Shown here piece by piece: positions 1-64,000 of a stretch of DNA of 64,000 bases. How positions within the stretch are numbered: the stretch's first letter is position 1; the number at the start of each line of letters is the position of its first letter. The DNA is taken from assembly GCA_029256575.1 (NCBI GenBank), contig JAQSXR010000029.1, positions 1-64,000 on the forward strand. The letters are read 5' to 3'. Below the pieces are notes generated by a model. It was not told where the DNA came from. It saw only the letters and a program-made list of their open reading frames with translations, and searched no databases. Origin of the DNA: Clostridiales bacterium (lineage in GTDB: Bacteria; Bacillota; Clostridia; Lachnospirales; JAQSXR01). Both the position numbers and the translations under genes were made by a program.

Positions 1-931
1 GATGTATTGCGTAGGAACCCGTAAATACACCTGTTTTTTCTTTCGTTGTAGACTGTCTGTCAATCTCTGAAAGTTTCTTCGCTTCATCTCTATATGCTGT
101 AACTTTATCTATGTGATCCGCAGTCGTTAATTCGTCTACTAATTTAATCTCTGGAGCTAAGACAACATAGGATACACCATATAAAGTATCTGCTCTTGTA
201 GTAAATACTCTAATATTCAAATCCTTGCCTACCACTTTGAATTCAATCTCTGCGCCTTCTGATCTACCTATCCAATTCTTTTGAATCTTCTTTGTTTTCT
301 CTGGCCAATCAAGTCCGTCTAATTTATCAAGTAACTCTTGTGCGTAATCCGTTATCTTAAAGAACCATTGTGTTAGATCTCTCTTCGTAACTTCTGTATT
401 ACATCTTTCACATTCGCCATCTACTACCTGTTCATTTGCAAGAACTGTTTTGCAGCTTGGGCACCAGTTAACTGGCGCATTTTTTCGATATGCTAAGTCA
501 TTTTTATATAATTGAAGGAATACCCATTGTGTCCATTTATAATATTCTGGGTCACATGTTGAAAGTTCATAATCCCAATCAAAGGCAGCGCCCATTTCTC
601 TTAGTTGTTGTTCCATTGTTGCTATATTTTGTTTTGTAGAATCAAGAGGATGAATACCTGTCTTAATCGCAAAATTCTCTGCAGGTAATCCAAAAGAATC
701 AAAGCCCATTGGTTCAAACACTTCATAGCCTTGCATTCTCTTAAATCTTGCCCATGAATCTGTTAAACCGTAGTTGTACCAGTGGCCAAGGTGTAATTTA
801 GAGCCTGATGGATATGAAAACATTTCAAGGCAATATAATTTTTTATCTACTTTATTACGGTCAAATTGATATAGTTTCTTTTCTTCCCATACCTTTTGCC
901 ATTTGCTATCTATCTTTGTTGAATAAGACAT
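1..931 (-). CDS. leuS: leucyl-tRNA synthetase, N-terminal part (runs off window start)
   Basis: Class I aminoacyl-tRNA synthetase that charges tRNA-Leu in the cytoplasm. Reading leftward from the ATG at 929-931, the product begins [19 protein letters not shown] and carries the class I HIGH-type signature as [11 protein letters not shown] near residue 47. A zinc-binding CPSC...CERC pair follows around residues 155-180, and then the start of the editing domain. About 310 codons are present and the rest lies beyond position 1. An AAAGGAGAG ribosome site precedes the ATG. Only about 90 bases separate the start from the upstream membrane-protein gene on the same strand, so there is no room for a T-box leader. 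The assignment is secure. Confidence 0.95.
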
Positions 932-968
932 CACAATCTCTCCTTTAACTTGTGTATAATTATCTATA

Positions 969-997
969 AATATAGCACTAGTTGTGTGGTTTTTCAA
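969..997 (-). promoter_or_regulatory. sigma-A-type promoter for leuS
   Basis: On the minus strand TTGAAA (992-997) and TATATT (969-974) are separated by 17 bases, about 40 bases ahead of the leuS start codon. This is a good vegetative promoter match; it is inferred from sequence only. Confidence 0.5.
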
Positions 998-1040
998 TGC
1001 AAAGTTTTTTTACTTGACGTGAAGTTGGGTTGCAAAGAAT

Positions 1041-1697
1041 TTACTTCGGTACGCTTTCCTTTTTTCCATCAGGCCAAAAATCTCCACTAAATTCTATCAT
1101 CTTTCCTTCTGAAATCGCTGTAATAACTGCAAAGAAAACACTACCAAACTGCAGCATAGTCGATAACTTTAGTATTTTCCAGTGATCATATTCTCTTTCT
1201 TTATTTAAGTAACACATAAAAGAAATGTTCAAACAAAGTAACATCACAGAGGCGAAAACGATAGAACTTCCAACCACTAAGTCACCATAAACCCAATTTG
1301 ATATGCCAACTAAGATTCCTAGTATACTCATGATTGTAAATATTACATTAACATTTCTTTCAAATTTGAAACAATGCATCGCAAAATAATTCACAGCCAA
1401 GATTGCTATGTAGCATAATGATACCGTTGTGATATTATATATTGCTATATTTTCATATAGGTAGTATCCTGCAATCGTAACTCCTGCCATCACTGCATTG
1501 ATTAACATGTAAAGAATAGTGGTCTGTTTGCGTTTTAGCAGCAAAAATATTGGGATTGTTAGTAACATCCAAATGCCTGAAAGTACAAGCACCCACCCAT
1601 TTCCAAGAACTTTGTAACTAATAAATGCTGTAATTTGTGTGATGATAAACAGTAGTAAACTAATAACTACTGTCTTTTGTAAATCATTTAATTTCAT
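1041..1697 (-). CDS. polytopic membrane protein of unknown function
   Basis: A hydrophobic protein of about 218 residues with roughly six or seven membrane segments and short polar loops, ending in a charged tail (DGKKESVPK). I do not recognise the family. The start is placed at the MKLNDLQK methionine because AGGTGA sits six bases before it. A further ATG six codons upstream (1715) has no comparable ribosome site. It lies upstream of leuS on the same strand but leuS has its own promoter. No catalytic or binding motif is visible, so no function is proposed. Confidence 0.7.
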   Translation of the reverse strand: MKLNDLQKTVVISLLLFIITQITAFISYKVLGNGWVLVLSGIWMLLTIPIFLLLKRKQTTILYMLINAVMAGVTIAGYYLYENIAIYNITTVSLCYIAILAVNYFAMHCFKFERNVNVIFTIMSILGILVGISNWVYGDLVVGSSIVFASVMLLCLNISFMCYLNKEREYDHWKILKLSTMLQFGSVFFAVITAISEGKMIEFSGDFWPDGKKESVPK

Positions 1698-1731
1698 TAT
1701 TTTCACCTGCCTCATAATTATTTAATATAAA

Positions 1732-1767
1732 ACAAAAACTCAAAATCATATATTTTTGAGTTTTTGT
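1732..1767 (-). terminator. hairpin terminator after the TraB/GumN-type gene
   Basis: Perfect inverted repeat ACAAAAACTCAAAA / TTTTGAGTTTTTGT with a short loop, just downstream (minus strand) of the stop at 1792. The arm itself supplies the T-rich tail. It could also act on the other strand. Confidence 0.65.
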
Positions 1768-1791
1768 AATTATATCTTATATATTCTAAAA

Positions 1792-3117
1792 TTAGTTAAC
1801 TTGATCCACTTTATAACCTAAGTCTATTAGTCCTTGAACAATTCCATTGTCATTAAGCATATGTCCTGCTCCAACAATTACAAAGTAATCATTTTCTTTA
1901 TCAAGTACAAGCATATCTTTTATTTTAACTATCATATTTTTATTTCTAGTATCCCACAATTTTTGATTGAATTCTTTTTCTTCTACTGTAGTTGCTTCTT
2001 CTGCAAAAACTAGCTTTTCAAGTTCTTCCATGTTACCAGATTTCCACATGGAGAGCATTTGTGTCATCATATCCCCTGATGCATCGTCACCTTTTAAAGA
2101 GCCCTCTAAATATGCTTCTTGAAGCTCAGGTGAGAAAGAATCAAACATATCAACTTGGAATTTAATTCCCTCTAGTTCTATAATAGGCTTCCAATTATAC
2201 GCTAAAGATAGGAAAAATACATCAATTCCCATAGAAGCATTATAAGAAGCATTCGACATTAGAATTGATTGGATTGTCATCGCTGCTGCCCAAGGTTTTA
2301 ATTTAGCATAAACCTCTATCGGTACTCCAACTGATTTCATAATCGCTGAGTATGCTTCATACGTTTCTTTTGAAATGAGTTGGCCTAATGTACCTTGTCC
2401 TTCAATCATCATTAACTGTTGCATATATGCAGTCTCTTCTGCATTTGGTACTAATACATTCGCTTCAACTACTACTGCATCAGAATTAGCAAACGCAATT
2501 AGTATATCTTTACTCATTGGATAAACGGATCCATCCGTAGCATGTACAGAACCTAGTAGATAAACTGTATTGTCCCCATCCGACACTTCCCAGAATGCCC
2601 CTTTTGCTTCTAATCCTAACTCATATACTAAATATTCATAAACACGTTGTGAAAAAGCTAACATTTCTTGTTGTGTACATGCCCTATCAAGTGCATATTC
2701 ACCCGTTATTCCGTAGATTAGCTTCTCATTCACAAAATAATTTAATGATGTATTCTTATCCGTAGTTGTATCTAACTTCAAAACTAACTTTATAACATCA
2801 TAAAGTTCATTCACAATATCTCCGCGGGTCATTGTTTTCTCATCCGTTACCTTTGTTTCATCAACAATAGCGAATTTCTTTTCTAAACTAGCTTGAACTG
2901 TTAAGAATTGGCTTCCTTTAATAATGGAAGTGTACTGTTTGTAGTTCTCAACACTGCCCAACCCATATATGCTAGACATTTGTACATCCCATAGTGCCCA
3001 GTTACTAGGTGAATCAGGAGCTGTTGGTGCTGTTTCTGCTGCTTGCGTAAAGATGTTACTTGTAATAAGTACTGTTAATACTAATACGATACTGATTAAT
3101 TTTTTGAATAATTTCAT
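1792..3117 (-). CDS. secreted TraB/GumN-family protein with SLH-like N-terminal region
   Basis: Predicted exported protein of 441 residues. It begins MKLFKKLISIVLVLTVLI, a signal peptide cut near QAAE. Residues about 35-165 resemble degenerate S-layer-homology repeats (WALWDV, MTRGDIVNELYDVI, CTQQEMLAFSQRVYEYL). The C-terminal two thirds match the TraB/GumN (Tiki-like) family: YLLGSVHATD contains the first GxxH-type motif and IVGAGHMLNDNG the second, the pair thought to form the metal-dependent protease site. The start is fixed by GAGGGG before ATG at 3117; a longer in-frame ATG at 3195 would place 26 residues ahead of the signal peptide and has no ribosome site. The likely role is at the cell surface, with unknown substrate. 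Confidence 0.8.
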   Translation of the reverse strand: MKLFKKLISIVLVLTVLITSNIFTQAAETAPTAPDSPSNWALWDVQMSSIYGLGSVENYKQYTSIIKGSQFLTVQASLEKKFAIVDETKVTDEKTMTRGDIVNELYDVIKLVLKLDTTTDKNTSLNYFVNEKLIYGITGEYALDRACTQQEMLAFSQRVYEYLVYELGLEAKGAFWEVSDGDNTVYLLGSVHATDGSVYPMSKDILIAFANSDAVVVEANVLVPNAEETAYMQQLMMIEGQGTLGQLISKETYEAYSAIMKSVGVPIEVYAKLKPWAAAMTIQSILMSNASYNASMGIDVFFLSLAYNWKPIIELEGIKFQVDMFDSFSPELQEAYLEGSLKGDDASGDMMTQMLSMWKSGNMEELEKLVFAEEATTVEEKEFNQKLWDTRNKNMIVKIKDMLVLDKENDYFVIVGAGHMLNDNGIVQGLIDLGYKVDQVN

Positions 3118-3167
3118 AATAAATCCCCTCACTTTGTTTTTGATTAATATGCACCTTATATACCAAT

Positions 3168-3231
3168 AAAAAAGTTGCAATATAAATGCCAACACATAAA
3201 AAACTTATGCATGACTATTTAATCTGCAACC
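3168..3231 (-). repeat. intergenic hairpin repeat, copy 1 (terminator-like)
   Basis: On the minus strand GGTTGCAGATT...ATATTGCAAC folds into a long imperfect hairpin with an inner GCATAAG/TTATG stem and runs into TTTTTTA. Related copies lie at 15258-15323, 16996-17044 and 17947-18003. Here it directly follows the remnant gene at 3219-3335 and probably ended its transcript. Confidence 0.6.
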
Positions 3232-3335
3232 GAACTGCCGTAAGAAAAATATTCCACTTTATTATCCATGATGTTTTCGAAAAATGCCTTGTAGACTAAG
3301 CCTTTTTGGCTTTCAGCTTGTAAATTATGTATTTT
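3219..3335 (-). pseudogene. 3' remnant of an unidentified small gene, copy 1
   Basis: An open stretch of 38 codons with no start reads ...KGLVYKAFFENIMDN and ends KVEYFSYGSSVAD-stop, followed at once by a terminator-like hairpin. The same C-terminus (YKAFLVDIMD, then after a one-base shift KVEYKSYGSSVAN) is encoded at 15307-15400. The differences fall largely at conservative or synonymous positions, as expected of once-coding DNA. Two stop codons precede the open stretch. The parent family is not recognised. Confidence 0.55.
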
Positions 3336-3431
3336 TTATTATATCCCTAAAGTAGAATAGGGTCAATGAAATTAGAAGAATTTTAAGAAAAAAGGATGCG
3401 TTTAGAAAAGAATTCATAGATTATTTATGCC

Positions 3432-4982
3432 CTATTTCCGTAAGCTGTTTAAAAACTCATCAATTTCTTCATCCGTCATTGTTTGATCCACTAAGATACT
3501 TTCATTCAATCTAATACCATCTTTATTTATGAAAGAATAATCTGGCCTGCTTAAAGTAATCAAAGTCCCGTCAGGGAGCTGTAAATATTCTTTGTTCCCT
3601 GTTTGTTTATACATAGGTTCTCTTCCTATGATATGTGCTCCAAAGTTATCTTTAAAAAAACCAGTTGCTATAACTGATGCACTTGCTGATTTTTCGTTTA
3701 CAATAACAGTAAAATTGTAATCTTTTTCTTTTTGATTCATGCTTTTAATTGTATAGGTAGCAGTTCCGAATATTTCGTTTCTATAATTATTTGAAACTTG
3801 TACTACAATTGTATCTTCGATAAATCTTTGTATGAGTTTGTATGAATTTAAAATTTCGCCTCCTCCATTATTTCTCAGATCAATCACTATATTTACTTGA
3901 TTGGTCAGTTTATCCGCACCATTAACTAGAACTTCATCTAGTTTTCTAAACTCTTCCTGTTCCATAAACGTTTGGAAAGGAATATAAAGGCAATTATTTG
4001 AAAGCCATTCTACTTCATTCGAAAGCTGTTTATTCGTTTCGAAAGTGTTACTATAGTACATATAACTTTTAGTAAAAATCTCTACAAAATCATCAAATTC
4101 TTTTAATTTATCAATATAAGTTTGATCTAAAAAAATATTAAAATGGTAATCTTTTAAAGAATCACACATTTGAAATGCAATAGGATAATACTCAGTATAG
4201 TTTTCAATGCTATCCGGAATATCAAACCTTTGATATTGTCTATAATTATTAAAGAGATACTCATCAAGTAATAATAATGCGTTTCTGTAGTTACTATAAT
4301 CCTGATCTATATAGCACGCATTTTTTGCCTCTTCCTCTTCACTATAATAATAAGTAGATAAATCATACGTATTCTCATCAGACCTAAATAAATATGGTTG
4401 ACCAAAAAATACCCCATAATTAATTAAGTCAATCGGAATATAATGTTGTCCTTCCTTTGTAATTGGCTTAATTATCTGATCATTTAATTTAAAGACATTC
4501 AACTTATTTTCTCCAGAAAACTCCACATTTTCTAGCATCAAGGATGCCTTACCTAACATACTGCCTAAATACCGACTGTAGCTGTTTACTTTGCTATTAT
4601 ATATTACTGTCAATTCCATGGTTTCTTTATTTATTGATTCATAGTTAAGTGTTTCTATCATTTTAAATCTTTTATTAATAACATTACATATATCAATAAA
4701 ATCATTTGCTGCTAAATAGAATAATTCGTTTTCTTCAATCGCTTCTAATTCAAATGGATCACCATCATTTTTTGAATAAATAAATTCAAGTGTTTCGGTA
4801 ATAAATGGGGTTGTCCTGTTGTCTTCAACCTTACTCGTTGTTATAACCTCATTTACTGTTTCTGTTTTTGATATAGTTTCAGTATTGTTACTAACATCAA
4901 TTGATTTATTACATCCGCTGATCATTGCGATAACAAAAATAGTGCAAAATGTTAATATTAATCTTTTCTTAATTGTCTTCAT
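3432..4982 (-). CDS. S41-family peptidase lipoprotein, paralogue 1
   Basis: Predicted lipoprotein of 516 residues: signal MKTIKKRLILTFCTIFVIAM with lipobox ISGC (Cys at about 24), then a Ser/Thr/Glu-rich linker. Residues about 60-200 hold a beta-rich stalk-like domain, the middle is helical, and the C-terminal 200 residues form a tail-specific-protease (S41) core. That core has VIDLRNNGGGE near 370, NEKSASASV with the likely nucleophile Ser434, and GREPMYKQ with Lys459, exactly 25 residues later as in the Ser-Lys dyad of CtpA/CtpB/Prc. No PDZ domain is evident. The start has GGGGAGAAC just upstream. It is the first of four tandem paralogues (also 5893, 8058 and 10044) and presumably cleaves proteins outside the membrane; the substrate is unknown. 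Confidence 0.85.
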   Translation of the reverse strand: MKTIKKRLILTFCTIFVIAMISGCNKSIDVSNNTETISKTETVNEVITTSKVEDNRTTPFITETLEFIYSKNDGDPFELEAIEENELFYLAANDFIDICNVINKRFKMIETLNYESINKETMELTVIYNSKVNSYSRYLGSMLGKASLMLENVEFSGENKLNVFKLNDQIIKPITKEGQHYIPIDLINYGVFFGQPYLFRSDENTYDLSTYYYSEEEEAKNACYIDQDYSNYRNALLLLDEYLFNNYRQYQRFDIPDSIENYTEYYPIAFQMCDSLKDYHFNIFLDQTYIDKLKEFDDFVEIFTKSYMYYSNTFETNKQLSNEVEWLSNNCLYIPFQTFMEQEEFRKLDEVLVNGADKLTNQVNIVIDLRNNGGGEILNSYKLIQRFIEDTIVVQVSNNYRNEIFGTATYTIKSMNQKEKDYNFTVIVNEKSASASVIATGFFKDNFGAHIIGREPMYKQTGNKEYLQLPDGTLITLSRPDYSFINKDGIRLNESILVDQTMTDEEIDEFLNSLRK

Positions 4983-5170
4983 ACTTGTTCTCCCCGTGTG
5001 TGAATCAGCGGATATTCGTATTCCGCATGCTACATGCTCATAATCTATTGCTTTGTTCGCTGTAATGTCATTGGGTGCTTGAACCCCATTGATACAAGCA
5101 GTCTAATTCTCACTTAAGAAGCGAGAGACTTCCTTGATAGGTTAAAATGATTTATTATCTTATATACTAA
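4983..5170 (-). repeat. duplicated leader, copy 1, containing a VanZ 3' remnant
   Basis: This roughly 185-base stretch upstream of S41 paralogue 1 is closely repeated at 7438-7630 upstream of paralogue 2. Shared elements are the CACACACGGGGAGAAC ribosome-site block, a GCGGATAT/ATTCCGC inverted repeat, GCTTGTATCA...TTCAAG, and CTTAAGAAG. Its distal end (about 5109-5164) encodes VYKIINHFNLSRK-SLAS-stop, matching the C-terminus of the VanZ-like gene at 7572. The ancestral duplicated unit therefore included VanZ plus the lipoprotein, and VanZ was lost here. The proximal part also resembles the leaders at 9591-9640 and 11586-11650. Confidence 0.7.
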
Positions 5171-5205
5171 TTTAAAACATATTTGAGATGAATATAATAA
5201 AGGTC

Positions 5206-5814
5206 TTATAAGATATATTCGTTCAACATATCTATTGCTTTATTTAAATTATAATTATTTCCATATATTGTTATGTCTATTTTGTCCTTAAGATTTAATT
5301 TTAAGTAATTCACATTTTCATTTTGTTTATTTTCTATATCTACAGATTCAATGTCATTAATATTTATCTTAAATGAAGAATAAATAATAAAGTGTTCTCC
5401 GATATAAATACTATGTCTATGAAGTGTTGAAATGCATATATTCATACTGTATAAAAAACTGCATATACTAAATAAAAAGATATATTTATTATCTAGTGAT
5501 GTATATATTATTAATGCTCCAATATATACAATTATAGAGCTTATCAGAAGAACAAGATCCACCAGAAAAACATTTTTTATCATACCAAATTCTTTTCCAT
5601 TGTCCATGATATTGAAGTAAAATAAAAACATTATTAGCCTAAAAAAAGTTAGAATAAAAATAATAAATAAAAAGTTTAAAATAACTAATGTAATTTTTAT
5701 TTTAATATCATTTAAATCATTAAAACAAAATGCAGATATAGGTATTGTAAGTACTATAGAGAATACATAAAGCATTAAAATATCATATCTCACAAAAATA
5801 TGTGGTTTTTTCAT
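5206..5814 (-). CDS. four-TM membrane protein with C-terminal PH-like beta domain
   Basis: A 202-residue protein with four hydrophobic segments (about 10-30, 40-65, 82-102, 108-128). A C-terminal cytoplasmic region of about 65 residues alternates short beta strands and ends in a helix (YNLNKAIDMLNEYIL), the pattern of bacterial PH-like domains; DUF5673-type proteins look similar, but I cannot confirm the family. The ribosome site GAGAGGG precedes the ATG. It replaces the VanZ gene expected between lipoprotein units 1 and 2. Similar proteins at 11765, 12541 and 14630 suggest a paralogous set tied to the S41 lipoproteins. Very AT-rich. Function unknown. Confidence 0.7.
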   Translation of the reverse strand: MKKPHIFVRYDILMLYVFSIVLTIPISAFCFNDLNDIKIKITLVILNFLFIIFILTFFRLIMFLFYFNIMDNGKEFGMIKNVFLVDLVLLISSIIVYIGALIIYTSLDNKYIFLFSICSFLYSMNICISTLHRHSIYIGEHFIIYSSFKININDIESVDIENKQNENVNYLKLNLKDKIDITIYGNNYNLNKAIDMLNEYIL

Positions 5815-5892
5815 TTTTTCCCTCTCTTATCATGGTAATGAATATTTTTATACGTGTAGTAAATTATTTCCTAAAAGGGTATCACACTATCT

Positions 5893-7437
5893 TTATTCTC
5901 GTAAACTCTCTAAAAATACATCAATTTCTTCATCCGTCATCGTTTGATCCACTAAGATACTATCATCCACTCTAATCCCATCTTTATTTATGAAAGAATA
6001 ATCTGGTCTGCTTAAAGTAATCAAAGTTCCGTCAGGGAGCTGTAAGCATTCTACATACCCTGTTTGCTTATACAAAGGTTCCCTACCTATGATATGAGCT
6101 CCAAAGTTATCTTTCAAAGCACTGGTTGCTAAAATTGATGCACTTGCTGATGTTTCGTTCACAATAACTGTAAAATTATAATTTCTTTCTTTTGGATTTA
6201 TGCCTTTAATTGTATAGGTAGCTGTTCCCAATATTTCGTTTCGATAATTATTAGAAACTTGTACTACAATTGTATCTTCGATAAATCGTTTCAATAGCTT
6301 GTATGAATTTAATAATTCACCGCCTCCATTATTTCTCAGATCAAGCACTATATTAACTTGATTGGAAAGTTTATCTGCATCATTAACTAGTACTTCATCA
6401 AGTTTTCTAAACTCTCCCTGTCCCGCAAATGTTTGGAAAGGGATATAAAGGCAATTATTTGAAAGCCACTCTACTTCACTCGGGAGCTGTGTCTTATTCT
6501 CAAAGGTGTTTAAATAGTACATAAAACTCTTAGTATAAATATCTTCTATACCATATTCAGTTAATTTATCAGGATCAGCTTTATCTGAAAGAATGCTAAA
6601 ATGATAATCTTCTAAAGAAAGACACATTTGAAACATCATAATAAAATATTCCGAATAATCTTCAATGCTATCTGGAATATCAAACCGTTGATAATGTGAA
6701 TAATTATTAAACAGATACTCGTCAAGTAATAATAATGCGATTCTGTAGTCACTATAATCCTGATCAATATAGCGCGCATTTTCTTCTATCTCTTCACCAT
6801 AATAAAATGTGGATAAATCATATGTATTCTCATCAGACCTTAGTAAATATGGTTGACCTGAAAATACCACATAATTAATAAAATCAATCGGTATGTAATG
6901 CTGTTCTCCCTTAGTAATTGGCTTAATTATTTGATCGTTTAACTTTAATAAAATCATCTTATTTTCTCCAGAAAACTCTACGCTTTCTAGCACCAAGGTT
7001 GCTGTCCCTAGCGTACCCCCTAAAATTCGACTGTAGCTGTTTACTTTGCTATTATATATCACTTTCAATTCCAGTGTTTCCTTATTTAGCGATTCATAGT
7101 TAAGTGTTTCTATCATTTTAAATCTTTTATTAATAATATTACAGATATCAATAAAATCACTTGCTGCTAAATAGAAGAGTCCGTTTTCTTTAATCGCTTC
7201 TAATTCAAATCCTTCCCCATCATTTTGTGAATATATAAATTTCAGTGTTTCTGCAATAACTGGGCTTGTCTTGTTATCTTCAATCTGACTCGTTGTTACA
7301 ACCTCATTTACTGTTTCTGTTTTTGTTATAGTTTCAGCATTGTTGTTGGCATCAACTGAATTATTACATCCGCTAATAGTTGCGATAACAAAAATAGTGC
7401 AAACTGTTAATATTAATTTCTTCTTAGTTCCTCTCAT
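5893..7437 (-). CDS. S41-family peptidase lipoprotein, paralogue 2
   Basis: Predicted lipoprotein of 514 residues, very similar to paralogue 1 throughout. Signal MRGTKKKLILTVCTIFVIAT has lipobox ISGC, followed by the stalk-like N-terminal domain (LEAIKENGLFYLAASDF). The S41 core has VLDLRNNGGGE, NETSASASI (nucleophile Ser) and GREPLYKQ with Lys 25 residues on. The start is the ATG at 7437, preceded by GGGGGAGAAC. An in-frame ATG at 7485 would add 16 residues ahead of the signal peptide and is rejected. Its leader (7438-7630) is a near-copy of that of paralogue 1, showing recent duplication. Probably an extracytoplasmic protease anchored by a lipid. Confidence 0.85.
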   Translation of the reverse strand: MRGTKKKLILTVCTIFVIATISGCNNSVDANNNAETITKTETVNEVVTTSQIEDNKTSPVIAETLKFIYSQNDGEGFELEAIKENGLFYLAASDFIDICNIINKRFKMIETLNYESLNKETLELKVIYNSKVNSYSRILGGTLGTATLVLESVEFSGENKMILLKLNDQIIKPITKGEQHYIPIDFINYVVFSGQPYLLRSDENTYDLSTFYYGEEIEENARYIDQDYSDYRIALLLLDEYLFNNYSHYQRFDIPDSIEDYSEYFIMMFQMCLSLEDYHFSILSDKADPDKLTEYGIEDIYTKSFMYYLNTFENKTQLPSEVEWLSNNCLYIPFQTFAGQGEFRKLDEVLVNDADKLSNQVNIVLDLRNNGGGELLNSYKLLKRFIEDTIVVQVSNNYRNEILGTATYTIKGINPKERNYNFTVIVNETSASASILATSALKDNFGAHIIGREPLYKQTGYVECLQLPDGTLITLSRPDYSFINKDGIRVDDSILVDQTMTDEEIDVFLESLRE

Positions 7438-7630
7438 CCTAGTTCTCCCCCGTGTGTGAGTCAAGCGGATATTCGCATTCCACATGCTACTTGCTCATAT
7501 GCTATCTCGTTGTTCGCTGTAATATCATTGGGTTCTTGAACCCCCGCTGATACAAGCAGTCTAACTCTCACTTAAGAAGAGTGAGCCTTCCTTGATAGGT
7601 TAAAATGATTTATTATCTTATATACTGTAT
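7438..7630 (-). repeat. duplicated leader, copy 2
   Basis: Near-copy of 4983-5170. It includes the last 60 or so bases of the VanZ-like coding region and a CTCACT/AGTGAG hairpin just after the VanZ stop codon. The conservation extends through non-coding sequence, which fits a recent segmental duplication rather than selection on protein alone. Confidence 0.7.
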
Positions 7631-8027
7631 ATCCAACTATAGCTCCCAATGTATTCAAAATCAAATCGTCAATTTCGCTTATACCAGTTCCAAATATAAA
7701 TTGACTAACTTCTATTATTAACGAAAGCATAAGACCATATAGTCCCATTCTTAAAAATGAAATCTTTATTTTCGTTATTAAAGGTAATAAAATGCCAAAA
7801 GGAACAAACCAAATAATATTGCCAACAAATAAATATGTAAATTGGTACCACTTATTATCTAATATCATCTCTATGTAACCAGTAAAAGGCTTTGCGATTA
7901 CTGTTCCATTTAAAAAGATATTGTCCAAGGAAATACCGCTGCGAAATACCGTTATTTTCAAAAGTGCGATGATATATATCGTAAACGCGCCTATACTGAG
8001 TAGCTTTTTATAATGTTTATTGTTCAA
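7572..8027 (-). CDS. VanZ-like membrane protein
   Basis: A 151-residue protein with four or five membrane segments and the VanZ-family signatures WFVPFGILLPL and SLIIEVSQFIFGTGISEIDDLILNTLGAIVGY (the E-x-x-Q and D-D-x-x-x-N cluster, quoted in part: IIEVSQF, EIDDLILNTLG). VanZ proteins affect teicoplanin tolerance and envelope modification by an unclear mechanism. The start is a TTG at 8025-8027 with AGGAGG seven bases upstream. Its C-terminal codons are repeated as a remnant at 5109-5164, so the gene belongs to the duplicated unit with the S41 lipoprotein downstream. Confidence 0.85.
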   Translation of the reverse strand: MNNKHYKKLLSIGAFTIYIIALLKITVFRSGISLDNIFLNGTVIAKPFTGYIEMILDNKWYQFTYLFVGNIIWFVPFGILLPLITKIKISFLRMGLYGLMLSLIIEVSQFIFGTGISEIDDLILNTLGAIVGYTVYKIINHFNLSRKAHSS

Positions 8028-8057
8028 TTGAATGCCTCCTTGTCTTCCCCTCTAACT

Positions 8058-9590
8058 TTAATCTCGTAAACTTTCTAAGAATTCATCAATTTCTTCATCC
8101 GTCATCGTTTGATCCACTAAGATACTATCATCCACTCTAATTCCATCTTTATTTAATAATGAATAATCCGGTTTAGTTAAAGTAATTAATGTCCCGTCGG
8201 GCAGCTGTAAATATTCTATGTTTTCCGCTTTCTTAAACATAGGTTCTCTTCCTATGATATCTGCATCAAAACTATCTTTCAAAATACTTGCTGCAACAAG
8301 TGTTGCACTTGCTGATTTTTCATTCACAATAACTGTAAAACTATAATTCTTTTCCTTACTACTAAAAGGTTTAATTGTATACTTAGCACTACCAAACATT
8401 TCGTTTTGATGATTATTAGATACCTGTATTATGATTGTATCTTTCATCAATCTTTGTAAGAGCATGTCGGTATGTAAATCGAATCCCCCTCCATTATCTC
8501 TTAGATCAATCACCATATTTACTTGATTGGACAGTTTATCCGCTTCATTAATTAGTACTTCATCAAGTTTGCTAAACTCTTCAATTTTATCAAACGTACG
8601 AAAAGGAATATAAAGGCAATTGTTTGAAAGCCACTCTACTTCATCTGGAAGGTGTGTATATTCTAATGATAACCTATAATTCATATAACTTTTATCAAAA
8701 ATATTTTTGAACCCAATTTTTGTTAATTTATCCAAAAGAACTTGATCTGCAAAAACAATAAAATGGTAATCTTTTAATGAATCGCACATTTGGAACATAA
8801 TAAGGTAATATTCTGCGTAACTTTCGATACTATCTGGAATATCAAACCGTTGATATTGTTTATAATTAAGAAATAGATATTCATCAAGTACTAATAATGC
8901 TAATTTGTAGTCATTATAATCCTGATCAATATAGCCCGCAGACAATAACTCTTCATTAAGACCATTTAGGGATAAATCATACATGTTCTCATCCGTCCTT
9001 AGTAAATATGTTTGACCCGAAAATACCACATAATTAATATAATCAATTGGTATGTATTGTTGTCCTTCTTTTATAATAGGTTTAATAACCTGATCATTTA
9101 GTTTTATTTTAACAAGCTTATTTTCTCCAATTAACTCTAAACTTTCTAAAGCCAAACCTGCCGAATTTAAAGTTTTCGCTAATGGATTAGTAAAGCTATT
9201 CACTTTGCCATTATAAATCACAGACAATTCCATGGTTTCTTTATTGAACGAGTCATAATCAAGCGATTCTATCTTTTTATCTTTTTTATTAATAATATTA
9301 CATAAGTCAATAAAATCATTTGCTGACAAGTAGAATAATGAGTTTTCTTTAATTGCTTCTAATTCAAAGTTATCTCCTTCATTACGAGAATATATAAATT
9401 CCAGTGTTTCTGTGATAAATGGGTTTGTCTTGATACCTTCACTGGAACTCGTTGTTATAACATCACTTACTGTTTCTGTTAAAGTTTCCGTATTGTTGCT
9501 AACATCAACTGAATTATTACATCCGCTGATCAATACTATAAAAAAAATAGTGCAAAATGTTAATATTAATCTTTTCTTAGTTGTCATCAT
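8058..9590 (-). CDS. S41-family peptidase lipoprotein, paralogue 3
   Basis: Predicted lipoprotein of 510 residues. It has signal MMTTKKRLILTFCTIFFIVL with lipobox ISGC, the shared N-terminal beta domain (LEAIKENSLFYLSANDF), and an S41 core with VIDLRDNGGGF, NEKSASATL and GREPMFKK. The Ser and Lys keep the 25-residue spacing, so it should be catalytically competent. It is more diverged from copies 1 and 2 than they are from each other and closer to copy 4. ATG-ATG at the start is preceded by GGGGAGAAC. The stop lies 31 bases before the VanZ-like TTG start (8027), so the two may be co-transcribed. Confidence 0.85.
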   Translation of the reverse strand: MMTTKKRLILTFCTIFFIVLISGCNNSVDVSNNTETLTETVSDVITTSSSEGIKTNPFITETLEFIYSRNEGDNFELEAIKENSLFYLSANDFIDLCNIINKKDKKIESLDYDSFNKETMELSVIYNGKVNSFTNPLAKTLNSAGLALESLELIGENKLVKIKLNDQVIKPIIKEGQQYIPIDYINYVVFSGQTYLLRTDENMYDLSLNGLNEELLSAGYIDQDYNDYKLALLVLDEYLFLNYKQYQRFDIPDSIESYAEYYLIMFQMCDSLKDYHFIVFADQVLLDKLTKIGFKNIFDKSYMNYRLSLEYTHLPDEVEWLSNNCLYIPFRTFDKIEEFSKLDEVLINEADKLSNQVNMVIDLRDNGGGFDLHTDMLLQRLMKDTIIIQVSNNHQNEMFGSAKYTIKPFSSKEKNYSFTVIVNEKSASATLVAASILKDSFDADIIGREPMFKKAENIEYLQLPDGTLITLTKPDYSLLNKDGIRVDDSILVDQTMTDEEIDEFLESLRD

Positions 9591-9738
9591 ACCTGTTCTC
9601 CCCGTGTGTGAATCTAGTGGATATTTACTCCGCTTTGTTAAAAATTATAATACATATTGTTTTTACCTATATATTCAAAAGCTACTTTACTTTGATTATC
9701 GTATGAAAGGATAATGCATTGGTAGTGTCGGGTTCTAT

Positions 9739-9957
9739 CTATATACATCCCCCTATGCTATTCCTTTTGTTCCTAAGCTTATACATCAATGAAATTAGTA
9801 AAAAAGGCCGTACCTCATATAAAATGCTATCTATGTAGTCTTTTGGGTTTTTAGTAGCCAATATAATAATAATCATAGTTACTGTATAAAGTATTGCTAT
9901 AATTTTAAAGTATAAAATAATTTTGTTATTGCTTATTATGTTTTTTATATCAAACAC
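9739..9957 (-). CDS. small two-TM membrane protein, possibly a truncated unit member
   Basis: An open frame of 72 codons starting with GTG at 9957. The product has two or three hydrophobic stretches (KIILYFKIIAILYTVTMIII; RPFLLISLMYKL) and ends RNKRNSIGGCI. AAAAGGAT lies very close to the GTG, so the exact start is uncertain. It occupies the slot held by a larger membrane protein between other S41 copies, so it may be the N-terminal remainder of one. No family recognised. Confidence 0.4.
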   Translation of the reverse strand: MFDIKNIISNNKIILYFKIIAILYTVTMIIIILATKNPKDYIDSILYEVRPFLLISLMYKLRNKRNSIGGCI

Positions 9958-10043
9958 ATCCTTTTCAATTTTAAATAATATTCCCCTTCTTAATTATTTT
10001 GCATTCGCAAATTTTAAGAGCCTGCAACCAGCTACAAATAATA

Positions 10044-11585
10044 CTAATCCCGTAAACTCTCCAATAATTCATCAACTTGTTCATCCGTCATCGTTTGATC
10101 CACTAAGATACTATCATCCACTCTAATCCCATCTTTATCTATAAATGAATAATCCGGTCTGCTTAAAGTAATCAATGTCCCGTCGGGCAGTTGTAGATAT
10201 TCCATGTTTTCTGTTTTCTTAAACACAGGTTCTCTTCCTATGATATCTGCATCAAAATTGTCTTTCAAAATACTAGCAGCCGAAACTGCTGCACTTGCTG
10301 ATGTTTCATTCACAATAACTGTAAAACTATAATTTCTTTCCTTATAATCACTAGATTTAATTGTATACTTGGCACTACCCATCATTTCGTTCTGGTGATT
10401 ATTAGATACCTGTACTATCATTGTATCTACCATAATTTTTTGTAAGAACATGAATACATTTGAAGAGGTTCCTCCACCATTATTCCTCAAATCAACTACT
10501 ATATTTATATGATTGGATAGTTTTTCTGCATCATTAATTAGTACTTCATCCAGTTTACTAATCTCTTCAACTTCCATAAACGTTCGAATCGGTATATAAA
10601 GGCAACTATTTGAAAGCCACTCAATTTCATTTGGAAGGTCTTTGCTTTTTTCTAAAGTTTTAACCTTACACTTATTACTTTTATCATAAATATCATTCCA
10701 TCCAATTTCAATTAGTTTATCTATAAAATCTTGATCTATAAACATAAAAAAATGAGAATCCTTTAAAGAATCGCACATTTGAAACATAATAAGATAATAT
10801 TCGAGGTAACTTTCGACACGATCTGGAATATCAAAGCGTTGATAATGTGGATAATTACGATATAGATAATCTTCAAGTATTAATAACGCTAATTTGTAAT
10901 CACTATATTCTGGATTAATGTATGCGTCCGCTACTTCAGTTAACTCCATATCAAAACTAAATGGGGATAAATCATATGTGTTCTCACCAGTCCTTAATAA
11001 ACATGGTTGCCCTGAAAATACAATATAATTAATATAGGAAATTGGTATGTATTGTTGTCCTTCATTTATAATAGGCTTTATAACCTGATCATCTAGGTTA
11101 ATTATAACCAGTTTATCTTCTCCAAAAAACTCGACACTTTCAAAAGTTAAACCTGCCGTAGATACAGCTGACCCTAATGTTTGAGTATAGATATTCACTT
11201 TGCTCTTATAAATCAATGTCAATTCCATGGTTTCTGGATTGTAAGAGTTATAATCAAGTAATTCTATCTTCATATTGTTTTTATTAATAAAATTGCATAA
11301 GTCAATAAAATCATTTGCTGGCAAGTAGAATAATGAATTTTCTTTAATTGCTTCTAATTCAAAGTTATCTCCATCATAACGAGAATATATAAATTCCAGT
11401 GTTTCTGTGATAACTGGGTTTGTCTTGATATCTTCATTGGAACTCGTTGTTACAGCATCACTTACTGTTTCTGTTAAAGTTTCAGTATTGTAGCTAACAT
11501 CAACTGATTTATTACATCCGCTGATCGTTACTATAAGAAAAATAGTGCAAAATGTTAATATTAATCTTTTCTTAGTTGTCATCAT
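10044..11585 (-). CDS. S41-family peptidase lipoprotein, paralogue 4
   Basis: Predicted lipoprotein of 513 residues, closest to paralogue 3: signal MMTTKKRLILTFCTIFLIVT, lipobox ISGC, shared beta domain (LEAIKENSLFYLPANDF). The S41 core has VVDLRNNGGGT, NETSASAAV and GREPVFKKTEN with the Ser-to-Lys spacing of 25. All four copies end in the same acidic tail (DQTMTDEE/Q...LESLRD). GGGGAGAAC lies before ATG-ATG. The leader at 11586-11650 resembles those of copies 1-3. It stands at the upstream end of the S41 series and just downstream of the membrane proteins at 11765 and 12541. Confidence 0.85.
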   Translation of the reverse strand: MMTTKKRLILTFCTIFLIVTISGCNKSVDVSYNTETLTETVSDAVTTSSNEDIKTNPVITETLEFIYSRYDGDNFELEAIKENSLFYLPANDFIDLCNFINKNNMKIELLDYNSYNPETMELTLIYKSKVNIYTQTLGSAVSTAGLTFESVEFFGEDKLVIINLDDQVIKPIINEGQQYIPISYINYIVFSGQPCLLRTGENTYDLSPFSFDMELTEVADAYINPEYSDYKLALLILEDYLYRNYPHYQRFDIPDRVESYLEYYLIMFQMCDSLKDSHFFMFIDQDFIDKLIEIGWNDIYDKSNKCKVKTLEKSKDLPNEIEWLSNSCLYIPIRTFMEVEEISKLDEVLINDAEKLSNHINIVVDLRNNGGGTSSNVFMFLQKIMVDTMIVQVSNNHQNEMMGSAKYTIKSSDYKERNYSFTVIVNETSASAAVSAASILKDNFDADIIGREPVFKKTENMEYLQLPDGTLITLSRPDYSFIDKDGIRVDDSILVDQTMTDEQVDELLESLRD

Positions 11586-11764
11586 ACCTGTTCTCCCCGT
11601 GTGTGAATCTAGTGGATATTTGCTCCGCTTTGCTACATGCTCATAATCTATTACACAGCTTCGCTGCTATATCAGTGGTTTCATCTATTAAATAATATCC
11701 CGGCTCCACATTTGTTTCTCTCTCATTGTAAAATATTATTTTCTTTATATTATAAAACAGCTTA

Positions 11765-12463
11765 TTATTCAATAGCATTACAATTATCTTTCAAGAATAA
11801 AATTATCTCTTCAACTTTTTTACTCTTGCCTGAAAACCATAAACTAAATTGTGGATTCAGTTTTTCTTTGTTATACAATAATATATTTAACATGTTTTTT
11901 TTATATCCAAATACTTCAAACCATTCAAGTTCTGTATCATAAGAAGTATAATAAATTCTCCCTTCAAAATTAATTAACATTTTTACTGACATATCAATAA
12001 ATAGGGGTTTATTTAAACGTATTTCACCTTTTAAATTCTGTAAACCTTGTGTATTTTTTTCAATGATCCTATATGCAAATAATAATATGTTAATCAAATC
12101 CAAAAAAGTGATAATCTCTTTTGGTGTTCCAATATCAGAAATTAAATAAGCGTATGTTAGTATAGATATACAAACTATAATGAGGCTTAGTGGCATATTT
12201 GCTTTATGAATATATATTGTCTTAACCATCCTCAAGCTCTTGAGTAAAAGAAGTTGATTCAAGTTTCTTAAAAAAAGAAAATAAATTTGGACTATGAATA
12301 CTGCATTGAGAATTAATAAAAAAATATATTTATCAAATCCCATATCAAATAGTACCCTTTTATCATTTAATTGTATTGTAGTAGAAACAACTAATACCAA
12401 TAAAAGTATAAGTGAATACACATAAATTTCTATGTCTTTTTTTAAACTGTTTTCCTTTTTCAT
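11765..12463 (-). CDS. membrane protein with C-terminal soluble domain
   Basis: A 232-residue protein with four membrane segments (about 14-30, 45-65, 88-108, 115-130). About 95 soluble residues follow, including KGEIRLNKPLFIDMSVKML and FEVFGYKKNMLNILLYN, which look like a PH-like or DUF5673-type beta domain ending in a helix (KKVEEIILFLKDN). It resembles in layout the products at 5206, 12541 and 14630. AAGGAGT lies upstream of the ATG. Probably transcribed with its membrane-protein neighbours upstream of S41 paralogue 4. Function unknown. Confidence 0.65.
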   Translation of the reverse strand: MKKENSLKKDIEIYVYSLILLLVLVVSTTIQLNDKRVLFDMGFDKYIFLLILNAVFIVQIYFLFLRNLNQLLLLKSLRMVKTIYIHKANMPLSLIIVCISILTYAYLISDIGTPKEIITFLDLINILLFAYRIIEKNTQGLQNLKGEIRLNKPLFIDMSVKMLINFEGRIYYTSYDTELEWFEVFGYKKNMLNILLYNKEKLNPQFSLWFSGKSKKVEEIILFLKDNCNAIE

Positions 12464-12540
12464 TTCATTAAGTACTCCTTTTGAAGTCTTGATAGCATAT
12501 TTCCTAATCTAAGTAAGATTTCACTATATCTACCTTATGC

Positions 12541-13122
12541 CTAAACAATATGGATTTTATTTTTAACTTCATTTAGCATCTTTTTTGTTAAAAACAAGTC
12601 GATTTTTCCATCAACAGTAAGAATTGTTATTTTAAATTTCTTATTCGATAGATCCTCACTTGTTACACCCATAATATCTTTAAATTCTATCCTCTTATTA
12701 TTATTCGAAAAATAAATTGCTTCATCACTAAGATATGTTCTATTTATTATCACATAAAAAAACATAGACAATTCAAGTAAAACAAACATATAACTAAATC
12801 CAAGATAAACAAAAGGGTTATTAGCAATCAATAAAACATTTTTCAAAATATAAGTAACTAAAGTTAGTGTCGCATAAAATACTATTAATAAATTAACAAA
12901 CCTAAATGCATTCATGACGTGATAGTTATATATCTTTTTAATTTTATACTCATGTAGTACTAAAGTAACTAAATATGATATAAGTATATCTACCATAATT
13001 TCACACAGGATAACAAGTCCCCATATTACAATACTGTATCTATCATCAATGACAGGGATTATAATTAAACAGCTAATAATAAGTAATATAAAACTCAAAT
13101 GTCTCCTTCTAATAACCTTCAT
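12541..13122 (-). CDS. four-TM membrane protein with C-terminal PH-like beta domain
   Basis: A 193-residue protein with four membrane segments within residues 8-125. The C-terminal region (TYLSDEAIYFSNNNKRIEF, then IMGV, FKITILTVDGKIDLF) has alternating strands and closes with a helix, as in PH-like domains. In the DUF5673/YcxB-like proteins I know of, a similar segment senses or tethers at the membrane, but that is only analogy. GGGGG lies before the ATG. Part of the membrane-protein set around the S41 lipoproteins. Confidence 0.65.
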   Translation of the reverse strand: MKVIRRRHLSFILLIISCLIIIPVIDDRYSIVIWGLVILCEIMVDILISYLVTLVLHEYKIKKIYNYHVMNAFRFVNLLIVFYATLTLVTYILKNVLLIANNPFVYLGFSYMFVLLELSMFFYVIINRTYLSDEAIYFSNNNKRIEFKDIMGVTSEDLSNKKFKITILTVDGKIDLFLTKKMLNEVKNKIHIV

Positions 13123-13278
13123 CCCCCTATCCCCCTGTATTTCTTATTTTATCATTTGATTATTCCTTCTCAATTAAACCTACTGCAGTATTTAATACAT
13201 TTGTCCCACTGTAATTTAATACCTTATAAGAAAGAATGCATTAGCAAAATAATTACCTCGTTATTGCTCTCTCAGAAA

Positions 13279-13470
13279 TTATTTATTTTTTATTCTTTTT
13301 TTATATATGTTTTTTATCATAATAGTACCCTTAACTGTTGCAGAAATTAAGTAAAGAAACGCAAAAATAGTTCTATGTATACCTGTTGTTTTTCCCATTA
13401 ATAATGGCATAATAATAAAAAATAGAACTGCAAAAATTAAATTTAATCTGTACTCTCTACTATTTGCCAT
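13279..13470 (-). CDS. small two-TM membrane protein
   Basis: A 63-residue product: short polar N-terminus (MANSREYRLN), two hydrophobic helices (LIFAVLFFIIMPLLM and TIFAFLYLISATVKG), and a basic tail (IYKKRIKNK). The layout matches the small proteins at 17217-17363 and 17453-17641: a charged start, TM, short loop, TM, basic end. No family recognised. Such proteins are often immunity or regulatory partners, but nothing here shows that. Confidence 0.5.
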   Translation of the reverse strand: MANSREYRLNLIFAVLFFIIMPLLMGKTTGIHRTIFAFLYLISATVKGTIMIKNIYKKRIKNK

Positions 13471-13608
13471 TTCTTTATCGTACCAACCCTTTTTTTATTA
13501 ACTTTCATCAAAATTTCCTTTCTCTCATCTTGATAAGTCAATTACCTTTTACCATCATTATTTATTGCACAATTATATGAACCAGCAGCTCCGGAAACTT
13601 TCCAATTA

Positions 13609-14547
13609 CTACACCTTTATTCCGCCTACATAAGTTATTAGAAATCTAGTAATTCTCTCTTCATAATCTTTCTTATTTACCCAAGAAGCTTGCGCGTGTG
13701 AAGCTCCCTTCACATATAAATAAGCTTTAGCTGATTTACAAGCTCCAAACAGTTTATGGGACATACTCAATGGCACGAATGTATCTGCTTCACCATGAAT
13801 AAAGAGAATTGGTGTTTTCGAATATGCCACTTGTTTCATTGGTGTATCTTGATTAAATGAATACCCGGCTAATAATTTGCACCACATTTCAGTAAGATAT
13901 AGGAGAGATTTTTTTATAAACATAGGAGATATCTTGATCATGGCAGGTATTAATTCAGCTAGAGAAGTAAATGCACTATCACTAACTATTGCACTAACTG
14001 AATTTGGTAATTCAGTGTCTCCGCTCAGTGCTAGTACTGTTGCGCCACCCATAGATACTCCATCTAATACAAATTGCGTTCCTACCCCATATCTATCTTG
14101 TAAATAATTAATCCACATAATTATATCTTTTCTATCTGAACAGCCCATACCTATATATTTGCTTTGGCTCTTTCCATGAGATCGTATATCTGGTAAGAAC
14201 ACATTATACCCCTTATCTATGTAAAATTTCGCGTCAGCCATTCTTATGTTTGCATCATCCTTCCAGCCATGAAGTATTATTACAGTCTTTTTACTACTAC
14301 TACTTACATAATAACCATAAAGTTGGAGTCCATCATTGCAAAGATTTAGGAGTTCATATGGTAAACTTAAAAACCAACTCTCACCGGTTTTATAATAATC
14401 TACAATAGATTTCATTGGCTCTTGAATATTTTCAATTTCTTTAGGTATTCTAGTGTTTACAAAAAATGAACGAAACATAATATTAGAAACAACTAACGAA
14501 ATTAATATAATTATTGCAACACCTATTAATGTTATATATATAATCAT
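13609..14547 (-). CDS. membrane-anchored alpha/beta hydrolase
   Basis: A 312-residue protein with one N-terminal membrane helix (IITLIGVAIIILISLVV region) followed by a full alpha/beta hydrolase fold. It contains VIILHGWKDDANI (oxyanion strand), the nucleophile elbow DGVSMGGAT (Ser near 160), the acid in IHGEADTFVP and the histidine in KGASHAQ. This matches the S9/BAAT-like or FrsA-like hydrolases (COG1073) common in Firmicutes. GGGGGAT lies before ATG 14547. Probably cleaves a small ester or peptide at the membrane; the substrate is unknown. Confidence 0.85.
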   Translation of the reverse strand: MIIYITLIGVAIIILISLVVSNIMFRSFFVNTRIPKEIENIQEPMKSIVDYYKTGESWFLSLPYELLNLCNDGLQLYGYYVSSSSKKTVIILHGWKDDANIRMADAKFYIDKGYNVFLPDIRSHGKSQSKYIGMGCSDRKDIIMWINYLQDRYGVGTQFVLDGVSMGGATVLALSGDTELPNSVSAIVSDSAFTSLAELIPAMIKISPMFIKKSLLYLTEMWCKLLAGYSFNQDTPMKQVAYSKTPILFIHGEADTFVPLSMSHKLFGACKSAKAYLYVKGASHAQASWVNKKDYEERITRFLITYVGGIKV

Positions 14548-14629
14548 AAAATCCCCCTAAAATAGTATCTTTAAATATAATTTCCCTTTACTCTCATCTT
14601 ATAACTCTATTGCATTATGATTTTGTTTA

Positions 14630-15130
14630 TTAATTATTATTTGTTCGAAATCCTTCTGGTCTCTTATTAACAACATTTTGTATTAAAAATTTATGCTTTT
14701 TAGATATGAAAATATTAATAGACTTATTATTTCCTCGGCTAATTAGTAACATATTTAGTAAATTTAATATAAATGCCTTTTTATACTTTAGTTCAATAAT
14801 TTCATTTGTATTTATAATTATCCCTTTAATTAATATTGATTTATTTGATACTAATAATATCGATTCTATAATGATATTATTTGCAATCGGTATACACATA
14901 GCAATATACAATATATTTTGTATCTGTTTAGTTGTTATACAAACTATGATATTTCCAACAATGATAAATAAACAAGTGATTCCAAATATAATGCTCGTAG
15001 CAGGAGCAATTATATATATATTAGCTTGTTGCTTTTTTTTATAATAAAACATATGTATAGTAACGTATAAAAAAAATATATTATTAGCTAAAATAACTAG
15101 TATTGAAAATATAATTAGAATTTTATCCAA
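14630..15130 (-). CDS. membrane protein with short C-terminal beta domain
   Basis: A 166-residue, very AT-rich product with three or four hydrophobic segments (FSILVILANNIFFLYVTIHM; ATSIIFGITCLFIIVGNIIV; PIANNIIIESILLV). A C-terminal part (IIIKGIIINTNEIIELKY...) looks like a shortened version of the PH-like domain of its neighbours. An overlapping plus-strand frame of 112 codons here is judged to be its shadow. Fourth membrane protein of this layout in the island. Confidence 0.55.
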   Translation of the reverse strand: MDKILIIFSILVILANNIFFLYVTIHMFYYKKKQQANIYIIAPATSIIFGITCLFIIVGNIIVCITTKQIQNILYIAMCIPIANNIIIESILLVSNKSILIKGIIINTNEIIELKYKKAFILNLLNMLLISRGNNKSINIFISKKHKFLIQNVVNKRPEGFRTNNN

Positions 15131-15257
15131 AAATACAGCTCCTTTTTAATCTCTCTATTAGTCAACTAAGACTACTTAACTATCTCATAGTCCTATCACA
15201 AACATCCTATATTTTATATGAATCCACTATTCCCTTCTATCCCTTGTAAACTCCAAT

Positions 15258-15323
15258 AAAAAAAGTTGCCTCATAAACACCAATACATAAACAAATTTAT
15301 GTATTACTATTTATTTGCAACCG
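15258..15323 (-). repeat. intergenic hairpin repeat, copy 2 (terminator-like)
   Basis: On the minus strand GGTTGC...GGCAAC closes a long hairpin whose inner arms AATACATAAA/TTTATGTATT are perfectly complementary, ending in TTTTTTT. Same family as 3168-3231 and likewise sited immediately after a copy of the decayed small gene. Confidence 0.65.
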
Positions 15324-15598
15324 AACTACCGTAAGATTTATATTCTACTTTTCCTATCCATGATGTCAACTAAAAATGCCTTGTAGTCTAACTCCTCTTT
15401 TAGGCTTCAAGCTTTGTGTCCTTGACTTTCGTACAAGTTTACCTTTTCAATACTGTAATTTAATAAAGCATTAATAGGTATATTATATCTATTAATTTAG
15501 TTGTTGTCCATCTTTTTGGTGTGTTTTCCGATATGTATTACTTTATGTTTATTTATGAGAGCATCCAACATTGGGGAAATCTTAGAATTTATATTCAT
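15307..15598 (-). pseudogene. decayed small gene, copy 2 (about 97 codons, two stops, one frameshift)
   Basis: From ATG 15598, preceded by GGAGGTGG, one frame reads MNINSKISPMLDALINKHKV...KKMDNN, then a TAA. It continues INRYNIPINALLNYS...YESQGHKA, then a TGA, and continues SLKEELDYKAFLVDIMD. After a one-base shift it ends KVEYKSYGSSVAN. The last 25 residues match the remnant at 3219-3335. The intact ancestor would be about 97 residues; I do not recognise it. Loss by three small lesions with the ribosome site still intact indicates recent inactivation. Confidence 0.55.
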
Positions 15599-16009
15599 TC
15601 ATTGCTTCCACCTCCTAAACTTAGTCATATTATCATATGTTTTTGCGCACATCAATATTATACATACAAATATTCGTTATTTATTGCCTATATATTTGAA
15701 TATTCGTATTTTTCATCAAAATACAAAACATAAAACAGCCTTTCTTTCTGTATGTAAATAACCGCTATTTCAAAGTAATATAAATTTGACATAATTATAT
15801 AAGTATATTAACATATGTTTATGTTATTGGTAGTACATGGTAATTCTCTAAGATAAAACACAACACAAAGATAGTTACCATCATAAATATGTCGGTGTTA
15901 CAACAAGGGATCTCCTATCGACAGTGGATATGTCCATCGTTAATGATGTATTTCATGTAGCATAATTTTAGGTAAATAATAAGATGATTAATTTGGGGAG
16001 GAATAAAGA
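15599..16009. other. gene-free AT-rich spacer between minus- and plus-strand blocks
   Basis: About 410 bases with no convincing gene. They hold the ribosome site and presumed promoter of the decayed gene at 15598, and an ATGGTAA...TTACCAT inverted repeat (15837-15881). A GC-richer patch at 15895-15945 contains TGGATATGTCCA and differs in base use from its surroundings, possibly the scar of a lost element. GGGGAGGAATAAAG for the next gene closes the interval. Plus-strand frames near 15501-15761 lack ribosome sites and are not accepted. Confidence 0.4.
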
Positions 16010-16453
16010 ATGAAAGAATGTAACAAATTAGACGAACGTCACATATTGGTTAGAGAGGATATTTATAAACACATGGTATTTGTAATTGGAATATTATTAT
16101 TATTAGATTTTTATTTAAAAGAATTAGGTGTAGTTTGGGATAGTGGGAAATACTCAAGCATAATTATTCTTTATATCTCATTTACTTTTGGATGGATAGA
16201 AATGATATGTAGGGGTGTATATTTAATTGCAGAAAAGCAACATAAATCTATAGTATATATAATGGGACTTATCGCTGTTGTTTTTATATCGAAAATATTG
16301 AAAAATGTGATATTGGATGGAGATTTTATATTTGTACAAGGACAGTTAACAAAGACTGGAATCTTACTTGTAAGGTATTTATGTATGCTTCTGATTCCGA
16401 TTATATTATTAATAAAGACTAAATATATATTATTACTTCAAAAAAGATCATAA
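16010..16453 (+). CDS. four-TM membrane protein of unknown function
   Basis: A 147-residue protein with four hydrophobic segments: MVFVIGILLLLDFYL, SIIILYISFTFGWIEMI, IVYIMGLIAVVFI and LVRYLCMLLIPIILLI. The N-terminus is polar and the tail basic (LLQKRS). GGGGAGGAATAAAG precedes the ATG, so expression is well supported. It looks like the N-terminal half of DUF6773- or DUF3796-type membrane proteins that sit in small regulator/transporter clusters, but I cannot name it. First gene of a plus-strand pair with 16502. Confidence 0.6.
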   Translation: MKECNKLDERHILVREDIYKHMVFVIGILLLLDFYLKELGVVWDSGKYSSIIILYISFTFGWIEMICRGVYLIAEKQHKSIVYIMGLIAVVFISKILKNVILDGDFIFVQGQLTKTGILLVRYLCMLLIPIILLIKTKYILLLQKRS

Positions 16454-16501
16454 GAAGTTCTATTACTTGACGGTATTTCAAAAATCAACTGGAGGTGGTA
16501 T

Positions 16502-16990
16502 ATGAATATGAAAAAGAGAATAAGTAATAATAAAATATCAATTTTCGTATTAATGCTTTTATTTATTATATTTATCTTATACTTCATATACAACAAACCG
16601 CTTACTTTTTCTCAACTAACCGGACATGAATTCAATAAAAATGAAATTAAATGCGACATTACAATATTAAAAATAGATTTAAGCTCAGGGAAAATAGTAA
16701 CAAGCAGTAAAACAACGAAATTAAATTCTTCACAAACAAATGAACTAATTAGAATATTAAATAAATATACGTATCGCAAAGTATTTACTCTTTCTTTAAA
16801 TAGTAAAGTATATAAAATACCAGATGAGTATCAGATTACCATTTTCTATTACTCAGAGAAAAAATCCTATAATCATCTAGTAATTAACGAAACTGGCATA
16901 ATCTCGGATTCGGACGATAACCAGCTTTATCGTATTGATCAGGATAAAATAAGGGAGTTGTTCGATAATCTGAGGTTATACATTCAATAG
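16502..16990 (+). CDS. single-TM anchored extracytoplasmic protein
   Basis: A 162-residue protein with a basic N-terminus, one membrane helix (IFVLMLLFIIFILYFIY) and an outside domain of about 130 residues. The domain is rich in Lys/Asn/Ser with alternating beta strands (CDITILKIDL, QITIFYYSEK) and a C-terminal helix. GGAGGTGG lies before the ATG. The layout resembles DUF5301-type proteins and the product at 31641. No catalytic motif. Probably an envelope protein co-transcribed with 16010. Confidence 0.55.
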   Translation: MNMKKRISNNKISIFVLMLLFIIFILYFIYNKPLTFSQLTGHEFNKNEIKCDITILKIDLSSGKIVTSSKTTKLNSSQTNELIRILNKYTYRKVFTLSLNSKVYKIPDEYQITIFYYSEKKSYNHLVINETGIISDSDDNQLYRIDQDKIRELFDNLRLYIQ

Positions 16991-16995
16991 TTGTA

Positions 16996-17044
16996 AAAAG
17001 GTTGCAATATAAATAGCAATACATAAACACTATTTATTTACTAT
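16996..17044 (+). repeat. partial intergenic hairpin repeat, copy 3
   Basis: AAAAAGGTTGCAATATAAAT and the following CAATACATAAAC match the left arm and loop of the 3168-3231 element, but the closing TGCAAC arm is missing. A broken copy just after the stop at 16990. Confidence 0.45.
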
Positions 17045-17216
17045 ATTTTATAAAACGAATTACGTTTCTTTGATATCATAATTGCCAATATTTAAATTAC
17101 CTTTTTTATTATTGTTATAATAAAAACTATGATCATTAGAAAATAACTAATTATAGCGAGTTGCTTTTCTTTTTTTTAACAAGTGTACTTTCCTTTAGGT
17201 GTTTTATACAATAATT

Positions 17217-17363
17217 TTAATTATTAATGTAGAGAGTTAATACCGACATTAAAATTATAAAGCTGTTATAATTAAAATTAAATGTATAAAATAAAAAATT
17301 AATAATTGCAAATAAAGTAGCTATAATAAAGTTTAATTTAACAGTTTCTAATTTTTTACCCAT
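17217..17363 (-). CDS. 48-residue small membrane protein
   Basis: A short gene with a strong GGAGG site eight bases before ATG 17363. The product starts MGKKLETVKLN and has two hydrophobic stretches (FIIATLFAIINFLFYTF and SFIILMSVLTLYI), ending at a TAA. It resembles in length and layout the product at 17453-17641, 90 bases away on the same strand, and that at 13279. Not assigned to a family. Confidence 0.5.
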   Translation of the reverse strand: MGKKLETVKLNFIIATLFAIINFLFYTFNFNYNSFIILMSVLTLYINN

Positions 17364-17452
17364 ATTAATCCTCCAACAATAAACCTTTATATATTTTTAT
17401 TCATTCTTCAGAAATCAAAACTTATATAATTTTATTTATATATCTAAATAAT

Positions 17453-17641
17453 TTATTTATATTCTTTCTTTTTCTCATAACGAAAACAAGCTATATTTAA
17501 TACTGTGGTTAAAAATGAAAATATACTTATTAATCCCATATACCAATATCCATACGTTATGTATGTTATTCCTGTAATAATTGTCCCAAATATACATGCT
17601 ACAATTGAGAATTTATAAGCTTTAAATTTATCCTTAAACAT
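17453..17641 (-). CDS. 62-residue two-TM membrane protein
   Basis: The product begins MFKDKFKAYKFS, has two membrane helices (IVACIFGTIITGITYI; YMGLISIFSFLTTVLNIACF) and ends in a basic tail (RYEKKKEYK). GGGAGG lies upstream of the ATG. Upstream partner of 17217-17363 with the same architecture; probably one transcript. No family recognised. Confidence 0.55.
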   Translation of the reverse strand: MFKDKFKAYKFSIVACIFGTIITGITYITYGYWYMGLISIFSFLTTVLNIACFRYEKKKEYK

Positions 17642-18015
17642 TACATTTTTCCTCCCTTATTTTGTAATATCACACTATTTGAGTTACATCCAACATCAAC
17701 GTTATCCATCTCCCCTTGATTTAAAAATAAAATATATCATTGCTATCACGATACTTTGATACTAGTTTGATATCTAATTCATCCTTATTTTTATTATTTA
17801 TTTAACTTCTTACTTTGATATACATCTAAAAACTCTCTTTAATTTGTCTACCTATACATTATAGCGGTATATTAAAGAATCATCAATCTCTATCCCATTC
17901 TTTCTTCTCCCCACAATTTTATAAGCTTCTTACTAGTTATCAACAAAAAAGGTTGCAGTCTAAATACTAATACACAATAATGCATTACTACTTATACTAC
18001 AACCCTACTAATAAT
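17642..18015. other. gene-free interval with a terminator-like repeat
   Basis: About 370 AT-rich bases between the small membrane proteins and the ABC transporter. The only structure is the hairpin at 17947-18003, which ends the ABC operon on the minus strand. The rest is presumably promoter DNA for 17453. No open frame with a ribosome site was found. Confidence 0.5.
17947..18003 (-). terminator. hairpin repeat copy 4, terminator of the ABC operon
   Basis: On the minus strand GGTTGTAG...CTGCAACC folds into a long hairpin followed by TTTTTTG, immediately after the ATPase stop at 18016. Sequence-related to copies 1-3, showing that the repeat works as, or derives from, an intrinsic terminator. 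Confidence 0.6.
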
Positions 18016-18582
18016 CTATAACCAAACCACTTCCGCCATCAAATAATCGATCTCCGCCTTCTCATGCGTTACAATTACAATCAACTTATCCTCCGCCAGT
18101 TTAATCACTTGATCCATTATAAAATTCTTAAGCTCCACTTCCAACCCTTTAAACGGCTCATCCATCAACATAATTCTTTTATCATAAGCCATCGCCCTTG
18201 CAATCGCCACCCGACGTTTCATTCCACCACTTAGCTCTGATGGCCTCTTGCTTTCCGCTCCTACTAACTGCATAGCCTTCATATATTTAATGGCATTTCT
18301 CTGCCCTAACTCTTTATCCTCTATAACCAAACTAATATTCTCACCAGCCGTTAGCCATGGAACCAATCTATCTTCTTGAAATACCATCGATATATCCTCA
18401 GTCACTTCAATCTCACCATCATCTGGTTCAATCAACCCCGCTATCAAATTAAATATTGTGGTTTTTCCGACCCCCGAAGGCCCAAATATACACACGATCC
18501 CCTTTTCAGGAAATTCTATCGTCTTATTCGAGATAACTATCTCTCCATCAAAGCTTTTGCTTACACTCTTAAAGGTAATCAT
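18016..18582 (-). CDS. ABC transporter ATPase (SsuB/TauB type)
   Basis: ATP-hydrolysing subunit of an importer of the nitrate/sulfonate/taurine/thiamine-precursor class. Walker A is GPSGVGKTT, the Q-loop MVFQEDRLVPW, the signature LSGGMKRR, Walker B IMLMDEP and the H-loop VTHE, so all catalytic elements are present. At 188 residues it is a compact form. The start is set at the ATG 18582 because AGGTG lies six bases upstream; it overlaps the permease stop by 14 bases, showing translational coupling. An ATG three codons earlier (18591) is possible. Last gene of the operon 20875 to 18016. Its binding protein is damaged, so the system may be inactive. Confidence 0.85.
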   Translation of the reverse strand: MITFKSVSKSFDGEIVISNKTIEFPEKGIVCIFGPSGVGKTTIFNLIAGLIEPDDGEIEVTEDISMVFQEDRLVPWLTAGENISLVIEDKELGQRNAIKYMKAMQLVGAESKRPSELSGGMKRRVAIARAMAYDKRIMLMDEPFKGLEVELKNFIMDQVIKLAEDKLIVIVTHEKAEIDYLMAEVVWL

Positions 18583-19360
18583 ACATAACACCTACCTTTT
18601 TAAATAAGAAATTAATGGCTTTTGCAAATCCCTTTTCAAATAATAAGCTAAGTATAATTACCACTACCGTCCACGCAAAGATATCAACCGTTTCAAGATA
18701 TATCTTAGCATCATATAGATTTCTTCCGATTGTGTCCTTTGATAGCCCAATAATCTCAGCTGCAATTCCTGCCTTCCAAGCAAAACCGATTCCTACATTA
18801 CAAGCCGTAACAAAATACGGCATAACACTTGGAATATACACTGCCTTTAATACTCTGGATCTTGGTAGCTTGAAAACCTTCGTCATTTCTATCAGTTTGA
18901 TATCTGTATTCTTAATTCCTTCTGACACGTTCGCCCACACCATAGGTAATACCATTAGAAATGCGATAAAAGCGGATATTCGATATGATTTTAGCCATAT
19001 TAGAGCAAGTATGATAAACGAAGCCACAGGCGTTGCTTTGATAACATTCAACATTGGTTTAAAAAAATAATCCAGTAGTTTTATCTTCGTTGTGATTATG
19101 GCTAATATTGTTCCTACGATTAAGGCCAATACTAGGCCAACGAAAATCCTCACAAATGATATCCCTATCGATTTCCAGAATACAGTGGTAAAAGATAATT
19201 CAAATATGCGAACAAAAACATTTAGTGGAGATGATATTAGGAGCTCTTGATCAACTAATACATATACTAGTTGCCATATGAGCAGCCATACCAATATGAC
19301 TCCTGTTTTTGCTACAAACTTATTTGGCTTACTTTCCACCCTCGTAATAAAAGTCTTCAT
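18569..19360 (-). CDS. ABC transporter permease (SsuC/ThiX type)
   Basis: Membrane permease of 263 residues with about six TM helices and the BPD_transp_1 loop AWKAGIAAEIIGLSKDTIG, matching SsuC/TauC/ThiX permeases (the conserved EAA loop). It works with the ATPase at 18016 and the lipoprotein at 19462. Its first 32 bases overlap the +1-frame tail that once ended the binding-protein gene (19329-19466), so the original genes overlapped. The tail of the binding protein encodes GGELPDEDFYY directly over the permease start, and a GGGGGAGA ribosome site precedes the ATG. Confidence 0.85.
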   Translation of the reverse strand: MKTFITRVESKPNKFVAKTGVILVWLLIWQLVYVLVDQELLISSPLNVFVRIFELSFTTVFWKSIGISFVRIFVGLVLALIVGTILAIITTKIKLLDYFFKPMLNVIKATPVASFIILALIWLKSYRISAFIAFLMVLPMVWANVSEGIKNTDIKLIEMTKVFKLPRSRVLKAVYIPSVMPYFVTACNVGIGFAWKAGIAAEIIGLSKDTIGRNLYDAKIYLETVDIFAWTVVVIILSLLFEKGFAKAINFLFKKVGVMYDYL

Positions 19361-19466
19361 CTGGTAATTCTCCCCCTACGGCTTTTGGATTTGCTTTGAA
19401 TAGCACCTCTAAAAATCCACTCGTTACAGACTTCATTTCGCTTCCGTCAATATAAGTAATATTACA
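19329..19466 (-). pseudogene. out-of-frame C-terminal tail of the binding-protein gene
   Basis: Directly after the premature stop at 19462 a shifted frame encodes CNITYIDGSEMKSVTSGFLE, continues through VLFKANPKAVGGELPDEDF and ends YYEGGK-stop at 19329. In NMT1/THI5-like binding proteins this is the usual C-terminus (a CNI-Y--G-EMK segment, then a short helix and tail). Its presence shows that the coding region was shortened by a deletion that also changed frame. Confidence 0.7.
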
Positions 19467-20193
19467 TTCTGTTATTTACATATTCTGTTGATGCAGAGTA
19501 CTCTTTTAAAAATGAATCGACTACTGCTTTGTTTTTCTCTAGAAATTCTGAACGAACAATAATACTTCCCATAACTAAAGAACTTGCATCTTCACCAGTC
19601 GCTTTTTCCCATTCTTCTGTCATATCTAAAGCTATCTTAACATTTTCATTTTGCTCTGCTTCACCTGCTGCCATTAATGTTGCAACTTCTGAGTGTTCCG
19701 CTCTATATTCTACTTCTACATCAACTCCAACTGTAAGTCCATTTTGTTCCAAAACATAATTCAAAACGTATTCAGGTGTAGTTCCTTGACCTGTTGCAAA
19801 TATTTTCTTACCTCTAAGGTCTTCAATGCTGGTAACTTCAACACCATTCGTTACTATGTTTAGAACTCCTAATGTATTATTCGCAATAATCTTAATTTTA
19901 CCTTCTGTCTTCTTATAAAGTGTTGCTGCAAGGTTTGTTGGAACTGCGGCAATATCCACTTCTCCAGTCGTAATTAATCCAACGATTTCATCTGGAGCTC
20001 CTACTAATCGAAATGTATAATCATTTGTAGTCTTTTCTAATTCATCATCCTCCATCAGTTTAACCATTCCCATACCGGTAGGGCCCTTTAGCGCAACTAC
20101 ATTAGCCTTTCCGCCGGTTACTTCTTTTTTACATCCTGTAAATGCTGCAACTCCTACACATAAAATTAATAGTAATACTAATATTTTCTTCAT
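19462..20193 (-). CDS. NMT1/THI5-like substrate-binding lipoprotein, internally deleted and truncated
   Basis: Periplasmic-type binding protein of an ABC importer. It has signal MKKILVLLLILCVGVAAF with lipobox FTGC, followed by ANVVALKGPTGMGMVKLMED and GEVDIAAVPTNLAATLY, typical of this family. The start at 20193 has AAGGTGAT in place; a longer frame from 20280 is rejected because it precedes the signal peptide. Two lesions are visible. At AAGEA|EQNENVKIALD about 20 residues present in homologues (usually DI-LLP-P-VTT) seem missing in frame. After STEYVNN the frame is lost and stops, with the genuine C-terminus surviving in +1 frame. At 243 residues it is well below the usual 320-340, and it probably cannot bind ligand properly. 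Confidence 0.75.
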   Translation of the reverse strand: MKKILVLLLILCVGVAAFTGCKKEVTGGKANVVALKGPTGMGMVKLMEDDELEKTTNDYTFRLVGAPDEIVGLITTGEVDIAAVPTNLAATLYKKTEGKIKIIANNTLGVLNIVTNGVEVTSIEDLRGKKIFATGQGTTPEYVLNYVLEQNGLTVGVDVEVEYRAEHSEVATLMAAGEAEQNENVKIALDMTEEWEKATGEDASSLVMGSIIVRSEFLEKNKAVVDSFLKEYSASTEYVNNRM

Positions 20194-20206
20194 AATTATC
20201 ACCTTT

Positions 20207-20875
20207 CTATAATCCGTTTTTATTTTTAATAAATATCTGTTTGCCTTCTTTTTGGATAATTCCTTTTTCCTCAAGGTCACAAATGATTCTATATAAAGAT
20301 GCTCTACTTACATTCAGCACCTTGGATAGCTTGGTAAACCCAATCTTAACATCAACTACAAATTCCCCATTCTCTTCCTTCTTCGCATTGTTTCGCAAGA
20401 ATATACTTACCTTCTCCTCTGCCGTATTCACGGTAAATCCATCTATCTTACTATTTAGAAAGTATATTTTATCTGCTAAAAATGAAATATAATTCTTCAC
20501 TAACATAAAATCCAGCTTGAACATACTTTCAATAAGTTCTTCATCAAGAAATAATACCCTACAATTGCTAATCGCACTTATTTTGCTAACATAGGTATCG
20601 TTATTTGAAAATACCGTCGCAACACCAAACGTATCCCCTTCATTTAGCACTCTAAGAACTAAATCACCATCATTACCTTTCGTAACAATAGCACTGCCAT
20701 CCATAATTATCCCTAGGCCATTTATGTAATTATCTCGATCAAAAATGGTACTATTCCTAGCAAATTCAATCAGTTTTACCTTCTCCGTTAGAACGCTTTG
20801 AAGCTGTTCCTTGTTAGTCCCTCTAAATAAGTAATTTTCAAATACTTTATTAATTTCCAAACTACTTAGTTTCAC
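20207..20875 (-). CDS. Crp/Fnr-family transcriptional regulator
   Basis: A 222-residue regulator. The N-terminal cyclic-nucleotide-type beta barrel (FDRDNYINGLGIIMDGSAIV, NEGDTFGVATVF), the long dimer helix (VKNYISFLADKIYFLNSKI) and the C-terminal winged helix (GFTKLSKVLNVSRASLYRII) are all intact. No N-terminal cysteine cluster is present, so it is not a classical iron-sulfur Fnr. It starts with GTG (20873-20875) behind GGAGGTGTG. It is the first gene of the ABC operon, 13 bases before the binding protein, so it probably controls uptake of that ligand and its own expression through the palindrome at 20894. Confidence 0.9.
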   Translation of the reverse strand: MKLSSLEINKVFENYLFRGTNKEQLQSVLTEKVKLIEFARNSTIFDRDNYINGLGIIMDGSAIVTKGNDGDLVLRVLNEGDTFGVATVFSNNDTYVSKISAISNCRVLFLDEELIESMFKLDFMLVKNYISFLADKIYFLNSKIDGFTVNTAEEKVSIFLRNNAKKEENGEFVVDVKIGFTKLSKVLNVSRASLYRIICDLEEKGIIQKEGKQIFIKNKNGL

Positions 20876-20893
20876 TCCACACCTCCAAAATAT

Positions 20894-20907
20894 GTCTTAT
20901 ATAAGAC
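20894..20907. promoter_or_regulatory. 14-bp perfect palindrome, probable regulator operator
   Basis: GTCTTATATAAGAC lies between the -10 box and the GTG start of the Crp/Fnr-type regulator, covering the expected start of the transcript. A dimeric HTH protein bound here would block transcription, which suggests negative autoregulation. Inference from position and symmetry only. Confidence 0.55.
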
Positions 20908-20918
20908 ACTTTTAATAT

Positions 20919-20947
20919 ATTATATTCCCAAATAAATAAATTGTCAA
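20919..20947 (-). promoter_or_regulatory. consensus sigma-A promoter of the regulator/ABC operon
   Basis: Exact TTGACA (20942-20947) and exact TATAAT (20919-20924) with a 17-base spacer on the minus strand. A fully consensus promoter normally needs a repressor, which fits the palindrome just downstream. Confidence 0.75.
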
Positions 20948-20980
20948 TATTTTAACAAATTTATTTTATGTAGAAAAAGC

Positions 20981-21016
20981 AAAAGACAAAGAACCTATCT
21001 AAGTCCTTTGTCTTTT
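20981..21016 (-). terminator. terminator of pflB-pflA
   Basis: AAAAGACAAAG / CTTTGTCTTTT inverted repeat, followed on the minus strand by GCTTTTT, right after the pflA stop at 21027. It separates pflBA from the regulator promoter. Confidence 0.75.
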
Positions 21017-21026
21017 CTCTCTTAAT

Positions 21027-21776
21027 CTATATTGGTAATTTTCTTTGTCTAAATATATCATTTGCCATCTTAATTTCTTCTCTTGTTGGTTCTGGTGTAT
21101 TCGTTAAACTATATTCTTTCCCTAATTGTTCCCACTTGTATTCACCCATCTTATGAAAAGGTAGTAATTCAATTTTCTTAATGCAAGTAAAGGCTGTAAG
21201 GTAGTCTGCTAGATCTTCTAAGCTTTGTTTCTCTAAAGTATATCCTGGTACCATAACGTGCCTTATCCAAATTGGTTTTCCTATCTTCTCACAGTAATCC
21301 AGAATTTCTAATGCGTTTTCATTTGATTTTCCTGTTAACTCTTTACAAAGGACAGGATCCAATGCTTTGATATCAAGTAAAAGCATATCTGCAGAATCGA
21401 TTACTGGTTTTGCTAATACGAGTCCTACTCCCCCTGATGTATCTACCGCTGTATGAAGTCCCATTGACTTACATCGTTTTAAAATGTCAACTACAAAGGC
21501 TGGTTGAAATAGTGGCTCACCACCTGAAATAGTTACTCCACCATTTTTGATATAGTTCTTATAAGTGGCGATATCGTTTGCTATTTTTTCAGAGTCCGTT
21601 AATGTTCCTTCATACTCGCACCATGAATCAGGGTTATGACAGAACAGGCACTTTAATGGACATCCTTGTACAAACAAGACGTATCTAATTCCCGGACCAT
21701 CAACAGCTCCAAATGATTCTATTGAATGTATTCGTCCAACTACTGGACCTTTTATTGTTTTATCTTCTGTTTTCAT
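21027..21776 (-). CDS. pflA: pyruvate formate-lyase activating enzyme
   Basis: Radical-SAM activase that abstracts a hydrogen from the glycine of PflB. The [4Fe-4S]/SAM motif is QGCPLKCLFCHNPDSW (C-x3-C-x2-C) and the SAM-binding GG motif is TISGGEPLFQP; the core extends through HVMVPGYT. The start is placed at MKTEDK (21776), where GGTGAAT gives a ribosome site; the first in-frame ATG at 21803 has none. About 249 residues, normal for PflA. It follows pflB by 63 bases in the same direction, the usual Firmicute order. Confidence 0.95.
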   Translation of the reverse strand: MKTEDKTIKGPVVGRIHSIESFGAVDGPGIRYVLFVQGCPLKCLFCHNPDSWCEYEGTLTDSEKIANDIATYKNYIKNGGVTISGGEPLFQPAFVVDILKRCKSMGLHTAVDTSGGVGLVLAKPVIDSADMLLLDIKALDPVLCKELTGKSNENALEILDYCEKIGKPIWIRHVMVPGYTLEKQSLEDLADYLTAFTCIKKIELLPFHKMGEYKWEQLGKEYSLTNTPEPTREEIKMANDIFRQRKLPI

Positions 21777-21839
21777 ATATTCACCAAGCATCTTTCTTAG
21801 CATAAAATTGCTAACTATTTATTCTTAGTTGTTTGTATC

Positions 21840-24059
21840 TTAGTTAAATCTTTCGTGGAAAGTACGGTGTATTACATCTAGTTGTTGTTCTCTTGTTAAT
21901 TTAATGAAGTTTACAGCATATCCTGATACACGTATAGTAAGCTGTGGATATAATTCTGGGTGATCCATAGCATCAAGTAACACTTCTTTATCAAGAACAT
22001 TTACATTGATATGGTGACCATTATCTGCAAAATATCCATCCATTAAGCTTACTAAATTCTCAGCTCTTTGGTCTTCAGTCTTTCCTAACGCACCTGGTAC
22101 GATTGAGAATGTATATGATATTCCATCTTCTGAATAATCATATGGAAGTTTCGCAACTGATTTCATTGAAGCTACACATCCGTGGCTGTCTCTTCCATGC
22201 ATTGGGTTTGCTCCTGGTGCAAATGGTTCTCCGGCTTTTCTACCATCTGGAGTTGATCCTGTTTTCTTACCATATACAACATTAGATGTAATTGTAAGTA
22301 TTGACATAGTAGGTTTTGACTCTCTATATGTTCTATGTTTTTCTAACTTATTCATAAATGACTTAACAACTTCTACAGCGATATCATCTACTGCTGGATC
22401 ATTGTTACCGAACTTTGGAAAATCACCTTCAATTTCAAAATCCACAGTAATTCCTTGTTCATTTCTAATTGGTTTTACTTTTGCATATTTAATAGCTGAT
22501 AAGCTATCTACTACTACTGATAATCCTGCGATGCCACATGCTGATGTACGTAGAATCTCAACATCATGTAAAGCCATTTCAATGCGTTCATAGCAATATT
22601 TATCGTGCATATAGTGAATGATATTTAATGTATTGATATATAGTTTAGATAACCATTCACAGATAGCATCAAATTTTCTCATTACTTCATCATATTCTAA
22701 ATATTCTGTTGTTATCGGTGCTAATTCTGGACCAACTTGTTCAAAATATCTTTCGTCTTTACCACCATTTATAGCATATAATAATGCTTTACCAAGGTTT
22801 GCACGAGCTCCGAAGAATTGCATTTGCTTACCAATCTTCATTGCAGATACACAACATGCAATACCGTAATCATCTCCAAATTTTGCTGACATTAGGTCGT
22901 CATTTTCATATTGGATTGATGAAGTTACTATAGAAATCTTAGCGCAATATTTCTTAAATGTCTCTGGAAGTCTAGTACTCCATAAAACTGTAAGGTTTGG
23001 TTCTGGTGCTGGACCTAAGTTAACTAAAGTATGTAGGAATCTGTAAGACATCTTAGTTACCATATGTCTTCCATCCACAGCCATACCACCAATTGCTTCT
23101 GTAACCCATGTAGGATCCCCTGAGAATAACTCATCATAAGAAGGAGTTCTTAAGAATCTTACAATACGTAATTTCATAATAAAGTGATCAACAAATTCTT
23201 GAATTTGCTCTTCTGTATATTTTCCTGATTCTAAATCTGCTTCTGCATAGCAATCTAAGAATGTTGAAGTTCTGCCTAGTGACATCGCTGCTCCATTTTG
23301 TTCCTTAATTGCACTTAGGTATCCAAAATACAACCATTGAATTGCTTCTTTTGTGTCTGTAGCAGGTTTCGAAATATCAAATCCATATTTTGTAGCCATT
23401 TCTTTTAATTCTTTTAATGCTCTAATTTGTTCTGAAATCTCTTCGCGTTGACGAATTGTAGGACTATCCATTATATCATAAACTAAGTTTTTCTTAGATG
23501 CTTGCTTATCTGCGATTAATTTGTCAACACCATATAGTGCAACTCGACGATAGTCACCGATTATTCTTCCTCGACCATAAGCGTCTGGTAAACCAGTTAT
23601 TATTCCTGTATGACGAGCTTTTTTCATTTCATCCGTATAGGCGTCAAATACACCATCATTATGAGTCTTTCTATATTTAAAAACATTTGCAACATTTGGA
23701 TCCATTTCTTTGTTGTATGCTTCTAATTCTGTATAAACTAATCGAATTCCACCAAATGGCATTATTGCTCTTTTTAGAGGTTCATCTGTTTGTACCCCAA
23801 CTATTTGCTCTAAATCCTTGTTTATGTAACCAGCGTCATGGGATACTATAGTTGATATATTTTTTTCATCAATATCATAAACTCCACCTCTTTCGCGTTC
23901 TACTTTCATACTTGCTGAAAGTTCTTCCCACAATTGAGTTGTTCTCTTAGTTGGATTTACTAAAAAGCTCTCGTCTCCATCATATGGAGTATAATTTGAG
24001 ATAATAAAATCTCTAACATTAACATCTTGATTCCAATTTCCTTCATTAAATTTCATCAT
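21840..24059 (-). CDS. pflB: formate C-acetyltransferase (pyruvate formate-lyase)
   Basis: Glycyl-radical enzyme turning pyruvate and CoA into acetyl-CoA and formate during anaerobic growth. The 739-residue product has the catalytic cysteine pair in GIACCVSAM (Cys402-Cys403) and the glycyl-radical site RVSGYAVNF near the C-terminus (Gly713). Length and motifs fit full-length PflB. AAGGAGGCAAAC precedes ATG-ATG, so either Met may be used. A consensus promoter lies at 24103-24130. Forms an operon with pflA downstream. Confidence 0.97.
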
Positions 24060-24102
24060 GTTTGCCTCCTTTTAATTTATATTGAATTTAACTTGTATCC
24101 TT

Positions 24103-24130
24103 ATTATAACGTTTTTTTTTATATTGTCAA
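24103..24130 (-). promoter_or_regulatory. promoter of pflB
   Basis: TTGACA (24125-24130) and TATAAT (24103-24108) on the minus strand, 16 bases apart. Just upstream is a TGCATACGGTATACA stretch with partial symmetry that might bind a regulator. Confidence 0.65.
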
Positions 24131-24186
24131 GCGTCTTTTGCATACGGTATACAATGTGCAATATCCAATATATTTCGATAATATTT

Positions 24187-24588
24187 TTATTCCGATTTCC
24201 CTTGTAGTTGACGCAGTTTTTCTATTTCTAATGTTATAAACGCAACACAATCACTACTAACTAATACATCCATTTCTTTTTGAATAATAGAGGTTACTTT
24301 ACTTGCAACATCATAACTAGCCTTTAACTTATACATTATTTCATTCTTACTTTCTAAATGTAGTTTTTTACCATTCGCTACTGCATTTAACATTCCATCG
24401 AGTGATAACAAAAATGCAGCCATATCAGATGAACTTTTCCCCTCACATAAACAATCCTTATCGGTTATTACCGCTACTATTTTCTTATACATTTCACTTT
24501 CTAAATCCCATGGCTTAAATTTTTTCTTAACTTCTATCTCACATTTTTCAAGTATCTCATTATCTACATTTTGAATCATACTCTTCAT
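24187..24588 (-). CDS. hypothetical helical protein
   Basis: A 133-residue, mostly helical soluble protein. It has a cluster of cysteines (KDCLCEGKSSSDM) and a C-terminal helix (VSSDCVAFITLEIEKLRQL) reminiscent of the last helix of PTS regulation (PRD) domains, where short stand-alone PRD proteins exist. That resemblance is weak. The start ATG has GGGGG upstream. It lies between pflB and the btu operon on the same strand, with no sign of co-transcription with either. The 198 bases upstream (24589-24786) show no gene. Confidence 0.55.
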   Translation of the reverse strand: MKSMIQNVDNEILEKCEIEVKKKFKPWDLESEMYKKIVAVITDKDCLCEGKSSSDMAAFLLSLDGMLNAVANGKKLHLESKNEIMYKLKASYDVASKVTSIIQKEMDVLVSSDCVAFITLEIEKLRQLQGKSE

Positions 24589-24786
24589 CCCCCTTATTTT
24601 AATTGTTTCTCTCCTAATAGATTATTAATTTTTCCTAAATCTTCTTCTAATCGAAATACAATAGGTGGTTTTATTAGATAGAAAAAGACACGACATATAA
24701 AGACTTAATTGCTTAATTAGTCTTTTAATATGTTCATGCCTTATACTTGGCTCGTGTTGTGTAAGTTTAATAAATTACACAATATG

Positions 24787-25554
24787 TTACTTTAATTTAT
24801 TCCATATTTCAAATGAATTTACCATAAATCCTTTTACATCCATACCATAAACACTTTCTAGAACCTCACCCGTTATACTAGTTGAAACGTCTCCATATTT
24901 TACAACATTTCCTTCTTTTAGTATCAGTGCATTGTCTGCTAGTTGAATTGCTAAATTAATATCATGGAAAACTCCTATTGCCGATTTATTCTCTTTTTGG
25001 GACCATTCCTTTAAGTATTCAACTAGTTCTATTTGATGTTTAAGGTCTAAATGATTCGTAGGTTCATCAAGTAATATAATATCTGGTTCTTGAGCAAATG
25101 TCCTCGCTAGGAATACTCTTTGCAGTTGCCCTCCCGATAAGCTTGTTATTTGCCTCTCTTTAACATCCTGTAGGCCAACTCTTTCAAGACATTCTTCTAC
25201 CATCTCCACATCAATTTTTGATGGTGTATTAAACATTCCACTCTTCATCTGTAAATATCTTCCTAGCATAACAGTCTCATAAACGGTATACGAAAAATAT
25301 ATACTGCTAATTTGACTAAGTATAGCAAGCTTCTTCGCTATTTCATTTCGTTTAAAATGTTTAATTTCTTTATTATCAAGCTTAATATTCCCGCTGTAAT
25401 CCAAAAGTCCACCAATAGCTTTTAATAATGTTGTCTTACCACACCCATTCGGTCCAATAATGCAAAGATTCTCACCACTTTTAACTTCAAGTGAAATATT
25501 TTTTACTACATCTATTCCATTATAACCCATTGCAGCATTTTCTATTCTTAGCAT
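24787..25554 (-). CDS. btuD: vitamin B12 ABC transporter ATPase
   Basis: A 255-residue ATPase of the iron-siderophore/B12 (FecE/BtuD) class: Walker A GPNGCGKTT, Q-loop ILSQ, signature LSGGQLQR, Walker B IILLDEP with THLD after it, H-loop FHD. Its start overlaps the permease stop by one base (25554). With btuC and btuF it forms an importer. The upstream cobalamin riboswitch makes corrinoid the likely cargo rather than a siderophore, which protein similarity alone could not decide. Confidence 0.9.
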   Translation of the reverse strand: MLRIENAAMGYNGIDVVKNISLEVKSGENLCIIGPNGCGKTTLLKAIGGLLDYSGNIKLDNKEIKHFKRNEIAKKLAILSQISSIYFSYTVYETVMLGRYLQMKSGMFNTPSKIDVEMVEECLERVGLQDVKERQITSLSGGQLQRVFLARTFAQEPDIILLDEPTNHLDLKHQIELVEYLKEWSQKENKSAIGVFHDINLAIQLADNALILKEGNVVKYGDVSTSITGEVLESVYGMDVKGFMVNSFEIWNKLK

Positions 25555-26579
25555 TATGATACCTTCTTTCTCCCACCAAAGTAAATGTAAGTAAAAAATG
25601 GTGCTCCTATAAGTGCTGTAACGGCTCCTATTGGCAATTCTGAAGGGGATACGATAGTTCTACTAATTAAATCAACGACAATCATAAATGCCCCTCCGAA
25701 GACTGCAGAAAGTGGTATGACAAATTTATGGGAAGAACCAAATATCTTTCTAACAATATGAGGTACTATTAAATCAATAAATCCTATTATACCAGCAAAA
25801 GCTACTGCAACTCCAGTAAGAATGGCTGAAGTGCTAAGTAATAACCACTTAATACGTTTTACATCCACTCCTATCGTTTTAGCTTGTTCTTCACCAAAAG
25901 TCATTATATCTAACTCATTTGTATATCGTATCAGTACAATTACGCCAATAACAACGATTGGAATTAGTATCAAGACATATGCCCATTCTTTCATAGCAAA
26001 GCTTCCCATTTGCCACAAAACTAAACGTTGCATTTGAGTTTTCGATAATGCTGACATGGTAGTAAGTACTGCGTTTACAAAAAGTGATAATACCATCCCG
26101 ACCAAAATAATTGTATGATTCTCTAAATTCCTATCTACTTTTGATGCAAACCCAATTGCCAGGAATACGGTTGCAAGACCAAATATTAACCCAATCAAAG
26201 GCAATGTAAATATTCCAAAAAACGGAATCGATATCCCAAAAAGTATTACTAACCCTGCTCCAAAAGCTGCCCCAGAGGATACTCCTAGAGTAAAGGAAGA
26301 TGCCAAAGGATTTCTCAATACGGATTGCATTACAGTACCACTTACTGATAAAGCCGCACCTACAAAGAATGCCAATAGCGTTCTAGGGAGTCTGATTTTC
26401 CAAAGAATAGAGACTAATATAGGGTCTACGTCTTTAGAAAAATTTGTAGATAATATTTTATCTGATAATATTCCAAGGATTTTAGAAGGAGAAATATATA
26501 CTGTCCCAATTCCGATTCCAAGCGCTAATATTATAATACTGAAAATTAGCGTGATTACTATTTTTATTCGCCTACTCAT
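25554..26579 (-). CDS. btuC: vitamin B12 ABC transporter permease
   Basis: A FecCD/BtuC-type permease of 341 residues with about ten TM segments. It shows the family landmarks LPRTLLAFFVGAALSVSGTV, QSVLRNPLASSFTLGVSSGA (quoted separately) and GAVTALIGAPFFTYIYF at the C-terminus. Complete length. Eight-base overlap with btuF (26572) and one-base overlap with btuD indicate tight translational coupling. Confidence 0.9.
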   Translation of the reverse strand: MSRRIKIVITLIFSIIILALGIGIGTVYISPSKILGILSDKILSTNFSKDVDPILVSILWKIRLPRTLLAFFVGAALSVSGTVMQSVLRNPLASSFTLGVSSGAAFGAGLVILFGISIPFFGIFTLPLIGLIFGLATVFLAIGFASKVDRNLENHTIILVGMVLSLFVNAVLTTMSALSKTQMQRLVLWQMGSFAMKEWAYVLILIPIVVIGVIVLIRYTNELDIMTFGEEQAKTIGVDVKRIKWLLLSTSAILTGVAVAFAGIIGFIDLIVPHIVRKIFGSSHKFVIPLSAVFGGAFMIVVDLISRTIVSPSELPIGAVTALIGAPFFTYIYFGGRKKVS

Positions 26580-27564
26580 ATAAATCTGGATATACTGCTT
26601 TTGCCATTTGACGTAAAGCTATTACTATATGGTGGCAAGGTTGAGCACTCGCTTCAGCATCAATGTAGTAAACTTCTCCATTTTGAATTGCTTTAACATT
26701 ATTCCAGCCTTGTCTTGCTTTAATTTCTCCAATTGCATCTTCAATATAATTTACATTTGTTAATATAACATCTGGATTTGCCGCAATTGCAGCCTCTTCT
26801 GTTATTGGCAACCAACCTGCTTGATCATTGTAAACATTAACTGCACCTATAATTTCTATCATTTCATTCAAAAAAGTCCCTGTTCCAGTACTATAAATAT
26901 ATGGCGCTGCTGCTATTTCAAAATGAACTGATTTTTTATTTGTAATTGTTTCTCCAATTTCAGAAATCTTTTCAATTTCTTCTTCCATAATTCCGACAAT
27001 TGCTTGACCTCTATCGATTGCTTTCACTGCACTTGATACAAATATAACATCATCTTTTATTCCTTGAATACTTTCACTAGAAGGAATACTAGCTACACAA
27101 ACACCTAAATCTTTTATTGCTTTAAACAAATCATTTCCTTCGTAATCACTCATTGAGGATGCAAATATAATATCAGGATCTAATGCTGTTAATACTTCAA
27201 CATCAAGAGCCAACATGTCAAATTCAATAATACCCTTTGGAACTCCATCAATACCTGCCGAATTAGTATCAATTGCAACTAATTCATCTCCGAATCCTAA
27301 GTCAACTAATATTCGTGTGATTGCTGGCGCAAGTGAGACTATTGTCTTGATATCCTCTGGTATTTCAATACTATTTCCAGCTCTATCTTCTGTTGGTAGT
27401 ACTGCTTCCTCATTTTCCGTTGTTGTTGTAGTAACCTCTTGCGTATCTGTAGTAGTTGTTGTAGTAATATTATTGTCTGGATCTTTATCCTTTGCACATC
27501 CAGCTAATGATAATATTAAAACGAATGCCAATACTATCGTTTGTATTCTCTTTACTAATTTCAT
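26572..27564 (-). CDS. btuF: corrinoid-binding lipoprotein of the B12 importer
   Basis: Binding protein of 330 residues: signal MKLVKRIQTIVLAFVLILS, lipobox LAGC, a Thr-rich linker (TTTTTTDTQEVTTTTT), then a helical-backbone BtuF/FhuD fold. The fold has DRAGNSIEIPEDIKTIVSLA at the start and NPDVILTNVNY in the second lobe. AAAGGAGAAAA precedes the ATG. First gene after a cobalamin riboswitch and terminator, so it is expressed when B12 is scarce. Confidence 0.9.
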   Translation of the reverse strand: MKLVKRIQTIVLAFVLILSLAGCAKDKDPDNNITTTTTTDTQEVTTTTTENEEAVLPTEDRAGNSIEIPEDIKTIVSLAPAITRILVDLGFGDELVAIDTNSAGIDGVPKGIIEFDMLALDVEVLTALDPDIIFASSMSDYEGNDLFKAIKDLGVCVASIPSSESIQGIKDDVIFVSSAVKAIDRGQAIVGIMEEEIEKISEIGETITNKKSVHFEIAAAPYIYSTGTGTFLNEMIEIIGAVNVYNDQAGWLPITEEAAIAANPDVILTNVNYIEDAIGEIKARQGWNNVKAIQNGEVYYIDAEASAQPCHHIVIALRQMAKAVYPDLYE

Positions 27565-27611
27565 TTTATTTTCTCCTTTTTCATTTCCTCTTCGAGGTAG
27601 TCGTTAAATAA

Positions 27612-27639
27612 TCAAAAAACTCTGACTTAGGTCAGAGTT
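27612..27639 (-). terminator. riboswitch-controlled intrinsic terminator
   Basis: ACTCTGACCTAAGTCAGAGT hairpin followed by TTTTTTG on the minus strand, between the cobalamin aptamer and btuF. It is the natural expression platform: B12-bound aptamer would favour this hairpin and stop transcription. Confidence 0.8.
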
Positions 27640-27754
27640 AGATATATCGTATTTACGCACTTAAAATAAACCTATCAAGATAGGAAAATTTATTGCTTGT
27701 AGCTACGTACTCCATTCTCTGTGAAGTCATAGATAACTGATTGCAAAGATATCC

Positions 27755-27957
27755 CTTGCATTCAGTTCGTGTTGGCAGGTTTTCCGACTTAGAAATCAAC
27801 GCTTGCTTTCCCTTCCCAGGTTTCCCCAGTGGTTGTTTTTCAACAAAAGTAGCTCAATCAATACGGCAGCAGGACTGTTTAGGACTTACACCTAATTCCC
27901 TATTATCATACCCATAAATAAACTTATTGTATGCACCTAACACTCATTATTATTTTC
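27755..27957 (-). promoter_or_regulatory. cobalamin riboswitch
   Basis: Reading the minus strand, the leader contains the hallmark blocks of the B12 aptamer in order: GTTAGGTGCA, GGGAATTAGGTGTAAGTCC, GTCCTGCTGCCG, CCACTGGGGAAACCTGGGAA, and the B12-box-like CTAAGTCGGAAAACCTGCC. A terminator sits between it and btuF. Established class (adenosylcobalamin-type); the 5' edge follows the promoter at 27963-27991 and both ends are approximate. Confidence 0.92.
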
Positions 27958-27962
27958 AACAT

Positions 27963-27991
27963 ATTATAACAACAATTGCTATAATAAACAA
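27963..27991 (-). promoter_or_regulatory. promoter of the btu operon
   Basis: TTGTTT (27986-27991) and TATAAT (27963-27968) with a 17-base spacer on the minus strand, placing the transcript start right at the 5' edge of the riboswitch. Confidence 0.6.
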
Positions 27992-28112
27992 GCCCAATTG
28001 AATTTATGTGCTAAATAGTAAAATTAACTTGACCAAACCACCTACTTAAGTGGTAAAATAGAAATATATATAACGTTATAAAAATTTAAACTAATCCATC
28101 GGGGGTATTATT

Positions 28113-28325
28113 TTGAAATGTAAATTAGATAGCGCTGATATCATTACTGTTAATACTAATAATGAGACAGAAGAAAAAAAGAATATATTTTCTAGAACCA
28201 TTAAACTCTTTGGTGTTTTTTCTTTGAATATAATTCAAGTATGTTTTTTTTCATTATTTGCAGTGGCAGGTTTGTTCTTCTTTATATTTGTTGTGATTAA
28301 GGGGTTTTTCAAAAATAATAAATAA
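28113..28325 (+). CDS. small single-TM protein
   Basis: A 70-residue product: acidic/polar N-terminus (SADIITVNTNNETEEKKN), then one long hydrophobic segment (IIQVCFFSLFAVAGLFFFIF) and a basic end (GFFKNNK). Translation appears to start at TTG 28113, with GGGGG seven bases upstream. It is the only plus-strand gene between 17 and 32 kb, and a perfect hairpin terminator follows. No family recognised. Confidence 0.55.
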   Translation: MKCKLDSADIITVNTNNETEEKKNIFSRTIKLFGVFSLNIIQVCFFSLFAVAGLFFFIFVVIKGFFKNNK

Positions 28326-28360
28326 AAAAGAAATACTATATATAATAGTATTTCTTTTTT
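28324..28360. terminator. bidirectional terminator
   Basis: AAAAAAGAAATACTA / TAGTATTTCTTTTTT perfect arms with a seven-base loop between the convergent genes ending at 28325 and 28404. The arms give a T-run in both directions. Confidence 0.85.
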
Positions 28361-28403
28361 ATTTTATGAACTATTAAATATTTTTTATTTTATGTACTGC
28401 TAA

Positions 28404-28922
28404 TTATTTTTTTCTTTTGTTAGCTACTAATGCTCCTAATGATCCTAATCCTAATAATGCTGCAGGAAGAACTGAGAAATCGCCAGTTTTTGGGCTTTCA
28501 TCAGTTGGAGTTTCAGCTGGTGTTTCAGCTGGTGCAGCTGCATCTGGATTAGTAGTGCTTACTGTAGCTTCTTTTCCATCCGCACTTAAAACGAACCAAT
28601 ATTCACCAGGTCCAGTGATTGTATCTTTAAGATCTCCTGTTTGTGCTCCGTTAGCGTTGTTAAAGATTGGTGTTGTTACATCGCCTGCATCAAATGTTAT
28701 TGAAAACCATCCGTCTCCATCATTTGTCATTTCTTTTCCAGCCCAAGGTCCAGCTAATTCTGGTCCATATGTATAAATACATACTTTTTCCCAGCCTGGT
28801 GTGTTCTTTACATGAATAGTTAATTTACCTTCTGCTGCTCCTGCTGATAAACAAAATGTTGATACAAGTAATACCATTGCCATAACCATAGTCATTGTCT
28901 TTTTTAATAAATTTTTTCTCAT
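28404..28922 (-). CDS. sortase-anchored protein with starch-binding-type module
   Basis: A 172-residue exported protein: signal peptide (MTMVMAMVLLVSTFCLSAGA), and one beta-sandwich module of about 95 residues (KLTIHVKNTPGWEKVCIYTY, then GPWAGKEMTNDGDGWFSITF). The module fits starch-binding modules of the CBM25/26 type. A Pro/Ala/Glu/Thr linker leads to a C-terminal sorting signal (DESPKTGD, hydrophobic helix, NKRKK). SPKTG-type signals are used by class B sortases in Clostridia such as C. difficile. A sortase gene lies 158 bases upstream on the same strand. Confidence 0.8.
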   Translation of the reverse strand: MRKNLLKKTMTMVMAMVLLVSTFCLSAGAAEGKLTIHVKNTPGWEKVCIYTYGPELAGPWAGKEMTNDGDGWFSITFDAGDVTTPIFNNANGAQTGDLKDTITGPGEYWFVLSADGKEATVSTTNPDAAAPAETPAETPTDESPKTGDFSVLPAALLGLGSLGALVANKRKK

Positions 28923-29080
28923 AATCCCAACCCCATCCTTCTTATAATTTTTTTGGAAGTATCAAAACAGTCCTTTGATACTCTTTTTTTATTATAATAT
29001 GTACTGTAAAATATTACAAGTTATTTTTTAGCTATTTTTACCATTTATATCTGCTTAAAAATGATTTTTTTGTATGTTTT

Positions 29081-29803
29081 TTATTTTTTTTGTGCTTTTT
29101 TTCTTGCAACTATGGCAAAACGCCCATTTTCATTTGAATATTCGCACGTTGATAGTGTAATTAGCTGATCTCCATACTCTGCATGAATTCCGGTATCATA
29201 TAGAGAAAGATTTTTAACATTATCTATAAAATCATTATATTCTTTTTCGGTATTTGCTTGGAAAAATTTATAGTACTTAAATACGTCATCGTCTACTTTA
29301 TATATTTGAGACAAGAACACTGCAACTATTTCATATTCACTTTCTTCATAAATAGTATCAAAATGTATGGTAGAACGATTATCAAGGAAAGGTAATCCAC
29401 CACGGTCACTTTCTTTTTCAAAATTTCTTCTTAAATAAAATTCATTGTCTTCTTTTGTTTGCATCACTGGGTAATCAACTTTTGTATCTTCTATATTTAT
29501 CCAACCAATAAGATCAGGGTTTTCATTATGTAATTCTACGAACTTAGGTAATATAGTTGGTTCTACCTCGGGTAGCTCTAAAGTTGGTACTTCATCATCA
29601 ATAGTTGCTTCGACAACTGGTAGATCACTTACAATCGTTTGTTGTTGATGTAGTGCCTCTGCAATTTTTAATCTTTTTGCTAACGTTTCAATATCTTTTT
29701 GACTTTTATACCCATTTATAAAATAAACAGAAAGATATATTACACAGCAAACAAAGATTATGCCTGATAAGTATTTTATTATCGATCTAATATTTTTTTT
29801 CAT
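29081..29803 (-). CDS. class B sortase lacking the catalytic-histidine segment
   Basis: Transpeptidase family that attaches sorting-signal proteins to the wall. The 240-residue product has an N-terminal signal anchor (IIKYLSGIIFVCCVIYLSVY), DLIGWINIEDTKVDYPVMQ, the nucleophile in TLSTCEYS (Cys220) and the arginine in NGRFAIV (Arg227). Between GGLPFLDNRS and TIHFDTIYEE about 35-40 residues found in other class B sortases are absent, including the NxxIYGHxM segment with the catalytic His. Reading frame is kept. The enzyme is therefore predicted inactive. The start at 29803 has AAGGAGTG; an in-frame ATG at 29863 would precede the anchor. The presumed substrate gene is next (28404). Confidence 0.8.
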   Translation of the reverse strand: MKKNIRSIIKYLSGIIFVCCVIYLSVYFINGYKSQKDIETLAKRLKIAEALHQQQTIVSDLPVVEATIDDEVPTLELPEVEPTILPKFVELHNENPDLIGWINIEDTKVDYPVMQTKEDNEFYLRRNFEKESDRGGLPFLDNRSTIHFDTIYEESEYEIVAVFLSQIYKVDDDVFKYYKFFQANTEKEYNDFIDNVKNLSLYDTGIHAEYGDQLITLSTCEYSNENGRFAIVARKKAQKK

Positions 29804-30003
29804 AATTAACACTCCTTGTGCATCCATTTTTTCCCTTAATGTCTTATTTAATATTATACACAAATATAATACAAATATAAAGCTTTCTTATTTGCTGTTT
29901 CGTGATATCAAAATAGTCAGCTATTTCAAATGAAAAAGCTGACTATTTGGGATATCAATAAAATGTTGCTTAATTTTTGTTATAATCTTATTTTATGATT
30001 AAG

Positions 30004-30171
30004 CTATTCAACTGAACAATTAACAATAATTAATGATAAAGAATCTGCAAGTGTTACTAAAAAGGCCGCTAATTCATTAAGCTCCTCAACGGTCAAACTT
30101 TCAGCCAAAGCAGAGGCTAATGTGGTAGAGCATAATAATAGATTTTTACCTTTACATATACAATCTTTCAA
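30004..30171 (-). CDS. 55-residue DUF6774-like protein
   Basis: A short gene starting with TTG 30171, eight bases after GGAGG. The product (LKDCICKGKNLLLCSTTLAS, then ALAESLTVEELNELAAFLVT) is a two-helix hydrophobic protein. Its pattern of LA-aLAegLs-eEL--LaaFl--L resembles the small DUF6774 proteins of Clostridia. It begins 13 bases after the stop of the ATPase at 30185 and is surely co-transcribed. Too short to be found by length-limited gene callers. Confidence 0.6.
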   Translation of the reverse strand: MKDCICKGKNLLLCSTTLASALAESLTVEELNELAAFLVTLADSLSLIIVNCSVE

Positions 30172-30184
30172 TACCGTAGCCTCC

Positions 30185-31177
30185 TCACTTTTCCGTTTTT
30201 TTATGAAGTTCTTTTGCTATATTTATTTTCTCACTTGCACGTTCAAGTAACTGTTCAAACATCTGCGTATTCTTTGAAATAGTAGGGCAATATTCACTAA
30301 GCGCCTCTTTATCAATAACCTTATCCACATCAATTTCCATAGTTGCTTTTTGCTTACAATTGTGATATTTATTTAAACTAACAATACTTATTTTTAATTC
30401 AGGAATAATTAAATGTTCAATCTTATCCGGATACATTGGGCAGTAGCAGGCTTCTACATCATATCCATTCACTACTACCTCCTCGCATACTTTTTCTAAG
30501 ATTTTCTTTGAAACGACTGTTTCCCCTTTTAGTTCTATAATCTTAGTTCCTTCAATCAAAGAATCAATATAACTTACACTTCCATCCGGTGTAATAGCCG
30601 ACGCGAATATCTTGCGAATTGTTCCAATTCCTTCTTTCTCAACCAGCATTGTCCTCTTAATTATATGGTTTACAATTTCATTTAATGTTTTCATATTCAT
30701 ACAGTCAACATAAGCTGCAACGCTATCTTCATCAATTATCCTTGCTGCTTTTAAATATTTATATGCATTTTTATAAAGTTTTGTTTTGGTTTCATTTGCT
30801 TTCATAATTTCATTCTTATATGGAATTAGTTTTTCTTCATCAAGATATAGGCCAAGGTTAATTATCTCATCAAATGCACCTGGAACTTTCGGATCGACCA
30901 TATGTGGAGCCGTCCCATCAATAATTGCTACTTTTAATTTAGGAATGGTAATACCGTCTAAGCTATCCCCATCTCCTGAGCAATGAAGGTACTCAATACT
31001 GTAGCCTTTTCCAGAAAACACTTCTGCTATTTCTTTCACAAAACTACTTTTTCCAACTCCAGGTCCACCTTTTAATATAAATAATCTTCTATCCTTCTTA
31101 TTATTTAGAGCATTGTCATAGTAACTAAAAAATCCTTCCGGTGTATTTCCCCCCAAAAATATATGCCTACCGTCCAT
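30185..31177 (-). CDS. PRK06851-type ATPase with one degenerate P-loop
   Basis: A 330-residue protein of the two-P-loop family PRK06851, common in spore formers, of unknown function. The first domain has an intact Walker A (KGGPGVGKSSF) and the family motif YLHCSGDGDSLDGI...VAIIDGTAPH. The second domain repeats the plan (FASAITPDGSVSYIDSL, YCPMYPDKIEHLIIPEL), but its P-loop position reads ELKGETVVSKK and cannot bind nucleotide in the usual way. Good ribosome site before the ATG. Followed by the 55-residue gene at 30004. Confidence 0.75.
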   Translation of the reverse strand: MDGRHIFLGGNTPEGFFSYYDNALNNKKDRRLFILKGGPGVGKSSFVKEIAEVFSGKGYSIEYLHCSGDGDSLDGITIPKLKVAIIDGTAPHMVDPKVPGAFDEIINLGLYLDEEKLIPYKNEIMKANETKTKLYKNAYKYLKAARIIDEDSVAAYVDCMNMKTLNEIVNHIIKRTMLVEKEGIGTIRKIFASAITPDGSVSYIDSLIEGTKIIELKGETVVSKKILEKVCEEVVVNGYDVEACYCPMYPDKIEHLIIPELKISIVSLNKYHNCKQKATMEIDVDKVIDKEALSEYCPTISKNTQMFEQLLERASEKINIAKELHKKTEK

Positions 31178-31340
31178 TTTTTAAATCCTCTCCAATATAA
31201 ACTGATATATATTATGTAATATTCTATCCCCACGTGACTTATACTCATTTTTTGTCAGTATATAAAAAATAAAAATGTAATTCCCCAACCTTTTTTGTTA
31301 TAAGAAAAAATATTTTTTACTAGAATTTAGTTGTCTTACT

Positions 31341-31553
31341 CTAGTTATCAGTTTTGATTTTTTTGTTTATATATGGACTTAAAATAACTGTAAGTAATAA
31401 AGCAACAATTAGGGCTACAATTAGTTTGAGATGCCAAATCATTTTAAAATTTTCAACAAAAAAATTGATGTCAGCTTTAACCGGAAGTTTAACTGTTAAT
31501 CCCGGTATGTAGCCTATCAAAGTGTAAACTATAAAATAAATATTATAAACATC
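31341..31553 (-). CDS. small membrane protein or remnant, start unclear
   Basis: An open frame of about 70 codons reading DVYNIYFIVYTLIGYIPGLT, then LPVKADINFFVENFKMIWHL, then a helix KLIVALIVALLLTVILSPYI and a basic tail ending KIKTDN. The amino acid pattern looks like a real protein. However, no ATG/GTG/TTG with a ribosome site opens it: AGAGAGGTG lies about 25 bases ahead and the first codon after the upstream stop is ATT. Either a lost start or a small indel near 31545. Unidentified. Confidence 0.35.
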   Translation of the reverse strand, partial: DVYNIYFIVYTLIGYIPGLTVKLPVKADINFFVENFKMIWHLKLIVALIVALLLTVILSPYINKKIKTDN

Positions 31554-31640
31554 AATTTATTGAATTTAATAATAACACCTCTCTCTATTTATATATTCGC
31601 AGTACTTTGTGAATAGCCGTCTAGTAACTATAAATATACA

Positions 31641-32084
31641 TTATTTTTTAATAAAATATCCAACTATTTCTTCATAGACATTATCAGGAATTAAATATTT
31701 ATATCTTCCACCTTTATCTAAGAAACTTATGCTCACATAATTCTTTTCAGTATCATATAAACCAATAACATAATTATTGATTATAATATCTCTGCTTGGA
31801 GCAAGTTTTAAATTCCAAGACGTAGGTTTCCATTTATCTATCTTAAAACTTTTTATTATGTTATCAATAACTTCATCTTCTGTATATACAACATCTTCAA
31901 ACCCTACTCTACAAAATAGTATCTTCTCAACTTTGATTTCATTTAACAGCTTAAGCTCATCTAAACCCGTTTCTGTTTTTCTGAAAATTGTATTATGCAT
32001 AAATAAACTAACTAATATAATACCGACTAAAAAAATAGCGTAATTTCTAACAATTGATTTTGTTGATACTCTATTGTTTTTCAT
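31641..32084 (-). CDS. single-TM anchored extracytoplasmic protein
   Basis: A 147-residue protein with a basic N-terminus, one TM helix (YAIFLVGIILVSLFMHNTIF) and an outside domain. That domain pairs helix and strand (EVIDNIIKSFKIDKWKPTSW; NNYVIGLYDTEKNYVSISFL) and ends YLIPDNVYEEIVGYFIKK. The architecture resembles the product at 16502. AGGTGATAATATT gives a ribosome site. No catalytic motif and no known family assigned. Confidence 0.55.
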   Translation of the reverse strand: MKNNRVSTKSIVRNYAIFLVGIILVSLFMHNTIFRKTETGLDELKLLNEIKVEKILFCRVGFEDVVYTEDEVIDNIIKSFKIDKWKPTSWNLKLAPSRDIIINNYVIGLYDTEKNYVSISFLDKGGRYKYLIPDNVYEEIVGYFIKK

Positions 32085-32168
32085 AATATTATCACCTCAT
32101 CTTATTCTACCATGATTTATACTCATTTTTTGTCATTATATAAAAAATATTTCTCTTAATCGCCCTTA

Positions 32169-32196
32169 ACAAATCCTTGCTCTTAGGCATATATTA
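32169..32196 (+). promoter_or_regulatory. possible sigma-K promoter of dpaAB
   Basis: AC at 32169-32170, 17 bases, then CATATATTA (32188-32196) fits the sigma-K pattern AC-N16/17-CATANNNTA. spoVF (dpaAB) of B. subtilis is sigma-K controlled. The leader would be only a few bases before the ribosome site, so the call is tentative. Confidence 0.35.
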
Positions 32197-32215
32197 CAGC
32201 ATAGGAGGTGCTAAG

Positions 32216-33028
32216 ATGATATCACCATTGTTCGTAATTGATCAAACAGATAACCGCAATGCTTTTCTAGCTACTTTTCTCTCCCAAGAAGGGTATAATG
32301 TATGTTTTTGTTATTCGGATTCAAGTAATTCTCCTCTACCATTTAACAAGCCTTACGCACTCGTACTTTCACCCGCTAAAACTGTTACTGAAAGCATTGC
32401 CTCTTCAGTTCCTCCTAATTCATATATCTTCGGGGGTGCTTGCACTTCCGAAGCTTTAGAAATTATGGAGAAAAAGGAAATACTGCATGTCAACTTTTTG
32501 GAAGATGAACATTTTACTATGTTAAATGCTATTCCAACTGCTGAAGGTGCTTTAATGATAGTAATGCAAAATACGGTATCCACTATAAAAGATATGGAAG
32601 TATTATTGTTAGGTTATGGTCGTGTAGCAAAAAGTGTTAACCATATATTTACAGCACTTGGTGCTAAAGTAACTATATTAGCACGTAATATTAAAGATAT
32701 TGCTTCCGCCTCTATATTTGCACATGCTGCATATAACTTTGAGTACTTGCACAAAAATACCATTACAGCTGATGTAATTATTAATACAGTACCTCAAAAA
32801 ATACTAACAAGAACTGAGTTAATTCGTTTAAACCCTGAGATATTCATACTCGATCTTGCATCCAAACCAGGTGGAGTTGATTTTGAAGTAGCTAAGGAAT
32901 TGGGTTTAAAAACAGAGCACGCTCTTAGCCTTCCTGGAAAAGTAGCTCCAAAAGCTGCTGGAGAATATATGAAACGTACAATATTAAGAACCCTAGCCCT
33001 TATCGAAAGGAATGAAATGAATGAATGA
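32216..33028 (+). CDS. dpaA: dipicolinate synthase subunit A
   Basis: With DpaB converts dihydroxy-tetrahydrodipicolinate to dipicolinic acid in the mother cell, the Ca-chelated solute of the spore core. The 270-residue product has a nucleotide-binding Rossmann motif LLLGYGRVAKSVNHIFTALG and the family regions NAIPTAEGAL and INTVPQKILT. The start is ATG 32216 after AGGAGGTG; an in-frame start 13 codons earlier has no such site. The stop overlaps the dpaB start by eight bases, giving coupled translation. Confidence 0.93.
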   Translation: MISPLFVIDQTDNRNAFLATFLSQEGYNVCFCYSDSSNSPLPFNKPYALVLSPAKTVTESIASSVPPNSYIFGGACTSEALEIMEKKEILHVNFLEDEHFTMLNAIPTAEGALMIVMQNTVSTIKDMEVLLLGYGRVAKSVNHIFTALGAKVTILARNIKDIASASIFAHAAYNFEYLHKNTITADVIINTVPQKILTRTELIRLNPEIFILDLASKPGGVDFEVAKELGLKTEHALSLPGKVAPKAAGEYMKRTILRTLALIERNEMNE

Positions 33029-33599
33029 ATTAACGATTGGTTATGCTTTAACAGGTTCATTTTGTACACTTGAATCTATGATTAAGCAAATTCAAATGTT
33101 AAAAGATAATGGCGCCAAAATAATACCTATTGTATCCTCCTCTGTTGCTTCTACTGATACTCGATTTGGTACAGCAGAACATTTTAAACAGAAGATCGTA
33201 GAAATATGTGGTGTTGAACCTTTAGATACAATCGAAAAAACTGAGCCAATAGGACCCAAATCCTTATTGGATGCTCTAATTATCGCTCCATGTACTGGTA
33301 ATACATTAGCAAAGATAGCCAATGGGATTACAGATACTTCTGTAACTATGGCCGCTAAAGCGCATTTGCGAAACAAACGGCCTTTGATACTTGCCATTGC
33401 TACAAATGATGGATTATCAGGAAATGCAAAGAATATTGGTCAATTATTAGTTATGAAAAATGTATACTTTGTCCCATTTGGGCAAGATGATTGCGTTAAG
33501 AAAAGCGCCTCTTTAATCAGCCAGTCAACATTAATACCTGACACACTGGAATATGCATTAAAGGGTGAGCAGATACAACCTATACTGTACAGTTGGTAA
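33021..33599 (+). CDS. dpaB: dipicolinate synthase subunit B
   Basis: Flavoprotein-like subunit (192 residues) of dipicolinate synthase. It has the family motifs GYALTGSFCTLESM, IIPIVSSSVASTDTRFGTA and IIAPCTGNTLAKIANGITDT, the last a flavin/phosphate-binding region shared with the Dfp/UbiX fold. Length matches B. subtilis SpoVFB (about 200). Forms a two-gene operon with dpaA that is followed by terminators. Confidence 0.93.
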   Translation: MNELTIGYALTGSFCTLESMIKQIQMLKDNGAKIIPIVSSSVASTDTRFGTAEHFKQKIVEICGVEPLDTIEKTEPIGPKSLLDALIIAPCTGNTLAKIANGITDTSVTMAAKAHLRNKRPLILAIATNDGLSGNAKNIGQLLVMKNVYFVPFGQDDCVKKSASLISQSTLIPDTLEYALKGEQIQPILYSW

Positions 33600-33600
33600 G

Positions 33601-33668
33601 ACGGGCGATTCGCCCGTTTATACATATTTTACTCAATAAAAAAAGACCATTTATTAAAATGGTCTTTT
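33601..33668. terminator. two hairpins between dpaB and the convergent gene
   Basis: ACGGGCG/CGCCCGT (33601-33617) directly after dpaB, then AAAAGACCATTT/AAATGGTCTTTT (33641-33668) with T-runs in both directions. The second serves both dpaAB and the minus-strand gene ending at 33675. Confidence 0.75.
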
Positions 33669-33674
33669 CTCTAT

Positions 33675-34256
33675 TTAGTAAATCCAATAAAATGGATAAC
33701 CTCTTCTTCTATATCTTCTTGGGAATCCGTGTCTTCTACGTCTTCTCATTAATTCATTTAAAAATAATATTCTTACAAGACTTCTAATCCCGTCGCCACC
33801 ACGATAATATCTGTTAATGGTTGGAACTGTTGTCATTTCAACTGATTGATTTTCTGTTTGATTTTCGGTTTGTTTTTCAGCTTCTTTATCTGCTTTTAAT
33901 TGTGAAGCCAACATTTCAGGAAGGATTATTTCATCTGGTGTTATATCCATCCATTTAATCTTATCAAATATTTCATCTACAACATAATTAACTCTTTCTC
34001 TATCTGGTAATTCATCATACATCATACTACCATCATAATCTAGCTCATTACATTTCTCTTCTACATAACCCATTATTTTTCTTATTTTTTCTGGGCACAT
34101 ACTTTTAAAATAGTTATATTCATCTTCATCGTCATCTACTCTGCTGTTATCCATTCTTTCTGGTAGGATAATTCCTTGTTGTAAATCTGTGTAAGCATCT
34201 CTTCTATAAGGCATGTTTGGATAGTACATATTTGAACAATCATAATTGCTATACAT
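33675..34256 (-). CDS. probable spore-associated protein
   Basis: A 193-residue protein with a Tyr/Asn/Met-rich start (MYSNYDCSNMYYPNMPYRR) and a central acidic helical domain (CPEKIRKIMGYVEEKCNELD; YDGSMMYDELPDRERVNYVV). A Gln/Glu/Thr linker leads to a strongly basic Arg/Tyr-rich tail (RRRRRHGFPRRYRRRGYPFY). The central domain with conserved Cys-Pro and Tyr/Asp positions is common in clostridial spore-coat-like proteins. Role inferred from composition and from neighbours dpaAB and YwmB; not certain. Confidence 0.55.
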   Translation of the reverse strand: MYSNYDCSNMYYPNMPYRRDAYTDLQQGIILPERMDNSRVDDDEDEYNYFKSMCPEKIRKIMGYVEEKCNELDYDGSMMYDELPDRERVNYVVDEIFDKIKWMDITPDEIILPEMLASQLKADKEAEKQTENQTENQSVEMTTVPTINRYYRGGDGIRSLVRILFLNELMRRRRRHGFPRRYRRRGYPFYWIY

Positions 34257-34326
34257 TGGGTCTTCCCCTTATAATTCTTTTTTATATAATATGCTTACTA
34301 CAAACATTTGTGATATAAATACCACC

Positions 34327-35016
34327 TTAATACTCCATTGTTATAATTGGTGTTGCTAAATAAAGATACGATTTGTCTTCCTCTTCGTTATACGTGATCG
34401 CTACATCAATATTAATCTTTTTTCCTCCCTGAACAATATATTTATCGATATTAGAGGTATAACCATATGTGTTATATGCATTCCCTAAATCAAATTCACT
34501 GATTGATTTGCCTCCAATGTTCTCCATTAAGTTACTAGCAATTCTCTTTCTATCTTCATCTGCAATGATTCCATCTTTTTCACCATATACATTTACAATA
34601 ACATCCGTGCTTAAATTACGTTCGTACAAAAGCTTCTCTATTTTTTCTTTGTAATATAATACACTATCTATATCATTAAATAACGTTACATCAACAACAA
34701 AGAAATTTTGAACTTCTTTAACATTTACGCCAACCTTTTTTTCATTCGTAATTATCTTAATAATTGAAATTGCACTTTTTGATTTCTTAACCAGTTTTAC
34801 TTCTTTATTAGAACTAGAATTATTATTTTCAATTGTATATGCTTCATCAAGTCCTAGTGATTTTGCAAATTCCTTTAAAGCAGCTATTTTTTTATTATCA
34901 TTGATGTACTGTTTTCCAAGATCTACAGTTGCAGTTATTTGCGATGCCTTTATTACAAATTCACTTTGCTTAAATGCCTCTACAAACTTACTTTCCTCCC
35001 CAGGTATATGATTCAT
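34327..35016 (-). CDS. YwmB-family protein without signal peptide
   Basis: A 229-residue product matching the YwmB (DUF1779) family found beside sporulation genes. The N-terminal pattern KFVEAFKQSEFVIKASQITA is followed by two alpha/beta halves, the second with LLYERNLSTDVIVNVYGEKD and SISEFDLGNAYNTYGYT. Family members normally start with a signal peptide of about 25 residues; here the reading frame opens MNHIPGEESKF with stop codons just upstream and no clear ribosome site. The gene may have lost its 5' end. A palindromic repeat lies 92 bases upstream. Confidence 0.65.
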   Translation of the reverse strand: MNHIPGEESKFVEAFKQSEFVIKASQITATVDLGKQYINDNKKIAALKEFAKSLGLDEAYTIENNNSSSNKEVKLVKKSKSAISIIKIITNEKKVGVNVKEVQNFFVVDVTLFNDIDSVLYYKEKIEKLLYERNLSTDVIVNVYGEKDGIIADEDRKRIASNLMENIGGKSISEFDLGNAYNTYGYTSNIDKYIVQGGKKINIDVAITYNEEEDKSYLYLATPIITMEY

Positions 35017-35107
35017 AAGAACCTGATCTATTTACCTAATTATTTACACAAATAATCAATCTTATACACATTCTTCGGTAGGGGGGTAATATTTTTTCAC
35101 ATACAGC

Positions 35108-35184
35108 AAGAACCGTCCCCCTTGTATCACCATGATACAAGGGGGACGGTTCTTTTTGTATCACTTTGATACAATGGGGACGGT
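35108..35184. repeat. REP-like palindrome (GGGGACGGTTCTT type), copy 1
   Basis: AAGAACCGTCCCCC...TTGTATCA / TGATACAAGGGGGACGGTTC... forms a perfect long hairpin (35108-35154), followed by a partial second unit ending GGGGACGGT (35184). Same family as 59308-59408. Such GGGACGGTTC palindromes occur at many loci in Firmicute genomes and are probably non-autonomous mobile units. Confidence 0.8.
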
Positions 35185-35205
35185 GCATGTTAATTATATT
35201 CTTAT

Positions 35206-36048
35206 CTAATTATGTGAAGATTTTCGAGTGCGCGAGATATCTCGAGTTGCTAACTTTGTTGGATTATATGGCATTACATATGCATCTGTTCTCAATATTA
35301 ATCCTTTTTCCATCAACGAAGTATAAAATGTGTTACTCCAATGGCTTTTCACTGGTACTTCAAACGCTTGCTTTGCATCAAGATTTATATCAAAAGTTTT
35401 ATCAATTATTGTAATTATTTCACCTATTGTAATATTCTTTTTTGGCTCAAATTTATTGCTTCCTGTTCCAACTAATATTCCTTTTTTCGAAAGTGTAACT
35501 ATAAATTTAGTTGCCCAATATTTTGTTGGTACATCTGAAAATGTAGTAACTGCATTTTCATCATACGCATAATTGGCTGCTAGTGTTATTAACGTGGTTA
35601 CTTCCTGCCTCGTTATATTATTATTTGGTTTAAAACTACCATCCGGATAACCATTGATTACTCCTCTATCATACAAATGTAGTATGTGATCTCTTAGTGC
35701 CGTATCTTTTGGCAAATCTGTTATCTTAATACGAGTATTTTGCCCTTCTTCTAAAAAGATTTTTAAAGGAAATTCTATAATTGGATTTATTATTTTAATC
35801 GTGTTGTCATTACGTGTTGCATTAATTCCTGTTACATAACTTACCTTTACTTGATTTTTATTGATAACTGAGTAACCTGTTATTTGGATATTGTCTGTAT
35901 TTTTACTGTCATAGAATGATAGTGTAACCCTACCGGAGTTTTCAGTTAACTGTTCGAAAGAGTATATTACTCTCTCGCCAGCTCTAACTTCAATTGGAAC
36001 GGCTATCAAACATAATCCAAGTAGCATACACAATATTTTTTTAATCAT
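35206..36048 (-). CDS. SLH-domain surface protein
   Basis: A 280-residue exported protein: signal peptide (MIKKILCMLLGLCLIAVPIE), a beta domain of about 90 residues, then three S-layer homology repeats. Key segments are LYDRGVINGYPDGSFKPNNN, FIVTLSKKGILVGTGSNKFE and SLMEKGLILRTDAYVMPYNP. SLH repeats bind pyruvylated wall polymer. The C-terminus ends abnormally (TRDISRTRKSSHN): a one-base shift would give LENLHIIR-stop, a more typical SLH ending, so a small 3' indel is possible. Last gene of the SLH/FN3 operon, 31 bases after the preceding stop. Confidence 0.8.
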   Translation of the reverse strand: MIKKILCMLLGLCLIAVPIEVRAGERVIYSFEQLTENSGRVTLSFYDSKNTDNIQITGYSVINKNQVKVSYVTGINATRNDNTIKIINPIIEFPLKIFLEEGQNTRIKITDLPKDTALRDHILHLYDRGVINGYPDGSFKPNNNITRQEVTTLITLAANYAYDENAVTTFSDVPTKYWATKFIVTLSKKGILVGTGSNKFEPKKNITIGEIITIIDKTFDINLDAKQAFEVPVKSHWSNTFYTSLMEKGLILRTDAYVMPYNPTKLATRDISRTRKSSHN

Positions 36049-36078
36049 ATTTTGTACCGCGCCTTTCTATGACCATTC

Positions 36079-38430
36079 CTATTTGTATTCCAGTAACATA
36101 CCTACAATTTTATACATTTCTGCATATGTAAGTGTATCTTTCGGTCTAATTTCATTTATTTTACTAACAATACCTAACTCGTACGCAATTGCAATATTTT
36201 TCTTATACGTGGATGATATGTTTGTTGGTAAAGCTTTGAGCGTACTAGCTTTCGGGGTATACGTCTTACCCTCCACTTTATTCAGTGCTTGAATAATTGT
36301 ATAAAATGCTTCTTCCCTTGTTATCCCAGTAGTTAAGGCTTTATTATTTACTGCAACTTTCCCTTTTACCAGCTTATCTACCTGAGATTGGGTAAGTTTT
36401 GAGCTAATGTCAATTATTCCTTGGTCTGATATTGAGCCATATATTATTTTCAAGAAATCTTGTTTTGTTATTTTATTCTCTGGTTTGCTAACATTCATAC
36501 TAACAATATTAAGATTCGAAACTAATATTTCGCGGAATTTATTTGACCAATGTGGTGTTACAGCTGTAGTCTTTGCATTTGAAAAAGTATTATATGCTCC
36601 TAATGAATATGTCTTAACAATCATTTCATTTGCTGTCTTATCATAAGTCATTGGTTTTGCATTCCAACTTAATGTTTTAGGATTGTAAAACATGGTTGAA
36701 GTAGGTGTTTGATAAATACTATATCTATTATTGTTTGCAAGTCTTATTGTAACTTCTTTGTCCGTATACAATACTTCCTTATTCCCTATTTCTGTCAATA
36801 GTTTGATTGAGTACTGTTGTGGTACGCTTGCAGACACTAGTTCTGATGGTTTCTTCTCATTCATATAACTTACACTTTTATCTTCAATGCTTATTCTAAC
36901 GGTAGGTTTTTGTCCAAGATTATTAACTTGTGCATTCACTTGTGTTGTTAGCGCATTAGCAGGAATTAATAGTGTGGAGTTATTTGCTTTAATCGCTAAG
37001 TCAATTTTATTATCCATCATTGCTTTCCACAATCTATATGGTAGCTCAACTGTTCGTTTGATAATTGGAAATTTCTCAAACTCTTTCATGTTTAGACTAT
37101 ACACATATGTATTATTTCTTTTTAGATCTGTAATTAATCTTTCTACTAAGTAATTATCAAAGGTACCATTTTGATCATTTCCATCAAAACGGAAACGGTA
37201 TTTTAGTTCTTTTGTATCTTTATTATATACTGTTTCGTAATATTCATTTTGTAACACTATCATATTATCAGCTACATTAGAATCATATTCATCGTTGTTT
37301 GTTTTTGTTAGCAAGATAACTACTGGTGAATATACGGATTCTTTTTCTATATATTGTCCAACTTCACTTCCTTGGACAATAACTTTTGTCTTAACTCTGA
37401 AATAATATCTTCTATTCGGAGTTAATTTATTAATCATTAGAAGATTTTTAGCGAGTTTTTCAACGTTTGATGGAAGTATATCATTCGTTCCGTCAGTTAA
37501 TTGGATGTATTGTGGGTCAATAAATTTTTCATTCGTTGCTACTTCTAATATATACTCATAGCTAGTTACTACTTTATTATCTTTATTATCTTTATTCCCT
37601 GACCCTTGCGTATCGTTAGGATTTAGTAGCCATTCAACTGCTAAGAAAGTGTCTCCTTGTGCTACTGTATAACCAAATGGTTGTATCGAATTAAAAGCTG
37701 CTAACCCTAAACCAGTTGCAGGCCATGGTGAATTAATATCTTCAGTTGTTACTAGCAGTGCGCTGCTATACGCAGAAAACTTTCCAGTTACAGGATTCTT
37801 CGCTCTTATCCAGAAATAATAATCAGTATCTGGAAATAAATCTCCAACAAGTTTATCAAAATATGCACCATTAGATGGATATTTAGGGTCTTGAGGGTTG
37901 GTTGGTAGTTGAACCTTTATGTCCTTTGCTTTCGATATATCTTCTATCAAACCGAACTTTAACTCATACTCAAAATCCAAATTATATCTCCAAGTTAGAG
38001 TTGCATTCGTTTCCGTTACCCCTGTACAATATAGGCTTGGAACAATTGGATCCGGCTTTACATCAGGGTACTGCTTATCCGTTGTTGCAACAATAACTGC
38101 TGGATGATGAGCATAAAGAACTTCATTTTCAAGGCTCATTCTGTATGGTTTAAGTAAAAATACATATTGTGTGTTCGGTAGAAGGTTTGTTGCAGTATGG
38201 AAAACTGACGGCGGAATCGTTGTCGTTGTAATTGGACTAATCTTTTTCCAATCTAAAGTAATCTTTGCATCTGCTTCATCTTCTAACATATCTTGAATAT
38301 ACTCATTCAAATTATAATCTGGGTTAACTTCTTGTATTATCTCAATTGCTGATTTAATATCTTCGTATTTTAATGATAACATTTCATAAGCTACATCTGA
38401 TTGGCCTAGTAAATCTTTTCCTAATGTCAT
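36079..38430 (-). CDS. giant FN3/SLH surface protein B, 3' part after frameshift
   Basis: Encodes 783 residues of fibronectin-type-III repeats (TNATLTWRYN, NLLPNTQYVFLLKPYR, LFPDTDYYFWIRAKN, NKLTPNRRYYFRVKTK), a beta region, and C-terminal SLH-like repeats (ITREEAFYTIIQAL; AIAYELGIVSKINEIRPKD). It has no signal peptide, and its first Met lies inside a frame that stays open upstream to about 38487 (WPARYTNFDYIQRR). There it joins the end of 38462-40408 by a one-base shift. It is therefore the C-terminal half of that gene and would be exported only if the shift is bypassed. Confidence 0.75.
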   Translation of the reverse strand: MTLGKDLLGQSDVAYEMLSLKYEDIKSAIEIIQEVNPDYNLNEYIQDMLEDEADAKITLDWKKISPITTTTIPPSVFHTATNLLPNTQYVFLLKPYRMSLENEVLYAHHPAVIVATTDKQYPDVKPDPIVPSLYCTGVTETNATLTWRYNLDFEYELKFGLIEDISKAKDIKVQLPTNPQDPKYPSNGAYFDKLVGDLFPDTDYYFWIRAKNPVTGKFSAYSSALLVTTEDINSPWPATGLGLAAFNSIQPFGYTVAQGDTFLAVEWLLNPNDTQGSGNKDNKDNKVVTSYEYILEVATNEKFIDPQYIQLTDGTNDILPSNVEKLAKNLLMINKLTPNRRYYFRVKTKVIVQGSEVGQYIEKESVYSPVVILLTKTNNDEYDSNVADNMIVLQNEYYETVYNKDTKELKYRFRFDGNDQNGTFDNYLVERLITDLKRNNTYVYSLNMKEFEKFPIIKRTVELPYRLWKAMMDNKIDLAIKANNSTLLIPANALTTQVNAQVNNLGQKPTVRISIEDKSVSYMNEKKPSELVSASVPQQYSIKLLTEIGNKEVLYTDKEVTIRLANNNRYSIYQTPTSTMFYNPKTLSWNAKPMTYDKTANEMIVKTYSLGAYNTFSNAKTTAVTPHWSNKFREILVSNLNIVSMNVSKPENKITKQDFLKIIYGSISDQGIIDISSKLTQSQVDKLVKGKVAVNNKALTTGITREEAFYTIIQALNKVEGKTYTPKASTLKALPTNISSTYKKNIAIAYELGIVSKINEIRPKDTLTYAEMYKIVGMLLEYK

Positions 38431-38461
38431 TCTTCTCTGGATATAGTCAAAATTGGTATAT

Positions 38462-40408
38462 CTAGCTGGCCAGTTCAGTTGTTGATAAGTCTCCAGTTAC
38501 TTTATCAACCCAAATCTCATTTGTCCATTGATCTAATACTGGAAAAGCCGTTGTGTCCTTTGCTACTATCTCATACCAATTCTCTGCCCATTTTAATTGT
38601 ACAGAAGTATCAGTTGTATTATCTGCCACTACTTTTAATGGTGGTGTGGATATTAATGGCGGAGAACTTATATCACCATCATAATCGAAGTAAATCGTTA
38701 CAATAGTCGGTACCGATTTAGCAACTTCATCTCCCCACTTCTTATAAGCAACTACCTTAATATAGTAGATTTGATTCGGCACAATTGCTTTAAGTCCTAT
38801 ACTATCCGCTGTAAAATATTTATTCAAATCAACCTTATAACCTATTATGTTTCCACCTGTATCAGAAATAACGTTATCTGTACTTTGAGAAAACTTTTGC
38901 TCTTTCAATACAGGGATTGCTCCAGCCAAATCATTAATATTATTTGATACATAAATATCATAATAAACATTTGCATCTACTGTATATTGTCCATAAACAG
39001 GTGAATTTGTATCCGTTTCTCTCTTCTTAAATGCTTCAAAAACTAATTTAATTGTATTTGTATTTTTATCTACTGTGAAGCTTCTATTTGTACTAATAAA
39101 ATTCAAAATATCTGAATTAGAAAAATAATCACCCGGAACCATATATTTTTTTTCCATGATTAACTTTAACCCAGCTGCAGTATTTGCTGCTTTTAATTGG
39201 TCAAGTATTTTTTGAGAAATAGGTTGTGGTACATATGGTTGTGTTGGCGTAATCTTCATCGCTTCAGGTACATAGGGAACTTTTGCTGAATTTGCATATA
39301 TAGGTGGTTTACTACTACTTGATACTGCTTCATATCTAAGTTTTATCTGGTATTCCGTTTCCTTTACTGGCTTTTGTATTTTGTAATATTCCATACTTGC
39401 AGCAACACTGTTCTTAAAAATAGCAATATTTCTTGATAATCCTTCTGAATATTCAACTAGTTGAGCTTCAACTAATTCATATTCTGCTTGATCAGAACCT
39501 ACTTTAAATGAAGGAGGAATCTGCCATTGAAGTCTAACATAATCTCCATCCTCAACTACTGCAAGTCCTACATTCGTTGAGCAAGTATTTATATATTGAA
39601 AATTTCTATTTCTTGTTATTTGATTTCCATCCACATAATCAAGCGTTGGCTCAACTATAAAAGAATAAATCTGACCAGGATATACATTTTGTGTAATCGT
39701 ATAACTGAGTTTGGCCCTTTTTGTTAATGGATCATAAAATTCAGTTACCCCTTCTGTTGCGGTTGTTACATTTGTAATTTCCCCTGTTTTATTCGTTACT
39801 AGCTCTGCGGCCGTTCTATTTGTAAAGTCTCCTAATGCATATACGATCTTATATGACATTTGATCATTACCAACATTGTCCCAAACTACTCTAATTTCAT
39901 TTTCATCTGCTTGTAATTCAACTAAAGGGTCTGTGATAACATAAACTTTCTTTGGTGTACCACTTGATGGTGCTAGCACTCTAGTATCTACATCAATTTG
40001 GTGATAATGCATTGGCTGAATCGTAATCTCATAAAAACTACCGGTCTCTAAATTTGTATGCTCATGTAATTTAACCTTTTTCGCTACAAATTCTTCCGTG
40101 CCCTTTAAAATCTGTAATTCCTGAGTTTTACTTGTTGTCTTATTAACTAACTTAATTAGGTAATAATCTGGAGTATGGTAATCTGAAGGGTTCATTCCTT
40201 CTGCCCAAGTAATTGGGTCAGTCCACTCAACTGTTATAGATGGTTGTATTATGGATGAACCATCTATAATGCTTTGTCCTACTACATAGTAAACCTCAGT
40301 TGCTGTAAATGTTTGAACCCCTAATTGAACGTTTGCGGATACTTTCATAGCTGGCAAACCTGATATTAATATTACTCCTGTTAGTATTAATGCAATAATC
40401 TTTTTCAT
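38462..40408 (-). CDS. giant FN3/SLH surface protein B, 5' part before frameshift
   Basis: Encodes 648 residues starting with a signal peptide (MKKIIALILTGVILISGLPA) behind an AGGAGCAGGGC site, then four or so FN3-like domains (YYLIKLVNKTT, GQIYSFIVEPTLDY, QIYYIKVVAYKKWG). It ends GDLSTTELAS-stop. Removing one T from GACTTATCA at about 38487 gives GDYQQLNWPARYTNFDYI, running straight into the next frame. The whole gene would encode about 1,442 residues, matching its giant neighbour in plan: signal, FN3 array, SLH-like end. Confidence 0.75.
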   Translation of the reverse strand: MKKIIALILTGVILISGLPAMKVSANVQLGVQTFTATEVYYVVGQSIIDGSSIIQPSITVEWTDPITWAEGMNPSDYHTPDYYLIKLVNKTTSKTQELQILKGTEEFVAKKVKLHEHTNLETGSFYEITIQPMHYHQIDVDTRVLAPSSGTPKKVYVITDPLVELQADENEIRVVWDNVGNDQMSYKIVYALGDFTNRTAAELVTNKTGEITNVTTATEGVTEFYDPLTKRAKLSYTITQNVYPGQIYSFIVEPTLDYVDGNQITRNRNFQYINTCSTNVGLAVVEDGDYVRLQWQIPPSFKVGSDQAEYELVEAQLVEYSEGLSRNIAIFKNSVAASMEYYKIQKPVKETEYQIKLRYEAVSSSSKPPIYANSAKVPYVPEAMKITPTQPYVPQPISQKILDQLKAANTAAGLKLIMEKKYMVPGDYFSNSDILNFISTNRSFTVDKNTNTIKLVFEAFKKRETDTNSPVYGQYTVDANVYYDIYVSNNINDLAGAIPVLKEQKFSQSTDNVISDTGGNIIGYKVDLNKYFTADSIGLKAIVPNQIYYIKVVAYKKWGDEVAKSVPTIVTIYFDYDGDISSPPLISTPPLKVVADNTTDTSVQLKWAENWYEIVAKDTTAFPVLDQWTNEIWVDKVTGDLSTTELAS

Positions 40409-40421
40409 TTGCCCTGCTCCT

Positions 40422-43400
40422 TTATTTCATATTTACCAAAAAGTCCAACATTTCTTTTACTGTTATGGTGTTAGTTGGACTAAGGTATCCGTCATTAGTT
40501 GCTAATAGTCCCAATTGCTCCGCAGCTAGAAGTTTTTTTCTATATTCTAGTGATACACTGCTTAAATCCTTAATTGCATTATAGTTTTTAATATATACAC
40601 TATCTAGTGACATTACTTTTTTAATTTCGTAAGCTTGTGCCATTAAATACAAGGCATTTTGTTTCGCCAAAGGTAAATATAAATTCAAGGAATTCAAAGG
40701 CCCTATCCCTTTTGATTTTAAATAGGTAATTGCATCATCGGCTTTGTTTGCACCAATTAATCTTGCAATCGCACCGGTAATTTGATTTTTATTTGGTTTA
40801 TAGCTTGGATTACTTAGTTCACTGAGTGAAAAATAATCTAACAAACCATATTTGGATATCATATCATTTACCTCTACCGAGTATTGCGTAATATTGCTTC
40901 CTACTAACCCCGCTATTATATATGATCCAACTTTATCCGCGTTAACTGAATACAATCCAGATTGTTGATAAAGTAACATTTCTGTAAATGTTGAACCAGT
41001 TCTATAATATGCACTTAAATCTAAGCTGCTAGGCTGGAATTTCCAAGAAAGATTCATTCCTTTTTCAATCTTTGAAATAGTAGTTTCTTTTATGTAGTGA
41101 GATTTCACTGTGTTAAGTTGTCTACCCATTAATTCCGTTTTAAATTTCTCTACGTATCCTTTTGTGATTTCTGCAAGTGCAGCCTCACTTATTCCTTTAC
41201 TAAGTTCTTGAATTAACTTCGTAATCAAAAGTGATCTATTCAATGAATTTACATAATCAAGATCCTGTAATAAAATATTATCAATTAAAAATTCTCTATT
41301 ATTTATAGGGACTACTTTAAATTGAATATCAATAAGTTCACTTTCTGGGCTTGTACCATTAATCTTGCCAGTATATGCTCCCTTTGTAATAATCATTTTT
41401 ATAGCATAGTCATCATAGGTTGAGTTATATTGATTGATAAGACTAATTGCCTCTTTTAGTTCTTGTGTAGTATTTTGTGTTATTGTATTTGCTCTGATAT
41501 TCAACTTCATTAGAGCATTTTGAACATCAAGTGTTGTATTATTCGCATTTAATGAAACCAACATTTGCGAAGGAATGTAATAAGTTAAGGTAGTAGTATT
41601 TTTATTTATTAATGACAAAACACCATTTCTTAACGCTTCTACTTGTCCTTCAGAATGATCACCTCTGTATTTTACGGTATATTTTCCATCTGCATCTTCA
41701 ATAATCCAATATATATTGTTCTTCGTAAGATTTACTTGTGAATCATAATAATCCAAATATTTATTATTAAGTTGTTCTTTATCGAATTCATCTTGATCAA
41801 AGTCTGTTCTTGTAACGATTCTATCTGAGAAATCCGATGTTGGATATATCCATAATCCACTAGGTGAAAGTTCTGGGTTTCTTGTCATATCTACCATTCT
41901 AACTTTTATAGAATATGATTTACCTGATTTCAGCCCACTTATTTTATAAAGCATTGACGTATATGCATCATTTGTTGCACGATTTTTTTGAAGGAAAGTT
42001 GTTAAGTATTTATTTTGTACATACTCACTATCTTCTTCTCCCTTAACAAATATCTCGATTCTATAATCCGTTCCTAAGACCGCATCAAACCCCACTCCTG
42101 CATCAAACTTTAGATAAATTTCATGTTTTGCATCCGCAATGTAAGGAGTTGGAACTGGTAGTGGAACACTTAAATTCATTGGTGCTTGAATTGGTGCTGT
42201 TGTAATAGTTGCTGGGAACCACTTTGATGCATTGTTCTCGATTAAGTTTCTTGTTGAGGTTCGTAAATAATAATAATAGATAGCATTTGGTGAAAGACCC
42301 TCATCAATTAAGGTAACAACATTAAATTCGACTTTAAATATTGCTGTGGAAGGTGCCCAAACCTTAAGTACCTTGTTATACTCTTCAAGCATATAAACAC
42401 CACTTGCATTTCTATATAGTCTATATGCAATAGGTTCTAATACTAGATTCTCCATTTGCCCTATTATATTGTCAATTGTAATAGCTTTTGTATCAAGTTG
42501 GGTTGGAATGGATCTATCTTTAAATCTTATTAATTCAAATTCTATCTTCTCGCTAATATTTAATTCAGAAGGAAATTCCCACTTTAATTCTGTACTTGTC
42601 TTACTGTCTGTTACAAACTTAACAGAAAATGATTCTGGAGCTAATGGGAATTGTGTGTCTATTGGTTCATCAAAAGGATTTACTGGTGAAACAACCACAT
42701 TCAATTCAGAAAATGAACTTTCTTCTTGTGAAAGGACTCCTAAACTATCTTCAACATTAAGAATTGCTTTAACTGCTACATAATAGTTTGTATTTGGATC
42801 TAGTCCCATAAAGCGGTAATTAATTACACCGAATTTATCTTTTTCATGAATGGCTGAAGTCTTAAGAATTGTTCCACTTCTTAATTTTTGGAGATCTGCA
42901 TCGCTTAAAGTTCCCTCTGCATTAGTAAAAGTGCCTAATTCTACGTTCTCAGCTGCTGCTCCGCTTGTTTCAAGCGTTGTCATTTTTGTTCTATCTGTTC
43001 CTATGTATACTTCATATTTTATGTCTTTTATTTCATAATCCAATGGGTATAACATGAAATTTTCGTAACTTTCAATATCGAGAGGATACCAAACCAAGTC
43101 AATTCCAACTGGATTTCCTTTTGCAGTTGGTACTACAGGTGTATATTTAATGTCTGATGGAATTGGTATTTCATATTTTATTACGTCTAACGAAATACTA
43201 GCAGATATTGACTTTTCACTTTGAGCAATACCTCCATCACTTGTCTTTACATAAACCGCTTGCATCTTCAAGTAGTTTACTCCTGGATATTCAAAAATAT
43301 GTTCAAGTGTCCCTGTTGCAACGTCATAAGTTTTTGTTACATCATCAAAGGTTCTTATTGCATCCGTAGTCCAGGTTCCATTGTCTCTTAAGATAATATT

Positions 43401-44621
43401 TTTAAATCCAAATTCACCTGTAAATTTATTATATCCGTTATCAAACCCATTGTCGTTCATTGGTTCTCCAACCGCTTTTCCTGTGCTTTCTTCTACAAGT
43501 TGTATTTTCCCTGAGATAGTATCTCTTATAACTTTATACTGTTTGATCAGATTAAATGGTGCTATTGTTGAATTTTGTGGATTAACATTTGCGTATAATT
43601 CGTAATATAGCACACCGGAATTTATCATAGAGTCTAGAATTGTATTTCCAATAACATTTGTTGGAGCTTGCCAAGTCATATCAAACTTAACCTTTTCTGG
43701 TAATGCTTGATTTGGATCTATAGATGGTACTACTGCCAAGTTATCAATACTTGTTATTCTAGGTGTTGTTGGTGGTACATTCGTATCTAATACTGGTTTA
43801 TATTCTATCGTTTGAGAATTTAATCGTTTCCCTGCAAAGTTCATTCCCAGTTGATAATACTCTGCTGTACTATCTTCTTTAAAAGGTACTGGTATGTAGA
43901 TGTCAGTATCTGTTTGATTTGAAGAATGATAATGTGTCAACCAAGTATCTTCTGGACCAAAGGTTGTCTTCTTACTCTTACTGTAATAAACCGTATATTC
44001 CGTATCTCCCGTATCCCCATTCGCATATGGATTGATAAGTAAATATGCGTCTTCAAGGCTTGCTCTATTTACAGAATATTCAACATAGGTATAACCATAA
44101 CTTCCTTCTACGGAATAAGTTGAAAATTCATACTCTGGGTCTTGGTCTAATGACATAGTAATGTTATATATTCTACTTGGACTTAGCTTGCTCCATTGTA
44201 GATATTGATCTTTATTTGGATCAGGATTTAATAACGTTGACTTATCTTGAACTATTTCAACCGTATATAAGCTTGTTATTGGATCATAATTAATTTGAGA
44301 ATTTGTATTTTTTCCTGCATCATCCCCACTATTAGGAGGATTTTTTACTGTTTGCGAAAGGTTTGTTGCGCTTCCTGATAACTCGAAACTAAAATCAGCA
44401 TAATCCTTTGACATAATATCTTCAATTTCCATTACTGCTGATAAATCTGCATTAACTAATGTCTCATACTTTCTAGTAGTTGTATTATATGCTTTTGGCT
44501 GTTTAAATTCTAAATGAATACCTGGACGTCCACCCGGTGTTTCATCCTTGTATGCTGCATCACTACTTGGCATCGTAATTGTTTTCAAATCTTCATTCGC
44601 AGGTGCTGCTGTCGCATGCAT
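40422..44621 (-). CDS. giant FN3/SLH surface protein A, main part after frameshift
   Basis: Encodes 1,399 residues with many FN3-like domains. The recurring end motif is NTNYYVAVKAIL, AIYYYYLRTSTR and SGKSYSIKVRMVD. A long beta/helix region and a degenerate SLH end follow (NQITGAIARLIGANKADDAI; AAEQLGLLATNDGYLSPTNT). The first Met (MHATAAPANEDL) is not a credible start: no ribosome site, no signal peptide. The frame stays open upstream as FRSLKALRRFEGFTARSTHW into the end of the gene at 44669. Restoring one T near 44685 joins them into a protein of about 1,618 residues. Confidence 0.75.
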   Translation of the reverse strand: MHATAAPANEDLKTITMPSSDAAYKDETPGGRPGIHLEFKQPKAYNTTTRKYETLVNADLSAVMEIEDIMSKDYADFSFELSGSATNLSQTVKNPPNSGDDAGKNTNSQINYDPITSLYTVEIVQDKSTLLNPDPNKDQYLQWSKLSPSRIYNITMSLDQDPEYEFSTYSVEGSYGYTYVEYSVNRASLEDAYLLINPYANGDTGDTEYTVYYSKSKKTTFGPEDTWLTHYHSSNQTDTDIYIPVPFKEDSTAEYYQLGMNFAGKRLNSQTIEYKPVLDTNVPPTTPRITSIDNLAVVPSIDPNQALPEKVKFDMTWQAPTNVIGNTILDSMINSGVLYYELYANVNPQNSTIAPFNLIKQYKVIRDTISGKIQLVEESTGKAVGEPMNDNGFDNGYNKFTGEFGFKNIILRDNGTWTTDAIRTFDDVTKTYDVATGTLEHIFEYPGVNYLKMQAVYVKTSDGGIAQSEKSISASISLDVIKYEIPIPSDIKYTPVVPTAKGNPVGIDLVWYPLDIESYENFMLYPLDYEIKDIKYEVYIGTDRTKMTTLETSGAAAENVELGTFTNAEGTLSDADLQKLRSGTILKTSAIHEKDKFGVINYRFMGLDPNTNYYVAVKAILNVEDSLGVLSQEESSFSELNVVVSPVNPFDEPIDTQFPLAPESFSVKFVTDSKTSTELKWEFPSELNISEKIEFELIRFKDRSIPTQLDTKAITIDNIIGQMENLVLEPIAYRLYRNASGVYMLEEYNKVLKVWAPSTAIFKVEFNVVTLIDEGLSPNAIYYYYLRTSTRNLIENNASKWFPATITTAPIQAPMNLSVPLPVPTPYIADAKHEIYLKFDAGVGFDAVLGTDYRIEIFVKGEEDSEYVQNKYLTTFLQKNRATNDAYTSMLYKISGLKSGKSYSIKVRMVDMTRNPELSPSGLWIYPTSDFSDRIVTRTDFDQDEFDKEQLNNKYLDYYDSQVNLTKNNIYWIIEDADGKYTVKYRGDHSEGQVEALRNGVLSLINKNTTTLTYYIPSQMLVSLNANNTTLDVQNALMKLNIRANTITQNTTQELKEAISLINQYNSTYDDYAIKMIITKGAYTGKINGTSPESELIDIQFKVVPINNREFLIDNILLQDLDYVNSLNRSLLITKLIQELSKGISEAALAEITKGYVEKFKTELMGRQLNTVKSHYIKETTISKIEKGMNLSWKFQPSSLDLSAYYRTGSTFTEMLLYQQSGLYSVNADKVGSYIIAGLVGSNITQYSVEVNDMISKYGLLDYFSLSELSNPSYKPNKNQITGAIARLIGANKADDAITYLKSKGIGPLNSLNLYLPLAKQNALYLMAQAYEIKKVMSLDSVYIKNYNAIKDLSSVSLEYRKKLLAAEQLGLLATNDGYLSPTNTITVKEMLDFLVNMK

Positions 44622-44668
44622 CCAATGTGTTGACCTAGCTGTAAAACCTTCAAATCTTCTTAACGCTT

Positions 44669-45277
44669 TTAATGATCTAAATGTAAACCAAACTCAATAA
44701 TTTTACCTGCCTCTACCCCTTGGGTGTAGAAATGAACTGTATTTAATTGAGGATTCCACTTTACTCTAACGTCTATGTTGTTTAGTTTAAAAGAAATACC
44801 AGAATATTTATTTGTTGATGTTTTAAGTATTTCCTTATGTATGTAATTTTCTCCACCAATATCTACTATAACAGGAGGTGTATTAATTAATACCGGTACA
44901 TTCAATGAATAATCCATTTCGTAATAGGATAAATTCACGAGATTTTGTACGAGCGAATCCCCTGTACTTTCTTTAAAAATTCCATAATCGATTCCCATTT
45001 TATCTACATCTAGTCTTATTTTTACCTTAGTTATTGTATCATCTTGAAGTCGATATACTAATTCGTAGTTACCAAATTGCAATAAGTCCCAATTCAGAAG
45101 TACTTCATCATCCCCGGCTTTATTTCCTACAATTTGGAGCAAATCATCCATGGTATCATTCTTGATCCACGATAAATTCGTACTACTAGCCGCCTGGACC
45201 ACTATGTTAGTATCCTTAATCATAAATGTATTTATAATAATTATTGCACAGAGCAATAGACTAATTTTCTTTTTCAT
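44669..45277 (-). CDS. giant FN3/SLH surface protein A, N-terminal part with signal peptide
   Basis: Encodes 202 residues from ATG 45277 behind GGAGGAATAAT: signal peptide (MKKKISLLLCAIIIINTFMI), then a beta domain (NWDLLQFGNYELVYRLQDD; VRVKWNPQLNTVHFYTQGV). It ends GKIIEFGLHLDH-stop; with one extra T the DNA reads EFGFTFRSLKALRRFEG and continues into 40422-44621. So this is the N-terminal domain and export signal of giant protein A, first gene of the three-gene SLH operon. An in-frame ATG at 45343 would precede the signal peptide. Confidence 0.7.
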   Translation of the reverse strand: MKKKISLLLCAIIIINTFMIKDTNIVVQAASSTNLSWIKNDTMDDLLQIVGNKAGDDEVLLNWDLLQFGNYELVYRLQDDTITKVKIRLDVDKMGIDYGIFKESTGDSLVQNLVNLSYYEMDYSLNVPVLINTPPVIVDIGGENYIHKEILKTSTNKYSGISFKLNNIDVRVKWNPQLNTVHFYTQGVEAGKIIEFGLHLDH

Positions 45278-45361
45278 ATTATTCCTCCAAATTGTATGCA
45301 AGATTATATGCGATTTTACCTTAGTATTCCAAAGTGTTCGCAAAGCGCAGTTCTCATATTA

Positions 45362-45387
45362 ATTGTATCGGCATTTATCTTTATTAT
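45362..45387 (-). promoter_or_regulatory. possible sigma-E-type promoter of the SLH/FN3 operon
   Basis: On the minus strand ATA, 17 bases, then GATACAAT (45362-45369) is close to the mother-cell sigma-E pattern (ATA-N16/18-CATACAAT). It lies about 85 bases before the start at 45277. Weak evidence from sequence alone; coordinates are approximate at the distal end. Confidence 0.25.
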
Positions 45388-45409
45388 ATTAACATTTATG
45401 TAGTATTTT

Positions 45410-45449
45410 GGGATGCTTTGCAACCTCTTTTTGGTGAGCAAAACATCCC
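45410..45449 (-). terminator. hairpin after the ATP-grasp pair
   Basis: GGGATG-TTTGC / GCAAA-CATCCC forms a strong stem immediately after the stop at 45454 (minus strand). There is no clear T-run, so it may act as an mRNA 3'-end stabiliser or a weak terminator between the ligase genes and the SLH operon. Confidence 0.5.
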
Positions 45450-45453
45450 TAAT

Positions 45454-46230
45454 TTATAGAGATTTCTGTATATGTTTTATATATAAATTTGTTGTATCAT
45501 TTATCCCCAAGTGGCTTAACATACGGCTTCCGACCACATCTTCGAATTCATTAAATAAAAATTCTCCAGTTTTTGAAACAATAAAATCTATTCCGCCAAA
45601 ATCAATGTGAATATTTGACAGCACCTTATCAATTATTTCCATCTCTCTTTTTGACGGATAATACACTTCTATGTTCCCGCCTTTTGTAAAATTTGAAATA
45701 ATTTGGTCCTTTTGTGGAATTCGAATTACGGAATGAACAACCTGACCATTTATAACGTAATACCTCACATCGCCAATGTTGTCATGGATATATTCTTGGT
45801 AAATAAAATCTATGCGTTTGTCCATTGGAACACGATTAGCATCTACTAATGATATATCTTGTCCACCATGTCCGAAGTTAGGTTTTCTTATTAACTTGCT
45901 TGGCAATTCATTGTTTTCATCTTCCAGATATATTTTTGCATGATGTATCCCTATCTCATCTATAAATTGATAGCCTGCAAGTTTATTATTTCCTACTAAA
46001 GTGAATTTTGAATTATTAAATACCCGAATCCCATTAAGTTCATATGTCAACGCTAATTCATAATTTCTTGATCTATTTATAACGAAATCACATTTACGTA
46101 ATCTATCTTTTCCTACGATTGAAAGTTCAAGTTTAATACCTTGGCTTAAAGCTTCTGCTATCAACCATTCAATATAGACTTTGTTTCTAGCAACATCTAT
46201 CTCATCATAAAATAATTTACCTACTAACAT
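45454..46230 (-). CDS. ATP-grasp ligase (RimK-like) 1
   Basis: A 258-residue ATP-grasp enzyme: glycine-rich nucleotide loop KPNFGHGGQDISLV, the ATP-binding strand IYQEYIHDNIGDVRYYV, and the Mg-binding end motif FLFNEFEDVVGSRML (Glu and Asn positions). These enzymes join a carboxylate to an amine through an acyl-phosphate. The N-terminal region (LFYDEIDVARNKVYIEWLIA) is typical of the short clostridial RimK-like proteins found in pairs. It begins four bases after the second ATP-grasp gene stops, so the two are one operon. Substrate unknown. Confidence 0.75.
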   Translation of the reverse strand: MLVGKLFYDEIDVARNKVYIEWLIAEALSQGIKLELSIVGKDRLRKCDFVINRSRNYELALTYELNGIRVFNNSKFTLVGNNKLAGYQFIDEIGIHHAKIYLEDENNELPSKLIRKPNFGHGGQDISLVDANRVPMDKRIDFIYQEYIHDNIGDVRYYVINGQVVHSVIRIPQKDQIISNFTKGGNIEVYYPSKREMEIIDKVLSNIHIDFGGIDFIVSKTGEFLFNEFEDVVGSRMLSHLGINDTTNLYIKHIQKSL

Positions 46231-46234
46231 CTCA

Positions 46235-47128
46235 TCACGCCCTTATTGATTTTAAAAGATATTCAAGAAGTCTTCTACCATAATTTATTCCCAAAGCAAT
46301 TTCAAAACTTATAAAATTAACATTGGAATTAAGTTCACACAAAACAGGTTCCCCATCTTTTCCAAATAACAAGTCTACGCCTGAGAAGGTAAGCCCTAGT
46401 GCTTTGTGCGCCTTTAAAGCAATTTCTTCTTGTTCGGGCGTTAGTTTATATGGTGTTCCAGTGCCCCCAATTGTTATATTAGCTCTAAAATCATTTGGAT
46501 TAAATCGTTGCATTGCTCCAACGATCTCATCCCCTACTATATTAACCCTAATATCTCTTCCATAGCTACTTTCGATGTATTCTTGTAAAATAAAAGGCTT
46601 TGATCCAACTTCGATTATTTTATGAGCTAAATGTTCTTTTGATTCAATTTTATATACTTGCATTCCAAAGGATCCATGTGCTTCTTTCAGAATAATTGTA
46701 TTCCCTAGTTCATCAAATACTCTATCCATATATTCACTACTTAATTTTTGTTCATAAAAAACAAAAGGACTTACTATTGTTTTAGGCAGCCTAATGCCTG
46801 CCTTAGATAATTCCATATGCATAATCGCTTTATTATCACAAACATTTATAGCCTCTGAAGAATTAAATAATAGATATCCCATTTTTTCTAGATGACACGC
46901 TAGCAAAATATCTTTATCCCAGAAAATAATGAATTCGGGCTCTGGAACTTCATATAGAAATAATAATCCCGGCTTTCCAAATTCGTCATATTTAGGTAAA
47001 ATTTCGTTATTCTTAATTAGAATAAAATCAATCCCTAAGTCTTTCCCATCCTCAGCAAGTTTGTTAACAAGATTCGTTATTTTATTAAATTTTAATGCTC
47101 CATTATAAATTATCCATGCCTTCATCAT
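46235..47128 (-). CDS. ATP-grasp ligase (RimK-like) 2
   Basis: A 297-residue ATP-grasp protein of the RimK/alpha-L-glutamate ligase type: ATP loop KEAHGSFGMQVYKIES, then LQEYIESSYGRDIRVNIVGD, and the metal site GEPVLCELNSNVNFIS. AAAGGGAT precedes ATG-ATG. RimK-like enzymes add glutamate or other amino acids to carboxyl ends of proteins or cofactors. The pairing with ATP-grasp 1 suggests sequential or heteromeric ligation of a peptide-like product. RNase H1 lies just upstream; that adjacency is probably incidental. Confidence 0.78.
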   Translation of the reverse strand: MMKAWIIYNGALKFNKITNLVNKLAEDGKDLGIDFILIKNNEILPKYDEFGKPGLLFLYEVPEPEFIIFWDKDILLACHLEKMGYLLFNSSEAINVCDNKAIMHMELSKAGIRLPKTIVSPFVFYEQKLSSEYMDRVFDELGNTIILKEAHGSFGMQVYKIESKEHLAHKIIEVGSKPFILQEYIESSYGRDIRVNIVGDEIVGAMQRFNPNDFRANITIGGTGTPYKLTPEQEEIALKAHKALGLTFSGVDLLFGKDGEPVLCELNSNVNFISFEIALGINYGRRLLEYLLKSIRA

Positions 47129-47136
47129 ATATCCCT

Positions 47137-47763
47137 TTATACAGTAGTGTTCTTAATCCCAGTTGCTACTGCTTCTTTCGCTAATCTATCTGCTTCTTCA
47201 TTAAACTCTTCGTTTGAATGGGCTTTTACTTTTACAAATGTAATGGCAATACTCGCCTTAAATTGATTCATAACCTTCACATATTTTTGAACCATTTCAT
47301 TCTTGGCTTTCCAATCACCGGTAATCCATTTTGCAATTCCTTCGTAATCATGCCTAATTTCAACTGCTTTATATTCATTCTTAATCGCCCATTTGGTTGC
47401 AAACATTGCACCTAATAATTCTCCTGCAACATTACGTATAGCAGCAGACTCTGGATCATCGCCTGCTCCAAATTCTCTGATAATCTCACCATCTGGTGTT
47501 ATTAATACACATCCAAACCCATATCTCTTAATATCATTATTATAGCTACCATCTACATAAGCAACTAATATATCATCTCTATATTCAAGTGTTGTGATAA
47601 CCTCTGGTGTAGTCACTTCTAAGAAGGCTTGTGCTTCACTTTTACTCTCAAATCCTTTATATTCAGCTCCTTTAAAGCCATAAATTGATTTTTTACATTC
47701 ATCCCAGTTATAAAATAGGCCAGTTGTAAATCCTTTTCTTACTGCATATACCTTCTTACCCAC
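47137..47763 (-). CDS. rnhA: ribonuclease H1 with hybrid-binding domain
   Basis: Cleaves RNA in RNA-DNA hybrids. The N-terminal 50 residues (KVYAVRKGFTTGLFYNWDEC) form the caulimovirus-viroplasmin-type hybrid-binding domain. The C-terminal RNase HI core keeps the acidic quartet: YVDGSY, AGELLGAM, IRHDYEGI and NEEADRLAKEA. The start is a GTG (47761-47763) behind GGGGAG. 208 residues, a normal length. Upstream gene of the ATP-grasp pair with nine-base spacing. Confidence 0.92.
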   Translation of the reverse strand: MGKKVYAVRKGFTTGLFYNWDECKKSIYGFKGAEYKGFESKSEAQAFLEVTTPEVITTLEYRDDILVAYVDGSYNNDIKRYGFGCVLITPDGEIIREFGAGDDPESAAIRNVAGELLGAMFATKWAIKNEYKAVEIRHDYEGIAKWITGDWKAKNEMVQKYVKVMNQFKASIAITFVKVKAHSNEEFNEEADRLAKEAVATGIKNTTV

Positions 47764-47873
47764 AGGTTCTCCCCTTTTCGTTTTATGATAAAACTAGAAG
47801 TTGTCTAGTTATTTTACTATGTTCTTTATTTATGTAGCATATTATATCACTACTTGTGTATTTGTACCACAAA

Positions 47874-47919
47874 AAAAGCTAGCTGATTTCACCTTGTGAA
47901 AGGTGGAAAGCTAGCTTTT
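47874..47919. terminator. strong hairpin AAAAGCTAGCT/AGCTAGCTTTT
   Basis: Eleven-base arms with an inner TTCACC/GGTGGAA stem upstream of rnhA. A-run before and T-run after allow termination in either direction; no plus-strand gene ends here, so its purpose is unclear. Confidence 0.6.
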
Positions 47920-47967
47920 ATGTAACAATAATAAAAGCCTTAAATCAAGTCTGCATATAAATGAAAC

Positions 47968-48014
47968 AAGATGAGCCAATATCAAATCCATAGGATTCAA
48001 TATTGGCTCATCTT
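47968..48014 (-). terminator. terminator of the AraC/GyrI gene
   Basis: Perfect 15-base arms AAGATGAGCCAATAT / ATATTGGCTCATCTT around a 17-base loop, 31 bases after the stop at 48045 on the minus strand. Confidence 0.65.
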
Positions 48015-48044
48015 TACAGCATCTCCAAATTATTATTAATTATT

Positions 48045-48953
48045 TTACACTTTATTTAACTGACGTACTGGCCTTCCTTCGATATATCCTCTATAACCTT
48101 GCGGTTCAAGTTGAAATCTTGGTCCATCTTCATCCGCCCACTCAAATCCATAGATTTGAGGATTATATCTTTTCATAACTTCCCAAATTTCTTCTATTGC
48201 CTCACCGAAAAATTCATCATCAAATGGTTCGCCTTGGAATACCATCATTTTACAGGCTGGAAGAGTAATTATTTCAAATCCTTCCGGTACAATTCCTGTA
48301 TACTCGCTAGGAACCTCTACCCCTTGAATATACGATGATGTATTTTCTAGAATTAACTTATTTGGTAACCACATCCCTATTGGTTCATACAAAGCTTCTT
48401 TTACACTTGTTAAGAGTGCCCAAACGTCACAACCTACTTCCTCACAATACTCAAAGTAGTGAGTTGCCTTAATCCCTCTTTTAATTATTGCTTTTCTTTC
48501 TGGTCGTTCAACCACTTGAACAAATACTGCATTACTTTGTCTATTCGTCATTGTTTTCTCTCCTTTATGCAATGTAAGGTAATAATCACGAATACGATAC
48601 GGCATAAAAAGCTGTATTGGTGGCGGATTGTTAGCATACGTCTTTGGAGACATTCCAAATTGTTTTGAAAATGCTCGTGTAAATCCCTCATGTGAGTCAA
48701 AGACAAAATCAAAAGCTACGTCAATTATTTTCGGTTTTTTATCTCTTAGTATTAATGCTGCTTTTGATAAGCGCAAAGCTCTCAGATATTCAAATGGTGT
48801 TTTATCGAGTAATTCCTTGAAAATTCTTGTCGTATGCCATTGTGAATATCCTGCAGCTTTTGCAAGTTGGTTCAGTGTTATTGGTTCATAGATATGTGCT
48901 TCTATATAATCCTGTATTCTCTGTACAGCATTTATTGCTTCCCATCGCTCCAT
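48045..48953 (-). CDS. AraC-family regulator with GyrI-like ligand domain
   Basis: A 302-residue regulator. Residues 1-105 are a two-HTH AraC domain (LNQLAKAAGYSQWHTTRIFK and EGFTRAFSKQFGMSPKTYAN). The C-terminal 160 residues form a GyrI/Rob-like small-molecule-binding domain (PACKMMVFQGEPFDDEFFGE). Such proteins respond to amphipathic drugs or peptides. The start at 48953 has AGGAGGTGAT; the in-frame ATG six codons earlier lacks one. No obvious target gene is linked. Confidence 0.9.
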   Translation of the reverse strand: MERWEAINAVQRIQDYIEAHIYEPITLNQLAKAAGYSQWHTTRIFKELLDKTPFEYLRALRLSKAALILRDKKPKIIDVAFDFVFDSHEGFTRAFSKQFGMSPKTYANNPPPIQLFMPYRIRDYYLTLHKGEKTMTNRQSNAVFVQVVERPERKAIIKRGIKATHYFEYCEEVGCDVWALLTSVKEALYEPIGMWLPNKLILENTSSYIQGVEVPSEYTGIVPEGFEIITLPACKMMVFQGEPFDDEFFGEAIEEIWEVMKRYNPQIYGFEWADEDGPRFQLEPQGYRGYIEGRPVRQLNKV

Positions 48954-48983
48954 AATATCACCTCCTACCAAAAGGATACCATC

Positions 48984-49760
48984 TTACATCTTATTATTCT
49001 TGACTTCAATTGCTATGTCTAGCTCTACTGGGCAATGATCACTTCCCATTACCTCGTTATGAATTATACTATCACTTATCTTATCTTTTAATTTATCTGA
49101 AACTATAAAATAATCAATTCGCCATCCCGCATTATTCTGTCTTGCCTTAAACATATATGACCACCATGTATAAGCCCCTGTTGTTTCTGGGTAAAGATAT
49201 CGATAAGAATCTACAAATCCACTACTCAAAAGTTCTGTCATTTTACCACGTTCTTGAATTGAAAATCCGGCACTTTTTGCATTTGACTTTGGATTCTTAA
49301 GGTCAATTTCATTATGTGCAACATTTAAATCACCACAAAGAATTACCGGTTTTTTTAACTCTAATTCCAGAAGATATGTACGAAAATCATCCTCCCACTC
49401 CATACGGTAATCTATTCTTGCTAATTCATGCTGTGCATTCGGGGTATATGCTGTTACTAGATAAAATTCGTCAAATTCCAATGTAATCGAGCGCCCTTCA
49501 TCATTATGCTTCTCTAATCCAAGATTATAAGCTACTGATAAGGGTTCTATTCTAGAATAAATGAGTGTTCCAGAATACCCCTTCTTAACTGCACTATTCC
49601 AATACTCCGTGTACCCTTCAAATTTAATTTCTGATTGTTCTGGCTGCATCTTTGTTTCCTGTATGCAGAACATATCTGCATCTACATCTTTGAAGAACAC
49701 TTCAAAGCCTTTGACCAAACAAGCTCGTAAACCATTTACATTCCATGATATTAATTTCAT
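48984..49760 (-). CDS. xth: exodeoxyribonuclease III
   Basis: AP endonuclease/3'-exonuclease of base-excision repair (258 residues). All ExoA/Xth motifs are present: SWNVNGLRA, CIQETKMQ, YSGTLIYSR, CGDLNVAHNEIDL, RIDYFIVSD and GSDHCPVEL. The start at 49760 is set by TTGGAGGATG upstream; the ATG at 49796 has no site. It sits with a 3-methyladenine glycosylase two genes away, though no shared operon is shown. Confidence 0.95.
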   Translation of the reverse strand: MKLISWNVNGLRACLVKGFEVFFKDVDADMFCIQETKMQPEQSEIKFEGYTEYWNSAVKKGYSGTLIYSRIEPLSVAYNLGLEKHNDEGRSITLEFDEFYLVTAYTPNAQHELARIDYRMEWEDDFRTYLLELELKKPVILCGDLNVAHNEIDLKNPKSNAKSAGFSIQERGKMTELLSSGFVDSYRYLYPETTGAYTWWSYMFKARQNNAGWRIDYFIVSDKLKDKISDSIIHNEVMGSDHCPVELDIAIEVKNNKM

Positions 49761-49820
49761 AATTTCATCCTCCAATCTGAAGATATATATCTTCATTAGA
49801 CAATTTTCATCTTTAACAAA

Positions 49821-51176
49821 TTACCTACTATTTCGTTTATTACTATTACTATGATAATACCATGCACCCAGTAAACATACCACCAAACATAGTGCTATAA
49901 AGATGGGTACATAAATAGGATTTGATACTATTCCACCAATTAATATAATCGCAGATCCTAGCAGTGCAAATACAGGGCAAATTACCCCTTTGAAGAAACT
50001 AGTTATAATTTTTTCTCTCTTCATTTTTAATACTTTTAAGTATAATAGCGTGTAACAAACATAACTAAATACGATAGAAATTTCGCTAACATCTCCACTG
50101 CCTAATATTTTACTTTTTTGAGCTAAGTAATTCATGAAAAGCCAAAATATAGCCACTACAAATGAAATGAAACAAGACCATAAAGACAACTGAAGTTTTG
50201 GATCAATTTTCTCTATTCTTCTTGAACCTGGTAACATATTCTTGCTAGCAAGTGCTTGTGGCATTCTTAAGCTACCTAGAGTAAGACCATTAACCACTCC
50301 TAGAATCGCTATAATTACAAATACAAGTATTATCTTAGCACCATTAGCACCCAATAAAAGATTTCCTATTTTGTCAATTGCATCATTTTTCATAGACATT
50401 ATATACTCTGCACCCAACATTTTGTTAAGACCTAAGAAATACAATACATAAACTCCTAGTACCACTAATGGTCCTATGATAAGTGCAAGCGGCATATTTT
50501 TCTTAGGGTTATCCACTTCATTCGTGATACTCGTGGCAACTATCCACCCATCAAAAGAAAAAGCAATAGGAGCAAGTGCTGCTAGCCATCCAAAACCTAC
50601 TCCACTTTTCGTTATGTGTTCAACTCCTTGCGGTATATCAACATTCGTAGGCATCCAAAAAGCGCTTATAATTGCAATACCAATAAGCGGAATAAGTTTA
50701 ATGATTGTTGATAAGTTCTGAATATAGCCTCCATATTTTAAAGATAGTGTATTTACAATATATAAGATTGTCATATATGCAAAACCAATTAGTATTTGGT
50801 TCTCAAGAGTGGAAGGGATTCCAAATAACAAACAAGTATAAACCCCTGCTACCCAAGAAACCACAGCATTAATTGTTGGAAAATATATAAATGTCTGAAA
50901 CCAACCAAACCCACTTGCTAAGCTGTTTGATATAAAATCCTCATAATACCCAACAACTCCACCATTTTTCTTTGTCCGAATAGAAAGTTCCGTTAGTGTT
51001 AAGCTACCAAATATAATACTCCATGCTCCAATACAAAAAACTAGGACTCCTAACCCTACACTTCCTCCTGTTTTAAGTAAAATTTCATCACTTTTAAAAA
51101 ATATTCCTGACCCTATAACAATACCAATAATCATAGTAATTGCAGTAAGTAATCCATAATTTTGTTTGTTTTCCAT
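49821..51176 (-). CDS. APC-family amino-acid permease
   Basis: A 451-residue transporter with about 12 membrane segments. TM1 carries the substrate-binding signature IGIVIGSGIFFKSDEILLKT (G-S-G-I-F). TM6 shows APIAFSFDGWIVATSITNEV, where Phe-Asp-Gly-Trp gates the site, as in the LAT/SteT-type exchangers. No partner subunit gene nearby. Substrate not predictable beyond an amino acid. Confidence 0.88.
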   Translation of the reverse strand: MENKQNYGLLTAITMIIGIVIGSGIFFKSDEILLKTGGSVGLGVLVFCIGAWSIIFGSLTLTELSIRTKKNGGVVGYYEDFISNSLASGFGWFQTFIYFPTINAVVSWVAGVYTCLLFGIPSTLENQILIGFAYMTILYIVNTLSLKYGGYIQNLSTIIKLIPLIGIAIISAFWMPTNVDIPQGVEHITKSGVGFGWLAALAPIAFSFDGWIVATSITNEVDNPKKNMPLALIIGPLVVLGVYVLYFLGLNKMLGAEYIMSMKNDAIDKIGNLLLGANGAKIILVFVIIAILGVVNGLTLGSLRMPQALASKNMLPGSRRIEKIDPKLQLSLWSCFISFVVAIFWLFMNYLAQKSKILGSGDVSEISIVFSYVCYTLLYLKVLKMKREKIITSFFKGVICPVFALLGSAIILIGGIVSNPIYVPIFIALCLVVCLLGAWYYHSNSNKRNSR

Positions 51177-51218
51177 GTCTATCCCCTGTTGTTTTTATAG
51201 TTTTTCCTTAATGCTACT

Positions 51219-51848
51219 TTAATTTTTAACTTTTACTGAAACGAATTTGTTATCCTTAATTGTAAATCTCCATAAATAATCTTTTGCTTCACCTGCATAG
51301 TCTATATTAATACGTTTCGATGCTACAATATCTATATTATCTTGATTCTCAGAAGTTTCAAGATATAATTGAGTTCCACATAGATCCATTCCATAATTTA
51401 ATTTATTGATACCCATTGCTGTGCATAATTTACCAGGCCCGCTGCATAAATTACTGCGTTTATCCGTTTTTCGCCTTTGTTCCATTTGTTCAATTCCTTC
51501 AAGAGGTTCTAAAGCTCGTATTAGTACAGTTTCTGCTACATTCGCTACATTTGCTACAATATTAATACAATAATACATTCCATAAATCAAGTAGATATAA
51601 GCATATCCACCTTCACCATATTGAATTACTGTACGAGTTGAGTTTTTCTTATATGCATGTGCTGCTGCGTCAATCACTCCCATATACGCTTCAACTTCAA
51701 CAATTTTACCTTTTGTAATTCCTTCGTCTGTTTCGTGTACTAAAACAAGGCCAAGTAGCTCAGGTGCAAGCTCAAGTGCGCTTCTTTGGTAAAACTCTCT
51801 AGCTATTTTAATATTTATCACTCCTAACAAAAAAATCATTTTTAGCAT
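51219..51848 (-). CDS. 3-methyladenine DNA glycosylase (AAG/MPG type)
   Basis: Removes alkylated purines from DNA. The core begins IAREFYQRSALELAPELLGL, and shows the catalytic region GKIVEVEAYMGVIDAAAHAY (Glu activating water), YIYLIYGMYYCINIV and SGPGKLCTAMGI. About 195-209 residues. The annotated ATG (51848) gives a hydrophobic leader (MLKMIFLLGV) that does not belong to the fold. A TAGGAGTGAT site lies inside it, eight bases before an ATT codon at residue 13, so a non-standard start there or a lost ATG is possible. Confidence 0.88.
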   Translation of the reverse strand: MLKMIFLLGVINIKIAREFYQRSALELAPELLGLVLVHETDEGITKGKIVEVEAYMGVIDAAAHAYKKNSTRTVIQYGEGGYAYIYLIYGMYYCINIVANVANVAETVLIRALEPLEGIEQMEQRRKTDKRSNLCSGPGKLCTAMGINKLNYGMDLCGTQLYLETSENQDNIDIVASKRINIDYAGEAKDYLWRFTIKDNKFVSVKVKN

Positions 51849-51888
51849 GTGCTAAATGTTCAAAAAATATTAGAGCTTTAACAAAAAA

Positions 51889-51927
51889 GAATCTGCTACA
51901 CAGTTATCCAATGCAACAGATCCTTAT
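51889..51927 (-). terminator. terminator of the LiaF-like gene
   Basis: AAGGATCTG...CAGATTCTT stem followed by TTTTTTG on the minus strand, 24 bases after the stop at 51951. Confidence 0.6.
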
Positions 51928-51950
51928 TTCTATTTTCACTTTGTTAAGTC

Positions 51951-52676
51951 TTATATAATCTCTACTCCACCAAATACACCAGTAGCTTCCACATAAATCG
52001 TTGGCACATTTACTGGACCACTATTTGAATAATTTGAAGAACATTTGCCCAATACTGCTGTTCTCTTAACAACTATATTTGCATTTGTTGGCATTTTAAC
52101 TATAGCATTTCCAAAAACACCTGTTACTTCAATCTTAATATCTCGTGTAATATTTGCATCTGATAAATCAACTTCAATTCCACCAAATACAGCTGTTATC
52201 TCGCCACCATATAAAGACTGTGAACTATTCTTAGCTGCATAACTAGAAAATACTGCAACATAGTTAATTCTGTCATTAATGTCGACTCCACCTTTTGGGG
52301 CATTCATAGTTACATTATCTCTATCGATATTTATAGTTTTTTCATAGTGATATGTATTTGTTCCAAATCCACCGAAAATTACGATAATTCCTATCACTAT
52401 TAATACCATTGGCCAAAATGCTAAATCTGCAAAATCATTTGGCAATAAATCGATTCTCTCTATAAGTAACCAAAGACCAATTAATAAACCTACTGTATTA
52501 TGAACTTTTACACCATATTTAATAATTGAAGTAAAACATGGAATGATTATAAATGCAGTCCACCACCATCGTTCCAATTTCAAATTTTCTATATAGCCAT
52601 AATTCTCTGCTAATAATAATGCGCCTAAACCAATTATCATAATTCCAACTACCATTTTAGATATACGTGCTCTCAT
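51951..52676 (-). CDS. LiaF-like envelope-stress protein
   Basis: A 241-residue membrane protein with four N-terminal TM segments (LiaI/LiaF-type: GIMIIGLGALLLAENYGYI, FWPMVLIVIGIIVIFGGFG). A C-terminal beta-helix-like domain has repeated GVFG/VFGG turns (AVFGGIEVDLSDANI, EVTGVFGNAIVKMP, YVEATGVFGGVEII). LiaF restrains the LiaRS two-component system in Bacilli; no kinase lies alongside here, so a general envelope-sensing role is inferred. The gene has its own terminator. Confidence 0.8.
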   Translation of the reverse strand: MRARISKMVVGIMIIGLGALLLAENYGYIENLKLERWWWTAFIIIPCFTSIIKYGVKVHNTVGLLIGLWLLIERIDLLPNDFADLAFWPMVLIVIGIIVIFGGFGTNTYHYEKTINIDRDNVTMNAPKGGVDINDRINYVAVFSSYAAKNSSQSLYGGEITAVFGGIEVDLSDANITRDIKIEVTGVFGNAIVKMPTNANIVVKRTAVLGKCSSNYSNSGPVNVPTIYVEATGVFGGVEII

Positions 52677-52696
52677 TTTACCCCTCCTGAAAAAAA

Positions 52697-53299
52697 TTAT
52701 TTTTTATATTTAACTAGACTTTCTGCATCTAGTAAAATTTCTTCCACAACATTAGTCTCTAGCTCACTTGGCCCTTTTGGTTTTTTGGGTTCATCAAACT
52801 CTTTTGCGAGTTTTTTCTCATAGTACGTAATATCATGCCACTGATTTAGCTTAAATCCGGCTTTGTGGTGTATTCCCGCTTCTTTAAAATTCATTCTTTC
52901 ATGGAATAGCTCACTTTTATTATTTGGTCTAGTAACACAAGCGTATGCCATATAGTATCCTTGCTCTGTCAGCAAATTAAGAATTCCAGTATATAGTGCG
53001 GTTGCAATTCTATATCTTTGATATTCCTCATCAACATAAACGGTAACTTCCGTTGACCAATCATACGCTTCTCTTGCCCTATATCTACTGGCATAAGCAT
53101 ATCCAACGATCTTACCCTCTATTTCGCATACAATCCATGGATACGTTTTTGTATAATGCTCTATTCTTTCCTCAAATTCTTCTATACTTGGAATGTCGTA
53201 TTCAAATGTTATTGGGGTATAGACAACATAGGGAGCATAAATATTTAGTATTGCCTTAGCATCTAGTATATTTACGAGCCTAATATTAACCTCATCCAT
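52697..53299 (-). CDS. GNAT acetyltransferase (phosphinothricin-acetyltransferase type)
   Basis: A 200-residue acetyl-CoA-dependent N-acetyltransferase. It begins VNIRLVNILDAKAILNIYAP and has the PAT/Bar-type signatures TFEYDIPSIEEF and YAYASRYRAREAYDWSTEVT, then the acetyl-CoA loop YQRYRIATALYTGIL. In other bacteria these acetylate methionine sulfoximine/phosphinothricin-like amino acids. The Lys/Glu-rich tail of 40 residues exceeds the usual length. Substrate here unknown. Confidence 0.88.
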   Translation of the reverse strand: MDEVNIRLVNILDAKAILNIYAPYVVYTPITFEYDIPSIEEFEERIEHYTKTYPWIVCEIEGKIVGYAYASRYRAREAYDWSTEVTVYVDEEYQRYRIATALYTGILNLLTEQGYYMAYACVTRPNNKSELFHERMNFKEAGIHHKAGFKLNQWHDITYYEKKLAKEFDEPKKPKGPSELETNVVEEILLDAESLVKYKK

Positions 53300-53414
53300 T
53301 ATTTTTTCCCCTTCCGTTTCTCGTTTTCCTTAATTATAATATGTTAATTGCTCAAAATCAACTAATATAATCCATGTCATTACAATTGTCATATATAAAA
53401 TCTCTTTAAATTTC

Positions 53415-53452
53415 AAAAAATCCAACTTCTTTCTCAAAAAGTTGGACTTTTC
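53415..53452 (-). terminator. terminator of the DUF4234 gene
   Basis: AAAAGTCCAACTT / AAGTTGGATTTTTT stem and T-run on the minus strand, 15 bases after the stop at 53468. Confidence 0.8.
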
Positions 53453-53467
53453 TTTTACTAATTTTTA

Positions 53468-53911
53468 TTAAAAACCATTTGGATTGTAGTTATTTGGGTT
53501 GTAACCGTTATTATATCCTTGGCCATTGCTATACATTCTTCTATTGTAATCATCAAATACAATATTTGAATTTGTTATAAATTTAGCGATAGCAATCAAA
53601 GGTCCAATAATAATACAGCTTCCTAAAATGTACCATAAAAGATAAGTTGCTCCAGTATCCGCTATGCGAATATTAGAATAAGCACCTCTTGCTCTTAATC
53701 GTTCCCCTTGTGTATATAACCAGATTAATGTAAAAATTCCTGGTAACACAATTGCCAATATAAGTGCTAATACAGGGTCCATATCTTTCCCATCTCCTTG
53801 GCATGCTACGTTGATATCATTTTGCATTTGATATACAAAAAACCATGTATATATTCCGCAAGTGATAATAGACAAGCCAAAATAGGCCCAAAACGAGCGC
53901 ATTCTCAACAT
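53468..53911 (-). CDS. DUF4234 membrane protein
   Basis: A 147-residue protein with a DUF4234 core: SFWAYFGLSIITCGIYTWFF (first TM with the conserved G-I-Y), YQMQNDINVACQGDGKDMDP, and two further TM segments. It ends in an Asn/Tyr/Gly-rich tail (NGYNPNNYNPNGF). DUF4234 and DUF2752 genes often sit together in Firmicutes; here the DUF2752 neighbour upstream is fused to BirA. Function not established. Confidence 0.8.
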   Translation of the reverse strand: MLRMRSFWAYFGLSIITCGIYTWFFVYQMQNDINVACQGDGKDMDPVLALILAIVLPGIFTLIWLYTQGERLRARGAYSNIRIADTGATYLLWYILGSCIIIGPLIAIAKFITNSNIVFDDYNRRMYSNGQGYNNGYNPNNYNPNGF

Positions 53912-53966
53912 ATAAATTCCTCCCTTAAATATAATTATAATGATTGAAACCCTTAGATTTCAAAGA

Positions 53967-55268
53967 CTATCTAAATAAACCAATTGCTCTAAATAATAAT
54001 GAATTTTTATTAATATCCAATGGCGGTGTACTTAACCCTAAAGTAATTATTCTATATATATACACTGCTAGCAGTAATATTACTGTAAACATTAATAACA
54101 TCTTAAACCATTTCTTTGGATTCCCATTATCAATTATAAGATATACAACTACGATAGCGATTGGAAATATTGGATGCCATTTAAATGCCTGAGCAAAATC
54201 AAGATGCAATACACTAATCCAAGCCCTAGTCATTCCACAGGTTGGGCAAGGTACTCCAATCGTTGCTTTAATTATGCACTTTATATCCGTGATATACATA
54301 AATACAACAATCAAACCAAGTACGATACACCATATTAACACTTTTTTTTCTTTATCCTTAATAATTAATCTTGCTTGATCATCTATGTCGATTGCTTTGT
54401 ATACTTCCTTTGTTTCATCACCAACAATTATAACATTATTTCCTATAATATTAGAATGATTTTTATAAAAATCCATATACCCTTTATCTGTTAAGTTATT
54501 ATAATATTCTTCGAAATTATTTAGAACTTCACCGATTAACTGGCTTCTCGTACACTTACTATTTTCGAGTTGGACGATAGATCCTGCTATTTCTTGTATT
54601 TCATTTGGAAATTCTTCATTTTTTGTTGAAAAGTTAATACCAATCCCTAGAATTGCGTATTCCAATTTGCGACTTTCAAATTCTATCGCACCTTCTGTCA
54701 GAATACCACAAACCTTTTTTTCATTTATAAACAAATCATTAACCCACTTAATCCCCACACTAGCTCCTGTTAAAGTTTCAATTGCTTCTGCAACTGCAAC
54801 GGAAGCCGCAACTGTAATAAAAAGTGTATCATTTATGTCAATCTGTGGTCTCAAAACAATACTCATATAAATGCCAGTCTTCGAAGGTGAGAAGAAGCTT
54901 CTCCCTCTTCGTCCTTTTCCGTCTGTTTGTTCCTCAGAAATTACAACAAGCCCTTCTTTGGCACCATTTTGTGTTAAATCTTTTGCTAACGTATTCGTTG
55001 AGGTAACTGTTTTAAATACCTGTAGCTCATTTCCTAACGATTTTGTTTTCAAGTTCATCTTAATACTTGTCTCTGAGATTATATCACTTTTTTCTTTTAA
55101 GCAATAACCTCTATTCGTAACTGCCTCGATTATATACCCTTCTGATTTAAGATTATTAATTATCTTCCAAACAGCAGCTCTTGATATATTTAGCTTCGCA
55201 GCAATTTCGCTTCCAGATACACTTTTCCCTTTATTCTCTTCTAAAAATTCAATTACTCGTGTTTTCAT
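53967..55268 (-). CDS. birA: BirA biotin ligase/repressor fused to DUF2752 membrane domain
   Basis: Residues 1-65 are the winged-helix DNA-binding domain (SGSEIAAKLNISRAAVWKII). Residues about 85-270 are the biotin-protein ligase core with SEEQTDGKGRRGRSF (biotinyl-AMP loop) and GIKWVNDLFINEKKVCGIL. The last, SH3-like domain is cut short after AIDIDDQARLIIKDKEKK: the usual GEISIR-type ending is missing. From residue 310 (VLIWCIVLGLIVVFMYI) a DUF2752 domain follows, with its VPCPTCGMTRAW motif and C-terminal TMs. The junction (about 54341) lies in an A-rich run. The fusion probably arose by deletion between two adjacent genes; ligase activity may be impaired. Confidence 0.85.
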   Translation of the reverse strand: MKTRVIEFLEENKGKSVSGSEIAAKLNISRAAVWKIINNLKSEGYIIEAVTNRGYCLKEKSDIISETSIKMNLKTKSLGNELQVFKTVTSTNTLAKDLTQNGAKEGLVVISEEQTDGKGRRGRSFFSPSKTGIYMSIVLRPQIDINDTLFITVAASVAVAEAIETLTGASVGIKWVNDLFINEKKVCGILTEGAIEFESRKLEYAILGIGINFSTKNEEFPNEIQEIAGSIVQLENSKCTRSQLIGEVLNNFEEYYNNLTDKGYMDFYKNHSNIIGNNVIIVGDETKEVYKAIDIDDQARLIIKDKEKKVLIWCIVLGLIVVFMYITDIKCIIKATIGVPCPTCGMTRAWISVLHLDFAQAFKWHPIFPIAIVVVYLIIDNGNPKKWFKMLLMFTVILLLAVYIYRIITLGLSTPPLDINKNSLLFRAIGLFR

Positions 55269-55363
55269 ATTTCACCTCACGAAAATAGAAAGCCTAACCC
55301 GTTCCATTAAACTAAAACTTTTAATATTATACCATGTTGATACATCTTTTGCATTAGTTTTTA

Positions 55364-55392
55364 TTGAAAGACTTTGTAAAAAGTGTTAGAAT
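55364..55392 (+). promoter_or_regulatory. promoter of the asnB-ligase-racemase operon
   Basis: TTGAAA (55364-55369), 17 bases, TAGAAT (55387-55392), leaving a leader of about 135 bases before asnB, whose start has AAGGAGAG. Confidence 0.5.
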
Positions 55393-55533
55393 ATTTAGAA
55401 GTGTAATTTTATAGAGCTACATAATAATGGTTATACTTAAAGTTGATTTATTATCTATAAATATAAAAGAATTTTGTATATATATAATCATACTCATCCG
55501 AGATAATATATATAATAAGGAGAGATATACAGC

Positions 55534-57366
55534 ATGTGTGGTTTTGTAGGTTTTACAGGGGAAATAGAAAATAAAGAAGTTGTTCTTGAAAATATGATGA
55601 ACACTATTGTTCATAGGGGACCAGATAGTGCTGGTATTTATACTGATGAGGATATTGCCCTCGGCTTTAGACGTCTTAGTATTATTGACCTTGAGCATGG
55701 TAGCCAACCATTGCATAACGAAGATAAATCTGTGTGGTTGATTTTTAATGGAGAAATATATAATTTCCAAGCTCTACGAGAAGAACTTATTGCAAAAGGA
55801 CATATATTTACTACTCATACCGATAGTGAAGTTTTAATACATGGATACGAAGAATATAAAGAAGATATCGTTAACAAACTTAGGGGTATGTTTGCATTTG
55901 TCATATGGGATATCAAGGAGAAATCTCTTTTCTGTGCAAGAGATCACTTTGGAATTAAGCCATTCTACTATGCAACAATGGGCGATTGCTTAATGTTTGG
56001 ATCTGAAATAAAGAGCTTTTTACCTCACCCTAGCTTTAAAAAAGAATTAAACGAAGATGCATTAAAACCATATTTAACGTTTCAATATCCTGTTACCGAT
56101 TATACTTTTTTTAAGAATGTAAATAGACTTCCAGCTGCACATTACCTTACATTTAAAAATGGAAAACTAGATATTGTTCGTTATTGGGATATTAATTTTG
56201 AACCAGAAGATAAAGGTCTTGATTATTATGTTGATGAAATCGAAAAAGCGGTAAAAGAATCGGTAGAATTCCATCGAATTAGTGATGTTAAAGTTGGGTC
56301 ATTTTTATCAAGCGGTGTTGATTCAAGTTATATAACTTCTTGCTTAATGCCTAATAAAACCTTTACTGTAGGCTTTAACCGTGAACGTTTTTCAGAAATA
56401 GATTCTGCACAAGCTTTATCTAAAATACTTAATATTGAGAGTGTTAGTAAGATGGTAACTGCGGAAGAATGTTTTGAGAATTTTTCAAAAATTCAATATC
56501 ATTGTGATGAACCAGAATCAAATCCGTCAACTATCCCACTCTTTTTCTTAGCAAAGCTTGCTAGAGAACATGTAACCGTTATTCTTTCAGGAGAAGGTGC
56601 GGACGAGATATTTGGTGGATATCCATTATATAGAACACCATTTTCTGTTCAAAAATATCAAAGAATAATTCCTAAATTTATTCGTAAACCTCTCGGATTA
56701 CTTGCGACTAAATTACCTGATATGCATGGAAAGAAGTTTCTTCTCAAAGGCGGCGCGCCAGTTGAGAAACATTTTGTAGGCCAAGCTTATATTTTCGATG
56801 AAAAAGATGCTAAAAAGTTATTAAATCCAAAGTTTAGAAATGGCCCATCTGTTGATGATTTAATTCAACCAATTTATGATCGTGTTAAAGACAAGGATGA
56901 TGTAACAAAGATGCAATACCTTGACTTTCACCTTTGGATGCCAAAAGATATCTTATTAAAAGCTGATAAAATGAGTATGGCGAGTTCCATAGAACTTCGC
57001 GTACCATTCCTAGATAAAGAAGTTGTTGAACTTGCAAGAAAAATACCAAGTAAATATAGAGTAAACAATATAAATACAAAGTATGTTTTTAGACAAGCTG
57101 CAAATCGTATGTTACCAGATGAATGGGCTTCTCGTAAGAAGATTGGATTCCCTGTTCCTGTTACTTATTGGTTAAGAGAAGAAAAGTACTACAATATTGT
57201 AAAAGCTTCTTTCTTATCCGAACAAGCGAAACAATTTTTTGATACAAATACATTAGTTAAGATGCTTGATGCTCATTATAGTGAGAAGAAAAACTATGGA
57301 CGAAAACTATGGACGATATATACATTTCTAGTTTGGTATAACAAATTCTTTATCGAGCTAAATTAA
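55534..57366 (+). CDS. asnB: glutamine-dependent asparagine synthase (AsnB/AsnH type)
   Basis: A 610-residue amidotransferase. Cys2 (MCGFVGFTG) starts the glutaminase domain with NTIVHRGPDSAG and IFNGEIYNF. The synthetase domain has the PP-loop VGSFLSSGVDSSYIT, followed by LSGEGADEIFGGY and RVPFLDKEVVELA. It is full length. It could make free asparagine, but its place upstream of an ATP-grasp ligase (14 bases) and an aspartate racemase suggests amidation of a D-aspartyl residue, as AsnH does in lactic acid bacteria. Which is true cannot be read from the sequence. Confidence 0.92.
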   Translation: MCGFVGFTGEIENKEVVLENMMNTIVHRGPDSAGIYTDEDIALGFRRLSIIDLEHGSQPLHNEDKSVWLIFNGEIYNFQALREELIAKGHIFTTHTDSEVLIHGYEEYKEDIVNKLRGMFAFVIWDIKEKSLFCARDHFGIKPFYYATMGDCLMFGSEIKSFLPHPSFKKELNEDALKPYLTFQYPVTDYTFFKNVNRLPAAHYLTFKNGKLDIVRYWDINFEPEDKGLDYYVDEIEKAVKESVEFHRISDVKVGSFLSSGVDSSYITSCLMPNKTFTVGFNRERFSEIDSAQALSKILNIESVSKMVTAEECFENFSKIQYHCDEPESNPSTIPLFFLAKLAREHVTVILSGEGADEIFGGYPLYRTPFSVQKYQRIIPKFIRKPLGLLATKLPDMHGKKFLLKGGAPVEKHFVGQAYIFDEKDAKKLLNPKFRNGPSVDDLIQPIYDRVKDKDDVTKMQYLDFHLWMPKDILLKADKMSMASSIELRVPFLDKEVVELARKIPSKYRVNNINTKYVFRQAANRMLPDEWASRKKIGFPVPVTYWLREEKYYNIVKASFLSEQAKQFFDTNTLVKMLDAHYSEKKNYGRKLWTIYTFLVWYNKFFIELN

Positions 57367-57380
57367 GGGAGGACGAAAAT

Positions 57381-58607
57381 ATGTCAACTGAAAAGATAGA
57401 TTTTTTACCAGTATTACTTGGAAGTGATGCAAATGCTTATGGATTATCACGTTCTTTCCACTCTCAATATGGAATTAAGCCGCTAGTTGTAGGAAGGACG
57501 AGATTCACTCCTACATACAATAGTCATATATTTGATTTTGAATATGTTGATAATCTTGGTGATCCAGAGGTTATGGTAGCTGCATTAATTAAGATAGCAA
57601 AACGCAACCCAAATAAAAAACTTCTATTACTTTCTTGTGGTGATGATTATGTTAAATTAATCGTAAGAAATCGCGAAAGGCTAAAAGAATATTATGAATT
57701 ACCTTTCTTAGATGAAGCTTTGATGGATAGACTTTGCTTAAAAGAAAACTTCTATGACGTATGTCGTGAGTATGATTTTGCTTTTCCGCAAACGGTTCAA
57801 TGTACGTTCGAAGAACATTCAAACTTAGAACTGCCTTTTGAATATCCTATCATCATTAAACCTTCTAATAGTGTTGAATATTGGAAGTGTTCTTTCCCTG
57901 GAAAGAAAAAAGTGTTTATTGCGAATTCTCAAGCAGAACGTGACGCAATGTTCGCCGCTATATATGCTTCTAGCTATAAAGACACATTAATCATTCAAGA
58001 ATACATTCCTGGCGATGACTCATACATGCGCGTTCTTAACTGCTATTCTGGAAGAGACGGCAAAGTAAAATTAATGTCACTCGGACATGCCCTTTTAGAG
58101 GAACATACCCCTCAAGGTATCGGTAGCTATGCTGCCATAATGAGTACGTATGACCCTGCGATTCTAGAAAAATTTAAGAACTTTTTAGAAGCTGTTGGGT
58201 ACGTTGGTTTCTCAAACTTTGATATGAAATTTGACTATAGAGACAATACTTATAAACTATTTGAAATAAATCTTCGTTCAGGAAGATCCAGTTTTTATGT
58301 TACTGCTGCTGGATATAACTTAGCGAAATATGTAACCGAAGACTTTATTTTTAATAAACCAATGGATATTACTTATGCTACAAATAAACACCTTTGGTTA
58401 ATGATACCAAAGCAAGTATTGTTTAAATATCTTCCAAATGAACAATTAAAGCAGGAAGCAAAGCAATTAATAAAAAACGGAGAATATACACATTCTCTTT
58501 TCTATAAACCAGACTTTAGTTTCAAAAGATACCTTAAATTATGTTTAAGCTACTTTAATTACTTTAAAAAATACAAAAAATACTATGGCAAAAAAGGATT
58601 ATCCTAA
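57381..58607 (+). CDS. ATP-grasp carboxylate-amine ligase, candidate D-aspartate ligase
   Basis: A 408-residue ATP-grasp enzyme. The N-terminal preATP-grasp part is PVLLGSDANAYGLSRSFHSQ. The ATP loop region is YPIIIKPSNSVEYWKCSFPG, followed by TLIIQEYIPGDDSYMRVLNC, and the metal site is YKLFEINLRSGRSSFYVTAA. Its C-terminal 60 residues are basic and may sit on the membrane. Overall plan and neighbours match the D-aspartate ligases (Asl) that put D-Asp on peptidoglycan precursors in enterococci and lactococci. GGGAGG precedes the ATG; the stop overlaps the racemase start by one base. Confidence 0.8.
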   Translation: MSTEKIDFLPVLLGSDANAYGLSRSFHSQYGIKPLVVGRTRFTPTYNSHIFDFEYVDNLGDPEVMVAALIKIAKRNPNKKLLLLSCGDDYVKLIVRNRERLKEYYELPFLDEALMDRLCLKENFYDVCREYDFAFPQTVQCTFEEHSNLELPFEYPIIIKPSNSVEYWKCSFPGKKKVFIANSQAERDAMFAAIYASSYKDTLIIQEYIPGDDSYMRVLNCYSGRDGKVKLMSLGHALLEEHTPQGIGSYAAIMSTYDPAILEKFKNFLEAVGYVGFSNFDMKFDYRDNTYKLFEINLRSGRSSFYVTAAGYNLAKYVTEDFIFNKPMDITYATNKHLWLMIPKQVLFKYLPNEQLKQEAKQLIKNGEYTHSLFYKPDFSFKRYLKLCLSYFNYFKKYKKYYGKKGLS

Positions 58608-59308
58608 TGAGTGAAAAAAGACTTGGAATTTTGGGCGGTCTAGGCCCTCTCGCAACTGTATATTTTTGTGAAATGTTAATAAAAATGACTGACGCAAATA
58701 CAGATCAAGAACATATAGATATGATAATAAACAGTCATGCAAGTGTTCCAGACAGAACAGCATATATACTTGGGAAAAGTTCAGAAAATCCCCTCCCAGT
58801 TCTTATCGAAGATGCAAAACAACTAGAGGTCCTTGGTGTTGACTTCCTTGCTATGCCTTGTAATACAGCTCACTATTTTTATCAAGAATTGAGTCGTACT
58901 GTAAACACCCCCTTCGTTGATATGGTTGGTGAAACAGTTCAATTTATTAAGAGTTCCGGTGTAAAATGTGTAGGTATACTTGCAACAGATGGTACAATCT
59001 CCGGAAAGCATTATCAAAAAGAATGTATGAAGCATGGTGTCAACTACTCGATTCCTTCAGAACCTTCTCAAAAAGCACTTATGAGCATAATATATGATAA
59101 TATAAAAGCAGGAAAACCTGTAGATATGGAAAGCTTCAACAAAGTAATCAATGAAATGAAAACAAAAGGCTGTGATGCTGTTATTCTCGGATGTACAGAG
59201 CTATCAATAATTAAAAAAGACTATCATTTAGATTCGTACTATGTTGATTCTCTCGAAATGCTCGCCATTTCTACAATTAAGGCATGTGGTAAAAAAGTAA
59301 AGAAATAA
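58607..59308 (+). CDS. aspartate/glutamate racemase family protein, probable aspartate racemase
   Basis: PLP-independent racemase of 233 residues with both catalytic cysteines: DFLAMPCNTAHYFY (first) and AVILGCTELSII (second). The N-terminal GILGGLGPLATVYFCEMLIK is the aspartate racemase signature. Translation is coupled to the ATP-grasp ligase (one-base overlap), so it should supply its D-amino acid, most simply D-Asp. The stop codon is followed at once by a REP-like palindrome. Confidence 0.9.
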   Translation: MSEKRLGILGGLGPLATVYFCEMLIKMTDANTDQEHIDMIINSHASVPDRTAYILGKSSENPLPVLIEDAKQLEVLGVDFLAMPCNTAHYFYQELSRTVNTPFVDMVGETVQFIKSSGVKCVGILATDGTISGKHYQKECMKHGVNYSIPSEPSQKALMSIIYDNIKAGKPVDMESFNKVINEMKTKGCDAVILGCTELSIIKKDYHLDSYYVDSLEMLAISTIKACGKKVKK

Positions 59309-59408
59309 TGATACAATGGGGACGGTTCTTTTTGTATCAAAGTGATACAGTGGGGACGGTTCTTTTTGTATCACTTTGATACAAAAAGAACCGTCCCCAC
59401 TGTATCAT
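59308..59408. repeat. REP-like palindrome (GGGGACGGTTCTT type), copy 2
   Basis: One unit (GATACAATGGGGACGGTTC, then TTTTTGTATCA) followed by a perfect inverted pair with arms of about 30 bases (59344-59406). It starts directly after the racemase stop and can act as a terminator. Same family as 35108-35184. Confidence 0.85.
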
Positions 59409-59412
59409 TACC

Positions 59413-59441
59413 TTGATTTTTCCAATTAATTATGATATTAT
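59413..59441 (+). promoter_or_regulatory. promoter of the MutS2-like gene leader
   Basis: TTGATT (59413-59418), 17 bases, TATTAT (59436-59441). Predicted transcript start near 59449, about 320 bases before the coding region. Confidence 0.5.
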
Positions 59442-59448
59442 ATATTTA

Positions 59449-59768
59449 TCTTAAAGAAACGTGAGGAAAGTTTATGTTAGCGTAATTGTAAAAGTGTAAC
59501 CAACTAAATAAGTTGGAAGGGTATTGTTTTATATCCTTTTTTTAGTATGCCTTTTTTTCATACTGGAAACATTATTTACAAATCAAGCTACATTAGACTT
59601 ATCCTATGCTATTATCTTCTTTTATTCTATTATTTTATAATAAAAGTTGGTTTATTATAGTATTATATTTGCGTCTATTGTGTAACTGGTTTGCGGTTGC
59701 ACTTTTTTTATTGTTCAATTTTATTATAACAATAATCGATCACTTAAATATAGACTGGAGAAATAATA
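59449..59768 (+). promoter_or_regulatory. structured leader with upstream ORF and attenuator-like hairpins
   Basis: The leader holds GAGGAAAG followed by a three-codon ORF ATG-TTA-GCG-TAA (59474-59485). After it come a CCAACT/AGTTGG hairpin (59500-59516) and AAGGGTAT/ATATCCTT with a T-run (about 59517-59543), which is terminator-like. AGTATG/CATACT (59544-59564) and TATAATAAA/TTTATTATA (59637-59658) follow. The last structure is GTGTAAC/GTTGCAC with TTTTTTT (59680-59709), also terminator-like. AAAAGTGTAACC (59490-59501) could instead pair with GGTTGCACTTTT (59695-59706), enclosing the whole and competing with the last terminator. This layout suggests translation-coupled attenuation. Pairings were read by eye. 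Confidence 0.5.
59680..59709 (+). terminator. leader terminator ahead of the MutS2-like gene
   Basis: GTGTAAC / GTTGCAC stem (one G-U pair) with nine-base loop and seven T residues, 60 bases before the start codon, so most transcripts could end here unless antiterminated. Confidence 0.55.
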
Positions 59769-61775
59769 ATGAATACAACTTTTAACACTTTAGAATTTGA
59801 TAAAATACTTACTACATTAGCGGAATATGCTTGTTCACAGCGTGTAAAAAACAGGATACTTGACTTAAAACCATACCTTGATGAGTTTGAAGTTTATCAA
59901 AAAACGAAAGACACTACAGAAGCAAAATTAATAATAGAAACACTAAGTAATCCCCCATTGACTACAATGGACTCTATCGATAAAATCCTTGGCCTTTTAG
60001 GGAAGGATTGTGCACTAACCGTTGATCACCTAACAAAACTTGAACAATTTTTGAATGCATGCCGAAGGATGAAGGTTTACCTTAATCGAGCAGAATATCT
60101 AAATGTGGATATTGCAACTTATGGCGCTTCCATAAATCCAATGGATGAATTGTATAATGAAATAAATCGAAGTATTAGAAATGGTGCTGTATCGGATACT
60201 GCTTCAACTCAACTACGTGATATACGACGAAGTCTCGAAGGATATCAAGAACAAATAAAGAATAAACTTGAAAATATGCTTAGGACCAACAAAAAATGGT
60301 ATGCAGATAACTACTATACTATTAGAAATGGGCATTTTACACTTCCTGTAAAAAGTGAATTTAAAAGTCAAGTTAATGGGTCTGTCATAGACAAATCACA
60401 AACAGGGAGTACGTTCTTTATAGAACCTACTATCGTGAATAAATTACAAGGTGAAATTTTATCTCTTAAAATAGATGAAGAGAATGAAGTAATTAGAATT
60501 CTATATACCCTTACTGACCTTGTAGAAAAGTATTCCAGTGAACTTAACATTAATGTTGAAGCGATAGAGATTCTTGATTTTATCTTTGCGAAGGCAAAAC
60601 TTAGCATTCATATGAAGTCAATTCCTGTACCAATTAATACAAATAAAGAAATAATTATAAATCAAGGTCGTCATCCACTCCTAAATGAAGCTACTGCTAT
60701 TCCACTTGACTTTCGTATTGGTGTAGATGGGATAACTGGAGTAATCATAACTGGCCCTAATACTGGTGGAAAAACTGTTGCACTAAAAACTGTGGGCTTA
60801 CTCTCATTAATGGCGCAATCAGGATTACACGTTCCTGTAAAAGAGGGTAGTAAATTTTCGATGCATAATATCGTACTATGTGATATTGGAGACGGTCAGA
60901 GTATTACTGAAAATTTATCAACTTTTTCATCACACATTACAAATATTATTTCAATTATAGAATCCGCTACTTTTGAGAGCCTCGTTTTATTAGATGAACT
61001 AGGTTCAGGGACTGACCCAAACGAAGGAATGGGAATAGCTGTAGCCATACTTGAAGAACTAAAAGCAAAGAAATGTCTCATCGTTGCGACTACTCACTAC
61101 CCAGAGGTTAAGATTTTTACACAGAATACCCCTGGTTTTATCAATGCTAGAATGACATTTGACCGAGAAAATTTGAAACCAGAATACAAACTAGAGATAG
61201 GTGAAGCCGGCGAAAGCTGTGCATTATACATCTCAAAACGTTTGGGATTACCTATTCATATGGTTCAAAGGGCTTATCACATTGCATACGGTCCAAGTGA
61301 ATTAACGTCAAAACCTGAACTGTCTAAGAGTAATTATGATATTGAAGATATTTCTGAAGTTAATAAAGTTGTTTCTGAAGTTCTTGATGAAGTTTCAGAA
61401 GTTAAGAAGCATTCTCAAGCAAGCTTGCCAAATATTATCAAAAGAGTGGAACCTAAACCAAAGATTTCTACAAATCAAACGCGCCGTGATAAATTCTCAA
61501 TTGGAGATAGTGTAATTGTCTATCCACAGAAGTTAACTGGTATTATATATACTACTACTAACGAAAAAGGCGAATTAGGAGTTCAAATAAAAGGTAAGAA
61601 ACAATTTATTAATCATAAACGATTACAACTTCGTGTTGCAGCAAAAGAGTTATACCCCGAGGATTATGATTTTTCAACCATTTTTGATTCTGTTGAAAAA
61701 AGAAAAGCAACTCATGTGCTTTCAAAAAGATATGACCCAAATATTGTAATCAATCATTCTAATACAGACTTGTGA
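59769..61775 (+). CDS. MutS2-like ATPase lacking the Smr domain
   Basis: A 668-residue protein of the MutS2 family: helical clamp/lever region (residues 1-300), ATPase with Walker A ITGPNTGGKTVAL near 330, DIGDGQSITENLSTFSSHI, Walker B LVLLDELGSGTDPNEG and TTHYPEVK. It then has a coiled segment rich in EVS/DEVS repeats and a KOW-like beta domain (FSIGDSVIVYPQKLTGIIY). The C-terminal Smr nuclease of classical MutS2 (about 785 residues) is absent. B. subtilis MutS2 also splits collided ribosomes, so a ribosome-linked role is possible and would fit the attenuator-like leader. GGAGAAATAAT precedes the ATG. Confidence 0.85.
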   Translation: MNTTFNTLEFDKILTTLAEYACSQRVKNRILDLKPYLDEFEVYQKTKDTTEAKLIIETLSNPPLTTMDSIDKILGLLGKDCALTVDHLTKLEQFLNACRRMKVYLNRAEYLNVDIATYGASINPMDELYNEINRSIRNGAVSDTASTQLRDIRRSLEGYQEQIKNKLENMLRTNKKWYADNYYTIRNGHFTLPVKSEFKSQVNGSVIDKSQTGSTFFIEPTIVNKLQGEILSLKIDEENEVIRILYTLTDLVEKYSSELNINVEAIEILDFIFAKAKLSIHMKSIPVPINTNKEIIINQGRHPLLNEATAIPLDFRIGVDGITGVIITGPNTGGKTVALKTVGLLSLMAQSGLHVPVKEGSKFSMHNIVLCDIGDGQSITENLSTFSSHITNIISIIESATFESLVLLDELGSGTDPNEGMGIAVAILEELKAKKCLIVATTHYPEVKIFTQNTPGFINARMTFDRENLKPEYKLEIGEAGESCALYISKRLGLPIHMVQRAYHIAYGPSELTSKPELSKSNYDIEDISEVNKVVSEVLDEVSEVKKHSQASLPNIIKRVEPKPKISTNQTRRDKFSIGDSVIVYPQKLTGIIYTTTNEKGELGVQIKGKKQFINHKRLQLRVAAKELYPEDYDFSTIFDSVEKRKATHVLSKRYDPNIVINHSNTDL

Positions 61776-61873
61776 TTTTAAATGAAACCATCTTCCAAAA
61801 CTGGCAATAAATTCATTAAAGTGTTATAATAATAATATAATGAATTTAAATCAATATTGGAAGGTGGTATCTC

Positions 61874-62488
61874 ATGAGTAATCCAATTATTATTACTATA
61901 AGCAGACAATTTGGTAGTGGTGGGCATGAAATAGGAGCCAAATTAGCAAAGGAATTAAATGTTCCGTTCTATGATAAAGAGCTAGTTGAACTTTCTGCAA
62001 AGCAAAGTGGAATGAGTGAAGAAGTATTTAAGGGAATTGATGAATCAGCGACCCACAGTCTTCTCTTTTCAATTGCTACAGGAGCATATGTAATGGGTAA
62101 CCGAAGTACTGGTTATGGAGAACTTGAAGTACCCTTGCAAGATAAACTTTTTCTTGTTGAAACGGATATTATTAAAGAAATTGCACGTAATGGTTCATGT
62201 GTAATTGTAGGTAGGGCCTCTGATTATATTTTAAGGGATAATCCATATTGTATAAATGTATTTATACACACTAGTCTCAAAAATAGAATTAATAGAATTT
62301 CAAGAATACACAAAATTACAGAAGATAAGGCTGAGAAGCTTATAAATAAAACAGACAAACGGAGAGTTAATTATTATAATTATTATACTGATCAAAAATG
62401 GGGATTAGCTAAAAACTACCACTTGTCAGTCGATAGTGGAATCGGCATTGATAAATGTGTATCCATCATAAAATCGTTAGTTCAATAA
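61874..62488 (+). CDS. cytidylate-kinase-like family protein
   Basis: A 204-residue P-loop protein of the cytidylate-kinase-like family (PF13189 type): ITISRQFGSGGHEIGAKLAK forms the nucleotide loop, FYDKELVELSAKQSG follows, and IVGRASDYILRDNPYCINVF is the core strand. It is not the essential Cmk, which differs in these motifs. GGAAGGTGG lies before the ATG. Substrate unknown. A strong terminator follows. Confidence 0.85.
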   Translation: MSNPIIITISRQFGSGGHEIGAKLAKELNVPFYDKELVELSAKQSGMSEEVFKGIDESATHSLLFSIATGAYVMGNRSTGYGELEVPLQDKLFLVETDIIKEIARNGSCVIVGRASDYILRDNPYCINVFIHTSLKNRINRISRIHKITEDKAEKLINKTDKRRVNYYNYYTDQKWGLAKNYHLSVDSGIGIDKCVSIIKSLVQ

Positions 62489-62508
62489 TAAATAAAGTAA
62501 TAGAAAAA

Positions 62509-62556
62509 ATAAAAACCGTATATACAAGTAGATTCTACATGTATATGCGGTTTTAT
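62509..62556. terminator. bidirectional terminator between convergent genes
   Basis: AAATAAAAACCGTATATAC / GTATATGCGGTTTTATTT arms between the stops at 62488 (+) and 62557 (-). Confidence 0.75.
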
Positions 62557-63342
62557 TTAATTTATATTAATCTGAATACTACCGGCTTCACATCCAACTA
62601 TTATTCTATAATCTCCATCACCAAAGCTAAAATTAGAATCGAAAACTCCACCATAAGAATTATTATTAAATTTAAATGAACCAACCGAAACAGAACCTTC
62701 AACTCGATAATCGTCTTCATTACCTTCTAAGTTTAGATCTACCTTACCTACACTACAATCAATATTAATATCGCCATTTACAACTCCATCAACATCTACT
62801 TTTCCTGCCCCAACTTCAATACTAAGATTTTCCGTTTTTATATCTTTTACTTCTATTGTTCCTGCACCAGTTTCCAAAGCTGTAGACTTAGAAACTACTG
62901 AATCAACTAGTATGCTTGCGGCACCAGACTCAATATTAATGCTATCCGCAATAAATCCACTCGGTACATAGACTTCTATACTTGCAATATCATTTCCCAA
63001 ATCCCAAACCCAATTAGATGTGTTTTTTTCTATTATGTTTAATGTTCCATCTACTTCCTCTATCTCAAACGTCTGTCCGTTATTGCTATTAACTACTACT
63101 TCGAAATCATCTCCCTCTAATAATTTTAAGGTAGCTGCACCAATGTCTATATTAATATCTTTAATATCAGAAAATTCGGAATATGAATCTTTCTCTTCAT
63201 AAGTTCCTGGTTCATCATTTCTAAATACGTTAAAAAATCTATGGTATTTTGCCCCTTGAGCTAAAGATATTGCTCCTAGGGTTGCTCCAACAATTATCAT
63301 TGAAATTGCAACTATAATTATTACCAAACTCGCTTTTTTCAT
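62557..63342 (-). CDS. DUF4097-family membrane-anchored beta-repeat protein
   Basis: A 261-residue protein with one N-terminal TM (LVIIIVAISMIIVGATLGAI). A right-handed beta-helix-like DUF4097 domain follows, with repeats such as NIESGAASILVDSV, ALETGAGTIEVKDI, SIEVGAGKVDVDGV and NIDCSVGKVDLNL. The start is at 63342 (MKKAS) because AGGAGTG lies just before it; the ATG six codons earlier has no site. DUF4097 proteins accompany DUF1700 and PadR-type regulators in envelope-stress operons. A DUF1700-like gene lies directly upstream. Confidence 0.85.
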   Translation of the reverse strand: MKKASLVIIIVAISMIIVGATLGAISLAQGAKYHRFFNVFRNDEPGTYEEKDSYSEFSDIKDINIDIGAATLKLLEGDDFEVVVNSNNGQTFEIEEVDGTLNIIEKNTSNWVWDLGNDIASIEVYVPSGFIADSINIESGAASILVDSVVSKSTALETGAGTIEVKDIKTENLSIEVGAGKVDVDGVVNGDINIDCSVGKVDLNLEGNEDDYRVEGSVSVGSFKFNNNSYGGVFDSNFSFGDGDYRIIVGCEAGSIQININ

Positions 63343-63411
63343 TTTTTCACTCCTATTCATTCTTTCATTGCAATTAATTTCATATTATGTTTATTCACAG
63401 TATTATTTTAA

Positions 63412-64000
63412 CTATATTGTACGCGTTTTTGTTCTGGCAAATATATTTTTGAAAAAACTAATTAATCCCCTAACTATTGCAGGAATCCCCTTAGCAAGTA
63501 GTGCCATAGTAGGTACCGCTAAAAGTAAGCCAATTCCTAGAACTACAAGTCCTGTTCCAATCAATAATACTCCACCCCAAGTAGATACAAACAGTGAAGA
63601 TATACCAGCTATAATAACTACAATTCCTGCAATAATTAACGATACAACAGTAGCGATTGCAGCAACTCCAAGTCCAAAAATAGTAGCTGCGATAGCAACT
63701 AATATTCCTACTAAAGTTCCACCTAATCCTAGAATAATTGGTGAACAAACAACTAATAAAATTATAATTAATATTGTGTTTGTATTTTTTTGCTGCTTTT
63801 GACTATTATTGTATTGGTAGTTGTATCCTTGGTTTTGATTATTATTGTACTGATTGTTGTATCCTTGACCTTGTGTGTTATTATACTGATTATTTGATCC
63901 TTGTGTATTTTTTTGTTCATTCTCTTGTCTAACATCGTTGGTATTACTGTAATTCGGTGTTCCAGCAACTGCAATATTTGTATTAAATTCTCTAAAAATA
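63412..64000 (-). CDS. DUF1700-like membrane protein (partial, runs off window end)
   Basis: C-terminal 195 or so residues. A long Asn/Gln/Tyr/Gly-rich linker (QGQGYNNQYNNNQNQGYNYQ) is followed by four tightly spaced Gly/Ala-rich TM segments (GGTLVGILVAIAATIFGLGV; GGVLLIGTGLVVLGIGLLLA). The end LAKGIPAIVRGLISFFKNIF is characteristic of DUF1700 proteins, whose N-terminal HAAS domain would lie beyond 64000. It precedes the DUF4097 gene in the same direction, 69 bases apart, the usual operon. Both the plus-strand frame 63368-63802 and the minus-strand frame 63491-63748 are its shadows. Confidence 0.75.
   Translation of the reverse strand, partial: IFREFNTNIAVAGTPNYSNTNDVRQENEQKNTQGSNNQYNNTQGQGYNNQYNNNQNQGYNYQYNNSQKQQKNTNTILIIILLVVCSPIILGLGGTLVGILVAIAATIFGLGVAAIATVVSLIIAGIVVIIAGISSLFVSTWGGVLLIGTGLVVLGIGLLLAVPTMALLAKGIPAIVRGLISFFKNIFARTKTRTI

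Follow-up and report, generated by a model that had tools for sequence, protein, structure and literature searches.

Organization of the locus

In the window, a stretch of 64,000 nucleotides from a Clostridiales bacterium (positions 1 to 64,000 of contig JAQSXR010000029.1), we have identified on the forward strand a gene for a 668-aa Smr-less MutS2-like ATPase (59769–61775), with its ribosome binding site TGGAG at 59756–59760. The leader directly upstream (59449–59768, 320 nt) and the regulatory elements described for it lie on the same strand. A promoter-like site, TTGATT-17-TATTAT with TG before the second hexamer, was located by consensus scan at 59413–59441; a promoter had been claimed in the initial annotation and such a site is indeed there, yet its kind is not found above chance (20 sites vs. 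17.3 in shuffles). The upstream open reading frame (uORF) ATG TTA GCG TAA (MLA*) is present as first described at 59474–59485, preceded by its ribosome binding site, GAGGAAAG, at 59463–59470. Likewise, the several hairpins expected in the leader appear in the minimum free energy (MFE) fold of 59449–59768. One of them, stem I (the putative anti-antiterminator), has a 5′ arm that contains the uORF (59464–59497) and a 3′ arm at 59569–59605, with three internal hairpins at 59500–59516, 59517–59538 and 59540–59568. Two T-run terminators had been proposed, of which only one passes the terminator scan and is supported by folding, namely an intrinsic terminator at 59680–59709 made of the stem 59680–59688/59694–59702 followed by T7; the first T-run follows the AT-rich hairpin 59517–59538, itself an internal arm of stem I. 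An Rfam covariance-model search of the window leader returned nothing at gathering score, and a search of the window together with 19 loci returned no leader family, the matches in the loci being sub-threshold and chance-like.

The downstream protein belongs to a separate MutS2 clade

The description of the downstream gene as MutS2-like and Smr-less is confirmed. The protein scores 568.9 bits against TIGR01069 (mutS2; cut-off 400), and no match to Smr (PF01713) is obtained even at E ≤ 1, as against 86.4 bits for the canonical MutS2 of the same genome (G000:C21), which has both Smr and MSSS. Its layout consists of a MutS core/clamp, a MutS_V ATPase (residues 325–505), a KOW/SH3-like domain (about 570–621) and a conserved C-terminal tail, ELYPEDYDFS..FD.VE.RK..H.M.RK. 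Retention of the KOW/SH3 (MSSS) domain was seen by profile comparison (hhalign probability 95.8%, E 6.9e-9), and a single-sequence search gave no Pfam MSSS match. With the KamC ATPase model (NF052383) the protein reaches 205 bits, below the 300 cut-off, and no defence family was matched by PADLOC. An AlphaFold model on 12 sequences had a pLDDT of 58.5, too poor for use. In comparison with Bacillus subtilis MutS2 (PMC10897456), the window protein shares the MutS core, the ABC-type ATPase and KOW, and the two are homologous over 545 residues; unlike it, the window protein lacks Smr, its linker is shortened, its conserved tail is a different one, and it falls in a separate clade. In fact, in a tree built from 125 short proteins and 18 canonical ones a fully supported branch separates the two groups.

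Relatives were found in 65/392 genomes of the order, 26/391 of the class and 26/398 of the phylum, counts obtained with strict E-value cuts that take in the genome of the window itself and a few matches that are full-length MutS2. In a first sweep, the genomes with an Smr-less copy were seen to carry a full-length MutS2 as well. Proteins of different orders and classes are mixed together in the tree (for example L127 with L047/L048, and L126–L130 with L052) and this, together with the patchy distribution, suggests that the Smr-less clade may have spread horizontally. As for gene neighbours, an exporter-type ABC ATPase (54–71% identity) lies downstream of the MutS2-like gene in five distant members (L003, L005, L107, L119 and L121), followed in the last three by an ABC-2-like membrane protein, and an ABC-F protection-like gene is found near L002. 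In L094, L096 and L097, which belong to the most divergent Smr-less branch, a small bS21-like (rpsU) gene, identified by eye from its translation, lies directly upstream. These neighbours fit a rescue factor without proving it.

Predicted switch in the window leader

The leader folds far better than its shuffled versions (MFE −73.8 vs. −53.2 ± 4.6 kcal/mol, z −4.5, 0/100 shuffles reaching it). When free of ribosomes, it is predicted to form stem I as 59464–59481/59587–59605 plus 59486–59497/59569–59581, and the terminator has a probability of 1.00. In constrained folding with a ribosome on codon 1, 2 or 3 of the uORF, assuming a footprint of about 15 nt on each side of the P site, this probability becomes 0.00, 0.08 or 0.22, respectively, and with a control mask it stays at 1.00. 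The terminator is lost in these folds through pairing of an antiterminator 5′ part (59579–59601) with a 3′ part (59670–59693) that overlaps the 5′ arm of the terminator, giving 20 bp, and early stalls add the pairing of 59490–59501 with 59695–59706. The folding is a thermodynamic one, in which part of the terminator comes back when the stall is placed at codon 3. The model predicts a three-state attenuator.

The 12-base pairing between 59490–59501 and 59695–59706 had been put forward as the element competing with the terminator. It is present, with one G-U pair, and its run is longer than any in 20 shuffles (largest 8), yet its role as a conserved main antiterminator was ruled out, the longest such run over the leaders being 7.0 vs. 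6.6 in shuffles. It would therefore be a window-specific accessory segment that only assists, the main antiterminator in the folding model being formed by the 3′ arm of stem I and the terminator 5′ arm.

Conservation of the uORF and its stem in relatives

Among the 126 relatives for which 450 nt or more of upstream sequence was available, a short uORF with a ribosome site was curated by eye in 111. These uORFs are mostly 7 or 11 codons long (for example MSVSVLN and MLSVIVMEKIAK), and 94/111 have S or L as second residue, V being frequent at positions 3–6 and also common at 8; peptides such as MYVSYSFE, MSVSR, MAKVFFN and the window's MLA show no run of one codon. In a mechanical test, the motif M[LS]x0-2[VI][VISLFYM] was found in 62% of relatives vs. 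4% of shuffled leaders, and in 0/17 leaders of canonical MutS2. A synonymous-change test gave its highest value for frame 0, yet one near the no-selection expectation. Of the 15/126 relatives without a curated uORF, most directly follow another gene or belong to the branch that diverges most: L037, L040, L045 and L084 are behind a methyltransferase, L036 behind a GNAT gene, and L094, L096 and L097 behind the bS21-like gene.

In the relatives, too, the uORF sits within the 5′ arm of a long stem. It pairs with a downstream arm in 90/112 leaders (probability > 0.4; mean over all 0.53), and an intrinsic terminator is found between uORF and gene in 102/112. With the stems given by hand on sequence-only alignments, 81.8% of stem I cells are paired in alignment A3 vs. 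31–47% when the arms are slid, with double changes in 7/14 pairs, and 87.7% vs. 32–46% in alignment A2, with double changes in 4/10 pairs; kinship between sequences inflates the double-change counts, and the slid controls carry the same kinship. Moreover, over 135 leader-terminator pairs, with the uORF masked as by a ribosome, the terminator 5′ arm paired more with the sequence before it, by +0.160 vs. +0.007 for control masks (Wilcoxon 1.4e-14, a p-value that overstates independence as the leaders are related). On computational grounds, the uORF stem and the antiterminator are predicted to be mutually exclusive, so that occupancy by a ribosome would lead to antitermination.

A conserved ORF and structure upstream of the relatives had been named beforehand as part of the check, and both are found: the parts of the leader, their conservation, the covariation of stem I and the predicted switch are plain in the sequences and the computations made on them. 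The overall idea of a stall-responsive attenuator before an Smr-less MutS2 is therefore strongly supported on comparative grounds by the uORFs, the covarying stem, the terminators and the predicted switch, but two of its details had to be revised, the three-codon ORF being atypical among the relatives and the 12-base pairing lacking conservation.

The atypical uORF of the window

In alignment A2, with 21 leaders, the window uORF shows two 1-nt gaps, and past ATG TTA the window sequence GTA ATT GTA AAA GTG aligns codon by codon, but out of frame, with TTA TCT GTA AAG GTG of L102. From the gaps and this out-of-frame match, MLA* is probably a frame-shifted form of a longer conserved uORF, produced by a real mutation or by a sequencing error. 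An in-frame GTG further upstream (59461) was considered as the start of a longer uORF and rejected, as no ribosome site precedes it. The only other leader with three codons is that of L123, a second natural case with GTG AGT GTC TAG (MSV*), whose frame, too, apparently differs from that of the related L015 (MSAVVSK).

Being out of frame with the family, the uORF could give a weakened induction in the window. Perhaps the switch has even decayed here, the frame-shifted uORF no longer stalling ribosomes and a basal terminator being left, while the relatives keep a working system. The two gaps and the rarity of three-codon leaders speak for such a decay, yet the start, the ribosome site, stem I, the antiterminator and the terminator are all intact and still switch in silico, and the frameshift could be a sequencing error; we regard decay as rather unlikely. 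Since a stall at the start codon suffices in the model, and a three-codon uORF works in VmlR (PMC9226507), the window leader may still function despite its frameshift.

A probable attenuator for a putative ribosome-rescue factor

We consider it likely that the leader is a stall-sensing transcription attenuator of an Smr-less MutS2 paralogue, whose product would most likely be a splitting (rescue) factor, made on induction, for ribosomes that antibiotics have stalled. As long as no ribosome stalls, the arm with the uORF would pair with 59569–59605 to give stem I as anti-antiterminator, the terminator at 59680–59709 would fold and transcription would end before the gene. A ribosome paused on the uORF would occupy the 5′ arm of stem I, and the freed 3′ arm (59579–59601) would pair with 59670–59693, blocking the terminator and allowing the gene to be transcribed. 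We infer that the switch responds to drugs that cause stalling, and that the protein uses its ATPase and KOW to split or recycle ribosomes.

In B. subtilis, MutS2 binds collided ribosomes via Smr and KOW and uses its ATPase to split them; cells that have lost it become sensitive to chloramphenicol, tetracycline and erythromycin (PMC10897456). Its Walker B is critical and mutants in Smr show no more than a modest erythromycin phenotype, yet deletion of Smr strongly lowers ribosome binding (PMC10897456); hence an Smr-less protein must recognise ribosomes differently. A paralogue that keeps the ATPase and KOW, lacks Smr and would be made upon stalling is best read as an inducible splitting or rescue factor, standing to MutS2, by analogy, as HflXr stands to HflX (PMC6310831).

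Leaders of comparable logic are known. That of the ABC-F gene vmlR of B. subtilis shares the three-part logic of an anti-antiterminator stem that holds a uORF, an antiterminator and an intrinsic terminator, and its uORF is of three codons (MIN); it differs in controlling an ABC-F protection factor, in its sequences and in having pausing and a hairpin that sequesters the Shine-Dalgarno (SD) sequence (PMC9226507). The cplR leader of Clostridioides difficile also has a very short uORF (MR[I/M]) in Clostridia and a terminator before the gene. Its induction by lincosamides and pleuromutilins has been demonstrated, whereas induction of the window leader by drugs is presumed, and its terminator stem also hides the SD of the gene, whereas the window SD lies more than 50 nt beyond the terminator stem (PMC10201436). 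In Listeria, hflXr/rli80 offers the case of an extra paralogue of a ribosome-splitting factor under uORF attenuation beside a housekeeping copy, as would be the window gene if its protein does split ribosomes; there the factor is the GTPase HflX and the uORF is a 14-aa one with RLR, whereas the window family has a MutS2 ATPase and V/S-rich uORFs without RLR (PMC6310831).

Stalling need not be due to drugs. The leader could respond to any slowing of translation, amino-acid shortage for example, the gene then being a general ribosome-rescue factor. Starvation stalls ribosomes too, and valine and serine abound in the uORFs, but their composition varies with no single-codon run, the controlled gene is not biosynthetic, and drug-sensing leaders, those of VmlR and CplR among them, typically have very short uORFs (PMC9226507, PMC10201436), which makes this reading improbable. 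A role of the protein on DNA, in recombination or repair, with a leader that only limits expression, would agree with the endonuclease annotation of MutS2 proteins (the name of TIGR01069) and with the place of MutS2 in the DNA-repair MutS superfamily; against it, Smr is absent and KOW is kept, and a leader that reads stalling is hard to square with a DNA role, so that we find it very improbable. Finally, chance AT-rich hairpins without any regulation, to which the near-chance regional counts of promoters and terminators could point, are contradicted by the family-wide uORF conservation, the covariation and the fold z-score, and this explanation is close to negligible.

Taking the stall-sensing attenuator of a rescue factor further, the Smr-less MutS2 proteins may form a phylum-wide family of ATPases that split ribosomes upon induction by drugs, a class of resistance alongside ARE-ABC-F and HflXr that is triggered by stalling on V/S-rich uORFs, a proposal we hold to be evenly poised. 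Among the open-access papers covered by our search, we found no earlier report of this system. Should the proposal hold, a family now annotated as “endonuclease MutS2” would be an unrecognised inducible ribosome-rescue or antibiotic-tolerance system, spread over many Clostridia and further bacteria of the phylum, and MutS2 would be, after HflX with its copy HflXr, a second ribosome-splitting factor to have been duplicated and put under stall-sensing control. It would moreover provide more than 100 leader peptides from nature on which context-specific drug stalling could be studied, and the need of MutS2-type splitting for Smr would become directly testable.

Other features of the window

Immediately 5′ of the leader, at 59315–59406, lies a palindromic repeat, GGGGACGGTTCTTTTTGTATC, of which the genome has 79 exact copies (41 forward, 38 reverse), with four in the window. 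It may serve as a terminator for the racemase gene; the miRNA-like Rfam matches fall on this repeat and were discarded as spurious. Upstream of it, closely packed genes at 55534–59308 code for an asparagine synthase, an ATP-grasp-like protein whose matches to families are only weak, and an amino-acid racemase that scores above the cut-off for cysteate racemase CuyB, possibly a small biosynthetic cluster. Two riboswitches were detected on the reverse strand, a cobalamin riboswitch at 27757–27956 (92.3 bits) and a c-di-GMP-I riboswitch at 15313–15453 (53.9 bits). On the same strand, at 53967–55268, a BirA-like biotin ligase (HTH_11 and BPL) is fused in one frame to DUF2752.
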